From Natronomonas pharaonis DSM 2160 (GTDB lineage: Archaea; Halobacteriota; Halobacteria; Halobacteriales; Haloarculaceae): a DNA stretch of 64,000 nt. The stretch is from the NCBI RefSeq assembly GCF_000026045.1, contig NC_007426.1:2294001-2358000 (forward strand), in the 5' to 3' direction. Of this stretch, positions 1-64,000 are shown one piece after another. The translations under genes were made by a program, and so were the position numbers. Within the stretch, counting starts at the first letter, position 1. Each line of letters opens with the position of its first letter. The notes below the pieces were generated by a model, which did not search any database, was not told the DNA's origin, and worked only from the letters and a program-made list of their open reading frames with translations.

Positions 1-421
1 CATCCTCGTAGTGGACGTGGGCGTCGCCGTGTGGCACCGGCTCGCCGGGGTCGGTGGCACCCTCGCCGATGCTGATAGAAAAATACCCCGCGTTGTCGGT
101 CGCCTCGCCGGCCGGCTGTATCTCGATGTTCGTCGCGGTCATCGAGACCGCGACGCCGTTGGCTGCCGTCTCGCCATCCAGCGGTGCCTCGAACGATACG
201 GCCGCGTCGGCTGCGACGTTGGTGGGCTGGTCTTCGTCGGCGGCTTCGTCGCCGGCAGCGGGCTCGTCGTCGTCGTCGGGCTCTGGGGTCGCATCTGTCT
301 CGTCGTCGTCCACCGACTCGGGCGTATCGTCATCCGGCGCTGTATCGCCACAGCCCGCGATGGCTGCGGCAAGTCCAAGCCCACCGATGCTGAGAATCTG
401 TCGTCGCCGGGGCGGAGCCAT
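1..421 (-). CDS. Tat-type lipoprotein with DUF4399-like domain (partial, runs off left edge)
   Basis: The start is ATG at 421 and the frame is open to base 1, so the C-terminus is missing. The N-terminus has a twin-arginine-like segment (PPRRRQILS), a short hydrophobic stretch and a lipobox ending in AIAGC, which suggests Tat export and lipid anchoring outside the membrane. A low-complexity Asp/Glu/Pro linker follows. A globular domain then begins at about residue 75 (F-E-A-P-L-D-G-E, later IEIQPAGE and VPHGDAHVHYED). This resembles DUF4399 proteins, which carry a His-rich end. The function of that family is not known. The lipoprotein call is firm and the domain call is moderate. Confidence 0.75.
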   Translation of the reverse strand, partial: MAPPRRRQILSIGGLGLAAAIAGCGDTAPDDDTPESVDDDETDATPEPDDDDEPAAGDEAADEDQPTNVAADAAVSFEAPLDGETAANGVAVSMTATNIEIQPAGEATDNAGYFSISIGEGATDPGEPVPHGDAHVHYED

Positions 422-983
422 ACATCGAGTATGGCTGCAAGTAGCATATCGCAGTCGATAGCGGCAGCGTTTGAGCCGTGTCGGCGCAATACCCGCCCTA
501 GGTTCGAGCCGTCGGTGTCGACACACCGCCAACAGCGCAGTCCATCCCGGGTCGGCGATACGCCACTTCGACATCTCAGAGAGCGTGGATCGCAGTAGTT
601 CGAGGAGAAAGCCTCGTGTTTTTGCAGGGTGAAATGGTGGCGTCCTCTCGCTCACTCTTGAGAATGGTAACAATGTCGGAGAGCTCAAAGAGTCGACGAT
701 CATCACGCTCGTCTGCTGCGTCCTCAACGGAGCGTTTGAAACCAGAGCGGCTGAACAGGGCGAGTCTATATGGTAGCACACCACTTCCATTGGGTGTCCA
801 GTCGATGTGCACTACAGGCGGGACAGGCCGAGTGCCTCGGGGTCGTACGGAAGACGAAGTCTTCCGTGATGACGAGACGCCTTCGGCGTCTCGAACCACT
901 TGCCCCCGAGGCGGGTCACCGGCTACCAGTGTTCGCTGACTGGAAGGGGTAGTGCTATTTGGTATCACGTTTTAGTGTCTAAG
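422..983. other. 562-base intergenic region without a convincing gene; tandem hairpins near its right end
   Basis: Short open frames exist on both strands here, but none has a recognisable domain, an acidic haloarchaeal composition or a plausible start. The region is moderately AT-rich around 600-780. Its right part contains two perfect hairpins (847-867 and 873-893). It may be a decayed insertion-sequence end plus the promoter of the downstream kaiC-like gene. I see nothing else in it. Confidence 0.5.
847..893. repeat. Two tandem perfect hairpins, 9-bp stems, 3-nt loops
   Basis: Hairpin 1 spans 847-867 with arms ACGGAAGAC and GTCTTCCGT and loop GAA. Hairpin 2 spans 873-893 with arms CGAGACGCC and GGCGTCTCG and loop TTC. 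Only five bases separate them. They lie about 90 bases before the start of the KaiC-like gene. They could be a remnant of an IS200/IS605-type end, a transcription-termination or attenuation structure, or a protein-binding site. No T-run follows, so a simple intrinsic terminator is not supported. Confidence 0.6.
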
Positions 984-2474
984 ATGAGTAATCCGTCACC
1001 AACCATGATGCAGGGTGATAGTGGCGTTGTCGGGCTGAATCAGCTGCTCCGCGGCGGATATCTTCGGAACCGGATGTATCTCATCGTCGGAACGCACGGC
1101 ACGGGGAAGACGACGCTTTGCAGCCACTTTGTGGAGGCGGGCCTCGACGCCGGCGAAACCGCCCTGTTCGTCCACGGCGAGGAGTCGGCATCCGAACTCC
1201 GCGAAAACGCCGCCCAGTTCGGCATTGATATTGCGGGTGCCGAATTCCTTGACCTCGGCCCGGATTCGGCGTTCTTTGAGAAAGACGAAACGTATGACCT
1301 CGTCGACGCCAGCGAGGTCGAGGGCAAGCGATACACAGAGCAAATCCGCGAGGCGATTACGGAGATCGACCCCGACCGCCTCGTCATCGACCCGATTACG
1401 CAGCTTCGGTATATTGAGGCGTCGGACTACCACTACCGCAAGCGTGTCCTCTCGCTGATTCGCTTTCTCAAAGAACACGAGATTACCGTCCTCGGGACGA
1501 CATCGGTCAGCGACACCCACTCGACGGCGTCGGAGATTCTGTCGATTAGCGACGGCGTCGTTCGGCTGTCACGGAGCGAAACGGGGCGTCGAATCGAGGT
1601 CGAAAAGAACCGCGGCCGCGGCCAACAGAGCGGCACCCACGGAGTCGAAATCCGCGCCCACGGCGTCGAGGTGTTCCCGAAGCTCACGCCGCCCGAATCG
1701 CCCGCCGAGCGGCGTGGTCTCGACCCCGTCGCAACCGGCGTTGGGGAACTCGATTCGCTCACCGGCGGCGGGTTCGAACACGGTACGACGACGTTTATCA
1801 GCGGTCCGCCCGGCGTCGGCAAGACAACGGTTGGAGCATATTTCTTATTTTGGGCGGCACAGCAGGGCGAAACCGCGGCCGTCTACCTGTTCGAAGAGCG
1901 CATCGAAACGTTCGAAAAGCGGTGTCGGGCGATCGGGCTGCCTATCGATGCGCTCCGGGATGACGGCCGGCTCAAACTCACCCGTATCGAACCGAACGCG
2001 ATGTCTGCCGAGGAGTTCGCCAACATCGTTCGAACCGACGTTGTCGACGGCGGCGTCACGACAGCGATGATAGACGGGTTCTCCGGCTACACGACATCCA
2101 TCCAAGGCGAACAGGACACGCTCAAGCGGGATTTGCATGCGCTCCTTCGGCATTTGAACGAGCTAGATGTTGCGGTCTTCATGACGGAGGCCGTCCATCA
2201 GATAACCGGCCTCACGTCAGCGACAAGCCGGAACATCAGCCCGCTGGCCGACAATCTCCTGTTTCTCACGTACGTCGAGTTGGGCGGCTCGCTCGGCCGT
2301 GTCATCGGAATGCTGAAGAAACGCACCGGCTCCTTCGAAAGCGGGATTCGCGAGTTCGAAATAACCGACGAGGGGGTACAACTCGGAGCGCCGCTGGACC
2401 ATCTGCAAGGGCTCCTCGAAGGAACACCGTCGACACGCGGACACCGGCTCGAATCGAGCGACACGGAGCCATGA
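984..2474 (+). CDS. KaiC-like tandem RecA-fold ATPase
   Basis: This 496-residue protein has two KaiC/RecA-type ATPase domains. Walker A motifs are visible at about residues 36-43 (GTHGTGKT) and 274-281 (GPPGVGKT), each followed by hydrophobic strands ending in Asp (RLVIDP, TAMIDG). The start chosen is ATG 984 (MSNPSPTMM). An in-frame ATG at 900 would add 28 residues without KaiC similarity. The stop overlaps the start of the next gene, a multidomain histidine kinase, so the two are probably made together. Archaeal KaiC homologues are signalling ATPases. A circadian role cannot be claimed because no kaiA or kaiB is present here. Confidence 0.88.
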   Translation: MSNPSPTMMQGDSGVVGLNQLLRGGYLRNRMYLIVGTHGTGKTTLCSHFVEAGLDAGETALFVHGEESASELRENAAQFGIDIAGAEFLDLGPDSAFFEKDETYDLVDASEVEGKRYTEQIREAITEIDPDRLVIDPITQLRYIEASDYHYRKRVLSLIRFLKEHEITVLGTTSVSDTHSTASEILSISDGVVRLSRSETGRRIEVEKNRGRGQQSGTHGVEIRAHGVEVFPKLTPPESPAERRGLDPVATGVGELDSLTGGGFEHGTTTFISGPPGVGKTTVGAYFLFWAAQQGETAAVYLFEERIETFEKRCRAIGLPIDALRDDGRLKLTRIEPNAMSAEEFANIVRTDVVDGGVTTAMIDGFSGYTTSIQGEQDTLKRDLHALLRHLNELDVAVFMTEAVHQITGLTSATSRNISPLADNLLFLTYVELGGSLGRVIGMLKKRTGSFESGIREFEITDEGVQLGAPLDHLQGLLEGTPSTRGHRLESSDTEP

Positions 2475-5400
2475 CCGACGGCGGAGCCACGCCGGAGGAC
2501 CGCTATCCGCAGCCGCCGGCGCTCGACGATGTGGATGCGACCGTACAGGTGCTGGTGGTCGACGACGGGAACCGACGCATCATCCGGGATATGCTTGCAG
2601 ACCACGTCACCGTCGTTTCGGGCGAGACGGTGACTGATGCGGACCTATATCTCGTCGAGGACCGGCTGTTGGAGCGCTACCGCCACGCACTCTCGGACGC
2701 GATGGACGACCAGCATCCGGTGTTCTGCCCGATTGTGCTCATTCAGTCACGCGGGAGCGAAGCCGGCGTCCCGGCATCGCATGACGGAGGTGCGGTACTG
2801 ATTGATGAGGTTATTTCGGCACCGATTGACCGCACAGAGCTGGTCCGGCGGATACAATCGCTGCTCGTCCGTCGGCAGCAGTCGCTCGAGTTGAGCGAGT
2901 CAGTGACGACGCTGCGGGAGCGAGAACAGACACTGCGCCGGTTCGAGCGGGCGATACGGCAGACGGACAACGCCGTGGCTATCACCGCCGCGGATGGCAC
3001 TATCGAAATGGCGAACCCGGCGCTTGAGGAGCTTACCGGATACAGCGAAACGGCACTAGTTGGCCGTCAAATCGGCGCGTTAGAGCCGGGGGACTCGCAT
3101 ATCACCTTCGACGATGCGTTCTGGGAAACCGTCCAGAGCCGAGCGACATGGGACGGCGAGGTCACCATCGAGCACGCCGACGGAGACAGACGCATCACCG
3201 ATACAACGGTCGCGACAATCGCGGACGGCGACCGCGCCGAAAACCACGGGCCGGCTGACGACGGCTTCGTCATCGTCTGCAACGACATCACCGACCGAGT
3301 CACACAGGAGGAGCTGCTGCAGCAACGGGAAAGCCAACTGGGATTGCTTCGGGAGATACTCACCCGGATACTGCGACACAACATCCGCAACGATTTGACC
3401 GTCATCGAGGGCAACGCGAAGCTGCTCGCCGAGCGGGCGTCCGACCCGGAAGACAGTGACCTCGCAGAGACCATCGCTGAGACGGCGGGTCGGCTCCACG
3501 AAATAAGCGAGACAGCCAGAAAGTACAGCAATCTCGTCGGCAAAGAGCCCGAGACGGCCGCGGCGTTCGAGTACGACCTCGCCGAACTCATTCCGGAGTT
3601 GGCCACAGACCTAGAGTCGGCGTATCCGGAGATTACCGTCGAATGGGAGGCTCCCGACACCTGCCCGGTCGTGGCGACCGACAGCCTGCGGGTCGCACTC
3701 GAAGAGCTACTCGAAAACGCCGCCGAGCATAACACAGCGCCGGACCCCACAATCAGCATTCGCGTCCATGCGGCCGAGGACATCCGTATCATCATCGAGG
3801 ACAACGGCCCGGGACTGCCCGAGACGGAGGTAGCAGCACTCGAACAGGGTCAGGAGACGCCGCTGGTACACAGCGTTGGCGTTGGGCTGTGGCTGAGCAA
3901 GTGGGCAATCGAGGCCGTCGGCGGCACGCTCTCGTTCGACACCGGCGAGTCGGGGACGAAAGCCATCATCGAACTCCGCACACCGGCACGCGTCTCCGGC
4001 GTGGAGTATACGGTATCGACACCACGCGAGCGCGAACAGCGGCTCAAACGGCTCGTCGGCCGAATGACAGACGGTGTCGTCGAAGTGGGTGCCGACTGGC
4101 AGATTACGTACATCGATGACCAAGCCGAGCCGCTGCTTGAATGGGATGCGGCCGACGTTCGTGACTGCGACCTGCGGAGCGTCTTCCCGGACAGTCGGGA
4201 AACATCCGTAATAGAGCAGTACCGGACGGCGATGGAAGACCGGTCCGCCGAGAGCTTCGAGGCGTATTTCCCGGCACTTGGCCGCTGGCTGGAGGTGTAC
4301 GTCTATCCCGACTTCGAGGGCGGACTCTCGGTGTATCTCCGGGATGTGACGGACCGGCGAGCGTACGAACAGGAGCTGACGGCGCGAACGCGGCAGCTCC
4401 GTGGCGTACTCGACAGCGTGGACGCCGCCATCTGGCTGCGCGACCCGGAGAGCAACTTCCTGCTGGTAAACCAGCAGTTGCGCGACCTCTTCGGTATCCC
4501 TGCAGAACGCGATATCGTCGGCAAGCCGCTTGATATCGTTCTCCCTGACGATGTGGCCGCCCAGTTCCGCAGCAACGACCGGCGAGCATGGGAAGCCGAA
4601 GCGACCATCGAGTCCGAAGAGACGGTGGCGACAGAAGCCGGCGAGCGGGCGTATCTCACCCACATCACCCCGTTGTACGACGATACCGGGGAGCCGTATG
4701 CGACCTGCGGCATCGCGACAGACATCACCGGACAAAAGCAAACCGAGACCGACCTGCGCGAGCGGGTCCGCGAACTCGATGCGCTCCACCGGACTGCCGA
4801 GCTGTTTGCCGCTACGGAGGCATCGACCAAGAGCGTGCTTGAGAGCCTCGTTTTCGACATCCCGACGTGGTTCCAGCATCCGGACCGCACCGAAGCGAGG
4901 CTGGTCTACGACGACATCGAGGTCACGACAGACGGATACGAACCGCTGGACGACCAGCTTTCGGTGTCGATGACAACTGATTGGGATGCGGAGTTGGCAA
5001 TGACAGTCGGGTATCGTGCCGACGACCACGCCGACGCCAACGACCCGTTCCTTGCCGAAGAGCGTGCGCTACTGGACAGTGTGCTGTCGTTCATGCATGA
5101 ACACCTCGGCCATCGTCGCAGCAGACGGCTCTACCAGACGATAGCGGAGCAGTTCCCGAGCGGCGGCGTGTTCCTGTATGACAGCGACCTGCGGTATCAA
5201 ATCGCCCGTGGACGCGGGTTCGAGTGGGCCGACGTTGGTCCCGAATCCCTAGAGGGGAGCCGGGTTGAGGACATATTCGACGGCGAGACGAAAGCGCGGC
5301 TGGTCGACCTGTATGAGTCGGCACTCGACGGCGAGGAACGCTCGATTGAAATGGAGTATTTCGGGCGTACGCATCAAGTCCGCGCCGCACCGGTCCGCGA

Positions 5401-6517
5401 TGCGGACGGGCGAATCCGCTATGGGGTCTCGACCACAGAGGACATCACCGAACAGAAAGCCCAACAAGCGGAGCTAGCGGCAACGAACCGGCGGCTCCAG
5501 ATCGCCCTTACGGCGACTGAAACCGGGATTTGGCAGTGGAACGTGGCGACCGACGAGGTCTACTGGGATGACACCGTCGAGCGCTTGCTCGGCTTATCGC
5601 CCGGCTCGTTTGAAGGGACTATCGAGGCGTTCGAACAGCGGGTCCATCCGGACGACAGAGAAAGATTGCAAACAGAAATCGACCGAGTGCTCGACCGCGG
5701 TGGCCGCTTCGAGACGGAGTTCAGAATGTATCACGAAGACGGGGACCCGCGGTGGGTGGCTGTTCGGGGGAAGGTGACCGAACAAAACGACTCCACGTGG
5801 GTGGTCGGCGCACACACGGATATTACCGAGCGGAAAGAATACGAGCGGCAACTCGAAGCCCAGCGCGACAATCTTGAGCTCCTAAACGAGATGCTCCGGC
5901 ACGATATCCGAAACGACCTCAACGTCATCAGTGGGTATGCGGACCTGCTGTCGGAGGCAGTCGACGGAACGGCCCAAGACGACATCGAAACAGTACGGCA
6001 GAAAGCCGAGGAGGCGATCGGGCTGACAAAGACAGCCCGCGATCTGGCGGCGGCAATGTTAGATGCCCATCCCGAACAGCAGTCGCTGCCCCTTGCACAA
6101 CCGCTTGAAGAACAGATAGAAGAGATTCGCACCGGCAATGAAGAGGCCAACATTACGGTCGAGCGACCGCTACCGGAGGCGGTTGTCGAGGCCGACGAGA
6201 TGCTTGCGGCAGTGTTCCGGAATCTGTTGCAGAACGCGATCCAACACGCCGATACGGACAGCCCGGACGTGGTCGTGACCGTCGAAGCGGCCGATGACAC
6301 AGTACAGGTTCGCATCGCCGATACCGGTCCGGGCATCCCTGACGCACAGAAGGACGACATCTTCGCCAAAGGCAAAAAGAGCGCCAAAAGCGCCGGCACC
6401 GGCATCGGGCTGTATCTCGTCGAGACGCTCGTCGAGCGGTACGGCGGTGCTGTCTGGGTCGAAGACAACGAGCCGAGAGGGGCCGTCTTCGTGGTTGAAC
6501 TTCCAAAAGCGCGTTGA
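2471..6517 (+). CDS. Giant multi-PAS sensor protein with two histidine-kinase cores
   Basis: The protein has 1348 residues and no predicted membrane segments, so it is likely cytoplasmic. Approximate domain order: a degenerate receiver-like region (17-125); PAS (155-275); kinase core 1 with H303 in LRHNIRND, an N-box near 411-421 (EELLENAAEHN) and DNGPG; PAS (518-635); PAS (643-760); a GAF-like region (765-880); PAS (883-1000); PAS (1003-1130); kinase core 2 with H1144 in LRHDIRND, an N-box near 1250 (LLQNAIQH), DTGPGIP and GTGIGLYLV. Both cores look intact. Its ATG overlaps the stop of the KaiC-like gene by 4 bases, indicating translational coupling. No response regulator gene is adjacent. 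It could be two fused kinases acting on different partners. Confidence 0.9.
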   Translation: MTDGGATPEDRYPQPPALDDVDATVQVLVVDDGNRRIIRDMLADHVTVVSGETVTDADLYLVEDRLLERYRHALSDAMDDQHPVFCPIVLIQSRGSEAGVPASHDGGAVLIDEVISAPIDRTELVRRIQSLLVRRQQSLELSESVTTLREREQTLRRFERAIRQTDNAVAITAADGTIEMANPALEELTGYSETALVGRQIGALEPGDSHITFDDAFWETVQSRATWDGEVTIEHADGDRRITDTTVATIADGDRAENHGPADDGFVIVCNDITDRVTQEELLQQRESQLGLLREILTRILRHNIRNDLTVIEGNAKLLAERASDPEDSDLAETIAETAGRLHEISETARKYSNLVGKEPETAAAFEYDLAELIPELATDLESAYPEITVEWEAPDTCPVVATDSLRVALEELLENAAEHNTAPDPTISIRVHAAEDIRIIIEDNGPGLPETEVAALEQGQETPLVHSVGVGLWLSKWAIEAVGGTLSFDTGESGTKAIIELRTPARVSGVEYTVSTPREREQRLKRLVGRMTDGVVEVGADWQITYIDDQAEPLLEWDAADVRDCDLRSVFPDSRETSVIEQYRTAMEDRSAESFEAYFPALGRWLEVYVYPDFEGGLSVYLRDVTDRRAYEQELTARTRQLRGVLDSVDAAIWLRDPESNFLLVNQQLRDLFGIPAERDIVGKPLDIVLPDDVAAQFRSNDRRAWEAEATIESEETVATEAGERAYLTHITPLYDDTGEPYATCGIATDITGQKQTETDLRERVRELDALHRTAELFAATEASTKSVLESLVFDIPTWFQHPDRTEARLVYDDIEVTTDGYEPLDDQLSVSMTTDWDAELAMTVGYRADDHADANDPFLAEERALLDSVLSFMHEHLGHRRSRRLYQTIAEQFPSGGVFLYDSDLRYQIARGRGFEWADVGPESLEGSRVEDIFDGETKARLVDLYESALDGEERSIEMEYFGRTHQVRAAPVRDADGRIRYGVSTTEDITEQKAQQAELAATNRRLQIALTATETGIWQWNVATDEVYWDDTVERLLGLSPGSFEGTIEAFEQRVHPDDRERLQTEIDRVLDRGGRFETEFRMYHEDGDPRWVAVRGKVTEQNDSTWVVGAHTDITERKEYERQLEAQRDNLELLNEMLRHDIRNDLNVISGYADLLSEAVDGTAQDDIETVRQKAEEAIGLTKTARDLAAAMLDAHPEQQSLPLAQPLEEQIEEIRTGNEEANITVERPLPEAVVEADEMLAAVFRNLLQNAIQHADTDSPDVVVTVEAADDTVQVRIADTGPGIPDAQKDDIFAKGKKSAKSAGTGIGLYLVETLVERYGGAVWVEDNEPRGAVFVVELPKAR

Positions 6518-6687
6518 ACATCCCGTTGTCGGCCGCTTTGTGGTTTGTCATTGTCTACCTAGACGTCGTTGCGAAGACGCCGTACGTCTACTTCGTCTGG
6601 CGCGACCGAATGGCGTTCGAAGAAGACGACGGCGAGTTCCGCACCGTCGATGATGTCACCAAACAGCCGGTGACGCCGGCCGACTGA
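6514..6687 (+). pseudogene. 3' relic of a sensory rhodopsin I-type gene (helix G and tail only)
   Basis: The frame from 6514 to the stop at 6687 encodes the last helix and cytoplasmic tail of a microbial rhodopsin. LDVVAKTPYVYF matches the pattern of sensory rhodopsin I helix G (recalled as LDVLAKVPYVYF in Halobacterium SRI), including the retinal-binding Lys (codon 6574-6576). Helices A to F are absent; the sequence just upstream is the end of the kinase gene in another frame. The only possible start is TTG 6514, which overlaps the kinase stop (TTGA). A 57-residue single-helix peptide could therefore be made by reinitiation, but a deletion relic is the simpler reading. Confidence 0.8.
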
Positions 6688-6744
6688 GGGCTGCAATCGT
6701 CGCGAGGCTGGCGTACCGACGTTTCTGCGCTCCGGAGGCAGCCG

Positions 6745-6948
6745 TCAGGAGCCCTCAGCGGCGGGGTCGGCACCACCGGATTCCTGTTCGGGTGAGGCGG
6801 CCATGGCTGTGTCACCGTCCTCCGGAACGTCCTCGAACTGGTATCCCGGCGGGTCCTCTTCGGGTTCGGAACAGCCAGCGACCACCGTAAACGTCGCAGC
6901 GGCCGACGCCGCGATGAGGAACTGTCGTCGAGTGGTATCAGATGCCAT
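6745..6948 (-). CDS. Small Tat-type lipoprotein
   Basis: This encodes a 67-residue protein starting at ATG 6948 (MASDTTRRQFL). It has a twin-arginine signal, a hydrophobic stretch and a lipobox (FTVVAGC). The mature part is only about 45 residues, acidic and rich in Pro/Glu/Gly, with no recognisable domain. A longer in-frame extension to 7077 would run over the end of the neighbouring nhaC gene and was rejected. It is probably an extracytoplasmic lipid-anchored peptide of unknown role. Confidence 0.7.
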   Translation of the reverse strand: MASDTTRRQFLIAASAAATFTVVAGCSEPEEDPPGYQFEDVPEDGDTAMAASPEQESGGADPAAEGS

Positions 6949-7021
6949 GGAGAAAGAAGACAGTGGAGCTATCTGAACCTTTGGGCGGGGGCAGAGAGTG
7001 AAAACGGGCCCACAAACGACC

Positions 7022-8458
7022 TCAGTCAGCGCGGTGGGGGTGTTCGTCCCGGCTGGTCGTCGGCACGCCCCGGCCACTCAGCGCCATCGCAAAGAGCACC
7101 AGCGGCGAGAGGAAGCCGAACAAGTAATACGGCGCATACGACAGCGTCGCGACGCCGGTCGCTGAGGCCATGAAGACGCCGCCGGCGTGCCACGGAATCA
7201 GGGCACCGGTCGGGGTACCAGCCGCTTCGACGGCCCGCGAGAGTTCGTCGCTATCCAGTCCGAACTCCTCGTAGAGATTCCGGAGCGTCATCCCCGGAAG
7301 CACGATGCTCATGTACTGTTGGGCGGTGAGCGCGTTGATGAGAATCGCGGAGACACCGGTTCCAGCGATCAGCCCGCCCGAACTCTGGACGCCCTGCGAG
7401 AGATGGTGGGCCAGCACCGCAAGCACACCGGTATGCTCAAGCAACCCGCCCAGCACCAGCGCGGCAACGACGATGGTTATCGTCCAAGCCGACCCCGTGA
7501 GACCGCCGGTCGCGAGGAGGTCGTTAACCAGTTCGGACCCGGTTTCGGGGGCGGTCCCCGACATGAAAACCTCCCAAGCGGGGACGAACGCCGCCCCCTG
7601 AACCAGTATGGCGGTACAGACGCCGGCGAACGTGCCCACGACGAGCACGGGAAGAGCAGGATAGCCGCGAAGCGCCAGCCCGAACGTAATCGCAAGCGGT
7701 GCGAAGACGAACAGCGAGAGATTGTACGTCCCGTCGACGGCGGTCTGAATCTCCGCGATGCGGTCGGCCGGCACAGCGCCGCCAGCCTGCAGCCCGAGGG
7801 CGGCGAACCCGAGCACGGCAAGCCCGAACGCGATGGCTGTCCCGGTTCGCATCCGGTAGATGTGGTCATACAGCGAGGTGTTTGTCACCCCGGCGGCGAG
7901 GTTCGTCGTATCCGACAGCGGCGACTGCTTGTCGCCGGCGTACGCACCGGAGATGACCGCACCGACAGTCATCGGGCCGGGAACACCGAGTCCCGTCCCG
8001 ATACCGACGAAGGCGACGCCGAGCGTCCCGACGGTGGTCCACGACGACCCGATTGCAAACGCGACCACGGCGGCGAGAATCGCTGCGACGGGGAGGAACA
8101 CCCGCGGCGAAAGCAACTCCAGACCGAAATACATCATCGCCGGAATCGTTCCGGCGTCGACCCACGTTGCGATGAGGGCGTAAATCGTGAATATGATGAG
8201 AATCGCCTGCAGGCCCATCAAGAGCCCGTTCGAGATGCCTTCATACAGGTCGGGCCACGAATACCCGAGATACTGACCGAACGCGCCGGTGAACACGATA
8301 CTCCAGAGTAGCGGAACGTGAGGGTCCAACCCGAGCACGGCCGAGCCGACCCCCAAAAAGAGGACGACCGCCAACACCGGAGCGAGCGCCAGCCGGAACG
8401 ACGGCCGCCGCTCCGGGGCGATGTCGTCGACGGTTTTCGGCGTGAAATCGAGTGCCAT
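7022..8458 (-). CDS. nhaC: NhaC-family Na+/H+ antiporter
   Basis: This 478-residue polytopic membrane protein has about 11-12 hydrophobic segments. Features typical of NhaC antiporters include the central GSSWTTVGTLG segment, the loop GDKQSPLSDTTNLAAG near residue 190, and the late NALTAQQYMSIVLPG segment. It would exchange Na+ for H+ across the cytoplasmic membrane, supporting pH and salt homeostasis, which matters most in haloalkaliphiles. The start is ATG 8458. The upstream 250 bases contain an AT-rich promoter-like stretch (about 8476-8505). No partner genes are visible. Confidence 0.92.
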   Translation of the reverse strand: MALDFTPKTVDDIAPERRPSFRLALAPVLAVVLFLGVGSAVLGLDPHVPLLWSIVFTGAFGQYLGYSWPDLYEGISNGLLMGLQAILIIFTIYALIATWVDAGTIPAMMYFGLELLSPRVFLPVAAILAAVVAFAIGSSWTTVGTLGVAFVGIGTGLGVPGPMTVGAVISGAYAGDKQSPLSDTTNLAAGVTNTSLYDHIYRMRTGTAIAFGLAVLGFAALGLQAGGAVPADRIAEIQTAVDGTYNLSLFVFAPLAITFGLALRGYPALPVLVVGTFAGVCTAILVQGAAFVPAWEVFMSGTAPETGSELVNDLLATGGLTGSAWTITIVVAALVLGGLLEHTGVLAVLAHHLSQGVQSSGGLIAGTGVSAILINALTAQQYMSIVLPGMTLRNLYEEFGLDSDELSRAVEAAGTPTGALIPWHAGGVFMASATGVATLSYAPYYLFGFLSPLVLFAMALSGRGVPTTSRDEHPHRAD

Positions 8459-8709
8459 CGCTCTCGTTATGCAACTTAATCATAAAAAGTCTATGTTTGA
8501 TAACCCAAAGGCATGAATGGCGGTATCGCAACCCACGGGCGAGAATACACCGGATGCAGAGAACGGAACAACAGTTCGGACGGCAACGGCCATCAAGTAG
8601 TAAGAAGCGATAAGCTAGCCGCTGGGCTGTCTAGCGGCCGACATCGCCGCCGCTGTTGCGACGCCCGCGGCGAAAAACAGACGCCGGGAAGCGATGGAAT
8701 CTATGGGCC

Positions 8710-9192
8710 TCACCAAGCGGCGTAGATGGCGTAGTTGAGGACAAACGCGAACGATACCCAACCGAGATACGGCACCAGCAGCGCGGCCGCAAGGCGGCTG
8801 ACTCGCCCAAAAGCTGCGATAGTAGCCAGGATGGCGACCCAGAGCGCGCCGACCACGACCAGTCCCAAGTCGGGGCGCTGTAGCCCGAAGAACGTCGGCG
8901 TCCACGCCAGGTTGAGCACGAACTGTGCGGCGAACGTGCTGAGTGCGACCCGAACCGCCCGTTTGTCAGTTCCTCGCAGCCAGACGATTGCCACTGCCAC
9001 GCCCATGAGGACAAACAGGAGCGTCCAGACGACCGGAAAGAGCAATTCGGGCGGGTAGAACCACGGACGCTCGAACCAGCCCGTCTCCGAGCCGACACCC
9101 ACCGCGGGTGCGGACCCGAGGGCGGTTACTCCCAGTACCGCACCGACGCCAACGATAATGTCTCGCCGCGTCAGGTCGTCTCGTCGGAGCAC
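8710..9192 (-). CDS. tspO: TspO/MBR family tryptophan-rich sensory protein
   Basis: This is a 160-residue integral membrane protein with five hydrophobic helices, the usual TspO architecture. Conserved features include WFERPWFYPPELLFPVVWTLLF near the N-terminal half, LNLAWTPTFFG in the middle and VPYLGWVSFAFVLNYAIY at the end. TspO proteins bind tetrapyrroles or cholesterol-like ligands and respond to oxygen, light or stress. I chose GTG 9192 (then LRRDDLTRRDII) because longer frames would run into the divergent gene at 9247. The exact start is uncertain. Confidence 0.88.
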   Translation of the reverse strand: MLRRDDLTRRDIIVGVGAVLGVTALGSAPAVGVGSETGWFERPWFYPPELLFPVVWTLLFVLMGVAVAIVWLRGTDKRAVRVALSTFAAQFVLNLAWTPTFFGLQRPDLGLVVVGALWVAILATIAAFGRVSRLAAALLVPYLGWVSFAFVLNYAIYAAW

Positions 9193-9246
9193 GTTGCAGC
9201 AACTCGATGGGGACCATATAATACCTATCGCCGGCGAGTCCCCGTC

Positions 9247-9765
9247 ATGCACCGTCGCGTCGAAGCCGCGTTGCTCGTCGGCGTGTGTCTGCTTGCTGTC
9301 GGGCTGTGTGTCGCCTACGGCGCTACCGAGCCCGCGCCGGACCGCCACGACTACCCCGAGGTCGATGACCTCGGCGTCTCGCCGGACCATCCCATCGAGT
9401 CGCCGGCATCCATCGGCGGGACGGTCGCCGCAACCGACCCTGTGGTCATCACCGCCAGCGTTGATGGCAACACGGTCGCCTACGTCGTCCGGGATGGCCC
9501 CGCGGTGACCGTAGGCCAAGAGCTGTGGGTCTTCGGCCCCGTCGAAGCCGTCGACGGGCCGGTCGACACCGGCGCTGGGACCGACGCTACCGTTGTCGCA
9601 CAGGTCGACGCCGAGAGAGCGGTCGTACAGGACCCGTGGGAAGTCGGCTACATGTACGCCGTGTCAGCGCTGGCGGTGTTGTGGGTGCTGTTCCGGGCGG
9701 TCCGTCACTGGCGGCTCGATACGACGGCGCGGGCTGTCGTCCCGCGGGGTGAGCGCCGTGGCTGA
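9247..9765 (+). CDS. Haloarchaeal membrane protein of unknown function
   Basis: The protein has 172 residues. It has an N-terminal hydrophobic helix (AALLVGVCLLAVGLCVAYG), an approximately 110-residue acidic extracellular region that looks like a small OB/beta domain (TVAATDPVVITASVDGN to VAQVDAERAVVQDP), and a second helix near residues 135-155 followed by a basic tail. The orientation suggests the middle part lies outside the cell. The next gene, a YdjM-like membrane protein, starts inside its last codons, so they form an operon. I do not recognise a specific function. Confidence 0.7.
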   Translation: MHRRVEAALLVGVCLLAVGLCVAYGATEPAPDRHDYPEVDDLGVSPDHPIESPASIGGTVAATDPVVITASVDGNTVAYVVRDGPAVTVGQELWVFGPVEAVDGPVDTGAGTDATVVAQVDAERAVVQDPWEVGYMYAVSALAVLWVLFRAVRHWRLDTTARAVVPRGERRG

Positions 9766-10261
9766 ACTGCTAACACACGTGCTAGCTGCCTACATACTCG
9801 CGACAGCGCTGTCGTGGCGCTGGCGGTCGCTGACCGCTCCGTATGTCACAGTCGCGATGGCCGGGGCGGTCACGCCCGATTTGAATCGGCTTGCGTTACT
9901 CCTGCCGGGCGAGCACGTCGAGGCAACTCTCGGCGTTCCCGTCGATTGGGGAGCCTTCCACACGCTCGGCGGGACGGCCGTCGTCGTGGCTGTCGGGGCG
10001 TTGCTCACGCCGGCGCGTCACCGTCGGCTCGTTGCTGCGATGCTCGCTCTCGGGGCGCTTTCACACCACGCGCTCGACATGCTGTTGTTTACTCCCACCG
10101 GTCGCTCGTACGCCGTTTTCTGGCCGCTCACCCAATATACGCCGCCGACGCCGGGGCTGTACCTGAGTACCGACCGCTGGCCGGCCCTTGCCGCCGGAGG
10201 GCTGGCCGCGGTCGTGTGGCTGCTCGACCGCAGACGAGAGATGGCTGCCGAGGACCGCTAG
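9758..10261 (+). CDS. YdjM-like membrane-bound metal-dependent hydrolase family protein
   Basis: This encodes 167 residues starting at GTG 9758, overlapping the previous gene by 8 bases. It has several membrane helices plus polar residues typical of the YdjM/DUF457 family: an early His (LLTHVLAAY), MAGAVTPDLNRL, FHTLGGT and ALSHHALDMLLF. In this family the His/Asp residues are thought to form a metal site near the membrane, but the activity is poorly known. Two distant paralogues occur at 49399-50061 and 50061-50705. The family call is fairly secure; the reaction is not known. Confidence 0.75.
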   Translation: MAELLTHVLAAYILATALSWRWRSLTAPYVTVAMAGAVTPDLNRLALLLPGEHVEATLGVPVDWGAFHTLGGTAVVVAVGALLTPARHRRLVAAMLALGALSHHALDMLLFTPTGRSYAVFWPLTQYTPPTPGLYLSTDRWPALAAGGLAAVVWLLDRRREMAAEDR

Positions 10262-10287
10262 ACAGCGCCGGGAACAGACGACGGCGC

Positions 10288-11493
10288 TCAGAGCATCGCA
10301 CGGATGCTATCGGCGTTCCCAACGTACTGGAGCGTTAGCTCCCCGTCCTCGTCTTCGTCCCGCAGCTCCGGCATCTCGATGTCGAACGGCCCGATAGCAA
10401 TCGTCCCGAATCTGCGGCGTTGCCGATACCTAACGCGGACACTCGCAGCCGAGAACAGCCACGTAATCGGCCCCGAAACGGGCTCACAGCTCCGGATATC
10501 AGTAGCCGGGACAAACCGGACGAGCGTGTCGTGGTGGGTGTTGTACACCGCGATTCCCGAGGAGTAAATCCGGTACTCGATGTTCGTATACCGCCGGTGG
10601 ATGGCCCACACTGCGGCGGCGGTGAAACAGACCGTCGAGAGGACGTAGAGCACGCCCCACAGAAGCTCACCGCGGGAGCCGAGGCCGGCGAGTTCGACGA
10701 TGAACAGGCCGTAGGTAAAGAAGCCGAGGGTGGCTGCCAACCCGACGCCGACCAGCGATAGCGGCACGTACGCCGCGAGGAGCGGTCGCGATGCCGGTGA
10801 GACACACAGCGCTGGCTGGCCGGGGGGCGGCGTCCTGCGGAACCGGTCCGGAAGCGTCGGCGGCGTGATGGTGACGGCGCGCTCGGTCAGGATGTCGAAC
10901 CCGCTCTTTGCGAGGATGATTCCGACGACGACTGCTGCGAACTGGTCTTCGGAAACGAGCCCGCCATCGGCGAGCATAACGATGCCGGCGAGGAGCCACA
11001 GATAGACAGCCGGGCGGAACACCTGAAAGGTCGGCGTGACGCGTTGGGACTCCCGGTCGGTGATAAACCGCCGGAGGGCCATGGCGTGCCCGAAGACCGT
11101 CCCGACGGCTGCGAGCAGTACCGTGCCCGCTACCTGCGGCGGGGCGTCCGACCGCAGCAACTGCGCAAGCGTCGCTTCGAGCGGCGTCACCACCGCGACC
11201 AGAATGTGTAGCACCCCGGCGATAACGAGCGCATACACCGCAAGCCAGAGCAAATTGAGTCTGAACGCCGGTCCGCCGTCCCACAGCGCGATGTCGTCGG
11301 GGAGCCGCCCGTCGCGGGTGGCCTGTGCGAGCAACACCTTTGGGACGTTGAATACGAGTACCACTCCGATTTCGAGCCAGTACAGCAACAACACCAACAC
11401 CGGGTCCCAGCCGAGTGCGAGCACCCCCGCTAACGGCAGGAGGTTCGCTCCCAGCAGGGCGGCCAGCGGACGGTCACGCGTGGAGGGCTGCAT
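10288..11493 (-). CDS. Multi-pass membrane protein, DUF6498-like, with C-terminal PH-like domain
   Basis: This encodes 401 residues starting at ATG 11493 (MQPSTRDRP). About seven hydrophobic segments occupy residues 10-220, including the characteristic VLVLLLYWLEIGVVLVFNV segment. Two more helices lie near 270-315, and a soluble end (about 320-400) resembles a bacterial PH-like domain (IEYRIYSSGIAVYNT, FDIEMPEL). The DUF6498 family of haloarchaea and bacteria has no established function. It is convergent with the preceding YdjM-like gene. A longer frame to 11664 lacks hydrophobic or acidic character and was not used. Confidence 0.72.
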   Translation of the reverse strand: MQPSTRDRPLAALLGANLLPLAGVLALGWDPVLVLLLYWLEIGVVLVFNVPKVLLAQATRDGRLPDDIALWDGGPAFRLNLLWLAVYALVIAGVLHILVAVVTPLEATLAQLLRSDAPPQVAGTVLLAAVGTVFGHAMALRRFITDRESQRVTPTFQVFRPAVYLWLLAGIVMLADGGLVSEDQFAAVVVGIILAKSGFDILTERAVTITPPTLPDRFRRTPPPGQPALCVSPASRPLLAAYVPLSLVGVGLAATLGFFTYGLFIVELAGLGSRGELLWGVLYVLSTVCFTAAAVWAIHRRYTNIEYRIYSSGIAVYNTHHDTLVRFVPATDIRSCEPVSGPITWLFSAASVRVRYRQRRRFGTIAIGPFDIEMPELRDEDEDGELTLQYVGNADSIRAML

Positions 11494-11785
11494 CAGCAGT
11501 ACGGAGAGATGTTGTACGACGCGTCCTAATACTCCCGGGGTTCGTGGGTCGTGAGGACAGCGCTCGCGGTGCCGATACAGGCCGGGGGAGAAGGGGTGTT
11601 TCGTTTCGGAGTTGTCGTTCCACGCGCCGACAAATTGCGCAATCTCAATCGGGAAAGCGCCCATCGGACCGTTATCTGATATTCATTTAGATATATGGGA
11701 TTTATGCGACTGAATACGCAGTTGTAGGCCTAAACAGCATATATTCGAAAGCTTTAGTATGGATTGGCGTTACACTCGATATATA
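11494..11785. promoter_or_regulatory. AT-rich divergent intergenic region
   Basis: These 292 bases separate two divergent genes. The right part (11665-11785) is markedly AT-rich, with several TATA-like stretches around 11682-11700, 11741-11748 and 11752-11758. The last lies about 27 bases upstream of GTG 11786, the distance expected for a haloarchaeal leaderless transcript. No gene is seen. Confidence 0.45.
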
Positions 11786-12028
11786 GTGAGCACGAACAAC
11801 TCAGCCAACGGGGCCGCCCACAACAGCTACACCCAGAAGGGAAAGCTGTTCTGCACCTCCTGTTCCTACAGCAGTCGCTACGACGGGGGATGGACAACCG
11901 TCGAAGCCGACGGCACACTCCACTACCTGTGTCCGTGCTGTGGGACCGAAATCACAACCCGAACAGCGGATACGACGCCGCATTCTCAAACAGCCCGAGT
12001 GCCGGCTGTGGGTGGAGAAAAGCGATGA
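11786..12028 (+). CDS. Small zinc-finger protein (DUF8106-like)
   Basis: This 80-residue protein carries two CxxC knuckles: CTSC near residue 25 and CPCC near residue 50, separated by a tryptophan-containing beta segment (YDGGWTTVEADG). This is a treble-clef/zinc-ribbon arrangement common in short haloarchaeal proteins. GTG 11786 (VSTNNSANG) is preferred over the upstream ATG 11759 because a TATA-like box sits about 27 bases before it. The stop overlaps the start of the next small HTH gene. Role unknown; possibly nucleic-acid binding. Confidence 0.7.
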   Translation: MSTNNSANGAAHNSYTQKGKLFCTSCSYSSRYDGGWTTVEADGTLHYLCPCCGTEITTRTADTTPHSQTARVPAVGGEKR

Positions 12029-12198
12029 CCCGCCACGCTGTTGTTACCGGGCTAGCGATGTACCGGTCCGGAGCTGTGACCCTTGAGGAAGCCGCCGCCT
12101 GCGGGGGCACCTCCACGGCGGCCCTCGCTGCCGCCCTGAGGTGCCGTGGTATCGAGCTACGGGACGAAGACGATCTCACCGTTGCCGAAGCCGCATAG
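12025..12198 (+). CDS. Small helix-turn-helix-like protein (DUF7317-like)
   Basis: This 57-residue protein overlaps the preceding zinc-finger gene by 4 bases (ATGA), so it is co-translated. The pattern AMYRSGAVTLEEAAACGGTS followed by AALAAALRCRGIEL looks like a single helix-turn-helix of the kind that begins UPF0175-like haloarchaeal proteins. A similar small protein is encoded at 61809-62042. It is too short for a full regulator and may act as a dimer or partner of the zinc-finger protein. Function unknown. Confidence 0.68.
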   Translation: MTRHAVVTGLAMYRSGAVTLEEAAACGGTSTAALAAALRCRGIELRDEDDLTVAEAA

Positions 12199-12281
12199 AA
12201 AATTCCCAGTGAATCTTGCTGCTTGTCGACTGCCTGAAAACGCCGTAATTTTGTTCTTTGCCGAGCAGCGACTACACCTAG

Positions 12282-12788
12282 ATGCTCGAGACGCTTGCTG
12301 ACGTGATATTATCTGTTCTCCGATACGTCGGGCTCCCTGCTCTATTCGTCTTTTTCATTATGAAAGGGGCGTTCATCGCGAAACCAATTCCCACGACAGT
12401 GATTCTGCCGGGCTACGTGCTCGTAGTCTCCGCAGACCGCATCGAGACCGCAACTATCATCCTCGTTTCGACAGTCGGCTTCGTCGCCGGGCAGCTCCTT
12501 GTCTACTACCTCGCACGCCGGGAAGGGCTGTCATCAATGCAGTCATCATCGCGAATCCACATCCCGTCCGAACGTATCGACCAAGCCGAACGATGGTTCA
12601 AGCGGTACGGTGGCCTCGGCGTGTTCGTGACCAACTTCGTCCCGTATCTTCGAGGGCTGATATTCATTCCAGCGGGTGTAACACGCTATCCAGTGCTTCC
12701 GCTCGCGTTTTTCGCGTTCGCCTCGACACTGATATACCATACAGTGATCGTCGCCATCGCCGTGGGAGCAGTGCGGGCGATACTGTGA
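12282..12788 (+). CDS. DedA-family membrane protein
   Basis: This encodes 168 residues with four to five hydrophobic helices. The DedA/SNARE-associated signature is visible: KGAFIAKPIPTTVILPG near residue 30, GFVAGQLLVYYLARREG near residue 65, and the paired motif RWFKRYGGLGVFVTNFVPYLRGLIFIPAG near residues 105-130, including the conserved Arg. DedA proteins act as membrane lipid (undecaprenyl- or polyprenyl-phosphate) translocases in bacteria; the archaeal substrate is unproven. The start is ATG 12282. No operon partner is evident. Confidence 0.85.
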   Translation: MLETLADVILSVLRYVGLPALFVFFIMKGAFIAKPIPTTVILPGYVLVVSADRIETATIILVSTVGFVAGQLLVYYLARREGLSSMQSSSRIHIPSERIDQAERWFKRYGGLGVFVTNFVPYLRGLIFIPAGVTRYPVLPLAFFAFASTLIYHTVIVAIAVGAVRAIL

Positions 12789-12888
12789 GCAGTCGCAGCA
12801 GCGGTGTGCGTGGCGACGCGCTCCTCGCTCACACACCTGTCAGCGGAGCTGTCGGACGAACGCAACTGCCCCGAATGCTGCAGGACAC

Positions 12889-13116
12889 TCAGGCAGCAAG
12901 CGGGTCAACATCGCCGGCGGCGTAGTAAAACGAGTGGCCGGACGGACACTGCGCTTCGTGTACGTCGTAGTCGTCGCTGGGTTCGATTTCGGTGTCTTTG
13001 ACGAACTTGATTTCCTTGTCAGCCGTTAGCTCAACCACTGAGAAATTGATGTGCGTGTCGCAGATGGGACAGGCGACGACCTGATCCCCCATTTGTTCGG
13101 TTCGTTCGATACCCAT
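12889..13116 (-). CDS. Small zinc-binding protein
   Basis: This encodes 75 residues from ATG 13116 (MGIERTEQMGDQ). It has CPIC near residue 16 and a second pair formed by C in EAQCPSGHSFYY near residue 55, suggesting one metal site (C-x2-C ... C-x3-H). A TATA-like box (ATATAT at about 13142-13148) lies about 27 bases upstream on this strand, which supports this start rather than a longer one. The protein is acidic and has no further domain. Function unknown. Confidence 0.62.
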   Translation of the reverse strand: MGIERTEQMGDQVVACPICDTHINFSVVELTADKEIKFVKDTEIEPSDDYDVHEAQCPSGHSFYYAAGDVDPLAA

Positions 13117-13398
13117 ACGGCCACAATAGATAGCATTTACCATATATCTTTCCACTAGTTTTGATTATTAGGATACGTACGGCAACCCTAACGCAGTATT
13201 ACTGGACGACGGGCGCTATACATTCCGACCGGCCACTGCTGGCTTCGCAAGCCGACATGAGAGAAACACACATGCCAAAGCCGGGGGGTTCCGCACTGTA
13301 TTTTCTTTATCCAACATGAGGCGGCGTACACTGTTTTTGTGAGTAATTCGTTGCTGCGGGAGCAACTTGATGTACGTTCAAATCGAACGCAAAAGCGC

Positions 13399-13716
13399 AT
13401 GAAACACCTCACCGCCGAAGAGCTGGCAGACCAGAACGTACTCCAAGAAGGCGACATCACGACCGTATTCGACGAAGCGGCGATGGTCGTCGAACAGAGC
13501 CGGTATCAAGCTGAAACAGCAGCAGCGGAGAGCCCCCGAACGCACGCGGACGATGAGTTCTACTACATTACCGCCGGAGCGGGGAAGATGCGGGTCGGCG
13601 ACGAAACCAGCGAGGTGAGCGCGGGGGACGTGGTCTACGTCGACGGAGGCGTCAAGCACGACTTCTTCGATATCGAAGGCGAGCTCAGAACGCTCAAAGT
13701 GTTTGCGAGCGCCTGA
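13399..13716 (+). CDS. Cupin-domain protein
   Basis: This encodes a 105-residue single cupin. The start ATG 13399 (MKHLTAEEL) gives the normal small-cupin length; an upstream frame from 13339 is basic and unlikely. Cupin motif 1 is partly conserved (PRTHADDEFYYITAGAGKM, with His, Glu and a Gly turn), and motif 2 is GDVVYVDGGVKHDFFD. His and Glu residues in these positions normally hold a divalent metal. The substrate cannot be inferred. A second unrelated small cupin occurs at 52036. Confidence 0.8.
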   Translation: MKHLTAEELADQNVLQEGDITTVFDEAAMVVEQSRYQAETAAAESPRTHADDEFYYITAGAGKMRVGDETSEVSAGDVVYVDGGVKHDFFDIEGELRTLKVFASA

Positions 13717-13739
13717 CCCGGTAACGTACGGGGCACCGA

Positions 13740-14306
13740 CTACACGACTCTGTTTTGCAATCCGTCTCCCGACGCGAGCCGCTCGACGTTTTCGGCGAGA
13801 ATATCAGCGCGGCGTTCGAAATACGCCGGCGTGTGTCCGGCGTTGTGTGGCGTGATGAGAACGTTGGCAAGCCCCCACAGTGGATGGTCCTCGGGAAGCG
13901 GTTCGGGGTCGGTTACGTCGAGCACGGCACCCGCAAGCTGGTTCGAGCGAAGGCTGCTCAGGAGTGCGTCGGTGTCGACGACCGGACCGCGGGCGATGTT
14001 TATGAGCAGCACATCGGGTGGCATCGTCCGAAGCACCTCGGCATCGATTAGCCCCTCTGTGGTGTCTGTCAGCGGGCAGGCAAGAATGACATAGTCGGCC
14101 CCGGTGACGGCCGCGTGGATGTCGTCGAAGCCGACCACCTCGTCGGTCGGGCCGCCCTTCGCCGGGGTGTAGCGAACGCCCGTGGTCTCGACGTCGAACG
14201 CCTGTAGCCGGTCAACAATCGCTTCGCCGATAGCACCGAGACCGACGACGGTTGCGTTCGAGCCGGCCAGCTCGCGCGTTTGGTAGCTTCGCCATTCCCG
14301 GCGCTC
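13740..14306 (-). pseudogene. 5'-truncated D-2-hydroxyacid dehydrogenase
   Basis: The open frame 14306-13740 encodes the NAD-binding and C-terminal part of a D-isomer-specific 2-hydroxyacid dehydrogenase. It includes REWRSYQTRELAG, the Rossmann motif VVGLGAIGE, YVILACPLTDTTEGLI, the catalytic Arg region NIARGPVVDT and the His motif ITPHNAGHTP. A TAG at 14307-14309 interrupts the frame, and the N-terminal substrate-domain half (about 130 residues) is missing; the upstream sequence does not resemble it in any frame. A short product could start at GTG 14138 but would lack the nucleotide site. It is best read as a gene remnant. Confidence 0.75.
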
Positions 14307-14476
14307 CTATGGCAGCTACATCGGGCAGTGTAAACAGCGTGCCGCTAAGCGCTTGGGCACCCATACCGACGAGCCTCGGGCGAAACTGTCGCTGTACGCG
14401 AACATAGCCGATACGTATCATAGAGAAAGCCGCTCTTATAGCCACGAGAGGCCATCAAGCGGCTATTTCCCATTCG

Positions 14477-15691
14477 ATGGGTATCGTCACAACGGACACT
14501 GTTTTGCCGTTTGAAGGGCCAGCTATGACGTCGACCGGCCACGAATCCGAGGCGGCTGGGCCAACGCTGTATCTCGAATCGAGCGAGCTTGACCCAACGG
14601 AGTCGTTTTGCACAGATGTCTTCGAGAATGCAGCCGACGGCGAGTATCGGGTCGTCCAAGTAACGGCGACACAGTCGTTTGAGTCGGTCCGTGACGCGTT
14701 GAACACGCAACTGGAACAGATTAACGACCCATCGGAAGCGGCAGTCATCATCACGACGCCGCAGGCCGAAAAGGAAGCGACTCGGGGGCAGGTCGGTGAG
14801 GATACGCCCCTGTATGGGTTCCGGGTGAGCCCGGACGACCTGACGGGCATCTCGATTGCCTTCTCGCAACTCATCGAAAAGTGGGAAGCCGAGGATGCGC
14901 CAGTGAAAATCTGTCTGCGCGACATTGAGTCGCTGCTACCCTACCACGACGCTGAGTTGGTCTACCGGTTCCTCAACACCGTGCTTGCGACGCTACAGGG
15001 AGCAGGCGCTGATGTCCATGCACATTTCCGCTCCGGGGCAACCGACGACCAGTCGCTGCAGTTGTTCAGGTCGCTGTTCGATACCGTCGTCGACCACGAG
15101 GCGTCACCCCTGCAATCGGTGGCTGAAACGGAGCCCGACGCCGAGCAAGCACCGTCAACAGCGTCGGGCGAGGCCACATTGTCCGGAGATGACGAGGACG
15201 CAGCCGACAAAGAGACAGCACCGGAGCCTGACTCCGTCTCCAGCGGAGAGATGTCAAACGAAGAAATCGATACCTTCCTCTCCGGAGAGGGGTATGGAAC
15301 GCTCGCGTTCGGCGGTGACAAGCCGTATGCGATTCCCATGTCCTACGGCTACGATGACAGCGAGCGGGTACTCTACATGCATATGGGATTGTTCGAGGGA
15401 AGCGAGAAAGCATCCCGAATCAGAGACCAGACACCGGCATCGCTGGTTGTCACCCGTTATGAACGACCGGATAAGTGGCGGAGCGTCGTTGTCGAGGGAA
15501 CGGTCTCGAAGCTCTCCAGAGACGAGGTTCGAGAACGGGAGGTTGTGACGGCGTTTGCGAAAAGCGAACTCGCATCGGTCGATATCTTCGTTCCGGACCT
15601 TTCGGAGGTCGACTTCGAGTGGTATATGCTCGACCCGGAAACGCTCAGCGGCCGCCGAAGCGTCGGGTCGATGGCCGGTGCCGAGCGCTGA
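14477..15691 (+). CDS. Fusion of a RecA-like DUF7504-type domain and a flavin-binding PNPOx-like domain
   Basis: This encodes 404 residues. Residues about 20-200 look like the haloarchaeal degenerate KaiC/RecA domain often called DUF7504 (VVQVTATQSFESV, ISIAFSQLIEKW, VKICLRDIESLLPY), lacking Walker A. An acidic linker (about 215-260) leads to a pyridoxamine 5'-phosphate oxidase-like split-barrel domain (265-400: NEEIDTFLSGEGYGTLAFGGDKPYAIPM, SLVVTRYERPDKWRSVVVEG), typical of flavin- or heme-binding proteins. DUF7504 proteins occur near signalling kinases. ATG 14525 (MTSTGHES) is an alternative start. The fusion suggests redox-linked signalling, but this is inference. Confidence 0.75.
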   Translation: MGIVTTDTVLPFEGPAMTSTGHESEAAGPTLYLESSELDPTESFCTDVFENAADGEYRVVQVTATQSFESVRDALNTQLEQINDPSEAAVIITTPQAEKEATRGQVGEDTPLYGFRVSPDDLTGISIAFSQLIEKWEAEDAPVKICLRDIESLLPYHDAELVYRFLNTVLATLQGAGADVHAHFRSGATDDQSLQLFRSLFDTVVDHEASPLQSVAETEPDAEQAPSTASGEATLSGDDEDAADKETAPEPDSVSSGEMSNEEIDTFLSGEGYGTLAFGGDKPYAIPMSYGYDDSERVLYMHMGLFEGSEKASRIRDQTPASLVVTRYERPDKWRSVVVEGTVSKLSRDEVREREVVTAFAKSELASVDIFVPDLSEVDFEWYMLDPETLSGRRSVGSMAGAER

Positions 15692-15842
15692 AGCCGCTGG
15701 CGTCCACTCCAAGTCCGCCGTGACAGCGTTCGGACAGCGGGTGACGAGACGCCACGAGCAGCGAGGATAACCGACAGGATAATAAATAGTATGTAGATAT
15801 TATTATCCAGATGCGAAACCGTTCCACATTGGAGCCATCACC

Positions 15843-17420
15843 GTGAGTCGTTTTCCGTCTCTGCTGTGCCGGTCTGTCGCCCGGGGGCGTGAGTACCTCG
15901 TAGACTGTGCTCGCATCGATACTCGGTCGCTGGCTGTCTTCCGAGTCTTCGTCGGCTTGCTGGTCGTTGCCGACGTGTTTCTCCGTGCCCGGAACTTTTC
16001 GTTCTATTACACCGACAGCGGTGTCGTTACCCAAGCACTCGCTCAAGCCGACACCCACGAGTACGCGGTGTCAGTCTACTATCTCACATCCGACACCACC
16101 CTCATCGCCGCGTTACTTGCACTGCAAGTCTTCATCGCGCTTGCGCTCGTTGTCGGCTACCGGACCCGGACCGCAACAGCACTGACCTTCCTGTTTGTCA
16201 TCTCGCTTGACCACCACAACCCGTTCGTGCTTAGCTACGCCGACACGCTGTTTCGCCTGCTGTTGTTTTGGGCACCCTTTCTCCCGCTCGGCGAGCGGTG
16301 GGCCGTCGATGCGGTCCATGCTGCCCGGACGCCCCGGCAGTCAGTGGTGGGCGCAGCCACGTTCTTGGCGCTCGCCCAGATGGTCTTCATGTACTTGCTG
16401 AACGGTATCCACAAGACCGAGTCGGAGGCATGGCAAAGTGGCGAGGCGACGCCGCTGATTTTCGGCATCGACGAAATGACCTTCCTGCTCGGTGAGTTCT
16501 TGGGTGCGTTCCCGACGCTGTTGACCTACGGCGGATTGCTCTGGTTCTATATGCTGCTGGGGTCGTGGCTGTTGTTCTTTTTGCGAGGGCGGCTCCGTCT
16601 CCCGCTTGTCGCGCTGTTTGTCGGCGGCCACCTCTCGTTTGCGCTCACCGTCCGCATCGGCGCGTTCGCCTACGTAGCTCTCGCCGGGCTCGTTTTCTTC
16701 CTCCAGACTCCGTTCTGGCGGGACGCCGGCCGGCTTCTTCGTCGGCTGGGCATCGATACTGCCGGTGTCGTGCCGCGAGACCGGCTCTATCGGTTTGCCG
16801 ATACGCTGCCTGCGTTGCGGCTCCTTTCGGGCCGCTATGCAGTCATACGGACCGGCGCATACAACGCTGCGCTTGCGGCTGTGCTGGTTGCGCTAGCGCT
16901 CGTTTGTGCGGTCTTCCTGTTCAACGCCGGCGCCATCGTAGACGACGGATACGAACAGAGTCGACTCAACCACGAGGTCGAGCACACGACCGGTGGGGAG
17001 TACGTCCACACGGTTGCAGCGGGACTCGGCATCAGACAGCCTGAATGGAGCGTCTTCGCCCCACACCCCCGAACAAACGACCGATACTACGTCTTTGGCG
17101 CAAAGACCGTCGACGGACAAGAGCGTGACGTCTACAACGACCGCGCGTTCACTTGGGACCGGCCCGAGCCGCTTCAGGAGCAACACGACACCTACCGCGA
17201 GCGGTTCTTTATGAACAGCGTCAGACGCGCAGGGGACGATGCCGAACTACCCGGGCGGTTCGGCGAGCACATCTGCACCGTCTACGAAGAACAGTACGGA
17301 ATCGAACTCACCCACATCAGCATGTTCGAAGTCACGGAGGATATCACTCTGGAGACGATTACCGACACCGACAGCCGAGAGGACGACCGCGAGCATTTCT
17401 ACAGACATGACTGTGACTGA
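15843..17420 (+). CDS. HTTM-domain membrane protein
   Basis: This encodes 525 residues starting at GTG 15843. The first 300 residues form a horizontally transferred transmembrane domain (HTTM), as in vitamin K-dependent gamma-carboxylase-like proteins: RIDTRSLAVFRVFVGLLVVADV, ISLDHHNPFVLSYADTLFRLLLFW and FLPLGERW. Another helix lies near 340-360, followed by a soluble C-terminal region of about 165 residues. Bacterial and archaeal HTTM proteins have no proven carboxylase activity. The upstream 150 bases contain an AT-rich stretch (15781-15806) suitable for a promoter. Confidence 0.82.
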   Translation: MSRFPSLLCRSVARGREYLVDCARIDTRSLAVFRVFVGLLVVADVFLRARNFSFYYTDSGVVTQALAQADTHEYAVSVYYLTSDTTLIAALLALQVFIALALVVGYRTRTATALTFLFVISLDHHNPFVLSYADTLFRLLLFWAPFLPLGERWAVDAVHAARTPRQSVVGAATFLALAQMVFMYLLNGIHKTESEAWQSGEATPLIFGIDEMTFLLGEFLGAFPTLLTYGGLLWFYMLLGSWLLFFLRGRLRLPLVALFVGGHLSFALTVRIGAFAYVALAGLVFFLQTPFWRDAGRLLRRLGIDTAGVVPRDRLYRFADTLPALRLLSGRYAVIRTGAYNAALAAVLVALALVCAVFLFNAGAIVDDGYEQSRLNHEVEHTTGGEYVHTVAAGLGIRQPEWSVFAPHPRTNDRYYVFGAKTVDGQERDVYNDRAFTWDRPEPLQEQHDTYRERFFMNSVRRAGDDAELPGRFGEHICTVYEEQYGIELTHISMFEVTEDITLETITDTDSREDDREHFYRHDCD

Positions 17421-17538
17421 CACCTCGCAGCGCCAGCGCCGTTGGCAGCAACGACGGTCACGCAAGCGGCTCGCTCAGTTCGCAAACAGGGCCTGCGTGA
17501 ACGCCACCCGGCTGCAAAAGTGGACGGTTGGCGAATAT

Positions 17539-17552
17539 TTAGACTACTCTAA
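17539..17552. promoter_or_regulatory. Probable autoregulatory operator of the DtxR-family gene
   Basis: The imperfect palindrome TTAGACTACTCTAA has 5-base arms TTAGA/TCTAA and a 4-base centre, set in AT-rich DNA (ATAT on both sides) 55 bases before the regulator start. The arms resemble half-sites found in the larger palindrome upstream of the metal-transporter operon at 18284, so the same regulator may bind both. Confidence 0.55.
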
Positions 17553-17606
17553 CCATATCTTTCCTTGGCGCAAACTTATTGTTTTGTAGCACATCCGCTT
17601 CAGGTG

Positions 17607-18278
17607 ATGGATGCGTCTCCGGTCGTCGAAGAGTACGTCAAGCAACTACACCGGCTCGAAGCGGAACACGGCCGCCGAATCCGGACGACAGAGCTCGCAG
17701 AGGCTGTCGACCGGACGAAGGCGTCGACGACGAGCATGGTCCAGAAGCTCGACGAGCGAGGGCTCGTCGAACACGAAGAGTACGGCGGCACCGCCCTGAC
17801 GCCGACCGGTGAGGCGGTCGCAGACCGACTGGTCCGGAAACACCGGCTTCTGGAGACGTTTCTCGTCGAACAGCTTGATTTACCGGAAGCGGTGGCCCAC
17901 GATGAGGCCGACCGGCTCGAACACCACGTCAGCGACGGCGTCACAGACCGACTCGCAGAACTCCTTGGCGCTCCCGGCGGACCAGCGTGGGACAGCCGGG
18001 CGGTGTATCCGGCCGCAGCGTCCGCAAAGCGGCTGACAAGCGGCGAGCCCGGTGAGTCGCTCGTCGTAGAGGCTGTCCCCCACCGCCAGCCCAAGGCCCG
18101 CTCGTATCTGCTCGAACGTGGTGTCAAGCCGGGAGCCGTCATCGAAGTCGACGAGGTCGGCCCTGCCGGCCTCGTGACAGTCACCGATGCTGCGGGCGAC
18201 CGCTCCGTTCCGGTTCCAGGCCGCCTTGCTCGGTACGTCGGTGTCCGACCGCCGCCGGGGGTAGACCGCAATGATTAG
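17607..18278 (+). CDS. DtxR/MntR-family metal-dependent transcriptional regulator
   Basis: This encodes 223 residues. The N-terminal winged helix (residues about 5-65: EEYVKQLHRLEAEHGRRIRTTELAEAV then STTSMVQKLDERGLVEH) is followed by the metal-binding and dimerisation domain (75-140: RKHRLLETFLVEQLDL, HDEADRLEHHVSDGV), and the C-terminus is an SH3/FeoA-like domain (155-220). This is the DtxR family, in which Mn2+ or Fe2+ binding activates repression. ATG 17607 gives the family-typical N-terminus. It sits directly upstream of a Zn/Mn ABC transporter, with palindromic operators before each unit. Confidence 0.9.
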   Translation: MDASPVVEEYVKQLHRLEAEHGRRIRTTELAEAVDRTKASTTSMVQKLDERGLVEHEEYGGTALTPTGEAVADRLVRKHRLLETFLVEQLDLPEAVAHDEADRLEHHVSDGVTDRLAELLGAPGGPAWDSRAVYPAAASAKRLTSGEPGESLVVEAVPHRQPKARSYLLERGVKPGAVIEVDEVGPAGLVTVTDAAGDRSVPVPGRLARYVGVRPPPGVDRND

Positions 18279-18283
18279 ACACG

Positions 18284-18301
18284 GCTAAACTATAGTTTAG
18301 C
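18284..18301. promoter_or_regulatory. 18-bp perfect palindromic operator before the metal ABC operon
   Basis: The sequence GCTAAACTATAGTTTAGC is a perfect palindrome. It lies between the regulator gene and the transporter operon, about 40 bases upstream of the first transporter ATG and next to a TATA-like element (18301-18311). A flanking half-site TTAGAC at 18275-18280 adds a second partial repeat. Placement and symmetry fit a DtxR/MntR-type repressor site. Confidence 0.7.
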
Positions 18302-18341
18302 TTAGTAAAATACTTCAACCTGCTCAGAAAACGTACTGGTG

Positions 18342-19364
18342 ATGAGTTCCCATCCGCGACAGAACGAATCGAAGGGTGTCTCGCGTCGTACATTCGCGTT
18401 GCTTGCGGGAAGCGCCGTCACTGCCGGGCTTGCGGGGTGTACTGACGACCCCATGGAGAACGGTGACGCGCCGGCGACAAACGGCGGCGACGACCCGTCA
18501 GATCTCGATGTCGATGACCGCACCGTCGTCGCATCGATGCCCGCGCTGTGGGATTTCACTCGGCAGGTCGCCGGTGACGGCGACGACACAGTCCAGCCAA
18601 TCGACATCGTCCCGGTCGGCGAACACGGCCACGACTGGAACCCCGAGCCCGCGACCGTCGAAGATGTCGACCACGCCGGCGCGTTCGTCTACATGCGTGA
18701 TTTCGCCGCGTGGCAGGACGATGCCGCAGCAGCGCTCGAAGACGACGGCGGTACCGTAGTCATCGACGCCTCTGCCGGCATCGACTTCTTCGATAGCCCG
18801 GCCGAAGACAACGACGAACACTGGTGGATGGACCCCGTCTACGCACAGGAGGGTGTCAGCAACATCGCCGACGGGCTGGCTGAGATGGACCCCGACAACG
18901 CGGACTACTACCGGGACAACGCCGCGGCATTTACTGACGAACTCCAAGCGCTCCACGAGGACTTCCAGGATATCGTCGACCGAGCCGAACTCACTTCCAT
19001 CGTGGTCGCGACCCACGACTCCTTCCAGTGGTGGAACCGCCAGTACGGCATCGACGTCCACTCTCCCGTCGGTACGTCGCCGGACGACGCTGCGACGCCG
19101 CAGGACGTCCAAGAAATCGAGGAGCTAATGGAAGACGAGGGTATCGAGCACGTCCTCTACGACGTTGGCGAGCCGGCACAGCTCGCCGAATCGCTGGCCG
19201 CCGAAACGGATGCAGACATTCTGCCGCTCACGCCCGTTGAAACGCAAATCGACGGCGCGCCGGAGCTGGATACCGGTATCGAGATGGAGCCGGACTGGGG
19301 CTACCTCGAACACTTCTACGAGATCAACCTGCCGTCGCTCGAAACCGCACTGCACGCCGAGTAA
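18342..19364 (+). CDS. Zn/Mn ABC transporter substrate-binding lipoprotein (ZnuA/TroA family)
   Basis: This encodes 340 residues. It has a Tat signal (VSRRTFALLAGS) and lipobox (TAGLAGC), an acidic linker, then a cluster A-I metal-binding protein. Ligand motifs are VPVGEHGHDWNPEP, DEHWWMDP, and THDSFQWW. An acidic His-poor loop replaces the long His-rich loop of some ZnuA proteins. It would capture Zn2+ or Mn2+ outside the membrane for the ATPase and permease encoded next. ATG 18342 directly follows an in-frame GTG at 18339; either could be used. The DtxR-type regulator upstream favours manganese, but this is inference. Confidence 0.88.
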   Translation: MSSHPRQNESKGVSRRTFALLAGSAVTAGLAGCTDDPMENGDAPATNGGDDPSDLDVDDRTVVASMPALWDFTRQVAGDGDDTVQPIDIVPVGEHGHDWNPEPATVEDVDHAGAFVYMRDFAAWQDDAAAALEDDGGTVVIDASAGIDFFDSPAEDNDEHWWMDPVYAQEGVSNIADGLAEMDPDNADYYRDNAAAFTDELQALHEDFQDIVDRAELTSIVVATHDSFQWWNRQYGIDVHSPVGTSPDDAATPQDVQEIEELMEDEGIEHVLYDVGEPAQLAESLAAETDADILPLTPVETQIDGAPELDTGIEMEPDWGYLEHFYEINLPSLETALHAE

Positions 19365-19411
19365 CCTCGTATCGAACCCGAAGACAACTAACCGTCCCAC
19401 CGAAGTAAACG

Positions 19412-20245
19412 ATGCCCAACATACTCACGAACGGACGCTCGGCTAACGGGGCCGAGGACAGACGCACAGACAACACGACCAGCGACGAACGCTCGACGGC
19501 CGCCGTCAGCGTCGAAAACGTCAGCTTCGCCTACGACGACCAGTCGGTCCTACAGGACATCTCGATGGAGGTCTCTAAGGGAGATTTTCTGGGTCTTGTC
19601 GGCCCGAACGGCTCCGGGAAGACGACGCTCCTGAAGATTATGCTCGGCCTTCAGACTCCCGATTCGGGGTCGGTCGAGCTGTTCGGCACGCCGGCATCGG
19701 AGTTTTCGGCGGGGACGCGGCTGGGCTATGTGTCACAGCACTCGACGGACGCGGACTCGATGATGCCGGTCACCGTCCGCGAGGTCGTCGAGATGGGCCG
19801 GTACCCCCACGCCGGCCTCGACCGACTGACACAGACCGACCACGACATCATCGACGACGCCATCGAGCGGGTCGAGATGGAATCCTACGCCGACCGGCGC
19901 ATCAGCAACCTCTCCGGTGGCCAGCGCCAGCGAGCCTACATCGCCCGCGCGCTCGCCTCCGAGGCCGATCTGCTCGCACTCGACGAGCCGACAGTCGGCG
20001 TCGATGCGGATGTCGTCGACCAGTTCTACGAGCTTCTGACGGAACTCAACAACAACGGAATCACTATCATGCTCATCGAGCACGACATCGAGACGGTGAG
20101 TGAGTACGCTGACACGATGGCGTGTCTCGATGGCGAGCTCTACGAGCACACGACGACGAGTGAGTTCCTCGAAAGCGGTGCACTCGAACAAGCGTTCAGT
20201 TCTGCACGGGCAGTAAGCTCCAGACCCGTCGCAGGGGGCGATTAG
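19412..20245 (+). CDS. Metal ABC transporter ATP-binding protein
   Basis: This encodes 277 residues. Walker A (GPNGSGKT) is near residue 67, the Q-loop glutamine lies in YVSQHS, the signature is LSGGQRQR near residue 168, Walker B is LLALDEPTVGVD and the switch His is in LIEHD. The fold is that of ZnuC/MntB-type ATPases. It hydrolyses ATP to power the permease encoded immediately downstream (2-base gap). The first 30 residues are polar and variable, so the true start may be later, but no better codon with promoter context is seen. Confidence 0.9.
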   Translation: MPNILTNGRSANGAEDRRTDNTTSDERSTAAVSVENVSFAYDDQSVLQDISMEVSKGDFLGLVGPNGSGKTTLLKIMLGLQTPDSGSVELFGTPASEFSAGTRLGYVSQHSTDADSMMPVTVREVVEMGRYPHAGLDRLTQTDHDIIDDAIERVEMESYADRRISNLSGGQRQRAYIARALASEADLLALDEPTVGVDADVVDQFYELLTELNNNGITIMLIEHDIETVSEYADTMACLDGELYEHTTTSEFLESGALEQAFSSARAVSSRPVAGGD

Positions 20246-20247
20246 CC

Positions 20248-21201
20248 GTGGCCGTTGGGAACATCCGGAATCGCGAATACAGCACGCGAGCACTCAGTAT
20301 TCCCGTCCTCTTGGTCGCGTTTGCGGTGTTCATCGTCTGGCTGTTCCCGCCGCTCTTCGAGCGCTTCTGGGGTGTGATGGAGGTCATCTTCAACGACCAT
20401 TGGCTGGTTTCGAGTTCGTTCCTCCAGCACGGCTTCACCGCCGGTGTCCTCATCGGCTTTACTGCCCCGGTTGTCGGCTCGTATCTCGTCAACCGACAGA
20501 TGGCGCTCATCGGCGAGGCCTTGGCACACACCGCCTTCGGTGGCGTCGCCATCGGGCTGTTCGTCGGCGCAGCGGTTCCCGACCTCAACTACCCGCTCGT
20601 GTGGGCGCTCGTCGTCGCCACGATAGCCGCACTCGGCATGCAGTACGTCGCTGTCAAAACGGACGGCTATGCCGATATCCCGATCGCCATCATGCTGACC
20701 GGCGGTTTCGCGGTCGGTATCGCCGTCATCTCCTACGGTGTTGTCTTCAGCGCGACCGTCGAGAGCTACCTCTTCGGCGACATCCTGTTCGTCCCGTTCG
20801 AAAACGTCCAGCTGATGGTCGGGCTCACGCTGCTTGTGGGACTTGTTGTCGGACTCACACACAAACAGCTGAAGTTCATCACCTTCGACCGTGAGGCGGC
20901 ACGGCTCGCCAGAATCAACGTCTGGTTCTACGATACGCTGCTTATCGTGCTAACGGCGCTCGTGGTCGTCGCGGCGATGCAGATACTCGGCGCGATTCTC
21001 GTGGCTGGAATGCTCGTCATCCCCGTCGCAGCGGCGATGCAGGTGACAGGCAGCTTCAACCGCGGGATGCTCATGTCGGTCGGCTTCGGACAGGTCGCCG
21101 TCATCGGTGGGATCCTCAGCTCCTATTATCTGGGCATCGCCACCGGGCCGATGATCATCATCGTCGCCATCCTCATCTACATCGGCGCGGTTCTCAGCTA
21201 A
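20248..21201 (+). CDS. Metal ABC transporter permease (ZnuB/MntC family)
   Basis: This encodes 317 residues starting at GTG 20248, only two bases after the ATPase stop. About eight hydrophobic segments are present. ABC-3 family signatures include LIGEALAHTAFGGVAIG near residue 90, AILVAGMLVIPVAAAMQ near 250 and the terminal ISSYYLGIATGPMIIIVAI-like segment. It forms the membrane channel for Zn2+ or Mn2+. It is the last gene of the unit and faces the S-layer gene, with a GAA-loop hairpin between them. Confidence 0.9.
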   Translation: MAVGNIRNREYSTRALSIPVLLVAFAVFIVWLFPPLFERFWGVMEVIFNDHWLVSSSFLQHGFTAGVLIGFTAPVVGSYLVNRQMALIGEALAHTAFGGVAIGLFVGAAVPDLNYPLVWALVVATIAALGMQYVAVKTDGYADIPIAIMLTGGFAVGIAVISYGVVFSATVESYLFGDILFVPFENVQLMVGLTLLVGLVVGLTHKQLKFITFDREAARLARINVWFYDTLLIVLTALVVVAAMQILGAILVAGMLVIPVAAAMQVTGSFNRGMLMSVGFGQVAVIGGILSSYYLGIATGPMIIIVAILIYIGAVLS

Positions 21202-21265
21202 CAGCCTAGATACGGAGAACCACAAGCGCGTGGTGTTCTTGCACCGGCAAAAATGAATGAACGCC

Positions 21266-21284
21266 CTGCGCCCGAAGGGCGCAG
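21266..21284. repeat. Perfect 8-bp hairpin between convergent genes
   Basis: Arms CTGCGCCC and GGGCGCAG enclose loop GAA. It lies between the stop codons of the ABC permease and the S-layer gene. It may act as a bidirectional 3'-end structure. No long T-run follows on either strand, so classic intrinsic termination is not shown. The architecture (8-9 bp stem, GAA/TTC loop) is the same as the pair at 847-893. Confidence 0.5.
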
Positions 21285-21304
21285 TCAGTCGTCAGCCGCG
21301 TCGG

Positions 21305-24265
21305 TCAGTTTCTGTCAGCACGCCGTCGAGTCGCGAGCAGCGCCGCACCGAGCAGCGCGATGAGCGCGATGACAGCGCCGAAGCCGGCCTGGTCGTCAGG
21401 CTCGGGTGTTTCTTCGGGCGTGTCGTCAGGCGTCGCTTCAGGTGTCTCTTCGGGCGTGTCGTCCGGGGTCTCCTCCGGTGTCTCTTCCGGCGTCTCTTCC
21501 GGCGTCTCCTCGACCGCTTCGAGTTCGCCGAAGATACCGTTCTGTTGGACGACCGTGCTCCCGCGGACGCGGAAGCCAACGCGGGCTTGGTCGCCTTCGT
21601 CACGGTTGCTGAAGTTGATCGTCGCTTCGAAGGAGCCGTCCTCTTCGATGTCGACGCTCTGTGTTTCGAGGAAGCTGGCGGTGTCACCGCGCTGCTGGAC
21701 GCGAACGGAGGCACTCGACCCGGGCGCGATGTTGGTCGTGCCGGAGATGGTTGCCTCGTCGCTGGGTTCGATGACGACGAGGCCGTCCTCAACGTTGTCG
21801 AACTGTGCGCTGCCAGTCGCGAAGGTGAACGTCGCCGACGTCACGGCGTTCTCACCGGGGCGGAAGTACGGGTAGGCTTCGTCGCCGACATCGCCGTCAG
21901 CGCCGCCTGTCGGGCCGAGTTCGTCGATGTCTTGGCCTTCCAGCGAATTGTAGCCGAGGTTATTCTCGTCGGCTGTATCCTCGATGTCGTCGGCATCGAG
22001 GAACGTGAACCGGTCGCTGTCGTCGGTTTCGTACTCCAGCGAGACCTCGAACTCCGCACCGTCGCGGAGGCTGCGGTCGAACGGCTCGGCGTCCGTGTCG
22101 ACGACGATGTACAGCTCTCCAGCCTCGTTGTCGGCAAGGATGAAGACGTTGCCGGGACGGGCGTCTCGGAGGTCAAGCTCGTTGGCGTCCTGGTTGCCAA
22201 TCGGGTCGACATCCTCGAAGGTAAAGGAAATACCTTCACCAGTCAAATCGGAGTCGTCGTCGGCCGCTTGGTCAACGGCGAGTTGGTAGAGCGTGTGGGC
22301 GCTGAAGCCCTCCTCTTCATCAGGGATGACGGGGTCGAAGTCGCCTTCGAGTTCGACGAGCATCCCGAAGATGCCCGATGCCTCGATTTGGGCAACGAGG
22401 AGGTCATCAATCGCGATTTCGTCACGCTCGGTCAGCGGGCTGTCGTTGATGAGTTCCTCGATGGTATCTTTGTCGTCAGCGTTTTCTTCGGGACCGGTCC
22501 AGATGACCGTGTCACCAAGTGACGGACGCTGCAGGTCCAGCGTCGCAAAGCCGTCCTCGTCTTCGACATCTGAGACGCCGTTCTCAGCGATGAACTCGCT
22601 GGATGCGGTCGCGACGAGGTCGTAATCGGTCGCCTGCAGCGGCCGGACAATCTGTGTCGTCGGGTGGTCGTCATCGTTGCTAATCAGGTCGAGTTCTTCG
22701 AGGTACTCCTGGAAGTTGACCCGGTCGCCGTCATCCGTGTCGTCATCGTCGTAGAATCGGGGGACGATTTCCCAGTTGTTGCTTTCGGCGAGTTTCGTGT
22801 AGGGGAACTCACCGGATTCAATGTCGTCGAATTTCTCGCCCTCGATTTCCGGGCCCTCTTCATTCGCAAGTCCGATGAGACTCTCGACGATGTCGTCGTC
22901 GGAGTAGAGCATCGAACTGGAGTCAGCGCCGGTGCCCATCATCCGGGTGTTGAGCCAGAATTCGACACTGCCGCTGTCGCTGTCGTCTTCGACGTAGATG
23001 ATGTCGACGAAGCCGGCGTCCTCACTGCCGAACTGGAGGAGGGCTTCGTCGGTGTCTTCGAGTTCAAGTTCGACGTGGACGATGTCACCGGCGGTCTGGG
23101 TGTAGACACCCTGACTGAAGTCGATGCTGACGTCCTCGTCGTCGACGGTTGCGCTCGCGGTAGCTTCGGCTTCGGTGTCGTGGACCTCGAAGTCGAAGTC
23201 ATACGTGCCGTCGTCGATGCCGAAGAAGCTCACGTCCTCGGCGGTGTCGCGAATCTGGTAGAGCAGAATTTGCTCGTCGGCGTCGTCAACGCCGTCCTCG
23301 TAGAGAACGACGTTCCAGCTACCGACCGGATTGACGTTCCCGCCAACCTCGCCGAGGTCGTAGTTGGCGTCACCGTCAACGCCGACACGGAGTTGCGCTT
23401 CCATGTCGTAGCCGACGTCGCCAAGCTCGTTTTGAGCGTTCTGAATGAAGTCGAACGGATTGTCGAACTCGGCTTCGTTGCCGTCATCGTCGGTAACGTC
23501 GACGCCGTCTTCGTCGTCGTTGAGCTCGACAGTGCTGATGTTTTCGAAGTTCTCGAAGCTGTCGAGTTCGTTCCAAGTGAAGATGTTGAACAGTTCCTCG
23601 TCGTCGAGGTCGCCGTCAGCGCTCACGTTGAGCGAGTAGGTCCCACGGCGGGAGTCGATGTCGAGTTCGACCGTGCTGTCGCCCCAGTCATCGCTGAGAG
23701 CCGGGAGGTCGTCTTCGTCGAACTCAACGTCAAGGCTCTGGATGGTTGTCTCAAACGTGTCCTCTTCAGCCGGGCTAGGTGGTAAATTCCCACCACGGAG
23801 GAAGTAGTCGTCAGCATCGAGGTTGTCGGTGCCTATCTTGACTACGTAGAGACCAGCGTCAAGCAGATCATCAAGATTGGCTTCGCTCGTGCTGTCGCTA
23901 TTACCGATTGTGGTGTTAAGGAAGTCTTCTGCGCCACCGGAGAAATCACTGCGGAATTCCTCAATGTCTCCGTATATATCACCGCTACTGATTTCTCTTT
24001 CAAACGAGCTGGAGTCGACGCTGCCGCCCTCAAACGAGTCGACACTACGGAGCTCGTAGCCATCTGTTTGGTTGATGTCGTCACCAAAGACGAAGACATC
24101 TTGTCCTTGCCAGACGACAGAACCTTGGTTTGCATACTCAACGTTTGCGTCAGGAGTGTTCGCAGCCGCACTTCCCGCAAGCGCCGCTGTTCCGGCAAAG
24201 AGCCAGAAGAACATCAGCGATGCCAGGAAGATGGCCCGCAGTTTATGATTGGGTTTTCGTGTCAT
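21305..24265 (-). CDS. S-layer-type surface glycoprotein with C-terminal PGF-CTERM-like anchor
   Basis: This encodes 986 residues starting at ATG 24265 (MTRKPNHKLR). It has a signal peptide (about residues 10-35), then a very acidic ectodomain that opens with NVEYANQGSVVWQGQDVFVFGDDIN, the usual start of haloarchaeal surface glycoproteins. Near the C-terminus is a repeated TPEE/TPDD threonine-rich stretch (about 915-955), likely O-glycosylated, then AGFGAVIALIALLGAALLATRRR. This is the tripartite sorting signal normally written PGF; here Pro is replaced by Ala. Such proteins are cleaved by archaeosortase A and lipid-anchored. Several N-x-S/T sites are present. A TATA-like box lies near 24406-24416 on this strand. 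Confidence 0.9.
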   Translation of the reverse strand: MTRKPNHKLRAIFLASLMFFWLFAGTAALAGSAAANTPDANVEYANQGSVVWQGQDVFVFGDDINQTDGYELRSVDSFEGGSVDSSSFEREISSGDIYGDIEEFRSDFSGGAEDFLNTTIGNSDSTSEANLDDLLDAGLYVVKIGTDNLDADDYFLRGGNLPPSPAEEDTFETTIQSLDVEFDEDDLPALSDDWGDSTVELDIDSRRGTYSLNVSADGDLDDEELFNIFTWNELDSFENFENISTVELNDDEDGVDVTDDDGNEAEFDNPFDFIQNAQNELGDVGYDMEAQLRVGVDGDANYDLGEVGGNVNPVGSWNVVLYEDGVDDADEQILLYQIRDTAEDVSFFGIDDGTYDFDFEVHDTEAEATASATVDDEDVSIDFSQGVYTQTAGDIVHVELELEDTDEALLQFGSEDAGFVDIIYVEDDSDSGSVEFWLNTRMMGTGADSSSMLYSDDDIVESLIGLANEEGPEIEGEKFDDIESGEFPYTKLAESNNWEIVPRFYDDDDTDDGDRVNFQEYLEELDLISNDDDHPTTQIVRPLQATDYDLVATASSEFIAENGVSDVEDEDGFATLDLQRPSLGDTVIWTGPEENADDKDTIEELINDSPLTERDEIAIDDLLVAQIEASGIFGMLVELEGDFDPVIPDEEEGFSAHTLYQLAVDQAADDDSDLTGEGISFTFEDVDPIGNQDANELDLRDARPGNVFILADNEAGELYIVVDTDAEPFDRSLRDGAEFEVSLEYETDDSDRFTFLDADDIEDTADENNLGYNSLEGQDIDELGPTGGADGDVGDEAYPYFRPGENAVTSATFTFATGSAQFDNVEDGLVVIEPSDEATISGTTNIAPGSSASVRVQQRGDTASFLETQSVDIEEDGSFEATINFSNRDEGDQARVGFRVRGSTVVQQNGIFGELEAVEETPEETPEETPEETPDDTPEETPEATPDDTPEETPEPDDQAGFGAVIALIALLGAALLATRRRADRN

Positions 24266-24644
24266 GTTTGGTTTCGTTTCGTTGGTGCCGCCGAACCTGC
24301 CTCCAACCGCAGCACAACAGCGAACCGACGGTGGCTGCCACCGCCGCGGCCGTACTTGGGTCCGACGACATGGGTAGGGGCACCCCGAATAGAACCCGGG
24401 GGTAGATATATGCTTTCTGGGCAGAATCGGCCGTGTTAGCACTCAGCTAACCGAAATAGAGGAAATACGGGGGACCGAATAGCGTCACGCGCTCGCAGGC
24501 GAGAGCACAGATTCGATAGTCGCAGGCCACCGTCAGCTACCGGGACGGCGGGCGCTCCAGCGGTGGCGCGGCGTCGTACGCGGCAGCCCCCTCGCTGGAG
24601 CGGAAGAAACAAGCGTTAATCCACCAGCCGGACTACCGCCGTCT
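24266..24644. promoter_or_regulatory. Divergent intergenic region with S-layer promoter
   Basis: In these 379 bases the S-layer side has a TATA-like AT block at about 24405-24417, giving a leader of roughly 110 bases, unusually long for haloarchaea and common for S-layer genes. Around 24554-24600 there is a wide inverted repeat (CTCCAGCG ... CGCTGGAG) upstream of the lipoprotein gene. No gene is seen. Confidence 0.45.
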
Positions 24645-25094
24645 ATGATCTCCCGGCGTGAGTTCGTCGCTTCCGTCACCGCTACGGGTGCTGTTGTCGT
24701 CGCCGGTTGCGGCACCGACGAAGACGCGGCTCCCGAGGAGACGCCCGCCCCGAACGACCTCGGCATCGAGCTGCTCGACCACACCTTCCGGCGCACCGCC
24801 GGCGGCGGCATCGAAATCGAGCTCACCCTCGAAAACCGCGCCGACGAGGAGCGGTCCGTCGACATCACCGTACAGGTTTACGACGACGAGACGCTGCTCG
24901 ACGAGACGCTGGTGCGGATGACGACGCCGGCCGGCGAGCAGAACACGTCCTCGAGTGTGCTGGTCGACCTTGCTGCCGTCGAGGCTGTCACCCACTACGT
25001 GCTGTCCGTTCGCCGTGACCCGTTCGTCGACCCCGAGGAGGCCCCGCTTCGTGAGGCGTTCGACGGCGACCGACTCCGGGAGGCGCTCGAATGA
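24645..25094 (+). CDS. Tat-type lipoprotein of unknown function
   Basis: This encodes 149 residues with signal ISRREFVASV and lipobox VVVAGC. The mature domain (about residues 40-125) alternates short strands, for example GIEIELTLENRADEERSVDITVQVYDDE and HYVLSVRRDP, like a FxLYD or immunoglobulin-like fold. It is probably exported and lipid-anchored. The stop overlaps the ATG of the following ATP-grasp gene by 4 bases, so the two are translationally coupled despite different predicted compartments. Function unknown. Confidence 0.75.
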   Translation: MISRREFVASVTATGAVVVAGCGTDEDAAPEETPAPNDLGIELLDHTFRRTAGGGIEIELTLENRADEERSVDITVQVYDDETLLDETLVRMTTPAGEQNTSSSVLVDLAAVEAVTHYVLSVRRDPFVDPEEAPLREAFDGDRLREALE

Positions 25095-25975
25095 CCGACG
25101 ACTCGCCCGCCGTCGCGCTCCTGACCGGCCGTGACCATCCCGACCTGACCGAGGACGGGCGGGCGCTCGCTGACGAACTCAAGCGCCGTGGCATCCATGC
25201 CGAGCCGGTCGTCTGGTCGACGGCGGACGTCGACCGCCTCGGCGACTACGATGCCGCCCTGATTCGGGCTTGCTGGGATTACCACACCGACCTCGATGGG
25301 TTCCTGTCGTTCCTTGAGGCGCTGTCTGCGTCGGCGGTCGCTGTCTACAACCCGCTGGCTGTCGTCCGGTGGAACGCCCACAAATCCTACTATCAGGACC
25401 TCGCAGCCGCCGGGCTCCCGGTACCGCCGTCGGTGTGTCTTGACGCCGGTACTGACACATCGCTCGAAGGAATTCTCGAAGCACACGGGTGGGCCGAAGC
25501 CGTCGTGAAACCGGCTGTCGGTGCGGGGTCGGAGGGCGTCTGGCGGACAACGCTCGAAACCGCCGCCGCCGACCAACAGCGGTTTGTGGCCGCCTGTGCC
25601 GACAGCGATGTCGTCGTCCAGCAGTACCGCCCGGAAATCAAACACGGCGAGCGCTCTCTCGTGTTCGTCGACGGCGAGTACAGCCACGCCTGGAACGACC
25701 CGACGAAACCGGATGACTTCAGCGATTTCGAGCCCCCGGCGTTCGGCTACGAGCCGGACGACAAGACGCGGGAGACCGCCCGGGCGGTGCTCGACGTCGC
25801 CTGCGAACAGGCCGGGTATACACCGGCGGACCTCCCCTACGCCCGCGTCGACTACGTCGACAGCGACGATGGTCTGCTCGTGCTGGAGGTCGAACTCATC
25901 GAACCGAACCTCGGACTCGTCGGCGCAGGAGCGGTCGAACGGCTGGCCGAGGCGGTTGCCAAGCGGCTATCGTAA
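25091..25975 (+). CDS. ATP-grasp (RimK-like) ligase-family protein
   Basis: This encodes 294 residues. The N-terminal region (1-95) has strands VALLTGRD and YDAALIRACWDYH. The ATP-grasp core follows: VVRWNAHKSYYQDLAAAGLPVP near 100, EAVVKPAVGAGSEGVW near 137 and VQQYRPEIKHGERSLVFVDGEYSHA near 177, with YARVDYVDSDDGLLVLEVELIEPNL near 255 containing the Mg-binding Asp, Glu and Asn. These enzymes form amide bonds between a carboxylate and an amine using ATP. The substrate is unknown. It is coupled to the upstream lipoprotein gene. Confidence 0.85.
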   Translation: MTDDSPAVALLTGRDHPDLTEDGRALADELKRRGIHAEPVVWSTADVDRLGDYDAALIRACWDYHTDLDGFLSFLEALSASAVAVYNPLAVVRWNAHKSYYQDLAAAGLPVPPSVCLDAGTDTSLEGILEAHGWAEAVVKPAVGAGSEGVWRTTLETAAADQQRFVAACADSDVVVQQYRPEIKHGERSLVFVDGEYSHAWNDPTKPDDFSDFEPPAFGYEPDDKTRETARAVLDVACEQAGYTPADLPYARVDYVDSDDGLLVLEVELIEPNLGLVGAGAVERLAEAVAKRLS

Positions 25976-26165
25976 CTCGAAGCCCGACGACGGAACGCAC
26001 CGGCCACGACCGCAGCCGCGGCGGCGGCCATCTTGATTCAGCGAGGGAATCCCGGCGTTTACGCCGGGAGGGAATCGCGTAAGCTCCGGGCGACAACCGC
26101 CGGGACTGACGCCTGATTGAATACCAGACGTAAGAGTTTAGTTACATGGATGCTTACATAGCTCT

Positions 26166-26306
26166 GTGCGAACCGACGTAGACATGGAGCGGGATGGCGA
26201 CCTCCACGAACGGGTTAAAGAGTATGCCCGTGAGAACGGTATCCGCCACCCGCGAGCATACCGCGAGCTAATCGAAAAGGGATTAGAAGCCACTGATGCC
26301 GACTAA
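26166..26306 (+). CDS. Small ribbon-helix-helix-like protein inside IS element A
   Basis: This encodes 46 residues from GTG 26166 (VRTDVDMERDG); ATG 26184 is an alternative. The pattern is a short N-terminal strand, helix DLHERVKEYARENG and helix HPRAYRELIEKGLEA, which fits a ribbon-helix-helix DNA-binding fold. The stop lies 11 bases inside the start of tnpB, so it is co-transcribed and translationally coupled. It occupies the position where related elements carry tnpA. It may regulate tnpB. No function is established. Confidence 0.65.
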   Translation: MRTDVDMERDGDLHERVKEYARENGIRHPRAYRELIEKGLEATDAD

Positions 26307-27537
26307 GACGCTCGAAGCGACACTCGCGCCGCCGACAGCTCACAAAGAGCGAAAGCTACAGCAACTCCACGACCTGTATCACGAGGGGCTGCACGAAGCG
26401 TTCGAGGCTGGCGCTGATACGCAGTCGGCAGTCAACGACATTGTGACGCCCTACGACCTGCCGTATCAGGTCAAAGACGCACTCAAAAACTACGTGCCGT
26501 CGTTGGACGATGCACAGGAATTGAGTGACGACCACCCGACACGGATGGTCAACCGTGCCGCCAGCTTCGACTACTCAGAGGAGCGAACACACAGTTACGT
26601 GTGGGAAGTCCCGCAACCCGGACGTGGGACGAATTTCTGGGTACCGCTTCGCATCAATCCTGAACAGGAGCAACTGTGGGCCGACCTACTGGACGGGAAC
26701 GTGTCGCCCGGTCAACTCCAACTGATACAGAATCGCACATCATGGAAGCTACACGTCGCCGTCGAGTATTCCGTCGAGGACGCCGACTACGATACCGACA
26801 GCGACGACGTGACGCACATCGGTCTGGACATTGGTGAATCGTCGCTTATCATGGGCTGTGCCCTCAGAGACGGTTCACCGACCCGCCCGCTTGTGTGTGA
26901 CGGGAGCCGTGCGAAGCATCTCCGCAAAGAGATGCACACCACCCTCAAACGCCTGCAAGAGCGTGACGCCGCCGAGTGGCGCATAGACGAGCGATTCGAC
27001 CACTACCAGAACGCCCTCACGGATATTGTCGAGAAGGCGTCTCGGCAGGCTGTCGAGTACGCCCGTGGATTCGAGAAGCCGGTGCTGGTGATGGAGGATC
27101 TGACGTACATCCGCGAATCGTTGGACTGCGGCAAATTCATGAACCGGCGACTCCACGCATGGGCGTTCGCTCGGTTACAGGACCGAATTGAGGACAAAGC
27201 GCGAGCCGCTGGTATCCCGGTCGAATACGTGAACGCCGCATACACCTCGCAAACGTGCCACGAGTGCGGTCACATCGGCTATCGAGACAGTGGCGGAGCG
27301 TTCCACTGTACGAACGACGGGTGCCACATCACGACGTTTGAGGGTGATATAAACGGCGCTATCAATATCGCACAGCGGGCAGACCCGTGGGGAGAGAGCG
27401 TGCCGCTGAAACCGGCAGGCAATGACTCGCCTCGGGATGGGAGTGCCTGTGACAGCACCACGACCCACACCGAACAGAGCCAATCAGAGCAGATGACGCT
27501 CGGTGAGGTCGGGTCGAAACCCACTGCCAGTAATTAG
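26296..27537 (+). CDS. tnpB: TnpB (IS200/IS605 OrfB) RNA-guided nuclease, element A
   Basis: This encodes 413 residues. The RuvC-like catalytic residues are visible as D in IGLDIGESS, E in LVMEDLTYI and D in FEGDINGAIN, with a zinc finger CHECG ... CTNDGC between the last two. TnpB proteins are RNA-guided DNA nucleases, ancestral to Cas12, using a guide RNA made from the right end of the element. It is 413 residues against 418 for the close relative at 55204-56460. All catalytic positions are intact, so it is probably functional. Confidence 0.92.
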   Translation: MPTKTLEATLAPPTAHKERKLQQLHDLYHEGLHEAFEAGADTQSAVNDIVTPYDLPYQVKDALKNYVPSLDDAQELSDDHPTRMVNRAASFDYSEERTHSYVWEVPQPGRGTNFWVPLRINPEQEQLWADLLDGNVSPGQLQLIQNRTSWKLHVAVEYSVEDADYDTDSDDVTHIGLDIGESSLIMGCALRDGSPTRPLVCDGSRAKHLRKEMHTTLKRLQERDAAEWRIDERFDHYQNALTDIVEKASRQAVEYARGFEKPVLVMEDLTYIRESLDCGKFMNRRLHAWAFARLQDRIEDKARAAGIPVEYVNAAYTSQTCHECGHIGYRDSGGAFHCTNDGCHITTFEGDINGAINIAQRADPWGESVPLKPAGNDSPRDGSACDSTTTHTEQSQSEQMTLGEVGSKPTASN

Positions 27538-27616
27538 CTGGTATTCCCACGCAGGGAAGCCGCGCCGTTCACGGCGCGGAGGATGTCACTAGCAAAAAGA
27601 ACGACCGCGGACGACG

Positions 27617-28108
27617 TCACTCGACGACGACGGCGCCGTACTGGTTTTGTGCACGGTGGGCCGTACAGACGTAGAGCGCGGCGCCCGGTTCGTCGAACGT
27701 CACCTCGTAGGTGAATCCCTCTTCGTCGACAAGTTCGGTCTCTAGGTCGAAGTCGCTGTCGGGCTCGGACACGACGTTGTGGGCGCCGCCCTCGCCGGTC
27801 CACTCCCACGTGACAGTCGTACCGGCATCGATACGGACGCCCGCAGGGTCGAACGCGAAGCCGTTCGGACCTGCCCCGTTGTCGATGGTGATTTCGTCTT
27901 CACCAGTCCGGTCGACAAGCCCGTCATACTGGTTCGCATCGTGTTCGTTGAGGAAGTTCTCGGCTGCTTCCGCTGGGTCCTCGGGAGCGGCGTCGTCGCC
28001 GTTTCCGTTTTCGTTTCCATTCCCGTTCCCGTTACAGCCGGCAAGCGCGCCGGTTGCCGCAACAGCTGCTGTTCCACGGACGAATCGGCGTCTGGTGTGT
28101 GTGCCCAT
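27617..28108 (-). CDS. Halocyanin-like blue copper lipoprotein with Gln in the axial position
   Basis: This encodes 163 residues. It has a Tat signal (TRRRFVRG), a lipobox (LAGC, Cys25) and an Asn/Gly-rich linker. The cupredoxin domain spans about 70-163. Copper ligands are His110 (GGAHNVV), Cys148 and His151 (YVCTAH). The fourth ligand, normally Met eight residues after Cys (as in ...LGMKG of halocyanins), is Gln156 here (QNQYG). Halocyanins carry electrons at the outer membrane face. Gln at this position is seen in stellacyanin-type proteins and lowers the redox potential. The assignment is strong; the redox effect is inferred. Confidence 0.88.
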   Translation of the reverse strand: MGTHTRRRFVRGTAAVAATGALAGCNGNGNGNENGNGDDAAPEDPAEAAENFLNEHDANQYDGLVDRTGEDEITIDNGAGPNGFAFDPAGVRIDAGTTVTWEWTGEGGAHNVVSEPDSDFDLETELVDEEGFTYEVTFDEPGAALYVCTAHRAQNQYGAVVVE

Positions 28109-28233
28109 ACTCGGGGTAGCGGGCGAAGGAGGATATCTTTCGGCCGCTACATGTTCGGTTGCAGCTTTTTTGTTCGGGAATGCAACGTTTGGTCGGGCAG
28201 TCGGCTATCGCGGGGGCGTCGTTGCCCGGACAG

Positions 28234-29433
28234 TCAGTACTCGACAGCGTCTTCGATGGCCGCTTCGAGGTCGGCCCAGAGGTCATCGACGTGTTCGGTG
28301 CCGACGCTCAGCCGGATGAGTCCGTCAGTAAGCCCCGCAGCGCGGCGCTCCTCGGGCGGAATCGAGGCGTGGGTCATCGTCGCCGGCTGTTCGAGAAGGC
28401 TTTCGACGCCGCCGAGGCTCTCAGCGAGGGTGAACACCTCCGTCGAGGAGACAACCTCACGCGTCTCCTCAAGCGTCGCATCGAGTTCGACGCTGACCAT
28501 CCCGCCGAAGCCGTCCATCTGTTCGGCCGCGAGTTCGTGGCCGGGGTGGTCATCGAGACCCGGGTAATGGACGCGGTCGACGGCCGGGTGGGCATCGAGC
28601 TTTTCGGCGATGGTTTCGGCGTTCGCACAGTGGCGGTCCATGCGGACAGGAAGCGTCTTGGTGCCACGGAGTACCAGAAAGCAAGCGAAGGGGTCGGGCG
28701 TCGCGCCGACGCTGTTTTGATAGAAGCCCAACTGCTCGTCGAGGTCAGCGTCGTCGGTTACGAGCGCGCCGCCGACAACGTCGGAGTGGCCGCCGAGGTA
28801 TTTCGTCAGCGAGTGTGAGACGATGTCTGCGCCGTGTTCGAGCGGGCGTTGCAGATACGGCGTGGCAAAGGTGTTGTCGACCGCACAGAGCGCGTCGTGG
28901 TCGTGGGCGATGGCCGACAGCGCCTCGATATCATTGATGCGCAACAGCGGGTTGGTCGGCGTCTCGACCCAGAGCAGTTCCGTTTCCGGGCGGATGGCCG
29001 CCTCGACGGCGTCGAGGTCGGTCGTATCGACAAAGGAAAACGAGAGGTCGTACTGCTCGAAGACCTCCCGAAAGAGGCGGTGGGTGCCGCCGTAGACATC
29101 GTCGCCGGCAACAACATGGTCGCCGGCCGACAGCAGATTCAGCACCGTATTGATAGAGGCCATGCCGCTGGCGAAGGCCCGTCCGTAGTCGCCGCCTTCG
29201 AGCGCGGCGAGGTTGTCCTCAAGGGCCGTCCGCGTGGGGTTGCCCGTCCGGGAGTATTCGTAGCCGCGGTCCTCACCGGGGGCGTCCTGCTCGTAGGTCG
29301 AGGTGGCGTAGATGGGTGGCATAATCGCGCCGGTCTCGGCGTCAGGCGACTGGCCGGCATGGATCGCCTGCGTCTCGATGCGACCGTCGGCCGGCTCCTC
29401 GTCCGTCTCGTCGGAAGGGTCAGTCGGCTCCAT
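28234..29433 (-). CDS. metB: Cystathionine gamma-synthase/lyase (PLP enzyme)
   Basis: This encodes 399 residues of the Cys/Met-metabolism PLP family. Features are PIYATSTYEQ near 40, YEYSRTGNPTR near 58, GDDVYGGTHRL near 110, the PLP-binding Lys211 in SHSLTKYLGGHSD and the C-terminal IRLSVGTEHVDDL. The upstream gene is a cysteine synthase/cystathionine beta-synthase-like enzyme, and the two overlap by 14 bases. This pairing suggests reverse transsulfuration, with cystathionine made and then cleaved to cysteine, but gamma-synthase activity cannot be excluded. The first 18 residues are an acidic extension. Confidence 0.88.
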   Translation of the reverse strand: MEPTDPSDETDEEPADGRIETQAIHAGQSPDAETGAIMPPIYATSTYEQDAPGEDRGYEYSRTGNPTRTALEDNLAALEGGDYGRAFASGMASINTVLNLLSAGDHVVAGDDVYGGTHRLFREVFEQYDLSFSFVDTTDLDAVEAAIRPETELLWVETPTNPLLRINDIEALSAIAHDHDALCAVDNTFATPYLQRPLEHGADIVSHSLTKYLGGHSDVVGGALVTDDADLDEQLGFYQNSVGATPDPFACFLVLRGTKTLPVRMDRHCANAETIAEKLDAHPAVDRVHYPGLDDHPGHELAAEQMDGFGGMVSVELDATLEETREVVSSTEVFTLAESLGGVESLLEQPATMTHASIPPEERRAAGLTDGLIRLSVGTEHVDDLWADLEAAIEDAVEY

Positions 29434-30409
29434 GAATCCACTCCTCGTAGGAGTCGTAGATACCTTTCGACAGGTAGCGCTCGCTGGAATCAGGAAAAAC
29501 CGTCACGACCGTATCGTGTGGCAAGCTAAGGTCGCCGTCAGCGGCACGGCGCGCGACATCGAGGGCGACGACGCTTGCGGCCCCCGAGCTCGTTGCAACG
29601 AGCTGTCCCTCCTCGGCAGCGAGCCGCTTCAGCTCTTTTTGGGCGTCCCGGTCGCTCACCGACTGAATCTCGTCGACCAGCTCCGGGTCGAACAGCTCGT
29701 TTGTGGTGTGGTCGTGTGTGCCGATGCCTTCGATGTTGTACTCGCTGGCTTCGGCATCATCGCCCGCCGCCCGACGAAAGACCGACCCCTCCGGCTCGAC
29801 GGCGACGATGTGTGTCGCGGGGTTCGTATCGAGCGCATACCGGGCCATCCCCATCAGCGTCCCGGCGGTCCCGCAGCCGGCGACGATAGCGCCGACCTCG
29901 CCGTCGAGCGCCTCGTAGACCTCCGGCGCAGTCGTCTCCGCGTGGGCCTGTACGTTCAAGTCCGTCGAGAACTGCTGGGGAACGACGGCGTTGGGCTCGT
30001 CGGCGGCGAGTTCGTGTGCGCGTTCGATGGCACCACCCATCCCCTCCTCGGTCGGCGTGTTGACGATGTCGGCACCGAGCGCCCGCATGAGTACCTGCTT
30101 TTCGACGCTAAACTTCTCGGGGACGGTGAAGACGGCGTCGACGTCGTACTGGGTGGCCGCCATCGCCATTCCGATGCCGGTGTTGCCGGCCGTCGGCTCA
30201 ATGACGGTGCCCCCGGGGTCGAGGTCGCCGGACTCCAGTAGTCCCTCGATGATGTGGACGCCGACCCGGTCTTTGATGCTTGCCCCCGGGTTGAAGGATT
30301 CGAGTTTGGCGTAGACAGGAACGTCGGGCGGGCTCGCTTGCACTCGCACGAGCGGCGTCTCGCCAACCGTCTCGACGACGGATGCGAGCGGCTCCCGGTG
30401 TGTGGTCAT
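29420..30409 (-). CDS. cysK: Cysteine synthase / cystathionine beta-synthase family PLP enzyme
   Basis: This encodes 329 residues. PLP Lys46 lies in FNPGASIKDRVG, the substrate loop is EPTAGNTGIGMA near 86, the phosphate-binding loop is GCGTAGTLMG near 178 and the terminal Ser region TSSGAASV is near 270. Compared with O-acetylserine sulfhydrylases, the downstream cystathionine-cleaving gene makes a cystathionine beta-synthase role plausible. There are no C-terminal CBS domains. First gene of a two-gene unit; start ATG 30409. Confidence 0.88.
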   Translation of the reverse strand: MTTHREPLASVVETVGETPLVRVQASPPDVPVYAKLESFNPGASIKDRVGVHIIEGLLESGDLDPGGTVIEPTAGNTGIGMAMAATQYDVDAVFTVPEKFSVEKQVLMRALGADIVNTPTEEGMGGAIERAHELAADEPNAVVPQQFSTDLNVQAHAETTAPEVYEALDGEVGAIVAGCGTAGTLMGMARYALDTNPATHIVAVEPEGSVFRRAAGDDAEASEYNIEGIGTHDHTTNELFDPELVDEIQSVSDRDAQKELKRLAAEEGQLVATSSGAASVVALDVARRAADGDLSLPHDTVVTVFPDSSERYLSKGIYDSYEEWIHGAD

Positions 30410-30589
30410 GGTCGCCTCCCGTGGTTTTGCATACAGCTTCGACGCTTCGTCAAGCGAGAAAATAAAACCGCGTGCTAATTTTCAGGCGTTTCTGCCATCA
30501 CCCAAAGAGCCCTTGGAACACCGCCGCATGGAGCTGTGGAGTCCTGTCGGAGACCAACACTGAATACCCCGGCGCATCCACCGTGGCGC

Positions 30590-31783
30590 ATGCGATGGAC
30601 TCGACGACGCGTCGTCGCTGCCATCGGTGCCGCTACGACGGCAGCGGTGGCCGGCTGCAGCGATACTGACGAGGATGCGGAAAACGGAACGCCGGCCGGT
30701 CAGGAACACGAACAGACACCGACGCCCGAACAGACGCCGGAGCCAGCAAGCGCCGTCCCGATGGTCGGATACGACGCAACGAGGACGGCTGCTCCGCCGG
30801 GCGTAGCCGGTCCGGCCGGTGCGGTCGAGGCCGACTGGACGTTCGAACTCGACGACCGGACGACAGCCGCACCCGTCATCGCTGACGGCACGGTCTACAT
30901 CGGTGGCGACGACCTCACGGTGTACGCCATCGACGCCGACGACGGCACCGAACGCTGGCAGTACAGCACCAACGGCGACGTGACCGCCGCCGCAGCCACC
31001 GACGGAGACCGGGTCTATGTCGGCAGCAGTGACGGCAACCTCTATGCGCTTGCCGACGGCGACGACGAGTGGGTCTTCGAGACCGGCGACGGCATCGACT
31101 CAGCACCTGCGGTCGTTGACGGGACTGTTTACGTCGGCAGCGGTGACCGCACCGTCTACGCCGTCGATGCCGACAGCGGCCAAGAGCAGTGGCACTTCGA
31201 CGCCGACGACAGCGTCACTGGCGCGCCGGCCGTGGTCGGCGACACCGTCTATGTCGGCAGCCGCGACAGCAACGTCTATGCGATTGCTGCCGACGACGGT
31301 ACAGAACGCTGGACGTTCCGCACCGAAGGGGCCGGCTCTGTGTCGCCGGCCGTCGCCGACGGAACGGTGTACGTGGGCTGCTGGGATGGCCGTCTCTACG
31401 CCATCGACGCCGCCGAGGGCGAGGAGCGCTGGCAACTGTCGCTCGACGGACGGGTGCAGGCGTCGCCGGCCGTCGCCGATGGGACAGTGTACGCGGCCAG
31501 CACCGGCGGCGACGTTGTCGCGGCGACGACTGACGGCGAAGCGCTGTGGCGGACGAACACGAACAGCCGCATCGAGTCGGCACCGACCGTCGCTGGCGGC
31601 GTTGTCTATCTCGGCAGCGGCGACCGGAACGTGTACGCCTTCGATGCCGCCAATGATGGCGAGGCGTTGTGGCGCGTCGATGTCGAGGGCGCCGTCCACG
31701 CTGCTCCGGCGGTCCTCGATGGAACGGTCTACGCCGGGACCTACGGCGGTGACGTTGTCGCGCTCAGAAACGAATCGGCGTAG
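30590..31783 (+). CDS. PQQ-like beta-propeller lipoprotein
   Basis: This encodes 397 residues. The start ATG 30590 gives a Tat signal ([13 protein letters not shown]) and lipobox (AVAGC). A Glu/Pro/Thr linker precedes about seven to eight beta-propeller blades with repeats of the form [26 protein letters not shown], roughly 40 residues each, spanning 75-390. These are PQQ-repeat/YVTN-type blades. Many such proteins do not bind PQQ but serve as scaffolds. It is likely lipid-anchored outside the cell. The repeats are well conserved at DNA level, so recombination between blades is possible. Confidence 0.85.
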
Positions 31784-31848
31784 CTGCGGCGGAGACCGCA
31801 GCGACATCTTCGTGGCGGCCTGTCGAACCGGATGCGTTTCCAAACTGT

Positions 31849-31854
31849 TTATAC
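31849..31854 (+). promoter_or_regulatory. TATA box of the aIF5A gene
   Basis: TTTATA centred about 26-27 bases upstream of ATG 31878, preceded by a purine-rich BRE-like stretch. This spacing fits a leaderless transcript starting at or next to the start codon. Confidence 0.5.
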
Positions 31855-31877
31855 GCCGGCGATTGGAACCGATTGGT

Positions 31878-32252
31878 ATGCCCAAAGAGCAAAAAGAGGT
31901 CCGAGACCTTCAGGAAGGCAACTACGTCATGATCGAAGATGTCCCGTCGAAAATTACCTCCTACAGCACCTCGAAGCCGGGCAAGCACGGGAGCGCCAAA
32001 GCCCGTGTCGAGGGAACGGGCGTCTTCGACGGCCAAAAGCGGAACTTCACCCAGCCGGTCGACGCGAAGGTCTGGGTACCCATCGTCAACCGAAAGCAGG
32101 GACAGGTTGTCTCCGTCTCGGGTGACGACATGCAGGTGATGGACCTCGAAACCTACGAGACCATCACGATGCGCATCCCTGAGGACCTCGCCCCCGAATC
32201 CGACGACGAGATCGAGTACCTCGAATTCGAGGGACAGCGCAAGGTCGTCTGA
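31878..32252 (+). CDS. eif5a: Translation elongation/initiation factor aIF5A
   Basis: This encodes 124 residues, the usual size for archaeal IF5A. The modification loop [12 protein letters not shown] contains Lys36, the residue that becomes (deoxy)hypusine. The C-terminal OB-fold domain follows ([23 protein letters not shown]). aIF5A helps ribosomes through difficult peptide sequences. The agmatinase-family gene begins seven bases downstream, which links the factor to polyamine supply for its own modification. High confidence. Confidence 0.97.
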
Positions 32253-32258
32253 ATTTCT

Positions 32259-33059
32259 ATGGGCGGATTTCCCGGTGCAAACGCCTCCCGTGAGGCTGCC
32301 GATTATGCTGTCGTCGGGGCACCGCTGGACGTCTCGACGACGTTCCAGCCCGGCACCCGGTTCGGTCCCGACCAAGTCCGCCGCTTTGCCCGCCCGTTCG
32401 ACGACTACGACCACCGCACTGGCAGACGGTTCTCGGACCTCGTCTGCGACGCCGGCGACGTCGCCGCCTGGGACGACGCCGCCGATTACCTGCAGTTTCT
32501 GGACGGCCAACTCACAGACCACCACCGCGACGGTCGAGTGCCGCTGTTGCTCGGCGGCGAACACACCGTCACTGTCGCCGGCCTCCGGGCGGCCGACCCC
32601 GATGTCTACGTCTGTTTGGACGCCCATCTCGACCTGTATGAGTCCTACGCCGGCAACGACCTCGCCCACGCAACGGTCGCCCACCACGCGCTCGACATCG
32701 CCGATGAGGCAATTCTGCTGGGCGTTCGCACCGGCAGCGAAGCCGAGTGGGACCGCGCCGCAGAAAGCGACGTAACCGTTGTCGAACCAGAGGCTGTCGC
32801 CGGCTGGACGCCCGACTTCGACGGCGAGGCCTACTTCAGCGTCGATATCGACGCCGCCGACCCGGCGTATGCGCCGGGCACCGGCACACCGGTCCCGTTC
32901 GGGCTGGAGCCACGGACGATGCGGTCCGTCGTCAGGGCCGTTGCCCCGCAGGCGGTCGGCTTCGACGTTGTCGAGGTCAACGACCGCGACGACGGACAGG
33001 CGGCCTCGCTTGCTGGCAAGCTGCTTCAGGAGTTCGTTTTCGCACACGCCGACGGCTAG
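32259..33059 (+). CDS. speB: Agmatinase (ureohydrolase family)
   Basis: This encodes 266 residues. The manganese ligands of arginase/agmatinase enzymes are visible: GGEHTVT near 96, DAHLDLY near 120 (DxHxD) and SVDIDAADPAYAPGTGTP near 188 (DxD). It hydrolyses agmatine to putrescine and urea or acts on a related guanidine compound. Its position immediately after aIF5A makes a role in hypusine precursor metabolism likely; agmatine-dependent modification has been described for haloarchaeal IF5A. Confidence 0.9.
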   Translation: MGGFPGANASREAADYAVVGAPLDVSTTFQPGTRFGPDQVRRFARPFDDYDHRTGRRFSDLVCDAGDVAAWDDAADYLQFLDGQLTDHHRDGRVPLLLGGEHTVTVAGLRAADPDVYVCLDAHLDLYESYAGNDLAHATVAHHALDIADEAILLGVRTGSEAEWDRAAESDVTVVEPEAVAGWTPDFDGEAYFSVDIDAADPAYAPGTGTPVPFGLEPRTMRSVVRAVAPQAVGFDVVEVNDRDDGQAASLAGKLLQEFVFAHADG

Positions 33060-33135
33060 AACGGAGCGTCCTCGTTGCGGCTGGGCCACGCCGCGACGCC
33101 GAACGTACAAGGCCCGCCCGCCCGAGGCTCCGGGC

Positions 33136-33900
33136 ATGCAACTGGAGACGCTCTGTTCCCGGCTCGACGACCGACTGAACCACGATGACTACGCTGATGT
33201 TGATGCCAGCGCTAACGGCCTGCAGGTCGGCGATGACGACCGGACCGTAGAGCGCGTCGCCGTGGCCGTCGACGGCGTCGAGGCAACCGTCGACGCCGCT
33301 GCCGAGGCCGGCGCGGACCTGCTCGTCGTCCACCACGGCTTCGTGTGGGGTGGCCTCGACCGCGTTACCGGCCGTGAATACGACCGCATCGCTGCCTGCA
33401 TCGAAAACGACGTACCACTGTACGTCTCTCATCTCCCGCTGGATGGTCACCCGGAACTCGGCAACGCTGCCGGGCTGGCTGAGTTCCTCGACTGTACGGT
33501 GACCGAGCCGTTCGGCGACTACGGCGGCGTCACTATCGGCCAGCAGGCCCAGGCTGAGACACCCTACACGGTTGCCACCCTCCGCGAACGGCTGGGCGAC
33601 CTCGATACCGGCGGGCAGCCGGTGCAGGTGCTCGATTTCGGCCCCGAAACCATCGAAGATATCGCCATCGTCACCGGCTCCGGGACGGACTGGATACGGG
33701 AGGCCGAGGCTGCCGGCGTCGATGCGCTGGTGACCGGCGAGGGCAAGCAGAAGGCCTACCATGAGGCCCGTGAGGCCGGAATTTCGGTCTTTCTGGCGGG
33801 CCACTACGCCACCGAAACGTTCGGCGTCCGTCGGATAGCCGAACCCATCGAAGAGTGGGGCCTCGAAACGACGTTCCTCGACCATCCGACGGGGTTGTGA
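33136..33900 (+). CDS. Nif3-like dinuclear metal-centre protein
   Basis: This encodes 254 residues. NIF3/DUF34 signatures are NGLQVGDDDRTVERVAVAVD near 29, the metal-binding LLVVHHGFVWGG near 65, SHLPLDGHPELGNAAG near 100 and GHYATETFGV near 222. These proteins form hexameric rings with two metals per subunit. They have been proposed to act as GTP cyclohydrolase-like or quality-control enzymes, but the true role is unsettled. Start ATG 33136 (MQLETLC). No operon partner except the upstream gene 76 bases away. Confidence 0.88.
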   Translation: MQLETLCSRLDDRLNHDDYADVDASANGLQVGDDDRTVERVAVAVDGVEATVDAAAEAGADLLVVHHGFVWGGLDRVTGREYDRIAACIENDVPLYVSHLPLDGHPELGNAAGLAEFLDCTVTEPFGDYGGVTIGQQAQAETPYTVATLRERLGDLDTGGQPVQVLDFGPETIEDIAIVTGSGTDWIREAEAAGVDALVTGEGKQKAYHEAREAGISVFLAGHYATETFGVRRIAEPIEEWGLETTFLDHPTGL

Positions 33901-33956
33901 CCCCGTTTCGTTGTCGGGCATCCCGCGTTGCCTAGCGGTTTCGGAACCGACGCCAC

Positions 33957-33965
33957 GTATATATA
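33957..33965 (+). promoter_or_regulatory. TATA box upstream of the amino-acid permease
   Basis: A nine-base AT alternation (TATATATAT region) lies about 27 bases before ATG 33990. This placement supports 33990, not the upstream GTG 33969, as a leaderless start. Confidence 0.55.
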
Positions 33966-33989
33966 TGTGTGGCCGCAGCCACGGGATGT

Positions 33990-35402
33990 ATGGACGACCC
34001 ACCCGCCGGAGTCGGCGCCGAAGGAGGGCCGTCGGAGACTGTCATCGAAACTGACGAGGCGACCGTCACCGAGAGCGCGGAGCTTGAGCGTACAATCGGG
34101 CTTTCGGGCGGGCTTGCCATCGGTATCGGAACGATGATCGGCGCGGGGATTTTCGTCTTCCCGGGGCTGGCAGCCGGGCGTGCCGGGCCGGCGGCGGCGT
34201 TGTCGTTCGCCATCGGTGCGGTCATCGCCCTGCTGGTCGCGCTGCCGGCCTCCGAGCTGGCGACCGCGATGCCGAAATCCGGCGGCGGCTACTATTTCAT
34301 CTCCAGGGGGCTGGGGACGCTTGCCGGCACCATTGTCGGCCTGTCGCTGTGGTTCGGGCTGGTGTTTGCGACCGCCTTCTATCTCGTCGGCTTCGGCTAC
34401 TACGCTGTCGACGCGCTTCGTGAGGTCGGCTTCGCCGTCGGCGAGGGCATCGTCATCCCGTTGGCGCTGCTTTTCGGGGCGGCGTTTACGGTGTTGAACG
34501 TGACGGGGACGGAAAACGCCGCGAAGCTGCAGAACGGCATCGTGGCGCTGTTGCTCTCGATTCTGGCCGTCTTCCTCAGCGCAGGCGTCCTGACCTCGCT
34601 GGGCGTCGTCGGCGAACCCTCCGCTCCCGAGCAGTTCCTGCCGGCCGGCGCGGGCATCGGCATCGTTTTCTCGACAGCAGCGCTCGTGTTTACCTCGTAT
34701 CTCGGCTTCGCACAGATAGCGACCGTTGCCGGTGAGATGAAGTCGCCGGGGCGGAACCTGCCGCTGTCGATGGTCGGGTCGGTGCTCGTCGTCGGCGTGC
34801 TCTACGTGCTGACAATATTCGTCGCCACGAGCGCCTTCGGCGCGACGCGACTCTCGGAGCTCGGCGAAACGGCGATGGTTGCGGTCGGTCGCGAACTCCT
34901 CGGTCCCGCCGGGGCGCTCGCCATCATCATCGGTGGCCTGCTGGCGACGATGTCGAGCGAGAACGCGTCGATTCTATCGACCTCGCGGGCGATTTACGCC
35001 GTTTCGCGGGATGGGCTGCTACCGTCGGCGGCCAGCCGTATCAACCTGAAATACGGCACCCCACACGTCGCGCTGGGGATGGCCGGCGGGCCGATACTCG
35101 CGCTGACGTGGACAGGACGCGTCGAGATACTGGCCGAAGTGGCGTCGTTTCTCCATCTCGTCATGTACGGGCTCATCTGTATCGCTCTCATCGCTCTCCG
35201 CCGCGACGAGCCGTCGTGGTACGACCCGGACTTCCGGACGCCGGGCTATCCCGTTATTCCCATCCTCGGCGCGGTCGCGAGCTTCGCGCTCATCGCATTC
35301 ATGCAGCCGCTGTCGCGCATTCTCGGCATTGCTGTCATCATCGGTACCGCCGTCTGGTATGTCTACTACGCGCGGGACGTGAACCTCAAAGGAGCACTAT
35401 AA
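33990..35402 (+). CDS. APC-family amino-acid permease
   Basis: This encodes 470 residues with about 12 membrane helices. Signatures are the first helix motif [19 protein letters not shown] near 50, [26 protein letters not shown] near 90 and the middle segment with [27 protein letters not shown] near 335. It probably imports amino acids or polyamines. The N-terminal 35 residues are an acidic cytoplasmic extension. A UspA-type gene follows after two bases, a common arrangement in haloarchaea that suggests regulation of transport by nucleotide sensing. Confidence 0.88.
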
Positions 35403-35404
35403 CC

Positions 35405-36100
35405 ATGACACGTGTACTCGTACCAATCGAAGTGTTGGAAGGACAGTCAGTTTCGTGGGGACTCATCGAACTGCTCGGGACGGTCAACGTCACCGTGCTC
35501 GGCTACCACGAGTTGCCGGAGCAGACGCCACCCGAGCAGGCCAAAGAGCAGTTCGAAGGGCGAGCCAACGAGGCGCTTTCCGACCTCGAAACCGAGTTCC
35601 GGGATGCGGGGAGCACGGTCGACTCACGGCTCGTCTTCACGCAGGACGGTCGAAGTACGATCAACCGGGTCGCAACGGAAGTCGATGCCGACGCCTACAC
35701 GATTCCGGGCATGACCGGAGACATCGCACGGATTTTGGTACCGCTGTCCGGCGATGTCGCCGTCGAGCGCATCCTCAGCTTCGTCGAAGCGCTGCTCGGC
35801 GGGCGCGACATCGGCGTGACGCTGTTTCTCGCAAGCGACGCCGAGGGGGCGGGCGAACTACTCGACCGAAGTGCAACACGGCTCCGCGAACAGGATATTT
35901 CGGTCGAGACGCGGCTGGAGACGGGAGATAGCCCGTTCGACGCGCTCGTCGAGGCCGTCTCCGGTCACGACGCGGTCGTCATGGGTGAAAAAGCGCCGTC
36001 GCTGTCGTCGTTCCTGTTCGGCGAGGAGACAGAACGCCTCGCAACCGCGTCCGTCGGCCCCGTGCTCGTCGTTCGAAACCCAGACAACCGCGAGGCGTGA
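35405..36100 (+). CDS. UspA-domain protein coupled to the permease
   Basis: This encodes 231 residues, about one and a half Usp units. The first unit begins TRVLVPIEVLEGQSVSWGL; the second (about 105-230: ARILVPLSGDVAVERILS to VGPVLVVRNP) resembles a UspA fold. The classic G-2x-G-9x-G(S/T) ATP loop is only weakly visible near VMGEKAPSLSSFLFGEE. Its position directly after the permease suggests a regulatory subunit. Role inferred from context. Confidence 0.8.
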   Translation: MTRVLVPIEVLEGQSVSWGLIELLGTVNVTVLGYHELPEQTPPEQAKEQFEGRANEALSDLETEFRDAGSTVDSRLVFTQDGRSTINRVATEVDADAYTIPGMTGDIARILVPLSGDVAVERILSFVEALLGGRDIGVTLFLASDAEGAGELLDRSATRLREQDISVETRLETGDSPFDALVEAVSGHDAVVMGEKAPSLSSFLFGEETERLATASVGPVLVVRNPDNREA

Positions 36101-36103
36101 CGG

Positions 36104-36799
36104 CTACGCCGTCGCGCGCTTCCACTCGGCGAGGCCGACGACCTCGCCGTCGACCGCCTCGGGGTCGGCCTCGACAGCAGCCCACCGAACCATCTGCGCA
36201 ACCGATTCCGGGTTGCGGCCGCCGCCGTGGTTCGTCAACTCCGTATCGACCCGCCCGAGGTCAACGACGCCGACGGTGGCGTCGAGTTCGGCGGCGAACT
36301 GCCGCGCGATGGCCTCGGCGGCGGCCTTCGAGACCGCATAGGCACCGACGCCGGCTTTCGCCTCTCGGGCGACGTTTCCCGACGGAACGAGCACGCGAGC
36401 GTCCGCCGAGAGATGCGGAACGGCCTCCCGAATCGTAGCGAAGACGCCGCGGGCGTTCGTTCGCAGCATGTCGTCGAACGACGAATAGCTCGTCTCGAAA
36501 AGCGGCGTCTCGCCGGGGGGTCCGTGGTAGACGCCGGCGTTGGCGACGACACAGTCGACGCCGGGAGCGTCGCCGGCCCGGGCGGCGGTCTCCAGCAGCC
36601 GCTCGGCGTCGTATTCGTCACGGACATCGGCTCGAACCGCCGTGGCCTCGCCGCCGTCGGCTTCGATGTCAGCAGCGACGGCCTCGATGTCGTCGGCGCT
36701 ACGGCTACAGACGACGACGTGTGCGCCGGCGTCGGCGAAGTCGGCTGCGACCGCCCGTCCGACGCCGCGTGACCCACCGGTGATAACTACGGTGTCCAT
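36104..36799 (-). CDS. Short-chain dehydrogenase/reductase
   Basis: This encodes 231 residues from ATG 36799 (MDTVVITGGSRG). The cofactor motif TGGSRGVG is at residue 7, ANAG near 87, the catalytic Ser near 140 (VLVPSGNVARE) and the Tyr-Lys pair in YAVSKAAAE near 155. It would use NAD(P)H to reduce or oxidise an alcohol. A longer frame up to 37156 overlaps the divergent crtD gene and was rejected. It may share a promoter region with the carotenoid operon. Substrate unknown. Confidence 0.88.
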   Translation of the reverse strand: MDTVVITGGSRGVGRAVAADFADAGAHVVVCSRSADDIEAVAADIEADGGEATAVRADVRDEYDAERLLETAARAGDAPGVDCVVANAGVYHGPPGETPLFETSYSSFDDMLRTNARGVFATIREAVPHLSADARVLVPSGNVAREAKAGVGAYAVSKAAAEAIARQFAAELDATVGVVDLGRVDTELTNHGGGRNPESVAQMVRWAAVEADPEAVDGEVVGLAEWKRATA

Positions 36800-36891
36800 A
36801 TCGGCCTGTCGCGCGCCTCCACCAAGGCGGTTTTCCTGTGAGTCTCTCCCCCACACCCGACTTAATAGGGGTGCCGCTCGTACGAAGGTGT

Positions 36892-38370
36892 ATGTCTTCG
36901 ACCCGTTCGGTCGTTGTCGTCGGCTCCGGGTTCGGCGGCCTCTCGGCGGCCTGCTATCTCGCCGACGCCGGCCTCGACGTGACGGTGCTGGAAAAGAACG
37001 AACAGCTCGGCGGTCGAGCGTCAGTGCTGGAGACCGAGGGGTTCCGCTTCGACATGGGGCCGTCGTGGTATCTGATGCCCGACGTTTTCGAGCGGTTTTT
37101 CGACCATTTCGACCGCGAGCCGGGGGACTTCTACAAGCTCGAACGCCTCGACCCACATTACCGCATCTTCTGGAAGGACGGCGATACGGCGGCGGTCACC
37201 GACGACCGCGAGGAGATGCGGAAGCTCTTCGAGGAGTACGAATCCGGTGCCGGCGAAGCGCTCGATTCGTATCTGGCGACCTCGCGCGACCACTACGAGT
37301 TCGGCATGGAGACGTTCGTCTACGAGGACCGCCCGCGGCTCCGCGACTGGGTTGCCCTCGACGTGATGCGTGCCGCACCTGTCGGGCTCAAGCTGTTGGG
37401 GACGATGGACGACTACGTCGCCGACTACTTCGATGACCCGAAGCTCCGCCAGATAATGCAGTACTCGCTGGTTTTCCTCGGTGGCGCGCCCAACAACACG
37501 CCAGCCATCTACAACATGATGAGCCACGTCGATTTCAATCTCGGCGTCTACTATCCGGAGAACGGTCTGCGGTCGGTCGTCGACGCCTGCGTCGAGTTAG
37601 GCGAAGAACTCGGCGTCGAGTACGTCACCGACGCCGAGGTCACCGAAATCGTCAACCGCAAGGACGGGTTCACCGTCGAGTCATCCGCCGGCGACTTCGA
37701 TGCCGACCGCGTCGTCAGCAATGCCGACTACGCCCACACCGAACAGGAGCTGTTGCCCGAACACGAACGCCAGTACGACGCCGAGTACTGGGACTCCCGG
37801 ACCTACTCGCCGTCGGCGTTTCTGCTGTATCTGGGCGTCGAGGGCGATGTCGAGCCGCTCGAACACCACACGCTCGTGTTGCCGACCGACTGGGACGGCC
37901 ACTTCGAGCAGATATTCGACACGCCGGCCTGGCCGGACGACCCCGCCTACTACCTCTGTGTGCCCTCGAAGACCGACGACAGCGTCGCCCCCGAGGGACA
38001 TTCGAACCTCTTTGCGCTGGTGCCGGTCGCGCCGGGGCTTGACGACGATGCGGAGACCCGGGCGTGGTACCGCGACCTCGTGCTGGACGACATCGCCGAA
38101 AACACCGGCGTCGACCTCCACGACCGCATTGTCTTCGAAGAAACCTTCACCGTCTCGGAGTTCGCCGACCGGTACAACAGCACGCAGGGAACGGCGCTTG
38201 GGCTTGCGCACACGCTTCGGCAGACGGCGCTGCTCCGGCCGCCGCACCGTTCGGACGCCTGTCCGGGCCTGTACTTTACCGGCGCGTTCACCACGCCCGG
38301 CATCGGCGTTCCGATGTGTCTGATAAGCGGCGAACACACCGCTGAAGCACTCCTCAACGACGCGAGATGA
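36892..38370 (+). CDS. crtD: Carotenoid 3,4-desaturase, bacterioruberin pathway
   Basis: This encodes 492 residues. The FAD-binding motif VVVGSGFGGLSAACYLADAG is at the N-terminus, LGGRASVLETEGFRFDMGPSWYLMP follows (phytoene desaturase family), and the C-terminus has GLYFTGAFTTPGIGVPMCLISGEHTAEALL. It is the first of three genes (crtD, lyeJ, cruF) in the order known from Haloarcula, which together convert lycopene to bacterioruberin. CrtD introduces the 3,4 double bonds. It ends with a 4-base overlap onto lyeJ. A TATA-like CTTAATA lies 29 bases upstream of the start. Confidence 0.9.
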   Translation: MSSTRSVVVVGSGFGGLSAACYLADAGLDVTVLEKNEQLGGRASVLETEGFRFDMGPSWYLMPDVFERFFDHFDREPGDFYKLERLDPHYRIFWKDGDTAAVTDDREEMRKLFEEYESGAGEALDSYLATSRDHYEFGMETFVYEDRPRLRDWVALDVMRAAPVGLKLLGTMDDYVADYFDDPKLRQIMQYSLVFLGGAPNNTPAIYNMMSHVDFNLGVYYPENGLRSVVDACVELGEELGVEYVTDAEVTEIVNRKDGFTVESSAGDFDADRVVSNADYAHTEQELLPEHERQYDAEYWDSRTYSPSAFLLYLGVEGDVEPLEHHTLVLPTDWDGHFEQIFDTPAWPDDPAYYLCVPSKTDDSVAPEGHSNLFALVPVAPGLDDDAETRAWYRDLVLDDIAENTGVDLHDRIVFEETFTVSEFADRYNSTQGTALGLAHTLRQTALLRPPHRSDACPGLYFTGAFTTPGIGVPMCLISGEHTAEALLNDAR

Positions 38371-39239
38371 GCCAGCCGCTTTTCGACCGCCTGCTGCCGA
38401 GCGACGCCACCGCCGCCGGCTATCTCCTGCGGCTGTCTCGGCCGCGCTTTTGGCTGTATCTCGCCGGCCCCGTCGTCGTCGGGGTCGCCTACGCGGCCGA
38501 GACACCCGCAGAGCTGTTTTCGCCGCTTGCAGTCGCGCTGTTTGCCTATTTTCTGCTGCCGGCGAACGTCTTCCTCTACGGTGTCAACGACATTTTCGAC
38601 GCTGACATCGACATCGAGAACCCGAAGAAAGAACAGCGAGAGGTTCGCTATCGCGGCGATTGGACCGTCCCCGCACTCGTCGTCGCGACGGGCGCGCTCG
38701 GCGTGGCGTTCCTCCCGGCGTTGCCGCTGGCCGGCGTCGCCGCGATGGTCGGCTTCCTGTTTTTGGCCGTCGAGTACAGCGCCCCGCCGCTGCGGTTCAA
38801 GACGACGCCGTGGCTGGACTCGCTGTCGAACGGCCTCTACATCCTGCCGGGCGTCGTCGCCTACGCCGGTATCGCCGGTGACGGCCCGCCGCTTGCAGCC
38901 ATCGCAGCCGGCTGGCTGTGGGCGATGGGGATGCACACCTTCTCGGCGATTCCGGACATCGACCCCGACCGTGCGGCCGGCATCGAGACGACGGCGACCG
39001 TCCTCGGAGCGCGTCGGACCTACGCCTACTGCGGTGGCTGCTGGCTGGCGGCGGCGGCCGTCTTCGGAACCGTCGATGTCTTTTTCGCCGCTGTCCTCGG
39101 CATATATCCCGTCTTCGTCGCCGCCATTGCCGGCCTTGGTATCGACCCCGAACGGGCGTACTGGTGGTTCCCGGCGCTCAACACCGCCGCCGGAACCGCC
39201 CTCACACTCGGCGCGCTGTGGGTGATGCTGCATGCGTAA
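38367..39239 (+). CDS. lyeJ: Lycopene elongase/1,2-hydratase (UbiA family)
   Basis: This encodes 290 residues with about seven to eight membrane helices. The UbiA first Asp motif is NDIFDADIDIENPKK near 74; the second is SAIPDIDPDRAAGIETTATVLG near 193. It adds C5 units to lycopene ends and hydrates them, the committed steps to C50 bacterioruberin. It overlaps crtD by 4 bases, and cruF follows 41 bases downstream. Assignment rests on family and gene order. Confidence 0.9.
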   Translation: MSQPLFDRLLPSDATAAGYLLRLSRPRFWLYLAGPVVVGVAYAAETPAELFSPLAVALFAYFLLPANVFLYGVNDIFDADIDIENPKKEQREVRYRGDWTVPALVVATGALGVAFLPALPLAGVAAMVGFLFLAVEYSAPPLRFKTTPWLDSLSNGLYILPGVVAYAGIAGDGPPLAAIAAGWLWAMGMHTFSAIPDIDPDRAAGIETTATVLGARRTYAYCGGCWLAAAAVFGTVDVFFAAVLGIYPVFVAAIAGLGIDPERAYWWFPALNTAAGTALTLGALWVMLHA

Positions 39240-39280
39240 ACTGGTCGTGTTCGCGGGCGGTCTGTGGGAGGTGACGCCGT

Positions 39281-40108
39281 ATGCGTAGTTTCGAACTTCC
39301 CGCCCGGCCGCACGTCGAGCGCCGCCTCGACGAACTAGTCGACGAGAACCGCTTTACCATCGCGGTCGTCTTCCCTGCCGTCGGTGCGATAACGCTGCTC
39401 GGTTCGGCGGAAGGCGTGCTGCCGGAACCGCTGTCGTTCAATCCGTACTTTTTGCTTTTCGGCGTCGCGGTGATGCGGCTGCCGCTCATCGCCGGCATCG
39501 CGCCGCTGCTAACGAAACGCGCCGCAGCAGGGCTGTTGGTGCTGTGTGGCTACACCTACGCCATCGAATTTACCGGCGTTCTCACCGGCTACCCGTACGG
39601 CCACTTCGAATACGGGGTCGACCTCGGGCCGATGCTCGCCGGCCACGTCCCCGCGGCGTTGCCGCTTTTCTTCCTGCCGCTTGTGGTCAACGCCTACCTC
39701 CTGTGTCTCCTCTTGTTGGGCTCGCTGGCCCGCCGGGCAGCCGTCCGAATCCCCATCGTCGTCGCGGCCGTCGTGGGGATGGACCTCGTGTTGGACCCGG
39801 CGGCCGTGGCGGTCGGCTTCTGGGCCTACGACGCCGGGGGACTCTACTATCAGGTCCCGTGGACGAACTACGCCGGCTGGGTGCTGTCGGCGACCGTCTC
39901 GGTTGTCGTCCTCGACCGAGCCTTCGACTGGAACGGTCTGCTGGCGCGGGTAGAGAGCTGTCGGTTCATGCTCGACGACCTCGTGAGCTTTGTCATCCTC
40001 TGGGGCGTCGTCAACGCCTACTTCGGCAACTGGCTGCCGGCGCTGCTGGCGGTCGGGTACGGCTATGGGCTCTGGCGGACGGACCGGTTCGACTTCCCGG
40101 AACGATAG
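39281..40108 (+). CDS. cruF: Bisanhydrobacterioruberin hydratase
   Basis: This encodes 275 residues, very hydrophobic (about seven helices). CruF-family features include YAIEFTGVLTGYPYGHFEYG near 104 and DLVLDPAAVAVGFWAYDAGGLYYQVPWTN-type segment near 167 with conserved acidic, His and aromatic residues. It hydrates the C2'' ends of bisanhydrobacterioruberin to give bacterioruberin. It is third in the operon and converges on crtB with 19 bases between stops. Confidence 0.88.
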   Translation: MRSFELPARPHVERRLDELVDENRFTIAVVFPAVGAITLLGSAEGVLPEPLSFNPYFLLFGVAVMRLPLIAGIAPLLTKRAAAGLLVLCGYTYAIEFTGVLTGYPYGHFEYGVDLGPMLAGHVPAALPLFFLPLVVNAYLLCLLLLGSLARRAAVRIPIVVAAVVGMDLVLDPAAVAVGFWAYDAGGLYYQVPWTNYAGWVLSATVSVVVLDRAFDWNGLLARVESCRFMLDDLVSFVILWGVVNAYFGNWLPALLAVGYGYGLWRTDRFDFPER

Positions 40109-40127
40109 CAAAAATGAAGCAGGCCGG

Positions 40128-41084
40128 CTATCCCATCGGAAGCGGGTCACGCGGTCGTTCGGATGGTATTGCGGTTTCTTCGCCCATCGAGATAGGGCTG
40201 ACCCTCGAAAAGACCGCCTCGGGGTCTTTCGTCCACGCCCAGTGCCAGCGCGTCCGGGCGACAAGCGCCAGCTTACGGAGCGTGCCGAGCGACGGCGTCT
40301 GAGTGACCGTATCGAGGTCGTGGTCGCGAATGAGTCGGTGATGGTCCGCATACAGCACCGCAGCAGTCAGGACAGGGAGCTGGCAGTCGACAGGAAGGTA
40401 CTTGATGCCCGCGACGCCCTCACGGTAGCGCCGTTCGGCCCGTTCGAGCTCGTGTTCGATGGCGTCGCCGAGTTCGTCAGTAAACCGGTGGGCTTCGATA
40501 TCGGCTGGGTCAACGTCGTAAGCATCCAGCGTCTCCTGCGGCAGATATATCCGATTTCGTTCCTCGATGTCCTCGCCGATGTCGCGGAGGAAGTTCGTCA
40601 GCTGGAACGCCTCACCGAGCGCTCTGGCGCGGGGGACGGCGGCATCGGTGTCTTCGGTTCCCATCAGCATCGTCATCATCACCCCGACCGCCGAGGCCGA
40701 CCCCTGCATGTAGGCTTCGAGTTCCTCGTAGGTCTCGTACCGGGACTTCTCGATGTCGGTCAACATCGCGTCGATGAACACCTCGACCTCCTCGTCGGGA
40801 ATGTCGTGACGGCGGCGGACCTCGGAGAACGCCTCCAGTACGGGGTCATCGGGCTCAGTTCGACCGAGCGCCGCCTCGCGAATGTCGAGCAGTTCCTGCC
40901 GCTGTTCGTCCGGCGAGAGGGCTCCCGGGTCGTCGACGACCTCGTCGGCGAGGCGGAAGAAGGCATACAGCACGTACGTCGGGTGGCGGACACGCTCGGG
41001 CAGCAGCCGCGTCGCATAATAAAAGGTCTTCCCAGTCTCTCGATGGATGGACTTGCTTTCCGCAAGCTGGGTCGAATCGACCAT
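40128..41084 (-). CDS. crtB: Phytoene synthase
   Basis: This encodes 318 residues. The two aspartate-rich prenyl-binding motifs are FFRLADEVVDDPG near 42 and TNFLRDIGEDIEERNRIYLP near 165, preceded by FYYATRLLPERVRHPTYVLYAF, which are the squalene/phytoene synthase signatures. It condenses two geranylgeranyl diphosphates to phytoene, the first step toward bacterioruberin. It is convergent with crtD-lyeJ-cruF. Start ATG 41084. The idi gene at 62152 supplies earlier precursors. Confidence 0.93.
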   Translation of the reverse strand: MVDSTQLAESKSIHRETGKTFYYATRLLPERVRHPTYVLYAFFRLADEVVDDPGALSPDEQRQELLDIREAALGRTEPDDPVLEAFSEVRRRHDIPDEEVEVFIDAMLTDIEKSRYETYEELEAYMQGSASAVGVMMTMLMGTEDTDAAVPRARALGEAFQLTNFLRDIGEDIEERNRIYLPQETLDAYDVDPADIEAHRFTDELGDAIEHELERAERRYREGVAGIKYLPVDCQLPVLTAAVLYADHHRLIRDHDLDTVTQTPSLGTLRKLALVARTRWHWAWTKDPEAVFSRVSPISMGEETAIPSERPRDPLPMG

Positions 41085-41216
41085 CTTCTAGAAAGGACGG
41101 CCGGCTACACCTTATTTGTTTGTGCCGACCCAAACCTGACATTCAACGGAACTGGATAATAAACCTTTCTATGGGCTGCGAAGAAGCGGCGGTAGCGACC
41201 GTCTACACCGCCGCAG

Positions 41217-41597
41217 TCAGGCTATCTGGGCTTCGTATTCGTCGGCTGTCAGGAGTGACTCGTAGTCGTCGCCGTCGGCCTCGACTTCGAGCAGCCAGCC
41301 GTCGCCGAAGGGGTCGTCGTTTACCAGTTCGGGGGCATCTTCGAGGTCGTCGTTAACCGCGACGACCTCTCCGGAGACGGGGGCATAGAGGTCCGAAACA
41401 GCCTTGATGGACTCGATGACGCCGAACTCGGCCTCGTGTTCGATGCGGTCGCCGACCGACGGCAACTCGACGAAGACGATGTCGCCGAGTTCGTCTTGGG
41501 CGAAATCAGTGATGCCGACCCTGACGACATCGTCGTCGGGCTGGGCCCACTCGTGGCTCTCCAGATACCGCCGGTCAGCGGGAACGTCGAAGCTCAT
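41217..41597 (-). CDS. gcvH: Glycine cleavage system H protein
   Basis: This encodes 126 residues from ATG 41597 ([12 protein letters not shown]). The lipoylated Lys65 lies in [20 protein letters not shown]. The fold is that of H proteins that shuttle the aminomethyl group between P, T and L components. gcvT precedes it by 67 bases on the same strand, so they likely form an operon. gcvP genes are not in the window. Confidence 0.95.
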
Positions 41598-41664
41598 ATC
41601 GGTGTTATTTGCGGTGGGCCTTGTAGTGGTATCGGCTTGCCGGCCGCCGCCGTCGGACAAGACA

Positions 41665-42741
41665 CTACTCGTAGAACGGCAGCGCCTCGACGACAGCGTC
41701 CTTCTCGTCGCCTCGAACCACGACTGCCAGCTCCGTTCCCGGCTCGGTGTATTCGACCGGCACGTAGCCGAGCGCGATGGCCGCCCCGAGCGTCGGGCTC
41801 ATCGTCCCGCTTGTGACTTCGCCGACGACATCACCGGCGGCGACGATGTCGTGGCCGTGGCGGGCGATACCGCGGTCTTGCAGCCGAAGGCCAACGAGCC
41901 GCTCGTCGGGGCCGGCCTCCCGTTGGGCCGCGAGGGCATCGCTGCCGACGAACTCCGTGCCGAGGTCGACCGCAAAGCCGATGTTCGCCTCGTAGGGGGT
42001 CCGCGGGTTCGTCTCGGGGTCGAACTCGTTGCCCCCCAGCAGGAAGCCGGCCTCCAGCCGAAGCGTATCTCGGGCACCGAGTCCGCACGGCTGGCAGTCC
42101 AGCGCCGACCAGACCGTCTCGGCCGCGGCCGTCTCGAACAGCAGTTCGACGCCGTCCTCACCGGTGTAGCCGGTTCGGGAGACGAGACAGTCCACGCCGG
42201 CGACCGTCCGCTCGGCCGCTTCGAAGCGGCTGAGGTCGAAGACATCGACATCGAGCGACGACAGCAGTTCCAGCGCGTCGGGACCCTGTAGCGCGACCAT
42301 CGCGTAGTCGTCGGTAGCGTTGTCGACCGTGGCCGCAAGGTCCCAGCGGTCGGCGAAGGACCGCCACCGCTCCGCCATCAGTTCGTCGTTGCCGGCGTTG
42401 GGGACGAAAAGATAGGTCGCACCGTCTGGCAGCCGGTAGACGACGGTGTCGTCGAGTAGGACGCCATCGTCGTCGGTGATACCGGCGTATGTCGCCTCAC
42501 CGGGAGCCAGCGACGCCACGTCGTTCGTCGTCAGCCGGTTTGTCAGCGCGGCAGCGTCGGGACCGGAAACCTCGATTTCACCCATGTGAGAGATGTCGAA
42601 CTTGCCGGCCGACTCCCTGACGGCGTCGTGTTCAGTCCGGATGGAGTCGAACTCGACGGGCATCTCCCAGCCGCCGAACTCGGTCAGTTTCGCGCCGGCG
42701 TCGGTGTGGGCATCGAAAAGCGGTGGCGTCCGAAGGGACAT
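41665..42741 (-). CDS. gcvT: Glycine cleavage system T protein (aminomethyltransferase)
   Basis: This encodes 358 residues from ATG 42741 ([12 protein letters not shown]). Features include [20 protein letters not shown] near 24, [16 protein letters not shown] near 48, [15 protein letters not shown] near 188 and [29 protein letters not shown] near 227, all typical of folate-binding GcvT. It transfers the methylene group to tetrahydrofolate, releasing ammonia. It is upstream of gcvH on the same strand. Confidence 0.94.
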
Positions 42742-42802
42742 ACCGGGGTCTCGACGGCGGCGGAGTAAGTATTTATTTGTCGGCGGACCGCCGAATCCGC
42801 GT

Positions 42803-43240
42803 ATGGGACTGTTCGACCGGCTCCGCGGTGAGACGCGAGTCGGCATCTTCGTCGACGGCCCGAACGTCTTTCGGGCGGAGTTCGACGTCGACCTCGACGA
42901 GTTGCGGGCGCTGGCGGGTGATGAGGGGACCATCGCGGTCGCCCGCGTCTACGTGGACGAAAACGCCAGCGGCGGGCTGATTCAGGCCGCCGAAGCCCGG
43001 GGCTTCGAGGTCGTGACGACAAGCGGCGACGTTGACGTGAAGCTCGCTGTCGACGCCGTCGAAGCGGCCGTCGACGAGCAGGTCGACACCGTCGTCGTCG
43101 TCTCGCGGGATACGGATTTCAAGCCGGTGTTGGAAACGGCAGCAAAGCGCGGCCTCCACACCGTCGCCGTCGCGCCCGGCACCCACGGCCGCTCGGACGC
43201 GCTTCGAAACGCCGCCCACGACGAGATTACACTCGAATAA
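42803..43240 (+). CDS. NYN-domain (LabA/PIN-like) putative RNase
   Basis: This encodes 145 residues. The N-terminus VGIFVDGPNVFR has the first NYN Asp and Asn; VKLAVDAVEAAV near 76 and VVVSRDTDFKPVLETA near 95 carry the other metal-binding Asp residues. NYN proteins are PIN-fold nucleases acting on RNA. It is divergent from gcvT, and a Na/Ca exchanger follows one base after its stop, suggesting co-transcription without an obvious functional link. Confidence 0.85.
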   Translation: MGLFDRLRGETRVGIFVDGPNVFRAEFDVDLDELRALAGDEGTIAVARVYVDENASGGLIQAAEARGFEVVTTSGDVDVKLAVDAVEAAVDEQVDTVVVVSRDTDFKPVLETAAKRGLHTVAVAPGTHGRSDALRNAAHDEITLE

Positions 43241-43241
43241 C

Positions 43242-44252
43242 ATGACCAGTATCGGCGTTCTCCTCGGCATCGGGGCCGTTGCGACGGCGGTCGTTTGGGT
43301 CGGGTCGTCGGCGCTCGAACGGGCCTCCGGTCGGCTGGCCCGCCACTATGGCCTTCCACGGCTGGTGCAAGGGACGATTCTCGCCGCACTGGGGTCGTCA
43401 GCGCCGGAAATAGCCAGTACAGTCATCGCGACCATCCGGTATGGGGAGTTCGAACTCGGTGTCGGTGTTGTCGTCGGCTCGGCGGTGTTCAATATCCTCG
43501 TCATCCCGGCGCTTTCGGCGCTGCTTGCCGACGGCGCGCTCGACACCGGCCGCGAGGTCGTCTACAAGGAGGCTCAGTTCTACATGCTGTCGGTCGCGGC
43601 GCTGTTTCTCGTCTTCGCGCTGGCGGTTATCTACTTCCCGGCCGAAGGCGACGGACTTCAGGGCAACGTCACCCGTCCGCTGGCGGTGTCGCTGCTGCTG
43701 CTCTATCTGCTCTATATTTTCGTGCAGTATCTCGATGTCAGCGAGTCGAACGCCAAGACGACACGGCTGGAGCGGCGGCGGTTAGCAATCGAGTGGGGGT
43801 TGCTCGTCGCGGGCGTTGGGCTCATCATCGCGGGCGTCGAGGGGCTTGTCGTCGCCGCCATCGGCCTCGGCGAAGCCTTCGGCACCCCCTCGTTCCTGTG
43901 GGGGCTGACCGTCGTCGCGGCCGCGACGAGCCTCCCGGACGCGCTCATCAGTGTCGCCGCCGCCCGCATCGACGAGCCGGCCGTCTCGCTGGGTAACGTT
44001 CTCGGGAGCAACATCTTCGATTTGCTCGTGGCCATCCCCGCCGGCGTGTTGCTCGGCGGCGCGGTCGCGGTGTCGTTTACCGCCGCCGTCCCGATGATGG
44101 CGTTTCTCGTCGTTGCGACGGTCGTCCTGTTTGCCTTCGCTAGGACCGGCATGGAGATATCGAACGCGGAGGCGTGGGCGATGTTACTGCTGTACGGCAG
44201 CTTCATCGCGTGGCTGCTGTTGGAGAGCATCGGCGTCATCGACATCGTCTGA
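43242..44252 (+). CDS. Sodium/calcium exchanger family protein
   Basis: This encodes 336 residues with two homologous halves of about five helices. The alpha-1 repeat is LAALGSSAPEIASTVIA with GSAVFNILVIPALSA (residues 48-95). The alpha-2 repeat is VVAAATSLPDALISVAAAR with LGNVLGSNIFDLLVAIPAG (225-270). The paired acidic residue positions (Glu in the first repeat, Asp in the second) coordinate the ions. It would exchange Na+ or H+ for Ca2+ across the membrane. Confidence 0.9.
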   Translation: MTSIGVLLGIGAVATAVVWVGSSALERASGRLARHYGLPRLVQGTILAALGSSAPEIASTVIATIRYGEFELGVGVVVGSAVFNILVIPALSALLADGALDTGREVVYKEAQFYMLSVAALFLVFALAVIYFPAEGDGLQGNVTRPLAVSLLLLYLLYIFVQYLDVSESNAKTTRLERRRLAIEWGLLVAGVGLIIAGVEGLVVAAIGLGEAFGTPSFLWGLTVVAAATSLPDALISVAAARIDEPAVSLGNVLGSNIFDLLVAIPAGVLLGGAVAVSFTAAVPMMAFLVVATVVLFAFARTGMEISNAEAWAMLLLYGSFIAWLLLESIGVIDIV

Positions 44253-44310
44253 CGCGGGAGGGCCATCCTGTCCCGTGTGGCTTTTGCGCCGGCCGGCCGA
44301 ACCCCGGAGC

Positions 44311-45153
44311 ATGTACGACGGCCCGATACTCGACAATCATCTCCATCTCGACCCAGTCAATGGCCGCGGAGCAGACGCCGCCGCGGAGTTCGCCGATGCG
44401 GGGGGCACACATCTCAACGTGCTGAACAAACCGTCGTGGAACCTCGTCGGCGAGGTCGACGACGAGGACGGCTTCCGGGAGACGTTCGACATCACCATCG
44501 ATGTCACCGCTGCGGCCGACGAACTGCTTCCCGGTCGCGCGTGGCCGGTTTTGGGCGTCCATCCCGCGCTCATTTCACAGCTTGTCGACCGCGGGTACGG
44601 CCCCGAAGAGGCAGCGGAGCTGATGTGTGCCGGCATCGATGTCGCCGCCGAGTACGTTGCTTCGGGGCGCGCGCTGGCAATCAAGTCCGGCCGGCCGCAC
44701 TATGACGTTGCCGACGCCGTCTGGGAGGCTTCGAACCAGGTGATGCGCCACGCGTTCGCCCGCGCCGCCGAGGTCGGCTGTGCCGTCCAACTCCACACCG
44801 AGGGCGGCGAAGACTTCGAAACGGTCGCCGAGTGGGCTGAAGCCGAAGGGCTGGCCCGCAAGCAGGTCGTCAAACACTATTCGGCCGGATACGTCGACGG
44901 GCCGATACCGAGCGTTATCGCCCACAAGGACGAACTCGAACGGGCCTGTGGGGGCGAGTGGCCGTTCTTCATGGAGACGGACTTCATCGACGACCCCGAC
45001 CGACCGGGGGCGGTTCTCGGGCCGAAGACGGTGCCGAAGCGGACCCGATGGCTCGCCGAGGCAGGCCACGAGACGGCGCTGCGCCGGGCACACGTCGAGA
45101 CCCCGGCACAGGTCTACGGCATCGATACCGAGGCGACGCTGGACGAGAACTGA
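44311..45153 (+). CDS. TatD-related metal-dependent hydrolase
   Basis: This encodes 280 residues of amidohydrolase-like fold. The metal-binding start is LDNHLHLDPVNG near 7. LGVHPALI near 82, IKSGRPHYD near 125, VQLHTEGG near 156 and VVKHYSAGYVDG near 180 carry further His residues, and METDFIDDP near 225 carries the Asp pair. The family includes TatD-type nucleases and related esterases. Substrate unknown. The IS element at 45.2 kb begins right after its stop. Confidence 0.85.
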   Translation: MYDGPILDNHLHLDPVNGRGADAAAEFADAGGTHLNVLNKPSWNLVGEVDDEDGFRETFDITIDVTAAADELLPGRAWPVLGVHPALISQLVDRGYGPEEAAELMCAGIDVAAEYVASGRALAIKSGRPHYDVADAVWEASNQVMRHAFARAAEVGCAVQLHTEGGEDFETVAEWAEAEGLARKQVVKHYSAGYVDGPIPSVIAHKDELERACGGEWPFFMETDFIDDPDRPGAVLGPKTVPKRTRWLAEAGHETALRRAHVETPAQVYGIDTEATLDEN

Positions 45154-45159
45154 CCGAAG

Positions 45160-46540
45160 CAAGTCAAAGTGAATCGCCTCGGGGTCAAGCCCCGAGGCTT
45201 CCCGTTTCTACGACGTGACTTGCAGACACTTCATGGATATCATCCGTGTCCGTAGCGGTCACAGTCTCCACGGGCGTGTCTTCGGGCCATCCAAGCCCTA
45301 ACGCAGAAAAGCCTCTCTCCAAGACATTCATCGCTGCATTCGCGTCCCTGTCCGTCTCGAACCCACAACTCGGACAGGAGTGTTCTCTGACCCAGATGGG
45401 TTTCGCTGACTCCACACCGCACGACGCGCATTCTTTGGTGGTGCCTCGTGCTTCGACTTGCACGACGTGACAGCCGTACAGGTCGGCCTTGTATTCGAGG
45501 AGGGTGATGAACTGTCGCCACGCCGCATCCTGCTTGTTGCGACCGTTGTGCGACTGTTCGAGCATTCCCTTCACGTCCAAGTCCTCAACGAATACAGCAT
45601 CGTACTCGCGGACGAGCCACGTCGTAATCTTGTGCTGGTAGTCCAGCACCTTCCGCTTGATGTGACGCTTGACCTTCGCCACTTCCCGGCGTTGCTTCTC
45701 GTAGTTGTTCGACCCTTCTTCCTTCCGCGACAACTTGCGTTGTTGACGGCGAAGACGCTCGTACTCGTCTTCGAGGTTGAGCCAATCCACGGTCTTGCCG
45801 TCGCTGGTGTGGATGTAGTTCTGGATGCCAAGGTCAATCCCAACGCTGTTACTTGCGTCAAGCGAGTTCACGTCGGGCTTCTCGGGCAGATCGGCGTCGT
45901 CGGTTTCGAGGCCGAACGAGACGAACCACTCGCCGGTCGTCTCCTTCTTGACCGTGACTTCCTTAATCGAAGCGAAGTCAGGAATCGGGCGATGGTAACG
46001 GATTTTGACCCAGCCGATTTTGCTGAAGCGAACGTAAGCGAACCTGTCACGGCCCCTCTTTTCATCGAGGTCGAAACCGGACTGGTTGTACGTCATGCTT
46101 CGGTACTCGGTAGGTGCTTGCCGTTTGAGCTGACCAACGTTGTACCCCTTCTCTTTCTTCTTGCGAAGATTCGAGAGGTTCCGATGGAAGCGAGCGACAG
46201 TGGCTTGCGCGGCCTTCGAGTGCAGTTCACCGAACACAGGCCATTTGCGCTTCCACTCGGGGAGTTTGTTGTTCTGGTCGTACTCGGATGGTTTGTCGTC
46301 CTCTGGGCTGTTCTCGTAGTCCCAGCGGACATGGTTGTAGAGTTGGCGATGAACGTCCAGATGATGTTCCAGTCGCTCCGCTACCTCTTGTGTCGGGTAG
46401 GCACGGTAGCGGTGACTGTGTTCCATCGCTGTCTCTTGATTACCGATGTGTTCACTTAATGGTTTGTATCCCTGCGTGTCGGCTTCATCCCCGAGGTCAA
46501 GCCTCGGGGTATTCGCCTTGTCCACTGATAAACTTCTTTC
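45160..46540 (-). mobile_element. IS1341-type (tnpB-only) insertion element B
   Basis: tnpB is flanked by matching hairpins: 46489-46509 at the left end (arms CCCCGAGG/CCTCGGGG, loop TCAAG) and 45176-45198 at the right end (arms GCCTCGGGG/CCCCGAGGC, loop TCAAG). The right hairpin contains the tnpB stop codon in its loop. There is no tnpA. The outer boundaries are approximate because there is no second copy in the window to compare with. Confidence 0.75.
45185..46426 (-). CDS. tnpB: TnpB (IS1341-type) RNA-guided nuclease, element B
   Basis: This encodes 413 residues from ATG 46426 (MEHSHRYRAYP). Catalytic residues: D in SVGIDLGIQNY near 224, E in AVFVEDLDVKGM near 307 and D in TDRDANAAMNV near 376, with zinc ligands CASCG and CPSCG. 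It is only distantly related to the TnpB proteins of elements A and C. The frame could extend to 46558, but that extension runs through the left-end hairpin and is not expected to be translated. The last codons lie in the right-end hairpin. Confidence 0.92.
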   Translation of the reverse strand: MEHSHRYRAYPTQEVAERLEHHLDVHRQLYNHVRWDYENSPEDDKPSEYDQNNKLPEWKRKWPVFGELHSKAAQATVARFHRNLSNLRKKKEKGYNVGQLKRQAPTEYRSMTYNQSGFDLDEKRGRDRFAYVRFSKIGWVKIRYHRPIPDFASIKEVTVKKETTGEWFVSFGLETDDADLPEKPDVNSLDASNSVGIDLGIQNYIHTSDGKTVDWLNLEDEYERLRRQQRKLSRKEEGSNNYEKQRREVAKVKRHIKRKVLDYQHKITTWLVREYDAVFVEDLDVKGMLEQSHNGRNKQDAAWRQFITLLEYKADLYGCHVVQVEARGTTKECASCGVESAKPIWVREHSCPSCGFETDRDANAAMNVLERGFSALGLGWPEDTPVETVTATDTDDIHEVSASHVVETGSLGA

Positions 46541-46594
46541 ACGGAACATCCGGGCCACAAGATTATTTTAACCGGGGGCGACAGCTACGACAGT

Positions 46595-47152
46595 ATGACT
46601 CCCGCTACCGACGCCGATAGCAAGCCGTTCATCGAAGCGGCTGTCACAGGCGCAGTTGCCTGGGTCCTCGGCTACGTCTTCACCTATCTCATCGTTTCCG
46701 GCGACATCGAGGAGTCGCCGCTGAATCAACTCATCGAGGCCTTCGAGGGCGAGCAAGCGACCTACGAAATCGTCGGCTGGGTGTTTTATAATGCACACCT
46801 CGTCGATGTTTCCTACTCCGGGCTCGGCCCGCTTGCGCCGCCGCAGAACTTCGTCGGCGGGGATGGATTCACCCCGTTCCTCTATGTCATTCCGCCGGCA
46901 CTGCTCGTTATCAGCGGCCTCGCCATCGCCCGCTATACGGGAGCATCGGATGTCAACGACGGAGCCATCTCGGGGCTGCTCGTCGTGCCGGGCTATCTCG
47001 TGTTGGCGGCGCTGGGGACGGTGCTGTTTTCCATCTCTGTCGGCGGCGTCTCCGGCGCGCCTGACCTCGCGCCCGCGGTTCTCATCGCCGGCGTCGTCTA
47101 TCCGGCGGTCTTCGGCGCGCTCGGCGGTGTCGTGGCATCAGTGACGGCCTGA
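46595..47152 (+). CDS. Haloarchaeal multi-pass membrane protein
   Basis: This encodes 185 residues with about five hydrophobic segments (AVTGAVAWVLGYVFTYLIV, YEIVGWVFYNAHLV, FLYVIPPALLVISGLAIA, GLLVVPGYLVLAALGTVLF and VLIAGVVYPAVFGALGGVVA). It resembles uncharacterised haloarchaeal DUF7978-type proteins. No catalytic or transport motif is evident. An AT-rich stretch at 46560-46570 provides a possible promoter next to element B. It is convergent with the following lipoprotein gene. Confidence 0.7.
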   Translation: MTPATDADSKPFIEAAVTGAVAWVLGYVFTYLIVSGDIEESPLNQLIEAFEGEQATYEIVGWVFYNAHLVDVSYSGLGPLAPPQNFVGGDGFTPFLYVIPPALLVISGLAIARYTGASDVNDGAISGLLVVPGYLVLAALGTVLFSISVGGVSGAPDLAPAVLIAGVVYPAVFGALGGVVASVTA

Positions 47153-47169
47153 CGGCAGGACGCAGCGTC

Positions 47170-47682
47170 TCACGTCTCGGCAGCGAGTATCGGCTCGACG
47201 TCGTCGAGCACCTCCTCGTGGTCTTCGGCAACCGATTCAACGATGTCTTCTTCCGCATCGTCGAGCGCTTGGGGCTCGGCATCGGCTTGGGCGACTGCTA
47301 TGGCCGCTGTTTGTCCGTCGTGTGCGGTTTCGAGGAGGTCCTGCAGAAGGCTAACAATCTCTTGGCCGTCGTACTGCTCCAGTTCCTCATCCGGAACGAT
47401 GGTTTCGTCTTCGATTTCCTCGTAGCGTTCCCGGATGTCGGATTCACAGTTGTCGAGCGTCGTCTCAGTTTCGTCAGCCAGCCGGTCGAATCTGGATGCG
47501 TCGAACGTCTCCGGGGACTGCAGCCACTCCTCCAGTGCGGTTCCGACCGAGTCGACGCGAACCGAGACCTCTTCGGTGCAGTGCTGGACCATCTCCCAGT
47601 CCTCGCTATCGATATCAATACAGCCCGCAGTGACGATACCGGCACCCCCGAAAGCGCCAGCGACGAAGGACCGTCGGTTCAT
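47170..47682 (-). CDS. Tat-type lipoprotein, helical, unknown function
   Basis: This encodes 170 residues. The signal NRRSFVAGAFGGAG with lipobox VTAGC predicts Tat export and lipid anchoring. The mature part is strongly acidic and mostly helical (DSVGTALEEWLQSPETFDAS, RFDRLADETETTLDNCE), with two further Cys residues (near 35 and 79) that could form a disulfide. No known domain is recognised. Start ATG 47682. Confidence 0.72.
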   Translation of the reverse strand: MNRRSFVAGAFGGAGIVTAGCIDIDSEDWEMVQHCTEEVSVRVDSVGTALEEWLQSPETFDASRFDRLADETETTLDNCESDIRERYEEIEDETIVPDEELEQYDGQEIVSLLQDLLETAHDGQTAAIAVAQADAEPQALDDAEEDIVESVAEDHEEVLDDVEPILAAET

Positions 47683-47762
47683 TACCCCGTTGCTATTTTA
47701 TCCGAAATCATAAGCGTACCGACGAATGTGGCTAGCCGAATCGGCTCCTGTATCGGCCGCCC

Positions 47763-48788
47763 TCAGCAGATGACCCGCTCGACGTCCAGCGCTGTCGCTC
47801 GCCGGACGACCGCGTCAACGGGGTCAGCAACGCCCGAGAGGTTATCGGAATCGCCATCAAGCACCAGCAACGCGGCCCGCCGCCCCGGTTCGATGACCCC
47901 ACAGTCAAGACCGACGGCCTCGGCACCCGCGGTCGTAGCCATCCGGAGCACTGTCTGTGAGGGGAGCTCAAACGTCTTCGCAGTGTATGCCATCTCGCGG
48001 AACATCGACGGCGGATTCAACATCACGTTGTCCGTCCCGAGCGCGACGTCAGTGTACTCAAGCAGGGTTTCGATGGGCGGCCGGCCGACCCCGAGCACGC
48101 GGTTTGCACGCGGACAGACCGCGATTGGCGTTTCTTGGTCGGCGACGCGTTCGAGATGCTCGGCCTCCGCATGGACCATATGCACCAGCAGGTCCGGCTC
48201 CAAGTCCAGCGCCGGATGAATGTCGGTCGCGTCGGGCTCTCCGGCGTGGATGGCAAACGGGACACCACGCGCTGCGGCGGCGGCCCGTTGGCTGGTAAAG
48301 TCGTCGTCGTTCGCGCCGCTGGCACCGAACCCGTCGGCCACGTCCAGCACCGCGGCGTCGTCGCTCCCGAAGATGAACGCCTCGATGTCGAGGCCCTCGG
48401 CCGCTTCGCGTAGGGTTTTGGCCCCCTCGATGCCGAACTCGCGGAAATCGAGAAACGCCGCGGTGCCGGTCTGCTGCATGAAGCGGAGCGTGCGATACAT
48501 TGCATCGACTGCCGTCTCGCGGTCGGCCGCCTGCAGCCGCTGGTGTTTCAGGCTGTCTGGAGGGGCCACTGCCGCTTCGAGGCCGAGGTCGACGGCCGCC
48601 TCCTTGGCGACGGAGTCACCGACGTGGCTGTGGGCGTTCACGAACGCCGGCAGGATGATGCGGCTCGCATCGCCGTCGTGGTCATCAATGCGTTCGACCG
48701 CGGTAATGTGGCCCTCCTCAATGACGACCCGGCCGTACATCGGGTCGAACGACCGCCCGGCGAGGACCGTCCCCTCTAGTGTCTCCAT
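47763..48788 (-). CDS. Amidohydrolase-superfamily enzyme (deaminase-like)
   Basis: This encodes 341 residues. Metal ligands of the superfamily are visible: LPAFVNAHSHVGDS near 45 (HxH), FAIHAGEPDATD near 197, LLVHMVHAEAEH near 217 and ALGTDNVMLNPP near 268 (Asp). The layout matches cytosine/adenosine deaminase and chlorohydrolase-like proteins that hydrolyse C-N bonds on purines or related rings. The exact substrate is unclear. Confidence 0.85.
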   Translation of the reverse strand: METLEGTVLAGRSFDPMYGRVVIEEGHITAVERIDDHDGDASRIILPAFVNAHSHVGDSVAKEAAVDLGLEAAVAPPDSLKHQRLQAADRETAVDAMYRTLRFMQQTGTAAFLDFREFGIEGAKTLREAAEGLDIEAFIFGSDDAAVLDVADGFGASGANDDDFTSQRAAAAARGVPFAIHAGEPDATDIHPALDLEPDLLVHMVHAEAEHLERVADQETPIAVCPRANRVLGVGRPPIETLLEYTDVALGTDNVMLNPPSMFREMAYTAKTFELPSQTVLRMATTAGAEAVGLDCGVIEPGRRAALLVLDGDSDNLSGVADPVDAVVRRATALDVERVIC

Positions 48789-48881
48789 AGATGGAAGACG
48801 TGAAGCGGAGGCATATGAGTTGTTGGAATATGGTTTCTTTATTTACGGAATTGCGTGGTTTTTGGTCGTCAATCGGATGTT

Positions 48882-49319
48882 TCACAACTGCTCTTTGAGG
48901 TAGATGCCAAGGTAGCCACCGAGAGCGGCCAGCCCGACCGTGTAGACGGCCGAAAAGCCGAGCAGCAGCGGCCACAGCGACACTGGCAGTCCCGGCCCAC
49001 CGAGGAGAAACGGGAAAAAGAACAGACCGCCAACGAGCGTAAAGAACGCAACCGGGAGAAACATGAAGCCCCCGGCCAGCGCTCCGGCCTTGGCACCGTC
49101 GGTCCGGGTGCCGCCGTCGAGATAGGCGGTTGTCGCGCCGCCGAGTAGCGTCGACAGCGGGATGAAGTACAGCACGACGCCGACGACAGCGCCGATAACA
49201 GCATTGAGTACCGTGCTGCTGCCATCGTCGCGCGGTGTGTCTCGTTGTCGGGCATCGTCGTGTCGACTGTGGTCGCGGGAGAGGGTATCGTCCGAGCGGA
49301 GGGAGTCGTCAGGGACCAT
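48882..49319 (-). CDS. DUF5518-type membrane protein
   Basis: This encodes 145 residues from ATG 49319 (MVPDDSLRSDD). A 45-residue polar, acidic N-terminus is followed by hydrophobic helices (VLNAVIGAVVGVVLYFIPL, AKAGALAGGFMFLPVAFFTLVG and a terminal pair ending GGYLGIYLKEQL) with Gly-rich helices and the GGATTAYLDGG motif characteristic of DUF5518. Function unknown. A longer frame upstream is antisense to the following membrane gene. Confidence 0.72.
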   Translation of the reverse strand: MVPDDSLRSDDTLSRDHSRHDDARQRDTPRDDGSSTVLNAVIGAVVGVVLYFIPLSTLLGGATTAYLDGGTRTDGAKAGALAGGFMFLPVAFFTLVGGLFFFPFLLGGPGLPVSLWPLLLGFSAVYTVGLAALGGYLGIYLKEQL

Positions 49320-49398
49320 ACTTGGGGGCGGACGCGGCCGAGAGAAAAACCCGTCGGCGCGGCGCAGAACGGCCAGCCGCATAGTCGAGATGGAGCCG

Positions 49399-50061
49399 CT
49401 ATTCGTCGTCGTAGCGCGGCGTCTGCAGCCGCCGAGCCACGAGAGCGAACGCGCCAAGACAGACGAGATACAGCTGCCAGCCGCCGACTGCGATGGGGAA
49501 CCGGCGGTCGACCGGCCCGTCTTCGAGTGCGGAGGAGGGCTGTGCCGGGTTGCCGACGTGGGTGTCGGCAGTCGTGCCGGTCCGGCCGGCGTCGACGGCC
49601 GCGCCGGTCTCGTCGCCGAACTCGATGTCAACGAACGTCTGGACGACCCCGTCGCTGGCCGAGAGATACAGCTCGCCGTCGAGCGCGTAGAACGTGTCTC
49701 GAAGCGGCCAAAAGAAGTTGATGCCGGAGAGGTGGCTCCAATCGAGGGCGATGTGAGCGACCGTGTGAGCAACGAGGGCGACCCACGCGACTCGGATGCC
49801 GTAATCGCCGAACCGGTCGCGAAGCCACGAGCCATCGCGAACCGTCTCCCAGTAGAGGACAGCGGCTGCGGTGACCGAAAGCATCATGGTATGCAGGACG
49901 GTCCGATGAGCGCCGTCCATCACCCAGCCGAGGGCGGTATCGAGTTCGGGAAACAGGATGACAAGCAAGACGACAAGGAGCGCTCGCCGGTCATAGAACC
50001 GTCCGAGAAGTCCGACCGCAAGCAGGAACGCGACGGCTGCGTGGACGACTGTCGACGGCAT
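49399..50061 (-). CDS. YdjM-like membrane-bound metal-dependent hydrolase, copy 2
   Basis: This encodes 220 residues with at least four helices. Family residues: STVVHAAVAFLLAVG, VLLVILFPELDTALGW, HRTVLHTMMLSV and VAHTVAHIALDWSHLSGINFFWPL, placing His and Asp along the membrane surface. A polar extracytoplasmic loop of about 75 residues precedes the last helix. Its ATG overlaps the stop of the paralogue upstream, so the two are translationally coupled and arose by tandem duplication. Reaction unknown. Confidence 0.78.
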   Translation of the reverse strand: MPSTVVHAAVAFLLAVGLLGRFYDRRALLVVLLVILFPELDTALGWVMDGAHRTVLHTMMLSVTAAAVLYWETVRDGSWLRDRFGDYGIRVAWVALVAHTVAHIALDWSHLSGINFFWPLRDTFYALDGELYLSASDGVVQTFVDIEFGDETGAAVDAGRTGTTADTHVGNPAQPSSALEDGPVDRRFPIAVGGWQLYLVCLGAFALVARRLQTPRYDDE

Positions 50062-50705
50062 TATCGGCCACCCCCTGCGGCGCGGTCGATGCGCTCGACG
50101 CGGGACTTTGCGACGGCCGCCACGACAGCGCCCCCGACAAGGACGGCCTGCCAGCCAGATTCGACGAGATAGAGCCGGCGGTCGTCATCGCCGGGAGCGA
50201 CCCACGAGCGAACGTGATGTGTGTCGGTCGTTCCCGGCGATGCAAGGCCGAAAGCACCGCTTCCGAACTCAACGTAGGTCTGGACAAGCCCCTCCTGTGT
50301 CGAGATGACAAGCCGGCCGACGACAGCGAAATAGCGGTCCGAGAGCGGATACAGCACGGCAGCCCCCGCGGGGCTGAAGAGTTCGGGGGCGATGCCGGCG
50401 ACCGCATACGCCGCTGTCGCAACCCACGCAACCCGAACGCCGTACCAGCCGTACCACGAACGAAGCCACGATGTCTCGCGGAGCCGAGTGTCGTAGGACA
50501 ACAGCACCGCCGCCGCGAGCGGAATGAAAAGGGAGTGAAAGACGGCGTTTGTCGTCCCGATGGCGACGAGTTCGAGGGCAGCGTCGGCGTCGGGAGCAGC
50601 GGCAGCAGCCGCAACGACGGTCAGCGACCTGCGGTCGAAGGCCGCACCGAGCAGGGCGACGCCGACGAGAACGCCGAGTGCGATATTGACAAGCGTCGGC
50701 GGCAT
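50061..50705 (-). CDS. YdjM-like membrane protein, copy 1 (diverged)
   Basis: This encodes 214 residues from ATG 50705. It aligns segment by segment with the next gene: PPTLVNIALGVLVGVALLGAAFDRRS, AAAAPDADAALELV, TNAVFHSLFIPLAAAVL, SWLRSWYGWYGVRVAWVATAAYA, LYPLSDRYFAV and a final helix. Several His residues of the putative metal site seen in the paralogue are missing here (for example HAAVAF becomes NIALGV, and HIALDWSH becomes GIAPELFS), suggesting loss of catalytic function. Confidence 0.75.
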   Translation of the reverse strand: MPPTLVNIALGVLVGVALLGAAFDRRSLTVVAAAAAAPDADAALELVAIGTTNAVFHSLFIPLAAAVLLSYDTRLRETSWLRSWYGWYGVRVAWVATAAYAVAGIAPELFSPAGAAVLYPLSDRYFAVVGRLVISTQEGLVQTYVEFGSGAFGLASPGTTDTHHVRSWVAPGDDDRRLYLVESGWQAVLVGGAVVAAVAKSRVERIDRAAGGGR

Positions 50706-50792
50706 CGAACACCGCTGAGTGCTGCGAGCGCATAATCGTTCCGCCGGAGGCGGAAGCGACCGTTTATATTCGTGGCTGGCGTCGCCTCGGAT

Positions 50793-51497
50793 ATGCGTGA
50801 GCCGCGTGCGGAACTCGCCGAGCGAATCGCCGGCGAGGTGACGCTGTCGGACGACCCGGGAGCGACGCTCCGGAAATGGCGCGAGGAGTTCGATGTCGCC
50901 CAGACGACGCTGGCGGATGAACTCGATGTTTCTGCGTCGGTCGTCTCGGACTACGAGAGCGGCCGACGGGGCAATCCCGGTATACAGATCGTCCAACGCG
51001 TCGTTGAGGGGTTGTTGACGGTCGACGAGCGCCGCGGCGGCGACCGGGTTCGCCAGCACGCCCGGGTGCTGTCTGCGGGCTTCGACAGCGATGTTGTCTA
51101 CGACCTCCGGGAGTATCCGGCGACAGTTCCGATACCGCGGTTCCACGAGGCCATCGGCGCCGAACCGGTCACAGAGGGGCAAGCCGAGACGGTCGCGGGC
51201 CACACCGTTATCAACAGCGTCGAGGCAATCAAGCGACTCTCCAGCGAGGAGTTCTACCGGCTCTACGGTCAGTCAACCAACCGGGCGCTGGTTTTCACTG
51301 ACGTGACTCGCGGCGAATCACCGCTGGTCGCGCTACGCGTCGTCACGCCGACGCCGTCGGCAGTCATCCTCCACGGACTCGACGCCGACGACCTCTGGGA
51401 GCACGCGCCAGCACTCGCCCGAGCGGACGGGGTCTCGCTTGCGACGACGACGATGCCGCTGGAGGCGTTGCTCGAAGAACTGCGGTCGTTCCCGTAG
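50793..51497 (+). CDS. HTH (XRE-type) transcriptional regulator
   Basis: This encodes 234 residues from ATG 50793 (MREPRAELAER); a TATA-like TTTATATT lies about 28 bases upstream, fitting a leaderless start. Residues 28-85 form a Cro/CI helix-turn-helix (LRKWREEFDVAQTTLADELDVSASVVSDYESGRRGNPG). The C-terminal 140 residues form a conserved archaeal domain (FYRLYGQSTNRALVFTDVTRGESPLVALRVVTP), of the kind in archaeal phosphosugar- or nucleotide-sensing regulators. Ligand unknown. Confidence 0.85.
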   Translation: MREPRAELAERIAGEVTLSDDPGATLRKWREEFDVAQTTLADELDVSASVVSDYESGRRGNPGIQIVQRVVEGLLTVDERRGGDRVRQHARVLSAGFDSDVVYDLREYPATVPIPRFHEAIGAEPVTEGQAETVAGHTVINSVEAIKRLSSEEFYRLYGQSTNRALVFTDVTRGESPLVALRVVTPTPSAVILHGLDADDLWEHAPALARADGVSLATTTMPLEALLEELRSFP

Positions 51498-51538
51498 CTG
51501 TCCGACGCGTACGGGCGATAGAAGGGGTGTTACGACGA

Positions 51539-51910
51539 CTACTCGTCGACGAGGACAGCGTTTACCTGCCCGTCCTGACCGGGGCGGGAGGTAACGCGGG
51601 CGCGACCCATGTCGGTTTCGATGATAGCGCCCTTGGTGATGATGTTCCGCCGGACGTAGTTGGGGTTCGAGGGGTTCTCCGCGACGTCCTCGATGGTCGC
51701 GGGCTCGACGCCGTCGTCGGTCGCGACGCTGGCGGTGTTTTTGGCGACGGCGCGGACCTTGGCGTTGCCACCGTGGGTTTCGACGACCTTCAGTTTCTGA
51801 TCGCCGACCTGCGTTTCGGTCGGAGCCGAGCCGAGTTCGTGCTTGCGCTTTTTGCGAACGGCGCGCCGACGGCCGCCGGTTCGCTTCTTGGTAGAGCGGG
51901 CGTGGTTCAT
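51539..51910 (-). CDS. rps8e: Ribosomal protein S8e
   Basis: This encodes 123 residues from ATG 51910 (MNHARSTKKRTGG). The basic N-terminus GGRRRAVRKKRKHELGSAPTET and core NPSNPNYVRRNIITKGAIIETDMGRARVTSRPGQDG are the S8e signatures. It is part of the small ribosomal subunit. Its basic composition is an exception among the acidic proteins of the window, as expected for a ribosomal protein. Confidence 0.96.
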   Translation of the reverse strand: MNHARSTKKRTGGRRRAVRKKRKHELGSAPTETQVGDQKLKVVETHGGNAKVRAVAKNTASVATDDGVEPATIEDVAENPSNPNYVRRNIITKGAIIETDMGRARVTSRPGQDGQVNAVLVDE

Positions 51911-52035
51911 ACAAGCCACGTGTCCGGGCGCGTACTTCAATGCCTCGGGTTGGAGCCGTCACAGCGCATCCCCTCGCGGTGAAGTCTCGCCACGCGTCCC
52001 GAACGGCTAAACCGGCGGCGGCCGACTGCCAGTGT

Positions 52036-52350
52036 ATGACGCTGAACGAACTTCCGGAGCTGTCGCCAGCCGACGGCGAGGTCGAGACCGCCGAACTCGT
52101 CGTTGAGGACGACGTCCTCGTGAAGCTGTTTGCACTCGGCCCCGGCGGAGCCTTCGACCCCCACGTCCACGACGACTGCGAGAACGTGTTTCACCTGCTC
52201 GACGGCGAGGTCATCGTCACACAGGACGACACCGAAGAACACATCGAAGCACCAGCGGTCGTGCACAATCCCCGCGGCATCGAACACGGGGCACGGAACG
52301 ACGGCGACGAGCCGGCGCTGTTGACAGCGAGCCTGTGTCCGCTTCCCTGA
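52036..52350 (+). CDS. Small cupin protein
   Basis: This encodes 104 residues. Cupin motif 1 (GPGGAFDPHVHDDCENVFHLLDGEV) contains the H-x-H and Glu ligands near 48-55; motif 2 (AVVHNPRGIEHGARN) supplies the last His near 86. A single metal-binding beta-barrel with intact ligands is expected. Its substrate is unknown. It is more complete in metal ligands than the cupin at 13399. Confidence 0.85.
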   Translation: MTLNELPELSPADGEVETAELVVEDDVLVKLFALGPGGAFDPHVHDDCENVFHLLDGEVIVTQDDTEEHIEAPAVVHNPRGIEHGARNDGDEPALLTASLCPLP

Positions 52351-52509
52351 TAAGTCGATGTCGAGCATGAACAGTCACTCTCTCACTCGGAGCACGGAAC
52401 GGCAGAACCCCCGACAGCGACGCGAGGCGGGGCGACGGCCGTCACAGGGCGGACACACTGGCCGCCAGCGAAAGCGCCCCCAGTTGAGCCAGTCAAGCGG
52501 GGTGGACCG

Positions 52510-53067
52510 ATGCTAAACCCCGTCCGCGTTGACGCCATCATCGACCTCACCTATGGCGCGTTGATTGCGCTGTCGGTTGTCCTGATTGCGACGTTCGAGC
52601 CGGCGGCTGTCGGTGTCGCGTTCGGAATCGGTGTGTTCGCATCGTACGTCGTTCACGTCGTCTGGAAGATGGCCCGGTTCGACCCGAGCTGGATGACCCA
52701 GGCCGTCGAAGAATCCGTCAGCGAAACGGTCGGAAAGCAGGTCGAAGAGGTCCAAGACCAGGTGGAAAAACAGGTCGGCGACGTCCAAGACCAGGTGGAG
52801 GAAACCGTCAGTGAGACCGTCGAAAAACAAGTCGAAGAGACAGTTGGCGAGACCGTCGAAAAACAAGTCGAGGAAGCGCAGGCGCAGGTACAGGAGACGG
52901 TCGAAGAGACGGTCGAAGAGACGGTCGAAGAAACGGTTGGCGAGACCGTCGAGGAGGTCCAAGAACAGGTTGAAGCTGTCGACGAGCGGGTCGACCGACG
53001 GCCTCGGGAAGAAGACATCGAAGAAATCGTCGAAGAGTCAGTCGACGAGGAAACCGAACAGTCCTGA
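52510..53067 (+). CDS. Membrane-anchored coiled-coil repeat protein
   Basis: This encodes 185 residues. Two hydrophobic helices (about 10-28 and 31-52) are followed by a 100-residue acidic coiled coil built from short repeats (VEETV, GETVEKQVEE, VQDQVEK) between about 65 and 165. The underlying DNA has near-exact 12-base repeats around 52898-52935, so slippage could change its length. It may form a membrane-tethered rod, but no partner is known. The next gene, a phosphate transporter, starts 58 bases downstream. Confidence 0.75.
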   Translation: MLNPVRVDAIIDLTYGALIALSVVLIATFEPAAVGVAFGIGVFASYVVHVVWKMARFDPSWMTQAVEESVSETVGKQVEEVQDQVEKQVGDVQDQVEETVSETVEKQVEETVGETVEKQVEEAQAQVQETVEETVEETVEETVGETVEEVQEQVEAVDERVDRRPREEDIEEIVEESVDEETEQS

Positions 53068-53125
53068 CATCCTCGCCGTAGCCGTTACGCTACTTATTTT
53101 ACGCACATCGGTATAATATCGTCCA

Positions 53126-54304
53126 ATGGTCGAAGCCCTTCTGGTAGTCGGGGTTATCGCGTCTCTCTTCGTCGGATTCAATATCGGTGGTTCGTCGACT
53201 GGAATCGCTTGGGGGCCACCCGTCGGCGCGGGTATCATCAAGAAGACGACTGCGGCGGGGCTCATGACGGTGTTCGTCTTTCTCGGCGGTTGGACGGTCG
53301 GCCGCAACGTGATGGACACACTGAGCGGACAGATTATCACGATCGAACTCACGCTCTCGGCGGGCGTTGCGATTCTCTTTTTCATCGGGCTGGGCATCCT
53401 CGCCGCCAATATCTTCGGCGTTCCCGTTCCGACGTCGATGACGACAGTCGGCGCGATTGCCGGGCTCGGGCTGGCGACTGGGACGCTTAATTACCCGGTA
53501 ATCGCGGGGATTATTTCGTGGTGGGTCGTGACGCCGGTCATCGGGTTCTGGATCGGCGGCATTATCGGACGCTACATCTATCCCGAAGTCAATCGACGGG
53601 TGCAGATCAAGAAGTCGGAGGGACCGCTACTGACCCTCGACCGTGATGCGGCGGTTCCGAAGCCGACGTTTGGCCCGAACACGACGTGGACGGAACTCAT
53701 CAGCACGTCAGCCGTACTTGTCATCGGCTGTTATATGGCTTTCAGCGCCGGGGCAAGCAACGTCCCGAACGCTGCTGCACCGCTGGTCGGTGGTGCAAGC
53801 GGACTTCCCGACGATACCGCAATCATCCTTGCCACAATCGCCATCGGAGTTGGCGGGTTCACAATCGCTCGGCGAACGATGGAGTCGGTCGGCGGTGAAC
53901 TGAGCGACATTCCGTTGCTCGCGGCTCTTTTCGTGATGGTCACCGCATCGACGATTACGACGGTGCTCTCGTGGTTCGGCATCCCCATCAGCCTCGTGAT
54001 GTCGACGGTGATGACGATTGTCGGTATCGGGTGGGGCCGTGCGACCCGGCCGGTTACTGTCAGCGACGCCGTCAGACGGGACACGGGAGACGCTGAAATC
54101 GTTCCGGGAGCAATTACGGCGAAAGGAATGGAGGGCAAAGCCGCATCCCCGATCGGTGAAGCAGAGCCTGACGAAGTGCTCGATGCGGGGGACCTGTTCA
54201 ACCCCCGGGCCGTTATCAAATACATCTCGATGTGGATTATCGGGCCGTCGATATCGACGCTGCTTGCCTATGGGTTCTTTCGCATTCTCCCGGGCGTTGC
54301 CTGA
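53126..54304 (+). CDS. pit: Inorganic phosphate transporter (PiT family)
   Basis: This encodes 392 residues with about ten membrane helices. PiT signatures appear twice: FVGFNIGGSSTGIAWGPPVGAGI near 13 (a variant of the GxNDxxN motif) and GCYMAFSAGASNVPNAAAPLVGG near 200. Central loops contain EVNRRVQIKKS. It would import phosphate with Na+ or H+. A UspA gene follows 123 bases downstream, as often seen next to haloarchaeal transporters. The promoter region has a TATA-like stretch at 53091-53116. Confidence 0.88.
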   Translation: MVEALLVVGVIASLFVGFNIGGSSTGIAWGPPVGAGIIKKTTAAGLMTVFVFLGGWTVGRNVMDTLSGQIITIELTLSAGVAILFFIGLGILAANIFGVPVPTSMTTVGAIAGLGLATGTLNYPVIAGIISWWVVTPVIGFWIGGIIGRYIYPEVNRRVQIKKSEGPLLTLDRDAAVPKPTFGPNTTWTELISTSAVLVIGCYMAFSAGASNVPNAAAPLVGGASGLPDDTAIILATIAIGVGGFTIARRTMESVGGELSDIPLLAALFVMVTASTITTVLSWFGIPISLVMSTVMTIVGIGWGRATRPVTVSDAVRRDTGDAEIVPGAITAKGMEGKAASPIGEAEPDEVLDAGDLFNPRAVIKYISMWIIGPSISTLLAYGFFRILPGVA

Positions 54305-54427
54305 GAAATAACCCAGGTTACGAACAACCGACCAGAAAGCAGCTTGATTATCGAGTGTTTTACAACCTGTTTGCGAATCAGGCAAACAAGTTTTATCTGC
54401 TATCGGTCTGAGATGTAGCTGTCGACA

Positions 54428-54859
54428 ATGTACGATGAGATTCTCTTTCCGACCGACGGCAGCGACGCTGCCGAAGCGGCGCTGGCCCACGCTATCAGCA
54501 TGGCCGACGCATACGACGCACAGCTCCACGTCCTGTATGTCGTCGATACAACCTACGCCGGCGTCGGGGCAGCCGGGAACACGAACGTTAACTCCCTCCG
54601 TGAGGAGGGCGAGTCGGTGCTGTCGTCGACAGCCGACCGAATCAAGGACGCCGGCCGCCCGGTTGAGACGGTGCTGAAGGAAGGCCATCCGTACGACGAG
54701 ATACTCGCCTACAGCGAGGCGGGTATCGACGTCATCGTAATGGGGACCCGCGGCCGCAGCGGCGTCGACCGATATCTATTGGGCAGCGTCACCGAAAAAG
54801 TCGTCAGGACCGCCGAACCACCCGTTTTTACCGTTCGACCGGAGGAAAAGCCAGAGTAG
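54428..54859 (+). CDS. UspA universal stress protein
   Basis: This encodes 143 residues, the standard single Usp domain. The N-terminus is YDEILFPTDGSDAAEAALAHA, and the ATP-binding loop GTRGRSGVDRYLLGSVTEKVV near 112 fits the G-2x-G-9x-G-S pattern, so it should bind ATP. The AT-rich leader (54350-54410) contains likely TATA elements. It may respond to phosphate or energy status together with the neighbouring transporter. Confidence 0.93.
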   Translation: MYDEILFPTDGSDAAEAALAHAISMADAYDAQLHVLYVVDTTYAGVGAAGNTNVNSLREEGESVLSSTADRIKDAGRPVETVLKEGHPYDEILAYSEAGIDVIVMGTRGRSGVDRYLLGSVTEKVVRTAEPPVFTVRPEEKPE

Positions 54860-54871
54860 TCCGGTCTCGTA

Positions 54872-55151
54872 TCAATCGTCGGCCGGCGCGCCGGACCGCG
54901 CCGGAGGCTCCGAGAGCAGCCAGCCGCCGGTCGTTGCCTCCTCGGCGACGTGGGGCTGGAACACCCACGCCGAGAGCACCAAAATCGGCACCATCGTCAC
55001 GCCGACAACGGCAAAGCCCCAGTGGAGGCTCGGAAGGAAGTACGCTGAGAAGACGAGCGGGTATATCGACCCGCCAACGGAGCCGATACCACCGACGATA
55101 CCGGCGACGCTACCGGAGTCGTCGGGAAACATCGCCGGCACCTGCGCGAAG
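54872..55151 (-). pseudogene. 3' fragment of a NarK-like nitrate/nitrite MFS transporter, truncated by IS element C
   Basis: The residues FAQVPAMFPDDSGSVAGIVG, GGSIYPLVFSAYFLPSL and VPILVLSAWVF match the last helices and tail of NarK-type major facilitator transporters, and the frame ends with a normal acidic C-terminus. The frame runs straight into the right end of the IS element at 55152. On the far side of the IS (beyond 57000) no narK 5' part is found, so most of the gene was lost. Only about 93 codons remain. Confidence 0.8.
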
Positions 55152-55203
55152 GTGACATCCTCCGCGCCGTTCACGGCGCGGCTTCCCTGCATGGGAATGC
55201 CGG

Positions 55204-56460
55204 CTAACTACCGGCAGTGGGTTCCGACCCGACCTCTCCGAGCGTCATCTGCCGTGGTTGGCTCTGTTCGGTGGGGGTCGCGGCGCTGTCACAGGCGCTC
55301 CCATCCCGTGAGATGTCATCGCCCGCCGGTTTCAGAGGCAGGCTCTCACCCCACGGGTCGTGGCGGTCAGCGATGTTGACCGCCGCGTTGATGTCTGCGT
55401 GGTACTCCGATACCCAACACTCGTCGTTCTGACACCGGAACTCATCGCCGTCCCGATACCCGATGTGCCCGCACTCGTGGCACGTCTGGCTCGTGTACTC
55501 CGGGCGGATGTATTCGACCGGGATGCCAGACTCTCGCGCTTTGTCCTCGATGCGCTCCTGCAAGCGAGCGAACGCCCATGCGTGGAGGCGTCGGTTCATC
55601 CACTCGCCGTAATCGAGGTCTTCGCGGATGTACGAGAGGTCTTCCAGAACGACCACAGGCTTCTCGAATCGGCAGGCGTACTCGATTGCCTGCCGAGACG
55701 CCTTTTCGATGATGTCTGTGAGTGCGTTCTGGTAGTGGTCGAACCGTTCGTCAATCCGCCACTCGGCGGCGTCACGCTCTTGGAGGCGCTTGAGCGTCGT
55801 GTGCATCTCTTTGCGGAGGTGACGAGCGCGGCCACCGTTGATGAGTAGTGGGTCGGTCGGAGTGCCCTGCTCGCAGGCACAGCCCGCGAGCAGGTGTGCT
55901 TCGCCAATGTCGAAGCCGACTGGTGTTACATCGTCGTCTGTCGGTTCGTAGCCCGGTTCTTTAACCGGAAACTCGACGGTGACGTGAAGCGTCCACGACG
56001 TGCGGTGACGTTGCAGGCGGAGTTGTCCTGCCGACGCTTCACCGTCCACGATGTCGTGCCACAGTTCTTCTTGAGCGGGGTTGATACGGAGTGGTATCCA
56101 GAAGTTCGTCCCGCGACCGGGCTGTGGTACCCACCACGTAAACTCGTAGTCGCGTTCCGGCGAATGGTCGAACTCAGCGGCTTGGTTGGTGAGCCGAACC
56201 GGGTGGTCGTCGTCCAACTCCTGTGCATCGTAGGTTCCGTGCAGTTGCGGAACGTAGTTACACAGGGCCGCCTTCGCCTGATACGGCAGGTCGTAGGGAG
56301 TCACCACGTCGCTGGTGGCGGTCATCGTCTCGCACCCGGCCTCAAACGCCTCGTGGAGTCCTGCCCGGTAGGTGTCGAGCAGGTCGCACAGTTTGCGCTC
56401 TTTGTGGGCTGTCGGCGGGGCGAGCGTGGCCTCCAGCGTTTTCGTGGTTGTCGCGGTCAT
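55204..56460 (-). CDS. tnpB: TnpB RNA-guided nuclease, element C
   Basis: This encodes 418 residues, closely similar to the TnpB of element A along its whole length (shared TLEATLAPPTAHKERKL, QPGRGTNFW, HLRKEMHTTLKRLQERDAAE). Catalytic residues: D in VGFDIGEAH, E in VVLEDLSYI and D in HADINAAVN; zinc ligands CHECG and CQNDEC. It starts one base after the tnpA stop region on this strand, so both come from one transcript. It should cut DNA guided by an RNA derived from the right end. Confidence 0.93.
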   Translation of the reverse strand: MTATTTKTLEATLAPPTAHKERKLCDLLDTYRAGLHEAFEAGCETMTATSDVVTPYDLPYQAKAALCNYVPQLHGTYDAQELDDDHPVRLTNQAAEFDHSPERDYEFTWWVPQPGRGTNFWIPLRINPAQEELWHDIVDGEASAGQLRLQRHRTSWTLHVTVEFPVKEPGYEPTDDDVTPVGFDIGEAHLLAGCACEQGTPTDPLLINGGRARHLRKEMHTTLKRLQERDAAEWRIDERFDHYQNALTDIIEKASRQAIEYACRFEKPVVVLEDLSYIREDLDYGEWMNRRLHAWAFARLQERIEDKARESGIPVEYIRPEYTSQTCHECGHIGYRDGDEFRCQNDECWVSEYHADINAAVNIADRHDPWGESLPLKPAGDDISRDGSACDSAATPTEQSQPRQMTLGEVGSEPTAGS

Positions 56461-56461
56461 G

Positions 56462-56854
56462 CTACTGGTTTTCCACGTAGTCCATCAGCACGTCGATGCT
56501 CACTTGACCGGTCGTGGCGAGGAAATACCCCGGCTGCCAGAACGCATCTTCGAGCGTCTGTTTCACCTCAGGGTACTCCTGGCGAATCCGGCGGGATGTG
56601 ACGCCCTTGAGCGAGTTGATGAACTTCGTGAGGTCGGTGGTGGGTTTGGTCGTGAACAGAATGTGAACGTGGTCGGTGCCGCCGTCCACGTTCTTGATGT
56701 CGGCCTCGAAGTCCTCTGCAATCTCGTGAGCGACTTCAGCCACGCGCTCCAGCCGCTCATCGGTGAGGATGTCGGCGCGGTACTTCGTGACGGTCACGAA
56801 GTGATATTGAAGCGCGTAGACCGTGTGCGACCCGGATTGCAGGTGATACTCCAT
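56462..56854 (-). CDS. tnpA: TnpA, IS200-type Y1 (HUH) transposase, element C
   Basis: This encodes 130 residues, the usual length for IS200-type transposases. The HUH metal-binding motif is in TDHVHILF near 61-68, and the catalytic Tyr is in WQPGYFLATTG near 109. It would excise and insert single-stranded DNA using the subterminal hairpins as recognition sites. It is upstream of tnpB in the same unit. Because element A has nearly identical ends, this enzyme could also mobilise A. Confidence 0.95.
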   Translation of the reverse strand: MEYHLQSGSHTVYALQYHFVTVTKYRADILTDERLERVAEVAHEIAEDFEADIKNVDGGTDHVHILFTTKPTTDLTKFINSLKGVTSRRIRQEYPEVKQTLEDAFWQPGYFLATTGQVSIDVLMDYVENQ

Positions 56855-57163
56855 TTGGCCTCACCAAATACAAGACACCCAATCTCAATAACTCTTGTGC
56901 CGTTGGGTATTCGGTCGGGCAAAACCGCGTGGACTGTCGAACCGGGCTTACGCGATTCACGCCCGCCGTGAACGGCGGGATTCTCTCGCTGAATCAAGAT
57001 AGATTCGATGCGATGTGCGTTTTCGATGCGACGCTGTCCAAGCGCCCCTCTTGCCATTGTTTCTGGGGATGGACTGCGGCCACATACGGCTGAGCGTTGA
57101 TATTAGTTCGATATATGGCGACGCCACGAACAAGTGGTTCTCGCCCGCGGCAATGGGCGTCGG

Positions 57164-57790
57164 CTACCGACCTGCGAGACCGACCAGGTGTGGCGCTTCG
57201 GCGACGATTATCTCCTCGGTGCCAAGCTGAGCCGCGTTCTCGCTGCCCGGCAGACAGAAGACGGCCGCTCCGTCAGCGATACCGCCGACAGCACGTGTGC
57301 CGACGACTCGGGTATCGATTTCCTCGTAAGAGAGCGTCCGGAACAACTCACCGAACCCCGGAAGTCGCTTGTCGAACAGCGGCTCGACGGCTTCGATTGT
57401 CACGTCGTCCGGCGTGACACCGGTGCCGCCGGTCGTGACGACACAGTCGACATCGTCGCGGCCGATGAAGCGGTCGACAGTGTCCTGTACCCTGTCGTAG
57501 TCGTCAGGGACGAGTTCCCGGACAGCGATTTCGTGGCCGGCGTCGGCCATTGCCTCGGCGATAGCGTCGCCTGCGCCGTCTTCCTCTATTGTTCGGCTCG
57601 AAGAGATAGTCAGTAGCCCGACACCGAGGCTGTCGACATCGTGATGATGATGGTCGTGGTCATGGCCGTCGTCGTGGTCATGGCCGTCGTCACCATCGTG
57701 GTCGCGATGGGTCTCATCAGCGCCACCCGTTCCGTTGTCTTCGTCCACAGCGCCTTCGTCGCCATGTTCGGTGTCGGTATCGTCGGTCAT
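57164..57790 (-). CDS. moaB: Molybdopterin biosynthesis MoaB/MogA-like protein with His/Asp-rich N-terminus
   Basis: This encodes 208 residues. Residues 52-208 form the MoaB/MogA domain (SLGVGLLTISSSRTIEEDGAGD, VDCVVTTGGTGVTPDDVT, FDKRLPGFGELFR, VFCLPGSENA), which adenylates molybdopterin for metal insertion. The first 51 residues are a low-complexity His/Asp/Gly tail (repeated GHDHD), which could bind Ni2+, Zn2+ or Cu2+. It faces the IS element whose insertion damaged narK, a nitrate gene that would need molybdenum cofactor. Confidence 0.88.
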   Translation of the reverse strand: MTDDTDTEHGDEGAVDEDNGTGGADETHRDHDGDDGHDHDDGHDHDHHHHDVDSLGVGLLTISSSRTIEEDGAGDAIAEAMADAGHEIAVRELVPDDYDRVQDTVDRFIGRDDVDCVVTTGGTGVTPDDVTIEAVEPLFDKRLPGFGELFRTLSYEEIDTRVVGTRAVGGIADGAAVFCLPGSENAAQLGTEEIIVAEAPHLVGLAGR

Positions 57791-57925
57791 ACCCGAGCCT
57801 CGGCGGCCGAGTGGATAAGGGCGGCGGAGCCAAAACGGACGTGTAGTGGACTGGCTGGCTGGTATGCCGCGCGTGGCTTGCTGACACCGCTAGTGTTTTG
57901 CACCCGCCGAACACAGGCCCAGATT

Positions 57926-58981
57926 ATGAAGGCCATCTTCTATGAGGAACACGGCTCGACAGACGTACTGCAGTACGATGACTTCGACGACCCGGAAATC
58001 GGCCCCGAGGAGGTACTGGTCGATATCAAAGCCGGCGGGCTGAACCACCTCGATGTCTGGACGCGGAAGGGGATGCCGAGCCCCGAGGAGCTGCCGCATA
58101 TCCCCGGCAGTGACGGGGCCGGTGTCGTCAGCGAGGTCGGCGAACGGGTGACACAGTTCGAGGCGGGTGACCGCGTCGTCGTCGAGCCCGGTCTCTACTG
58201 CGGGGAATGTGAGTTCTGCCGGAAGGGCGAAGAGTCGCTGTGTGTCGATTACAAGATGCTCGGCGAGCACGTCCGCGGCGTCCACAGCGAACTCGCAGCG
58301 GTTCCGGAGACGAACCTCATCGAGCTGCCCGAACACGTCGACTTCGTGACGGCGGCATCGGCACCGCTGGTTTTCCAGACCTCTTGGCGGATGCTGATGA
58401 CGCGGGCCGAGATTCAGCAGTCCGACAGCGTCCTCGTTTTGGGTGCTTCCGGCGGCGTCGGCCACGCCTGTGTCCAAATCGCGGCCAACGAGGGCTGTGA
58501 GGTCTTCGCGACGGCGTCCTCGGAAGAAAAGCTCGCCCACGCCGAGGAGTGTGGAGCCGACCACCTCATCAATTACGAGGAGGAGGACTTCGACGAGGCG
58601 ATCAAGGAGCTGACCGACGGACGCGGCGTCGATGTCGTTGTCGACCACATCGGCGAGGCGACGTGGGACAACTCGCTTTCGGCAGCGGCTCGCGGCGGCA
58701 CCATCGTCACCTGCGGAGCGACATCCGGCATCTCTCCGGAGACGAACATCCCGACCGTCTTCTGGAAGCAGCTCGACATCCTCGGATCGACGATGGGGAC
58801 GCCTGGCGAGGTCGACGAAGTAATGACCAAGGTCTTCGACGGAACGTTCGAACCCCACGTCCGAGAGGTCCTTCCCATGAGCGAGATCGCACGCGGCCAT
58901 GAGATGCTCGAATCCCGCGAAGGGTTCGGCTCTGTCGTGGTCGTTCCGGACAGCGACTACGACCCCGGCGAGTATGAGTGA
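57926..58981 (+). CDS. Zinc-type medium-chain dehydrogenase/reductase
   Basis: This encodes 351 residues. It has KAGGLNHLDVWTRKG near 33 (catalytic zinc region with Asn in place of the usual Cys), the structural-zinc cluster CGECEFCRKGEESLC near 92 and the Rossmann motif VLGASGGVGHACVQIA near 173. It likely oxidises alcohols or reduces quinone- or enoyl-type substrates with NAD(P)H. The unusual Asn at the first ligand position suggests it may work as a zinc-independent reductase. Start ATG 57926. Confidence 0.88.
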   Translation: MKAIFYEEHGSTDVLQYDDFDDPEIGPEEVLVDIKAGGLNHLDVWTRKGMPSPEELPHIPGSDGAGVVSEVGERVTQFEAGDRVVVEPGLYCGECEFCRKGEESLCVDYKMLGEHVRGVHSELAAVPETNLIELPEHVDFVTAASAPLVFQTSWRMLMTRAEIQQSDSVLVLGASGGVGHACVQIAANEGCEVFATASSEEKLAHAEECGADHLINYEEEDFDEAIKELTDGRGVDVVVDHIGEATWDNSLSAAARGGTIVTCGATSGISPETNIPTVFWKQLDILGSTMGTPGEVDEVMTKVFDGTFEPHVREVLPMSEIARGHEMLESREGFGSVVVVPDSDYDPGEYE

Positions 58982-59312
58982 CGGCTACCGACACGACCCT
59001 GATGCCTTCGACGAGGAGGGCGACCGTATCGTCGAAAGCGACATCGAAGAGAGCCGCGGCCACGGTGGGTCAGGCGGCGACGACGTGTCCGGCGAGCATC
59101 CCGACGCCGTCGAGCGGGAGTTCGACTGGCGCGGCTGGACGCTCGTGGCAGCTATCTTCGTCGCCTTTCTCGTCGTGCCGACCATCATCTACCTCTACCC
59201 GCGCTTCCCGACGCTGTTCGGCCTCTCGTTTTTGGATGCGTACCTCGTGTTGCCGATGGTGCCGGCGCTTGTGCTCGGCGTGCTAGCGGTGTGGGCGACG
59301 ACTCGCCCCTGA
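58974..59312 (+). CDS. Small membrane protein, unknown function
   Basis: This encodes 112 residues starting 8 bases before the end of the dehydrogenase gene, so it is translationally coupled. Residues 1-50 are acidic and disordered (His/Gly/Asp-rich), followed by two hydrophobic helices (LVAAIFVAFLVVPTIIYLYP and YLVLPMVPALVLGVLAVWA). The N-terminus probably lies in the cytoplasm. No known family is recognised with confidence. Confidence 0.68.
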   Translation: MSDGYRHDPDAFDEEGDRIVESDIEESRGHGGSGGDDVSGEHPDAVEREFDWRGWTLVAAIFVAFLVVPTIIYLYPRFPTLFGLSFLDAYLVLPMVPALVLGVLAVWATTRP

Positions 59313-59379
59313 GTTCCGCAGCCGCCACACGCGCCTCGGGACCCCCACGCTTTTTGCCTGACCGCAGGTGTATTCACCC

Positions 59380-60624
59380 ATGACATCGACGGCGGAAGTC
59401 GCGGCGTTCGCCGCGGACGTAAGCTACGACGGACTCCCGGAAACGACCCGCGAAGCCGCAAAGCGGCGCGTGTTGGACGCGGTCGGGGTCGCTCTTGGGA
59501 GCCGTGACGACGAGCGGACAGCGCCGGTCCGTCGGGCGGTACCGCGAGTGACGACCGACGGCTGTCGGCTCTGGGGAACCACCGACGCGGCGACGGCGTC
59601 CGATGCGGCGAACCACAACGCCACGGCGACGGCTGTGGGGCCCGGAGGTGTCTACCTGTCGCCGACACTATCGGCCGCATACGGACCACTGGCAGCCGTA
59701 TTGGCTGTCGCTGAGAGCCGCGGGGTAACCGGCGAGGAGACACTCGCGGCGCTTGCGGCCACACAGGAGATTCACGGCGAGTTGGCACTGAACGCGCCGC
59801 TTGATGAGTTCCATCCGGCAAGCCATGGCGCTATTGCCGGCGCGGCCGGTGTCGGTCGTGTGCTCGGACTTGATGCCGAGCGCATCGAACGGGCTGTCGG
59901 TCTGGCCGCAGGACAGGCGTTGCTGGCTGTCGGCGACGACGAGTACGCGGCGCTTGCGGTCGGTGCGAGCGCCGCCACCGCAGCCGAAGCCGGACTGCTG
60001 GCCGAGGCAGGAGCAACATCCCCTGATACGCTGGCTGGCCCGGGCGGCTGGCACGACCTCGTGGGGCCGTTTGACCTCGATTTCGACCCGGGGTGTGAGC
60101 GGGTTCGTGATGCCGCCGTCCTTCCATACGACGTCCACCCATACGCACAGACGGCAATCGCCGCCGCGGTCGACCTTGCGGCGGATGCCACTCTGGACCC
60201 GGCTGATATCGATACTGCCACGGTTGAAACGTTCGCCGACGCCGTTCCTGTCGTCGCCCCCGAGGCCATCGCAGCGGCGCTCGTCGACCGAGAACTGTAC
60301 AGGCAACCCACCGCACGGGCCGATCTCGGCCCGGTCGCCGAGGCAGTCGAGACGGCGGCTGACGACGACCTCACCGACCGAGCGGCACACGGCGAACTGC
60401 CGGCGCGAGTCACCGTCAAGCTCCGCGACGGGGCAGTCCACGAGGTCGAGCACGGCCGGTTCGACGGCCATCCCGCACAACCGGCCCCGTGGGGGACTGT
60501 CGAAGAGAAGTTCCACGCGCTCGCAGGCGACCGGTATGACGCCGACCGCCGGGCCGACATCGTCGATACGGTCCGCAGTCTTGAGGCCGAAAGCGCCACT
60601 GAGCTGGCGTTGCTCTTGGATTGA
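59380..60624 (+). CDS. MmgE/PrpD family protein
   Basis: This encodes 414 residues. It has the helical N-terminal domain of 2-methylcitrate dehydratase-like proteins (AAKRRVLDAVGVALGSR, GGVYLSPTLSAAYGPLAAVLAVAES, PLDEFHPASHGAIAGAAGVGRVLGL) and the C-terminal lid domain (KLRDGAVHEVEHGRFDGHPAQP, VEEKFHALAG). Members include PrpD, immune-responsive aconitate decarboxylases and others. Without prp genes nearby the substrate is unknown. ATG 59380 is preferred to GTG 59368. Confidence 0.85.
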   Translation: MTSTAEVAAFAADVSYDGLPETTREAAKRRVLDAVGVALGSRDDERTAPVRRAVPRVTTDGCRLWGTTDAATASDAANHNATATAVGPGGVYLSPTLSAAYGPLAAVLAVAESRGVTGEETLAALAATQEIHGELALNAPLDEFHPASHGAIAGAAGVGRVLGLDAERIERAVGLAAGQALLAVGDDEYAALAVGASAATAAEAGLLAEAGATSPDTLAGPGGWHDLVGPFDLDFDPGCERVRDAAVLPYDVHPYAQTAIAAAVDLAADATLDPADIDTATVETFADAVPVVAPEAIAAALVDRELYRQPTARADLGPVAEAVETAADDDLTDRAAHGELPARVTVKLRDGAVHEVEHGRFDGHPAQPAPWGTVEEKFHALAGDRYDADRRADIVDTVRSLEAESATELALLLD

Positions 60625-60761
60625 TAACCGCGGCGTGGCCGCCGTTGGGAGAGTGGAGGGCCAGCCATCTGCTGATGGTCTGTCGTGGCACCCGTGGGGA
60701 ACAGACCCGTTCTCAATCCATCGGGTGCGATGCACACCATATTAAAATAACCAACAGCCTT

Positions 60762-60768
60762 AATATCA
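60762..60768 (+). promoter_or_regulatory. Probable promoter of the tfb gene
   Basis: The region 60739-60775 is very AT-rich, with two TATA-like stretches (ATATTAAAATAA at 60739-60750 and TTAATATC at 60760-60767) just before ATG 60777. The first is about 30 bases upstream, the usual spacing for a leaderless haloarchaeal transcript. Confidence 0.45.
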
Positions 60769-60776
60769 AATAGTGT

Positions 60777-61766
60777 ATGGTGGCTACTGTGACGAGCGGG
60801 TCTACTAACCAACGAACGAGCCGCGAGGCGAGCACAGAGGCCGAAAAAGCAGAGGAAGCGGCTGCAACGGCTGAAACGGTCGAGCCCGACGCAGTCGACC
60901 CCGACGACGTGGTCAAGACCGCCGATGGCGAGCTCATCCATGAACCGACGGGGCTCGTGCTCGAAGACGAGCATATCGACCGTGGTCCGGAGTGGCGTGC
61001 GTTTACCCACTCCGAGCGGCAGTCGAAATCGCGTGTTGGGGCGCCGACGACCCAGACGATGCACGACAAGGGGCTGACGACCCAGATCGACTGGAAGGAC
61101 AAAGACGCCTACGGGCAGTCGATTTCGTCGGACAAGCGGTCACAGATGAACCGACTGCGGAAGTGGCAAGAGCGGATTCGGACCAAGGACGCGGGCGAGC
61201 GGAACCTGCAGTTCGCGCTGTCGGAAATCGACCGGATGGCCTCGGCACTGGGCGTCCCCCGGTCGGTGCGGGAGGTTGCGTCGGTTACGTATCGGCGGGC
61301 ACTGGATGAAGACTTGATTCGGGGACGCTCGATCGAAGGGGCCGCCACGGCGACGCTGTATGCCGCCTGCCGGCAAGAAAGCATTCCGCGGTCGCTCGAC
61401 GAGGTCGCAGAGGTTGCCCGCGTCGAACAGAAGGAAATCGGCCGGACCTACCGGTATCTCTCACAAGAACTCGGCTTGGAGATCAAGCCCGCCGACCCGA
61501 AGGAGTACGTCCCGCGCTTTTGTTCGGAGCTTGCGCTCTCTGAAGCCGTCGAGCAGAAGACCCGAGAGATCATCGACGTAACCGCCGAGGAGGGAATGCT
61601 TTCGGGGAAATCGCCGACGGGATACGCCGCCGCCGCGATTTACGCTGCGTCACTGCTCTGCAACGAGAAGAAAACACAACGGGAGGTCGCCGAAGTCGCA
61701 CAGGTGACAGAAGTCACTATCCGCAACCGCTATCAGGAACAGATCGAAGCGCTCGAACTCCACTGA
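60777..61766 (+). CDS. tfb: Transcription initiation factor TFB lacking the zinc-ribbon cysteines
   Basis: This encodes 329 residues. The B-reader/linker ([41 protein letters not shown]) and the two cyclin repeats (about 125-215 and 225-320, ending [15 protein letters not shown]) are well preserved. The N-terminal zinc ribbon, normally CxxC ... CxxC, has no Cys at all: the ELVCEDCG-type motif reads ELIHEPTG, and the upstream pair is replaced by acidic residues. TFB zinc ribbons contact RNA polymerase, so this variant may recruit polymerase differently or act as a modulator. Haloarchaea carry several TFBs. Confidence 0.92.
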
Positions 61767-61808
61767 GTCGTCGGCTCGCTGCCGGAACGAGTCAGTACCG
61801 GCCGCCAG

Positions 61809-62042
61809 TCAGTCGTTGCTACACTTGGTGTCGTCGTCACGTTCGCTCTCCGTGCCGGCGGCGCGTTCGGAGTCAGCGCTGTCAACGTGTTCGTCACCGG
61901 TGAATGCGGGCGCAATGCCGCAGGTCCTGGCGTAGTGGCGGAGCTCGGCCGTTGAAATATCGGCCTCACGGGCGGCCTCACGAGCCGTCGACAGCCCGCG
62001 GACGTAGCGTGCCACCGCGGCTCTGGTTCGGGCGTCGTACAT
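61809..62042 (-). CDS. Small helix-turn-helix protein (DUF7317-like)
   Basis: This encodes 77 residues. The N-terminal half MYDARTRAAVARYVRGLSTA..READISTAELRHYARTCGI fits a short HTH similar to the protein at 12025-12198; the C-terminal half is an acidic, disordered tail (DSERAAGTESERDDDTK). It converges on the tfb gene. The start ATG 62042 is preceded by an AT-rich region (62075-62160), which may hold its promoter. Function unknown. Confidence 0.65.
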   Translation of the reverse strand: MYDARTRAAVARYVRGLSTAREAAREADISTAELRHYARTCGIAPAFTGDEHVDSADSERAAGTESERDDDTKCSND

Positions 62043-62151
62043 ATCCCTCGAAAGCCGATACGCGGTTATCGAATGTAAGGCTTTTTCTAAATATCACACA
62101 TGTATGGACAGTCAAAGAGGAAATGGCGTTAGTAACAGACTATTTTCCACA

Positions 62152-62718
62152 TTAACCTTCGAAGTCTCGACGCATTGCGATTTCGAACCACGGGCAGAGC
62201 CGTAGCTGTCGGTACCAGCGCTGATTCTCATAGAGGCGTTCGTAGGGAGCCCAAAGCACTCCGGCCACCTCTTCTTCGTCAGGGTCGAGCGAGACGTCGT
62301 CGAGCGTGCACTGCAGGACCGAACAGACCTCCCATTCGAGGCCTGCATCCAGATAATACCGCTTGTACTCGAACTTGTCTGTCACCCGGAGGTCACTGTA
62401 CTGGTCGGGGGTGACTCCCAGTTCCTCTTCGAGCCGTTCTCGGGTTGCTTCGAGTTGCGTCTGTCCCTCGACGGGATGCGAGGCCACGGTGCCGTCCCAA
62501 TGGGTGTCCCACAGGCGCTTTGTCGGCGCACGCTGAGCGAGCAGAACGTTGCCGTCGCCATCGAAAACGAGCACCGTAAACGCCCGGTGGCGGATGCCGT
62601 CGCCAGTGTGAGCGTCGAGGCGGTTGACAGTCCCTGCGGCGTTGTCGTCGCTGTCGACAGCGATGACATCTTGCCCGGCGTTCGGGTGGTCGGCCGTCTC
62701 GGCGTCGGTCGTATCCAT
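62152..62718 (-). CDS. idi: Isopentenyl-diphosphate delta-isomerase, type 1 (Nudix family)
   Basis: This encodes 188 residues from ATG 62718 (MDTTDAETADH). Nudix/IDI-1 features are AFTVLVFDGDGNVLLAQRA near 47, WDTHWDGTVASHPVEG near 70 and EATRERLEEELGV near 90, with the second catalytic motif EWEVCSV near 133. In bacterial and eukaryotic IDI-1 the segment WTNSVCGHP supplies the catalytic Cys; here that position is Ala. The catalytic Glu is retained. It interconverts IPP and DMAPP for lipids and for the carotenoids made by the crt genes in this window. Confidence 0.88.
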   Translation of the reverse strand: MDTTDAETADHPNAGQDVIAVDSDDNAAGTVNRLDAHTGDGIRHRAFTVLVFDGDGNVLLAQRAPTKRLWDTHWDGTVASHPVEGQTQLEATRERLEEELGVTPDQYSDLRVTDKFEYKRYYLDAGLEWEVCSVLQCTLDDVSLDPDEEEVAGVLWAPYERLYENQRWYRQLRLCPWFEIAMRRDFEG

Positions 62719-62775
62719 GCCCCATCCGACGGGCGGGGCCACCAAGGGCGCTTCGGCTTCATGGGTGGCGTGCCG

Positions 62776-63189
62776 CTATCCGCGGCGCTCGGCGAGAATG
62801 AGTCGGGTCTTCGTCGAGACGACCTCGTCGAGTTCGCGGGCACGAGTAATGAGGTCATTCAGTGTGCCCGTGTCCGTCGTGTCGACGACGACGACGACGT
62901 CTTCCTCACCGGAAACCTGCCAAACGAAGTCGACCTCGCGCCACTCGGTCATCCGGTCGGCGATGTCGCCGGTATCGACATCCACAGCGACGCTGATTTC
63001 TATCATCGCCTTCACGTTCCCGGTACGGGTTGCGATGGTGAACCGCTCGATAATTCCCTCTTCGAGCAGTCGCTCGACGCGGTTGCGAACCGTCCCCTCC
63101 GACGTGCCGACCTGTTCGGCGATTTCGGTGTAGGGGGTCCGGGAGTCGCGCCGGAGGATGGCGAGTATCTCTCTGTCGAGGTCGTCCAT
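62776..63189 (-). CDS. Lrp/AsnC-family transcriptional regulator
   Basis: This encodes 137 residues, the typical Lrp size. The winged HTH (DDLDREILAILRRDSRTPYTEIAEQVGTSEGTVRNRVERL) is followed by the RAM ligand-binding domain (AMIEISVAVDVDTGDIAD, VVVDTTDTGTLNDLITRAREL). It is divergent from carA, with a perfect palindrome between them, suggesting autoregulation and control of arginine/pyrimidine precursor synthesis. The ligand is probably an amino acid. Confidence 0.93.
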   Translation of the reverse strand: MDDLDREILAILRRDSRTPYTEIAEQVGTSEGTVRNRVERLLEEGIIERFTIATRTGNVKAMIEISVAVDVDTGDIADRMTEWREVDFVWQVSGEEDVVVVVDTTDTGTLNDLITRARELDEVVSTKTRLILAERRG

Positions 63190-63224
63190 CGAGATTCGTG
63201 GGTTGCGGCCGCCGGCACTTACCG

Positions 63225-63241
63225 ATTACGAATTTCGTAAT
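63225..63241. promoter_or_regulatory. 17-bp perfect palindrome, probable Lrp operator between lrp and carA
   Basis: ATTACGAATTTCGTAAT is symmetrical about its central T (63233). It lies 36 bases upstream of the lrp start and 51 bases upstream of carA. A half-site (TCGTAAT) recurs at 63287-63293 overlapping the carA start. Lrp-family proteins bind multiple half-sites of this kind. Confidence 0.7.
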
Positions 63242-63291
63242 GAGGCTTCGAACACAAGCGTTAATGCGGGGTATAGCATACGCATCTCGTA

Positions 63292-64000
63292 ATGACGGAC
63301 GCCTACGTGGCACTGGAAGACGGGCGTGTCGTGGAGGCACGCGCCCGTGCTCCCGGCCGCACGCGCGGTGAACTGGTTTTCACGACCGCCTACACCGGCT
63401 ACGAGGAATCGCTCACGGATCCGAGCTACGAGGAGCAGATTCTGACCTTCTCGTACCCGCTCATCGGCAACTACGGGGTTCGAGAGGAACGGTTCGAGTC
63501 CGACCGCGTCCACCCCCGTGGCGTCGTCGCCCGCGAGCTAACCGAGGATGTCGCCGAGTGGCTCGAAGACGAAGGCGTGCCGGCCGTCGACGCCCTCGAC
63601 ACGCGCGACCTCGTCACCGGCATCCGAGAGCAGGGAGCGATGAAATGCGGCATCGCTGCCGGCCCGGACGCGACCCCCGAAGACGCGGAGGCCGAACTGG
63701 CTGAGTGCAAGGGGATGAGCGAGCATACGGACATCGGCGGTCAGGTGTCCGTCGACGAACAGCTTACGTTCAACGCCGACGGTGACGGGCCGACTGTCGC
63801 GCTCGTCGACTGCGGGGCGAAAGGCTCCATCATCGACTCGCTCGTCGACCGCGGTGCTACTGTCGAGATGCTACCCTACGACGCGACGGCCGATGATGTC
63901 AAGGCTGTCGACCCCGACGTGCTGTTCATCTCCAACGGCCCGGGCGACCCCAAGAACTTCGAGGCAGCGGCCGACCTCGTCGACGAATACGCCGGTAACC
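63292..64000 (+). CDS. carA: Carbamoyl-phosphate synthase small subunit (partial, runs off right edge)
   Basis: The start is ATG 63292 and the frame is open to the window end, covering 236 residues; the glutamine amidotransferase active site (Cys and His) lies beyond. Visible features are the N-terminal domain TTAYTGYEESLTDPSYEEQILTFSYPLIGNYGV, SDRVHPRGVVARELTED, CGIAAGPD and the start of the amidotransferase domain VALVDCGAKGSIIDSLVDRG, LFISNGPGDP. It hydrolyses glutamine to supply ammonia for carbamoyl phosphate, used in pyrimidine and arginine synthesis. Probably under Lrp control. Confidence 0.95.
   Translation, partial: MTDAYVALEDGRVVEARARAPGRTRGELVFTTAYTGYEESLTDPSYEEQILTFSYPLIGNYGVREERFESDRVHPRGVVARELTEDVAEWLEDEGVPAVDALDTRDLVTGIREQGAMKCGIAAGPDATPEDAEAELAECKGMSEHTDIGGQVSVDEQLTFNADGDGPTVALVDCGAKGSIIDSLVDRGATVEMLPYDATADDVKAVDPDVLFISNGPGDPKNFEAAADLVDEYAGN

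What the first reader, a model, noticed from the sequence alone, without database searches (positions are those of the whole stretch)
26030..27589. TnpA-less IS whose ends are shared with a complete IS 29 kb away, with compensatory hairpin changes
Elements A (26030-27589) and C (55152-57000) have almost identical ends. In the left hairpin the stem differs (CCCGGCG/CGCCGGG versus CCCGCCG/CGGCGGG), yet pairing is kept, which is direct evidence that the DNA hairpin is selected. This means C's TnpA could move A in trans.
Basis: seen in the sequence. Interest (0 to 1): 0.6.

Follow-up and report, generated by a model that had tools for sequence, protein, structure and literature searches.

The report
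Transposase-less jumping gene with borrowable ends
Element A is a small archaeal mobile element without its own transposase that keeps DNA ends matching a complete element 29 kb away; its left end carries a short DNA "guide" that, across about a hundred relatives, changes in step with the four-base site the element sits next to.

Summary
The genome is Natronomonas pharaonis. A (26032-27589, TnpB only) and C (55152-56998, minus strand, TnpA+TnpB) are IS200/IS605-type elements with nearly identical ends. Alone it is not "direct evidence" of selection, because quasi-palindrome repair can also produce it.

Stronger evidence is new here. The target is a 4-base CYAT. Its variable bases covary with guide bases +15/+16 and with two bases 3' of the hairpin (-3/+15 p=3e-21; -4/+16 p=2e-10), the base-triplet geometry of IS608. 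A reads CCAT; C reads CTAT.

A is not a recent deletion of C. It belongs to a TnpB-only clade found in several genera, with a conserved 46-aa ORF before tnpB. TnpA-less elements with such ends do spread: three 98-99% identical copies lie at different sites in one genome. C's is the only TnpA found with these ends in N. pharaonis, but no sampled TnpA-bearing element uses A's guide code and some A-type hosts lack a C-type TnpA. Movement of A by C's TnpA is plausible, unproven.

The parts
26032..27589 (+). Element A: TnpB-only (IS1341-type) IS200/IS605-family element
   Evidence: LE and RE shared with many loci; boundary from flank conservation and two empty-site comparisons
26028..26031 (+). Target site of A, CCAT (cleavage site CL; presumed TAM of its TnpB)
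   Evidence: Flank conservation starts at -4 and covaries with guide bases +15/+16
26032..26079 (+). Left end of A (48 nt) with lower stem GCGA/TCGC and 7-bp hairpin CCCGGCG-TTTA-CGCCGGG
26046..26049 (+). Left guide GL = GGAA (+15 to +18); G15 pairs C-3, G16 pairs C-4, A18 may pair T-1
   Evidence: Covariation of -3/+15 and -4/+16; same topology as IS608 (PMC5934647); A18:T-1 by analogy only (both invariant)
26051..26068 (+). Left imperfect palindrome (hairpin), +20 to +37
   Evidence: Covarying pairs 24:33 and 26:31
26070..26071 (+). Third bases of the two base triplets (X=G39, K=G40)
   Evidence: MI +15/K 0.759, +16/X 0.49; -3/K Fisher 3e-20
26166..26306 (+). 46-aa ORF (GTG start) overlapping the tnpB start; ribbon-helix-helix-like, conserved in TnpB-only lineages
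   Evidence: Homologues upstream of TnpB in many loci, none (E<0.01) among loci where tnpA was detected; dN well below dS; two-helix model, mean pLDDT 73; weak profile hits to ArtA 3gxq and protein 56B 2kel
26296..27537 (+). tnpB of A (413 aa), RNA-guided nuclease family
   Evidence: Cas12f1-like_TNB E=3.9e-17, NF040570 guided_TnpB E=3e-33
27505..27602 (+). Probable 3' part of the omega-RNA of A plus start of its guide
   Evidence: Sub-threshold Rfam HgcC hit E=3.6e-5; position inferred from TnpB biology
27556..27559 (+). Right guide GR = GAAG
   Evidence: GAAG in 73 of 87 distinct right ends with CR=TCAC; pairing by analogy with IS608 CR TCAA / GR GAAT
27560..27579 (+). Right hairpin CCGCGCCG-TTCA-CGGCGCGG
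   Evidence: Sequence; same stem in C with loop TGAA
27586..27589 (+). Right cleavage site CR = TCAC, end of A
   Evidence: TCAC in 83 of 87 distinct right ends
55152..56998 (-). Element C: complete element with tnpA and tnpB
56999..57002 (-). Target site of C, CTAT
56951..56998 (-). Left end of C; guide AGAA at 56981-56984; hairpin CCCGCCG-TTCA-CGGCGGG; triplet bases G39 T40
56462..56854 (-). tnpA of C (130 aa, Y1 transposase)
   Evidence: PF01797 E=7e-41; NF033573 E=5e-43
55204..56460 (-). tnpB of C (418 aa), 71% identical to TnpB of A

Best explanation
Element A is a non-autonomous IS200/IS605-family element of the TnpB-only (IS1341) type. [quoted passage not shown] TnpA recognises the folded left and right hairpins. 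Cleavage and target choice are set by the element's own DNA: left guide bases +15/+16 pair with the flanking target at -3/-4, and two bases just 3' of the hairpin complete base triplets, as in IS608. A carries the code G15/G16 with G39/G40 and so reads CCAT; C carries A15/G16 with G39/T40 and reads CTAT. A and C can therefore share a transposase while choosing different sites. C's TnpA is the only candidate found in this genome. The TnpB of A presumably acts as an omega-RNA-guided nuclease that retains the element. Shown here: shared ends, stem covariation, target-guide-triplet covariation, spread of an A-type TnpB-only clade, and multiplication of transposase-less elements with these ends. 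Inferred: single-strand chemistry, TnpA binding, the identity of the trans TnpA, and TnpB function.
For: Target-guide covariation: among 103 distinct left ends, of all 230 flank x element column pairs the top mutual-information pairs are -3/+15 (0.694), -3/K (0.646), -4/+16 and -4/X (0.316 each); triplets T:A*T 55 and C:G*G 33 for -3; C:G*G 84 and T:A*A 10 for -4; Fisher p 2.7e-21 and 2.2e-10. In the 49 left ends from loci found only by TnpB protein similarity (plus A and C), -3/+15 is 17/0/0/27, p=1.5e-12. These are the pair and triplet relations of the IS608 structure (A16:T-3*T43, A17:T-4*A42; PMC5934647). -5 and beyond are unconserved. Stem covariation. A-type clade with full SH-aLRT support, all TnpB-only, in several genera. 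TnpA-less and TnpB-less elements with these ends: three copies 98-99% identical at three sites in genome G050. C's TnpA is the only one of three in the genome with these ends nearby.
Against: No TnpA-bearing element in the protein-found sample uses the G15 code (0 of 21 against 17 of 27 TnpB-only, p=2e-6; clade structure not corrected). G072 and G013 hold A-type elements but only TnpAs about 31-33% identical to C's, and none was found in G117. The TnpA locus of G050 examined has ends of another type, so the driver of its three copies is unknown. A is single-copy in N. pharaonis. No empty site for A itself was found.
Confidence: 0.72

Rival explanations
1. A is moved in trans, but not by C's TnpA: the A lineage depends on another TnpA with the same hairpin and the C:G*G code, carried on plasmids, viruses or other hosts, and arrived in N. 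pharaonis as a finished insertion.
For: Guide state G15 absent from all 21 TnpA-bearing elements of the protein-found sample; A-type elements in genomes without a C-type TnpA; a C-type element lies in Halobacterium phage ChaoS9, so such elements travel.
Against: In IS608, changing the guide retargets insertion with the same TnpA (PMC5934647), so a code change need not require a new TnpA. C's TnpA is the only one in this genome found with these ends.
Confidence: 0.35
2. A is an immobile relic or domesticated TnpB locus; its ends look like C's only through common descent.
For: One copy of A in the genome; no empty site found; TnpB-only loci are known to persist in haloarchaea in great diversity (PMC3119063).
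Against: The A-type clade sits behind CCAT at different flanks in several genera; the left end lies outside the presumed omega-RNA yet is conserved, with coordinated guide and triplet changes; tnpB and the small ORF are open, and the small ORF is under purifying selection.
Confidence: 0.15
3. The compensatory stem changes are mutational: template switching within the palindrome copies one arm onto the other, so pairing is kept without selection on the hairpin.
For: Both changed stem pairs (24:33, 26:31) lie near the loop of a near-perfect palindrome; C:G to G:C flips dominate.
Against: Stem pairs 20-23 and 25 and lower stem 10-13/44-47 hardly vary, which mutation bias alone does not predict; the guide-target covariation links the element to host flanking DNA and cannot arise this way.
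Confidence: 0.2
4. A is a recent internal deletion of a C-like element in which tnpA was lost.
For: Same gene order apart from tnpA; TnpB 71% identical; ends nearly identical.
Against: A falls in a well-supported TnpB-only clade separate from the TnpA-bearing one; a conserved 46-aa ORF precedes tnpB in A's lineage; different guide code.
Confidence: 0.03

Closest known systems
IS608 (Helicobacter pylori), TnpA/LE/target complex
   Same: Subterminal hairpins; 4-nt target kept at the left flank; guide 5' of the hairpin; pairs to -3 and -4 with third bases at two consecutive positions 3' of the hairpin (T:A*T at -3 and T:A*A at -4 also occur here) (PMC5934647)
   Different: Target CYAT or TCAT instead of TTAC; natural C:G*G alternatives; A lacks tnpA; triplet bases at +39/+40 rather than +42/+43 in the short ends
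IS1341-type (TnpB-only) elements of N. pharaonis, ISNph5-ISNph22, and PATEs of Haloquadratum
   Same: TnpB-only elements with near-terminal palindromes and no target duplication; palindromes shared with small non-coding PATEs (PMC3119063). A is probably one of the 38 tnpB loci counted there
   Different: That paper left the mobility of TnpB-only elements unresolved and, in the text read, gives no guide, target or triplet covariation; which ISNph number A has could not be checked
ISH12-type elements (C-type copy in halovirus ChaoS9)
   Same: Serial tnpA-tnpB order of C; the same left end with code CTAT (L114)
   Different: Carry tnpA; many copies have a longer branched left hairpin. The link to ISH12 is by literature description, not by sequence comparison here
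IS605-type elements of Halanaerobium hydrogeniformans
   Same: Elements with intact ends but mostly no intact tnpA, proposed to be moved by TnpA in trans (PMC7290912)
   Different: Bacterial; degraded copies of one family rather than a TnpB-only lineage with its own target code

Membership tests
IS200/IS605 family | Y1 (HUH) transposase TnpA in the autonomous relative | tested here: met
   C TnpA: PF01797 E=7e-41; A itself lacks tnpA
IS200/IS605 family | Subterminal hairpins at both ends, no terminal inverted repeats | tested here: met
IS200/IS605 family | Insertion 3' of a short target kept at the left flank, no target duplication | tested here: met
   4-nt CYAT with unconserved -5; two coding-gene empty-site comparisons consistent with it; no empty site for A itself
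IS200/IS605 family | Guide sequence 5' of the hairpin pairs with the cleavage/target site | tested here: met
   Covariation -3/+15 and -4/+16
IS200/IS605 family | Single-strand excision, circle junction and strand bias | not testable with these tools
   Needs biochemistry or an excision assay
IS1341 group (TnpB-only) | tnpB with family ends, no tnpA between the ends | tested here: met
   no TnpA match between A's ends
OMEGA / TnpB RNA-guided nucleases | TnpB family protein with RuvC and zinc-finger regions intact | tested here: met
   PF07282 E=3.9e-17; NF040570 above cut-off; C-x2-C motif and DIGE/EDL/DIN segments present in both proteins
OMEGA / TnpB RNA-guided nucleases | omega-RNA covering the right end with a guide from the flank | tested here: inconclusive
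   Only a sub-threshold HgcC hit at the right end of A and C; no expression data
Mobilisable partner of element C | Ends recognised by C's TnpA | not testable with these tools
   Sequence compatible except the guide code, which differs from all sampled TnpA-bearing elements

The most novel reading that the evidence does not exclude
Haloarchaeal TnpB-only elements have switched their target several times by coordinated changes of a natural DNA guide code (target base : guide base * third base; T:A*T or C:G*G at -3, C:G*G or T:A*A at -4) while keeping hairpins readable by a shared TnpA. One transposase could then serve many element lineages with different target sites, each target also acting as the TAM of its own TnpB, and the TnpB-only lineages carry a small ribbon-helix-helix regulator in place of tnpA.
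Probability: 0.35. Interest if true: 0.7.

Novelty: new variant of a known kind. Interest (0 to 1): 0.48.

Why it matters
The genome holds about ten times more TnpB loci than TnpA loci (24 against 3 found here; 38 against 3 in PMC3119063), and how TnpB-only elements spread is an open question raised in that paper. The natural guide-target-triplet covariation gives a sequence rule from which an element's target can be predicted. It supplies evolutionary evidence for triplets so far known from IS608 structures, and a clean test: whether one TnpA moves elements with different codes.

Tried and rejected
Target TTGAT (as in ISDra2), suggested by the string ATCTTGAT at both left ends: rejected, because conservation across independent insertions covers CYAT and the bases after CTT vary by lineage. 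A first numbering with a 5-nt target YATCT: replaced after two empty-site comparisons showed two extra bases CT in the joined flanks. Empty site for A by joined flanks in 20 Natronomonas genomes: only the own genome matched both halves. Empty site of the ChaoS9 copy among phages: only ChaoS9. L074, inserted in another tnpB, gave protein-level matches spanning the junction, but the alignment was not printed and is not used. Recent loss of tnpA from C: rejected by the tree (quick method, careful search not finished). The 52-53%-identical TnpA of G050 and relatives as driver: its upstream end is of another type. Pfam and NCBIfam gave no family for the 46-aa ORF.

Full report
Where and what. The contig sizes (2,595,221 and 130,989 bp) match those of Natronomonas pharaonis DSM 2160 as I know them; the tnpA count of three agrees with the literature. 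A has tnpB only; C, on the minus strand 29 kb away, has tnpA and tnpB. The TnpBs are 71% identical. This genome holds 24 TnpB and 3 TnpA matches in my searches; the literature counts 38 and 3 and registers 22 bounded elements as ISNph5-ISNph22 (PMC3119063). A belongs to a known class, and probably to that list.

The left hairpins are CCCGGCG-TTTA-CGCCGGG (A) and CCCGCCG-TTCA-CGGCGGG (C). In 48 nt the two left ends differ at six positions: 15, 24, 29, 33, 38 and 40. Positions 24 and 33 are the compensatory pair. On 35 distinct ungapped left ends from many haloarchaea, pair 24:33 is C:G 16, G:C 12, T:A 4 and T:G 2, and pair 26:31 is C:G 16 and G:C 16; 98.2% of cells pair (89.0% shuffled, 0 of 500 shuffles as high), and the covariation score is 0.219 against 0.059. 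Selection on the hairpin is the likely reason, but quasi-palindrome correction could give the same double changes, so this alone is not decisive. At the right end the same hairpin is presumably part of the omega-RNA, so only the left end speaks for DNA structure.

Boundaries. In 103 distinct left ends with their flanks, bases -1 to -4 are conserved (T, A, T/C, C/T) and -5 to -10 are not; C+1 T+2 T+3 are nearly invariant. Two insertions in coding genes, L055 against L040/L039 and L238 against L199/L164, have two extra bases in the joined flanks if CT is counted as flank. Hence the element starts CTTG and the target is CYAT, kept at the left flank. A sits behind CCAT, C behind CTAT.

Guide code. 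Without assuming a model, mutual information over all flank x element columns ranks -3/+15, -3/K, -4/+16 and -4/X on top, where X and K are the two bases just 3' of the hairpin (+39, +40 in the short ends). +15/K and +16/X are the top pairs inside the element. The states are T:A*T (55) or C:G*G (33) for -3:+15*K, and C:G*G (84) or T:A*A (10) for -4:+16*X. Restricting to loci found only through TnpB similarity leaves -3/+15 at 17/0/0/27. The IS608 crystal structure has this topology: A16 pairs T-3 with T43 as third base, A17 pairs T-4 with A42 as third base (PMC5934647). A class-wide pattern search, with zero matches to the reversed control pattern, gave the same result in 150 listed sites (25/7/2/106, p=3.5e-19; there the -3 base was still numbered -5 and +15 was +13). 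Insertions are at different sites, so the flanks are largely independent, but the element rows are related by descent and no phylogenetic correction was made; the TCAT group is mostly one TnpB clade.

Lineage of A. TnpBs 90-96% identical to A's form a supported clade of TnpB-only elements in Halapricum, Halorussus, Halorientalis, Halovenus and others. In it, where left ends were read, the target is CCAT (in two copies TCAT by the -4 base) with G15. Left ends of A-type, C-type and much more distant TnpB elements are near-identical over their whole branched hairpins. N. pharaonis itself carries five left ends of this kind, two of them next to TnpBs only 25-29% identical to A's and one with no TnpB found nearby.

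Trans mobilisation. The other two TnpA loci of N. pharaonis show no end of this type within 4.5-4.9 kb stretches (pattern search). Transposase-less elements with these ends multiply: in G050 (the genome of L034, Halapricum hydrolyticum) three 350-352-bp copies are 98-99% identical with unrelated flanks, behind ACAT, CTAT and CTAT. That shows trans mobilisation of the end type, not of A by C. Against a simple picture, 0 of 21 TnpA-bearing elements have G15 while 17 of 27 TnpB-only ones do, and several hosts of A-type elements lack a close TnpA.

The small ORF. A 46-aa ORF (26166-26306) overlaps the start of tnpB. Homologues stand in the same place in A-type, 75%-type, 66%-type and much more distant TnpB elements, but not where tnpA was detected. 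Synonymous changes far exceed replacements (for example dN 0.106, dS 1.26 between A and L042). Pfam and NCBIfam have no family for A's ORF. A profile weakly matches ArtA and protein 56B (E 0.015 and 0.14), which I recall as ribbon-helix-helix proteins, and the model shows two helices at modest confidence. A small DNA-binding regulator is likely; its role is unknown.

Verdict. The element is a TnpB-only member of a known family. The new part is the natural guide-target-triplet code and the different code of A and C. Whether natural guide-target covariation in this family has been described in subscription journals could not be checked here.

Noticed in passing
window 26166-26306; L042, L066, L091, L247 and others: Conserved 46-47-aa, probably ribbon-helix-helix ORF just upstream of tnpB in TnpB-only elements, in the place where tnpA stands in complete ones; strong purifying selection.
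   Followed up: partly
L203, L219, L220 (genome G050); L156, L157, L202, L223, L244: Elements of 350-517 bp with these ends but neither tnpA nor tnpB that carry a sub-threshold sot0042 (omega-RNA) match (E down to 1e-9): possible omega-RNA-only elements that would need both proteins in trans.
   Followed up: partly
left ends of L034-L036, L041-L046, L048, L050, L114, L127, L130, L246-L248; right ends of L036, L115, L119, L124, L130: Near-identical inserts of roughly 45-100 nt made of small palindromes inside the end hairpins of both TnpA-bearing and TnpB-only elements; the hairpin foot is kept. Resembles the SMR-A insertions in near-terminal palindromes of PMC3119063.
   Followed up: partly
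window 27505-27602 (+) and 55139-55236 (-): Rfam HgcC (RF00062), an RNA family of its own, matches the right ends of both elements weakly (E 3.6e-5 and 0.011); HgcC may be related to TnpB right-end RNAs.
   Followed up: no
window about 54870-55192 next to element C: The right flank of C appears by eye to encode the C-terminal part of a membrane transporter while the left flank looks unrelated, so C may sit at a broken or rearranged gene.
   Followed up: no
TnpA-bearing left ends: TnpA-bearing left ends in the sample lack G15 and nearly all use CTAT; CCAT and TCAT were seen only with elements without tnpA.
   Followed up: partly
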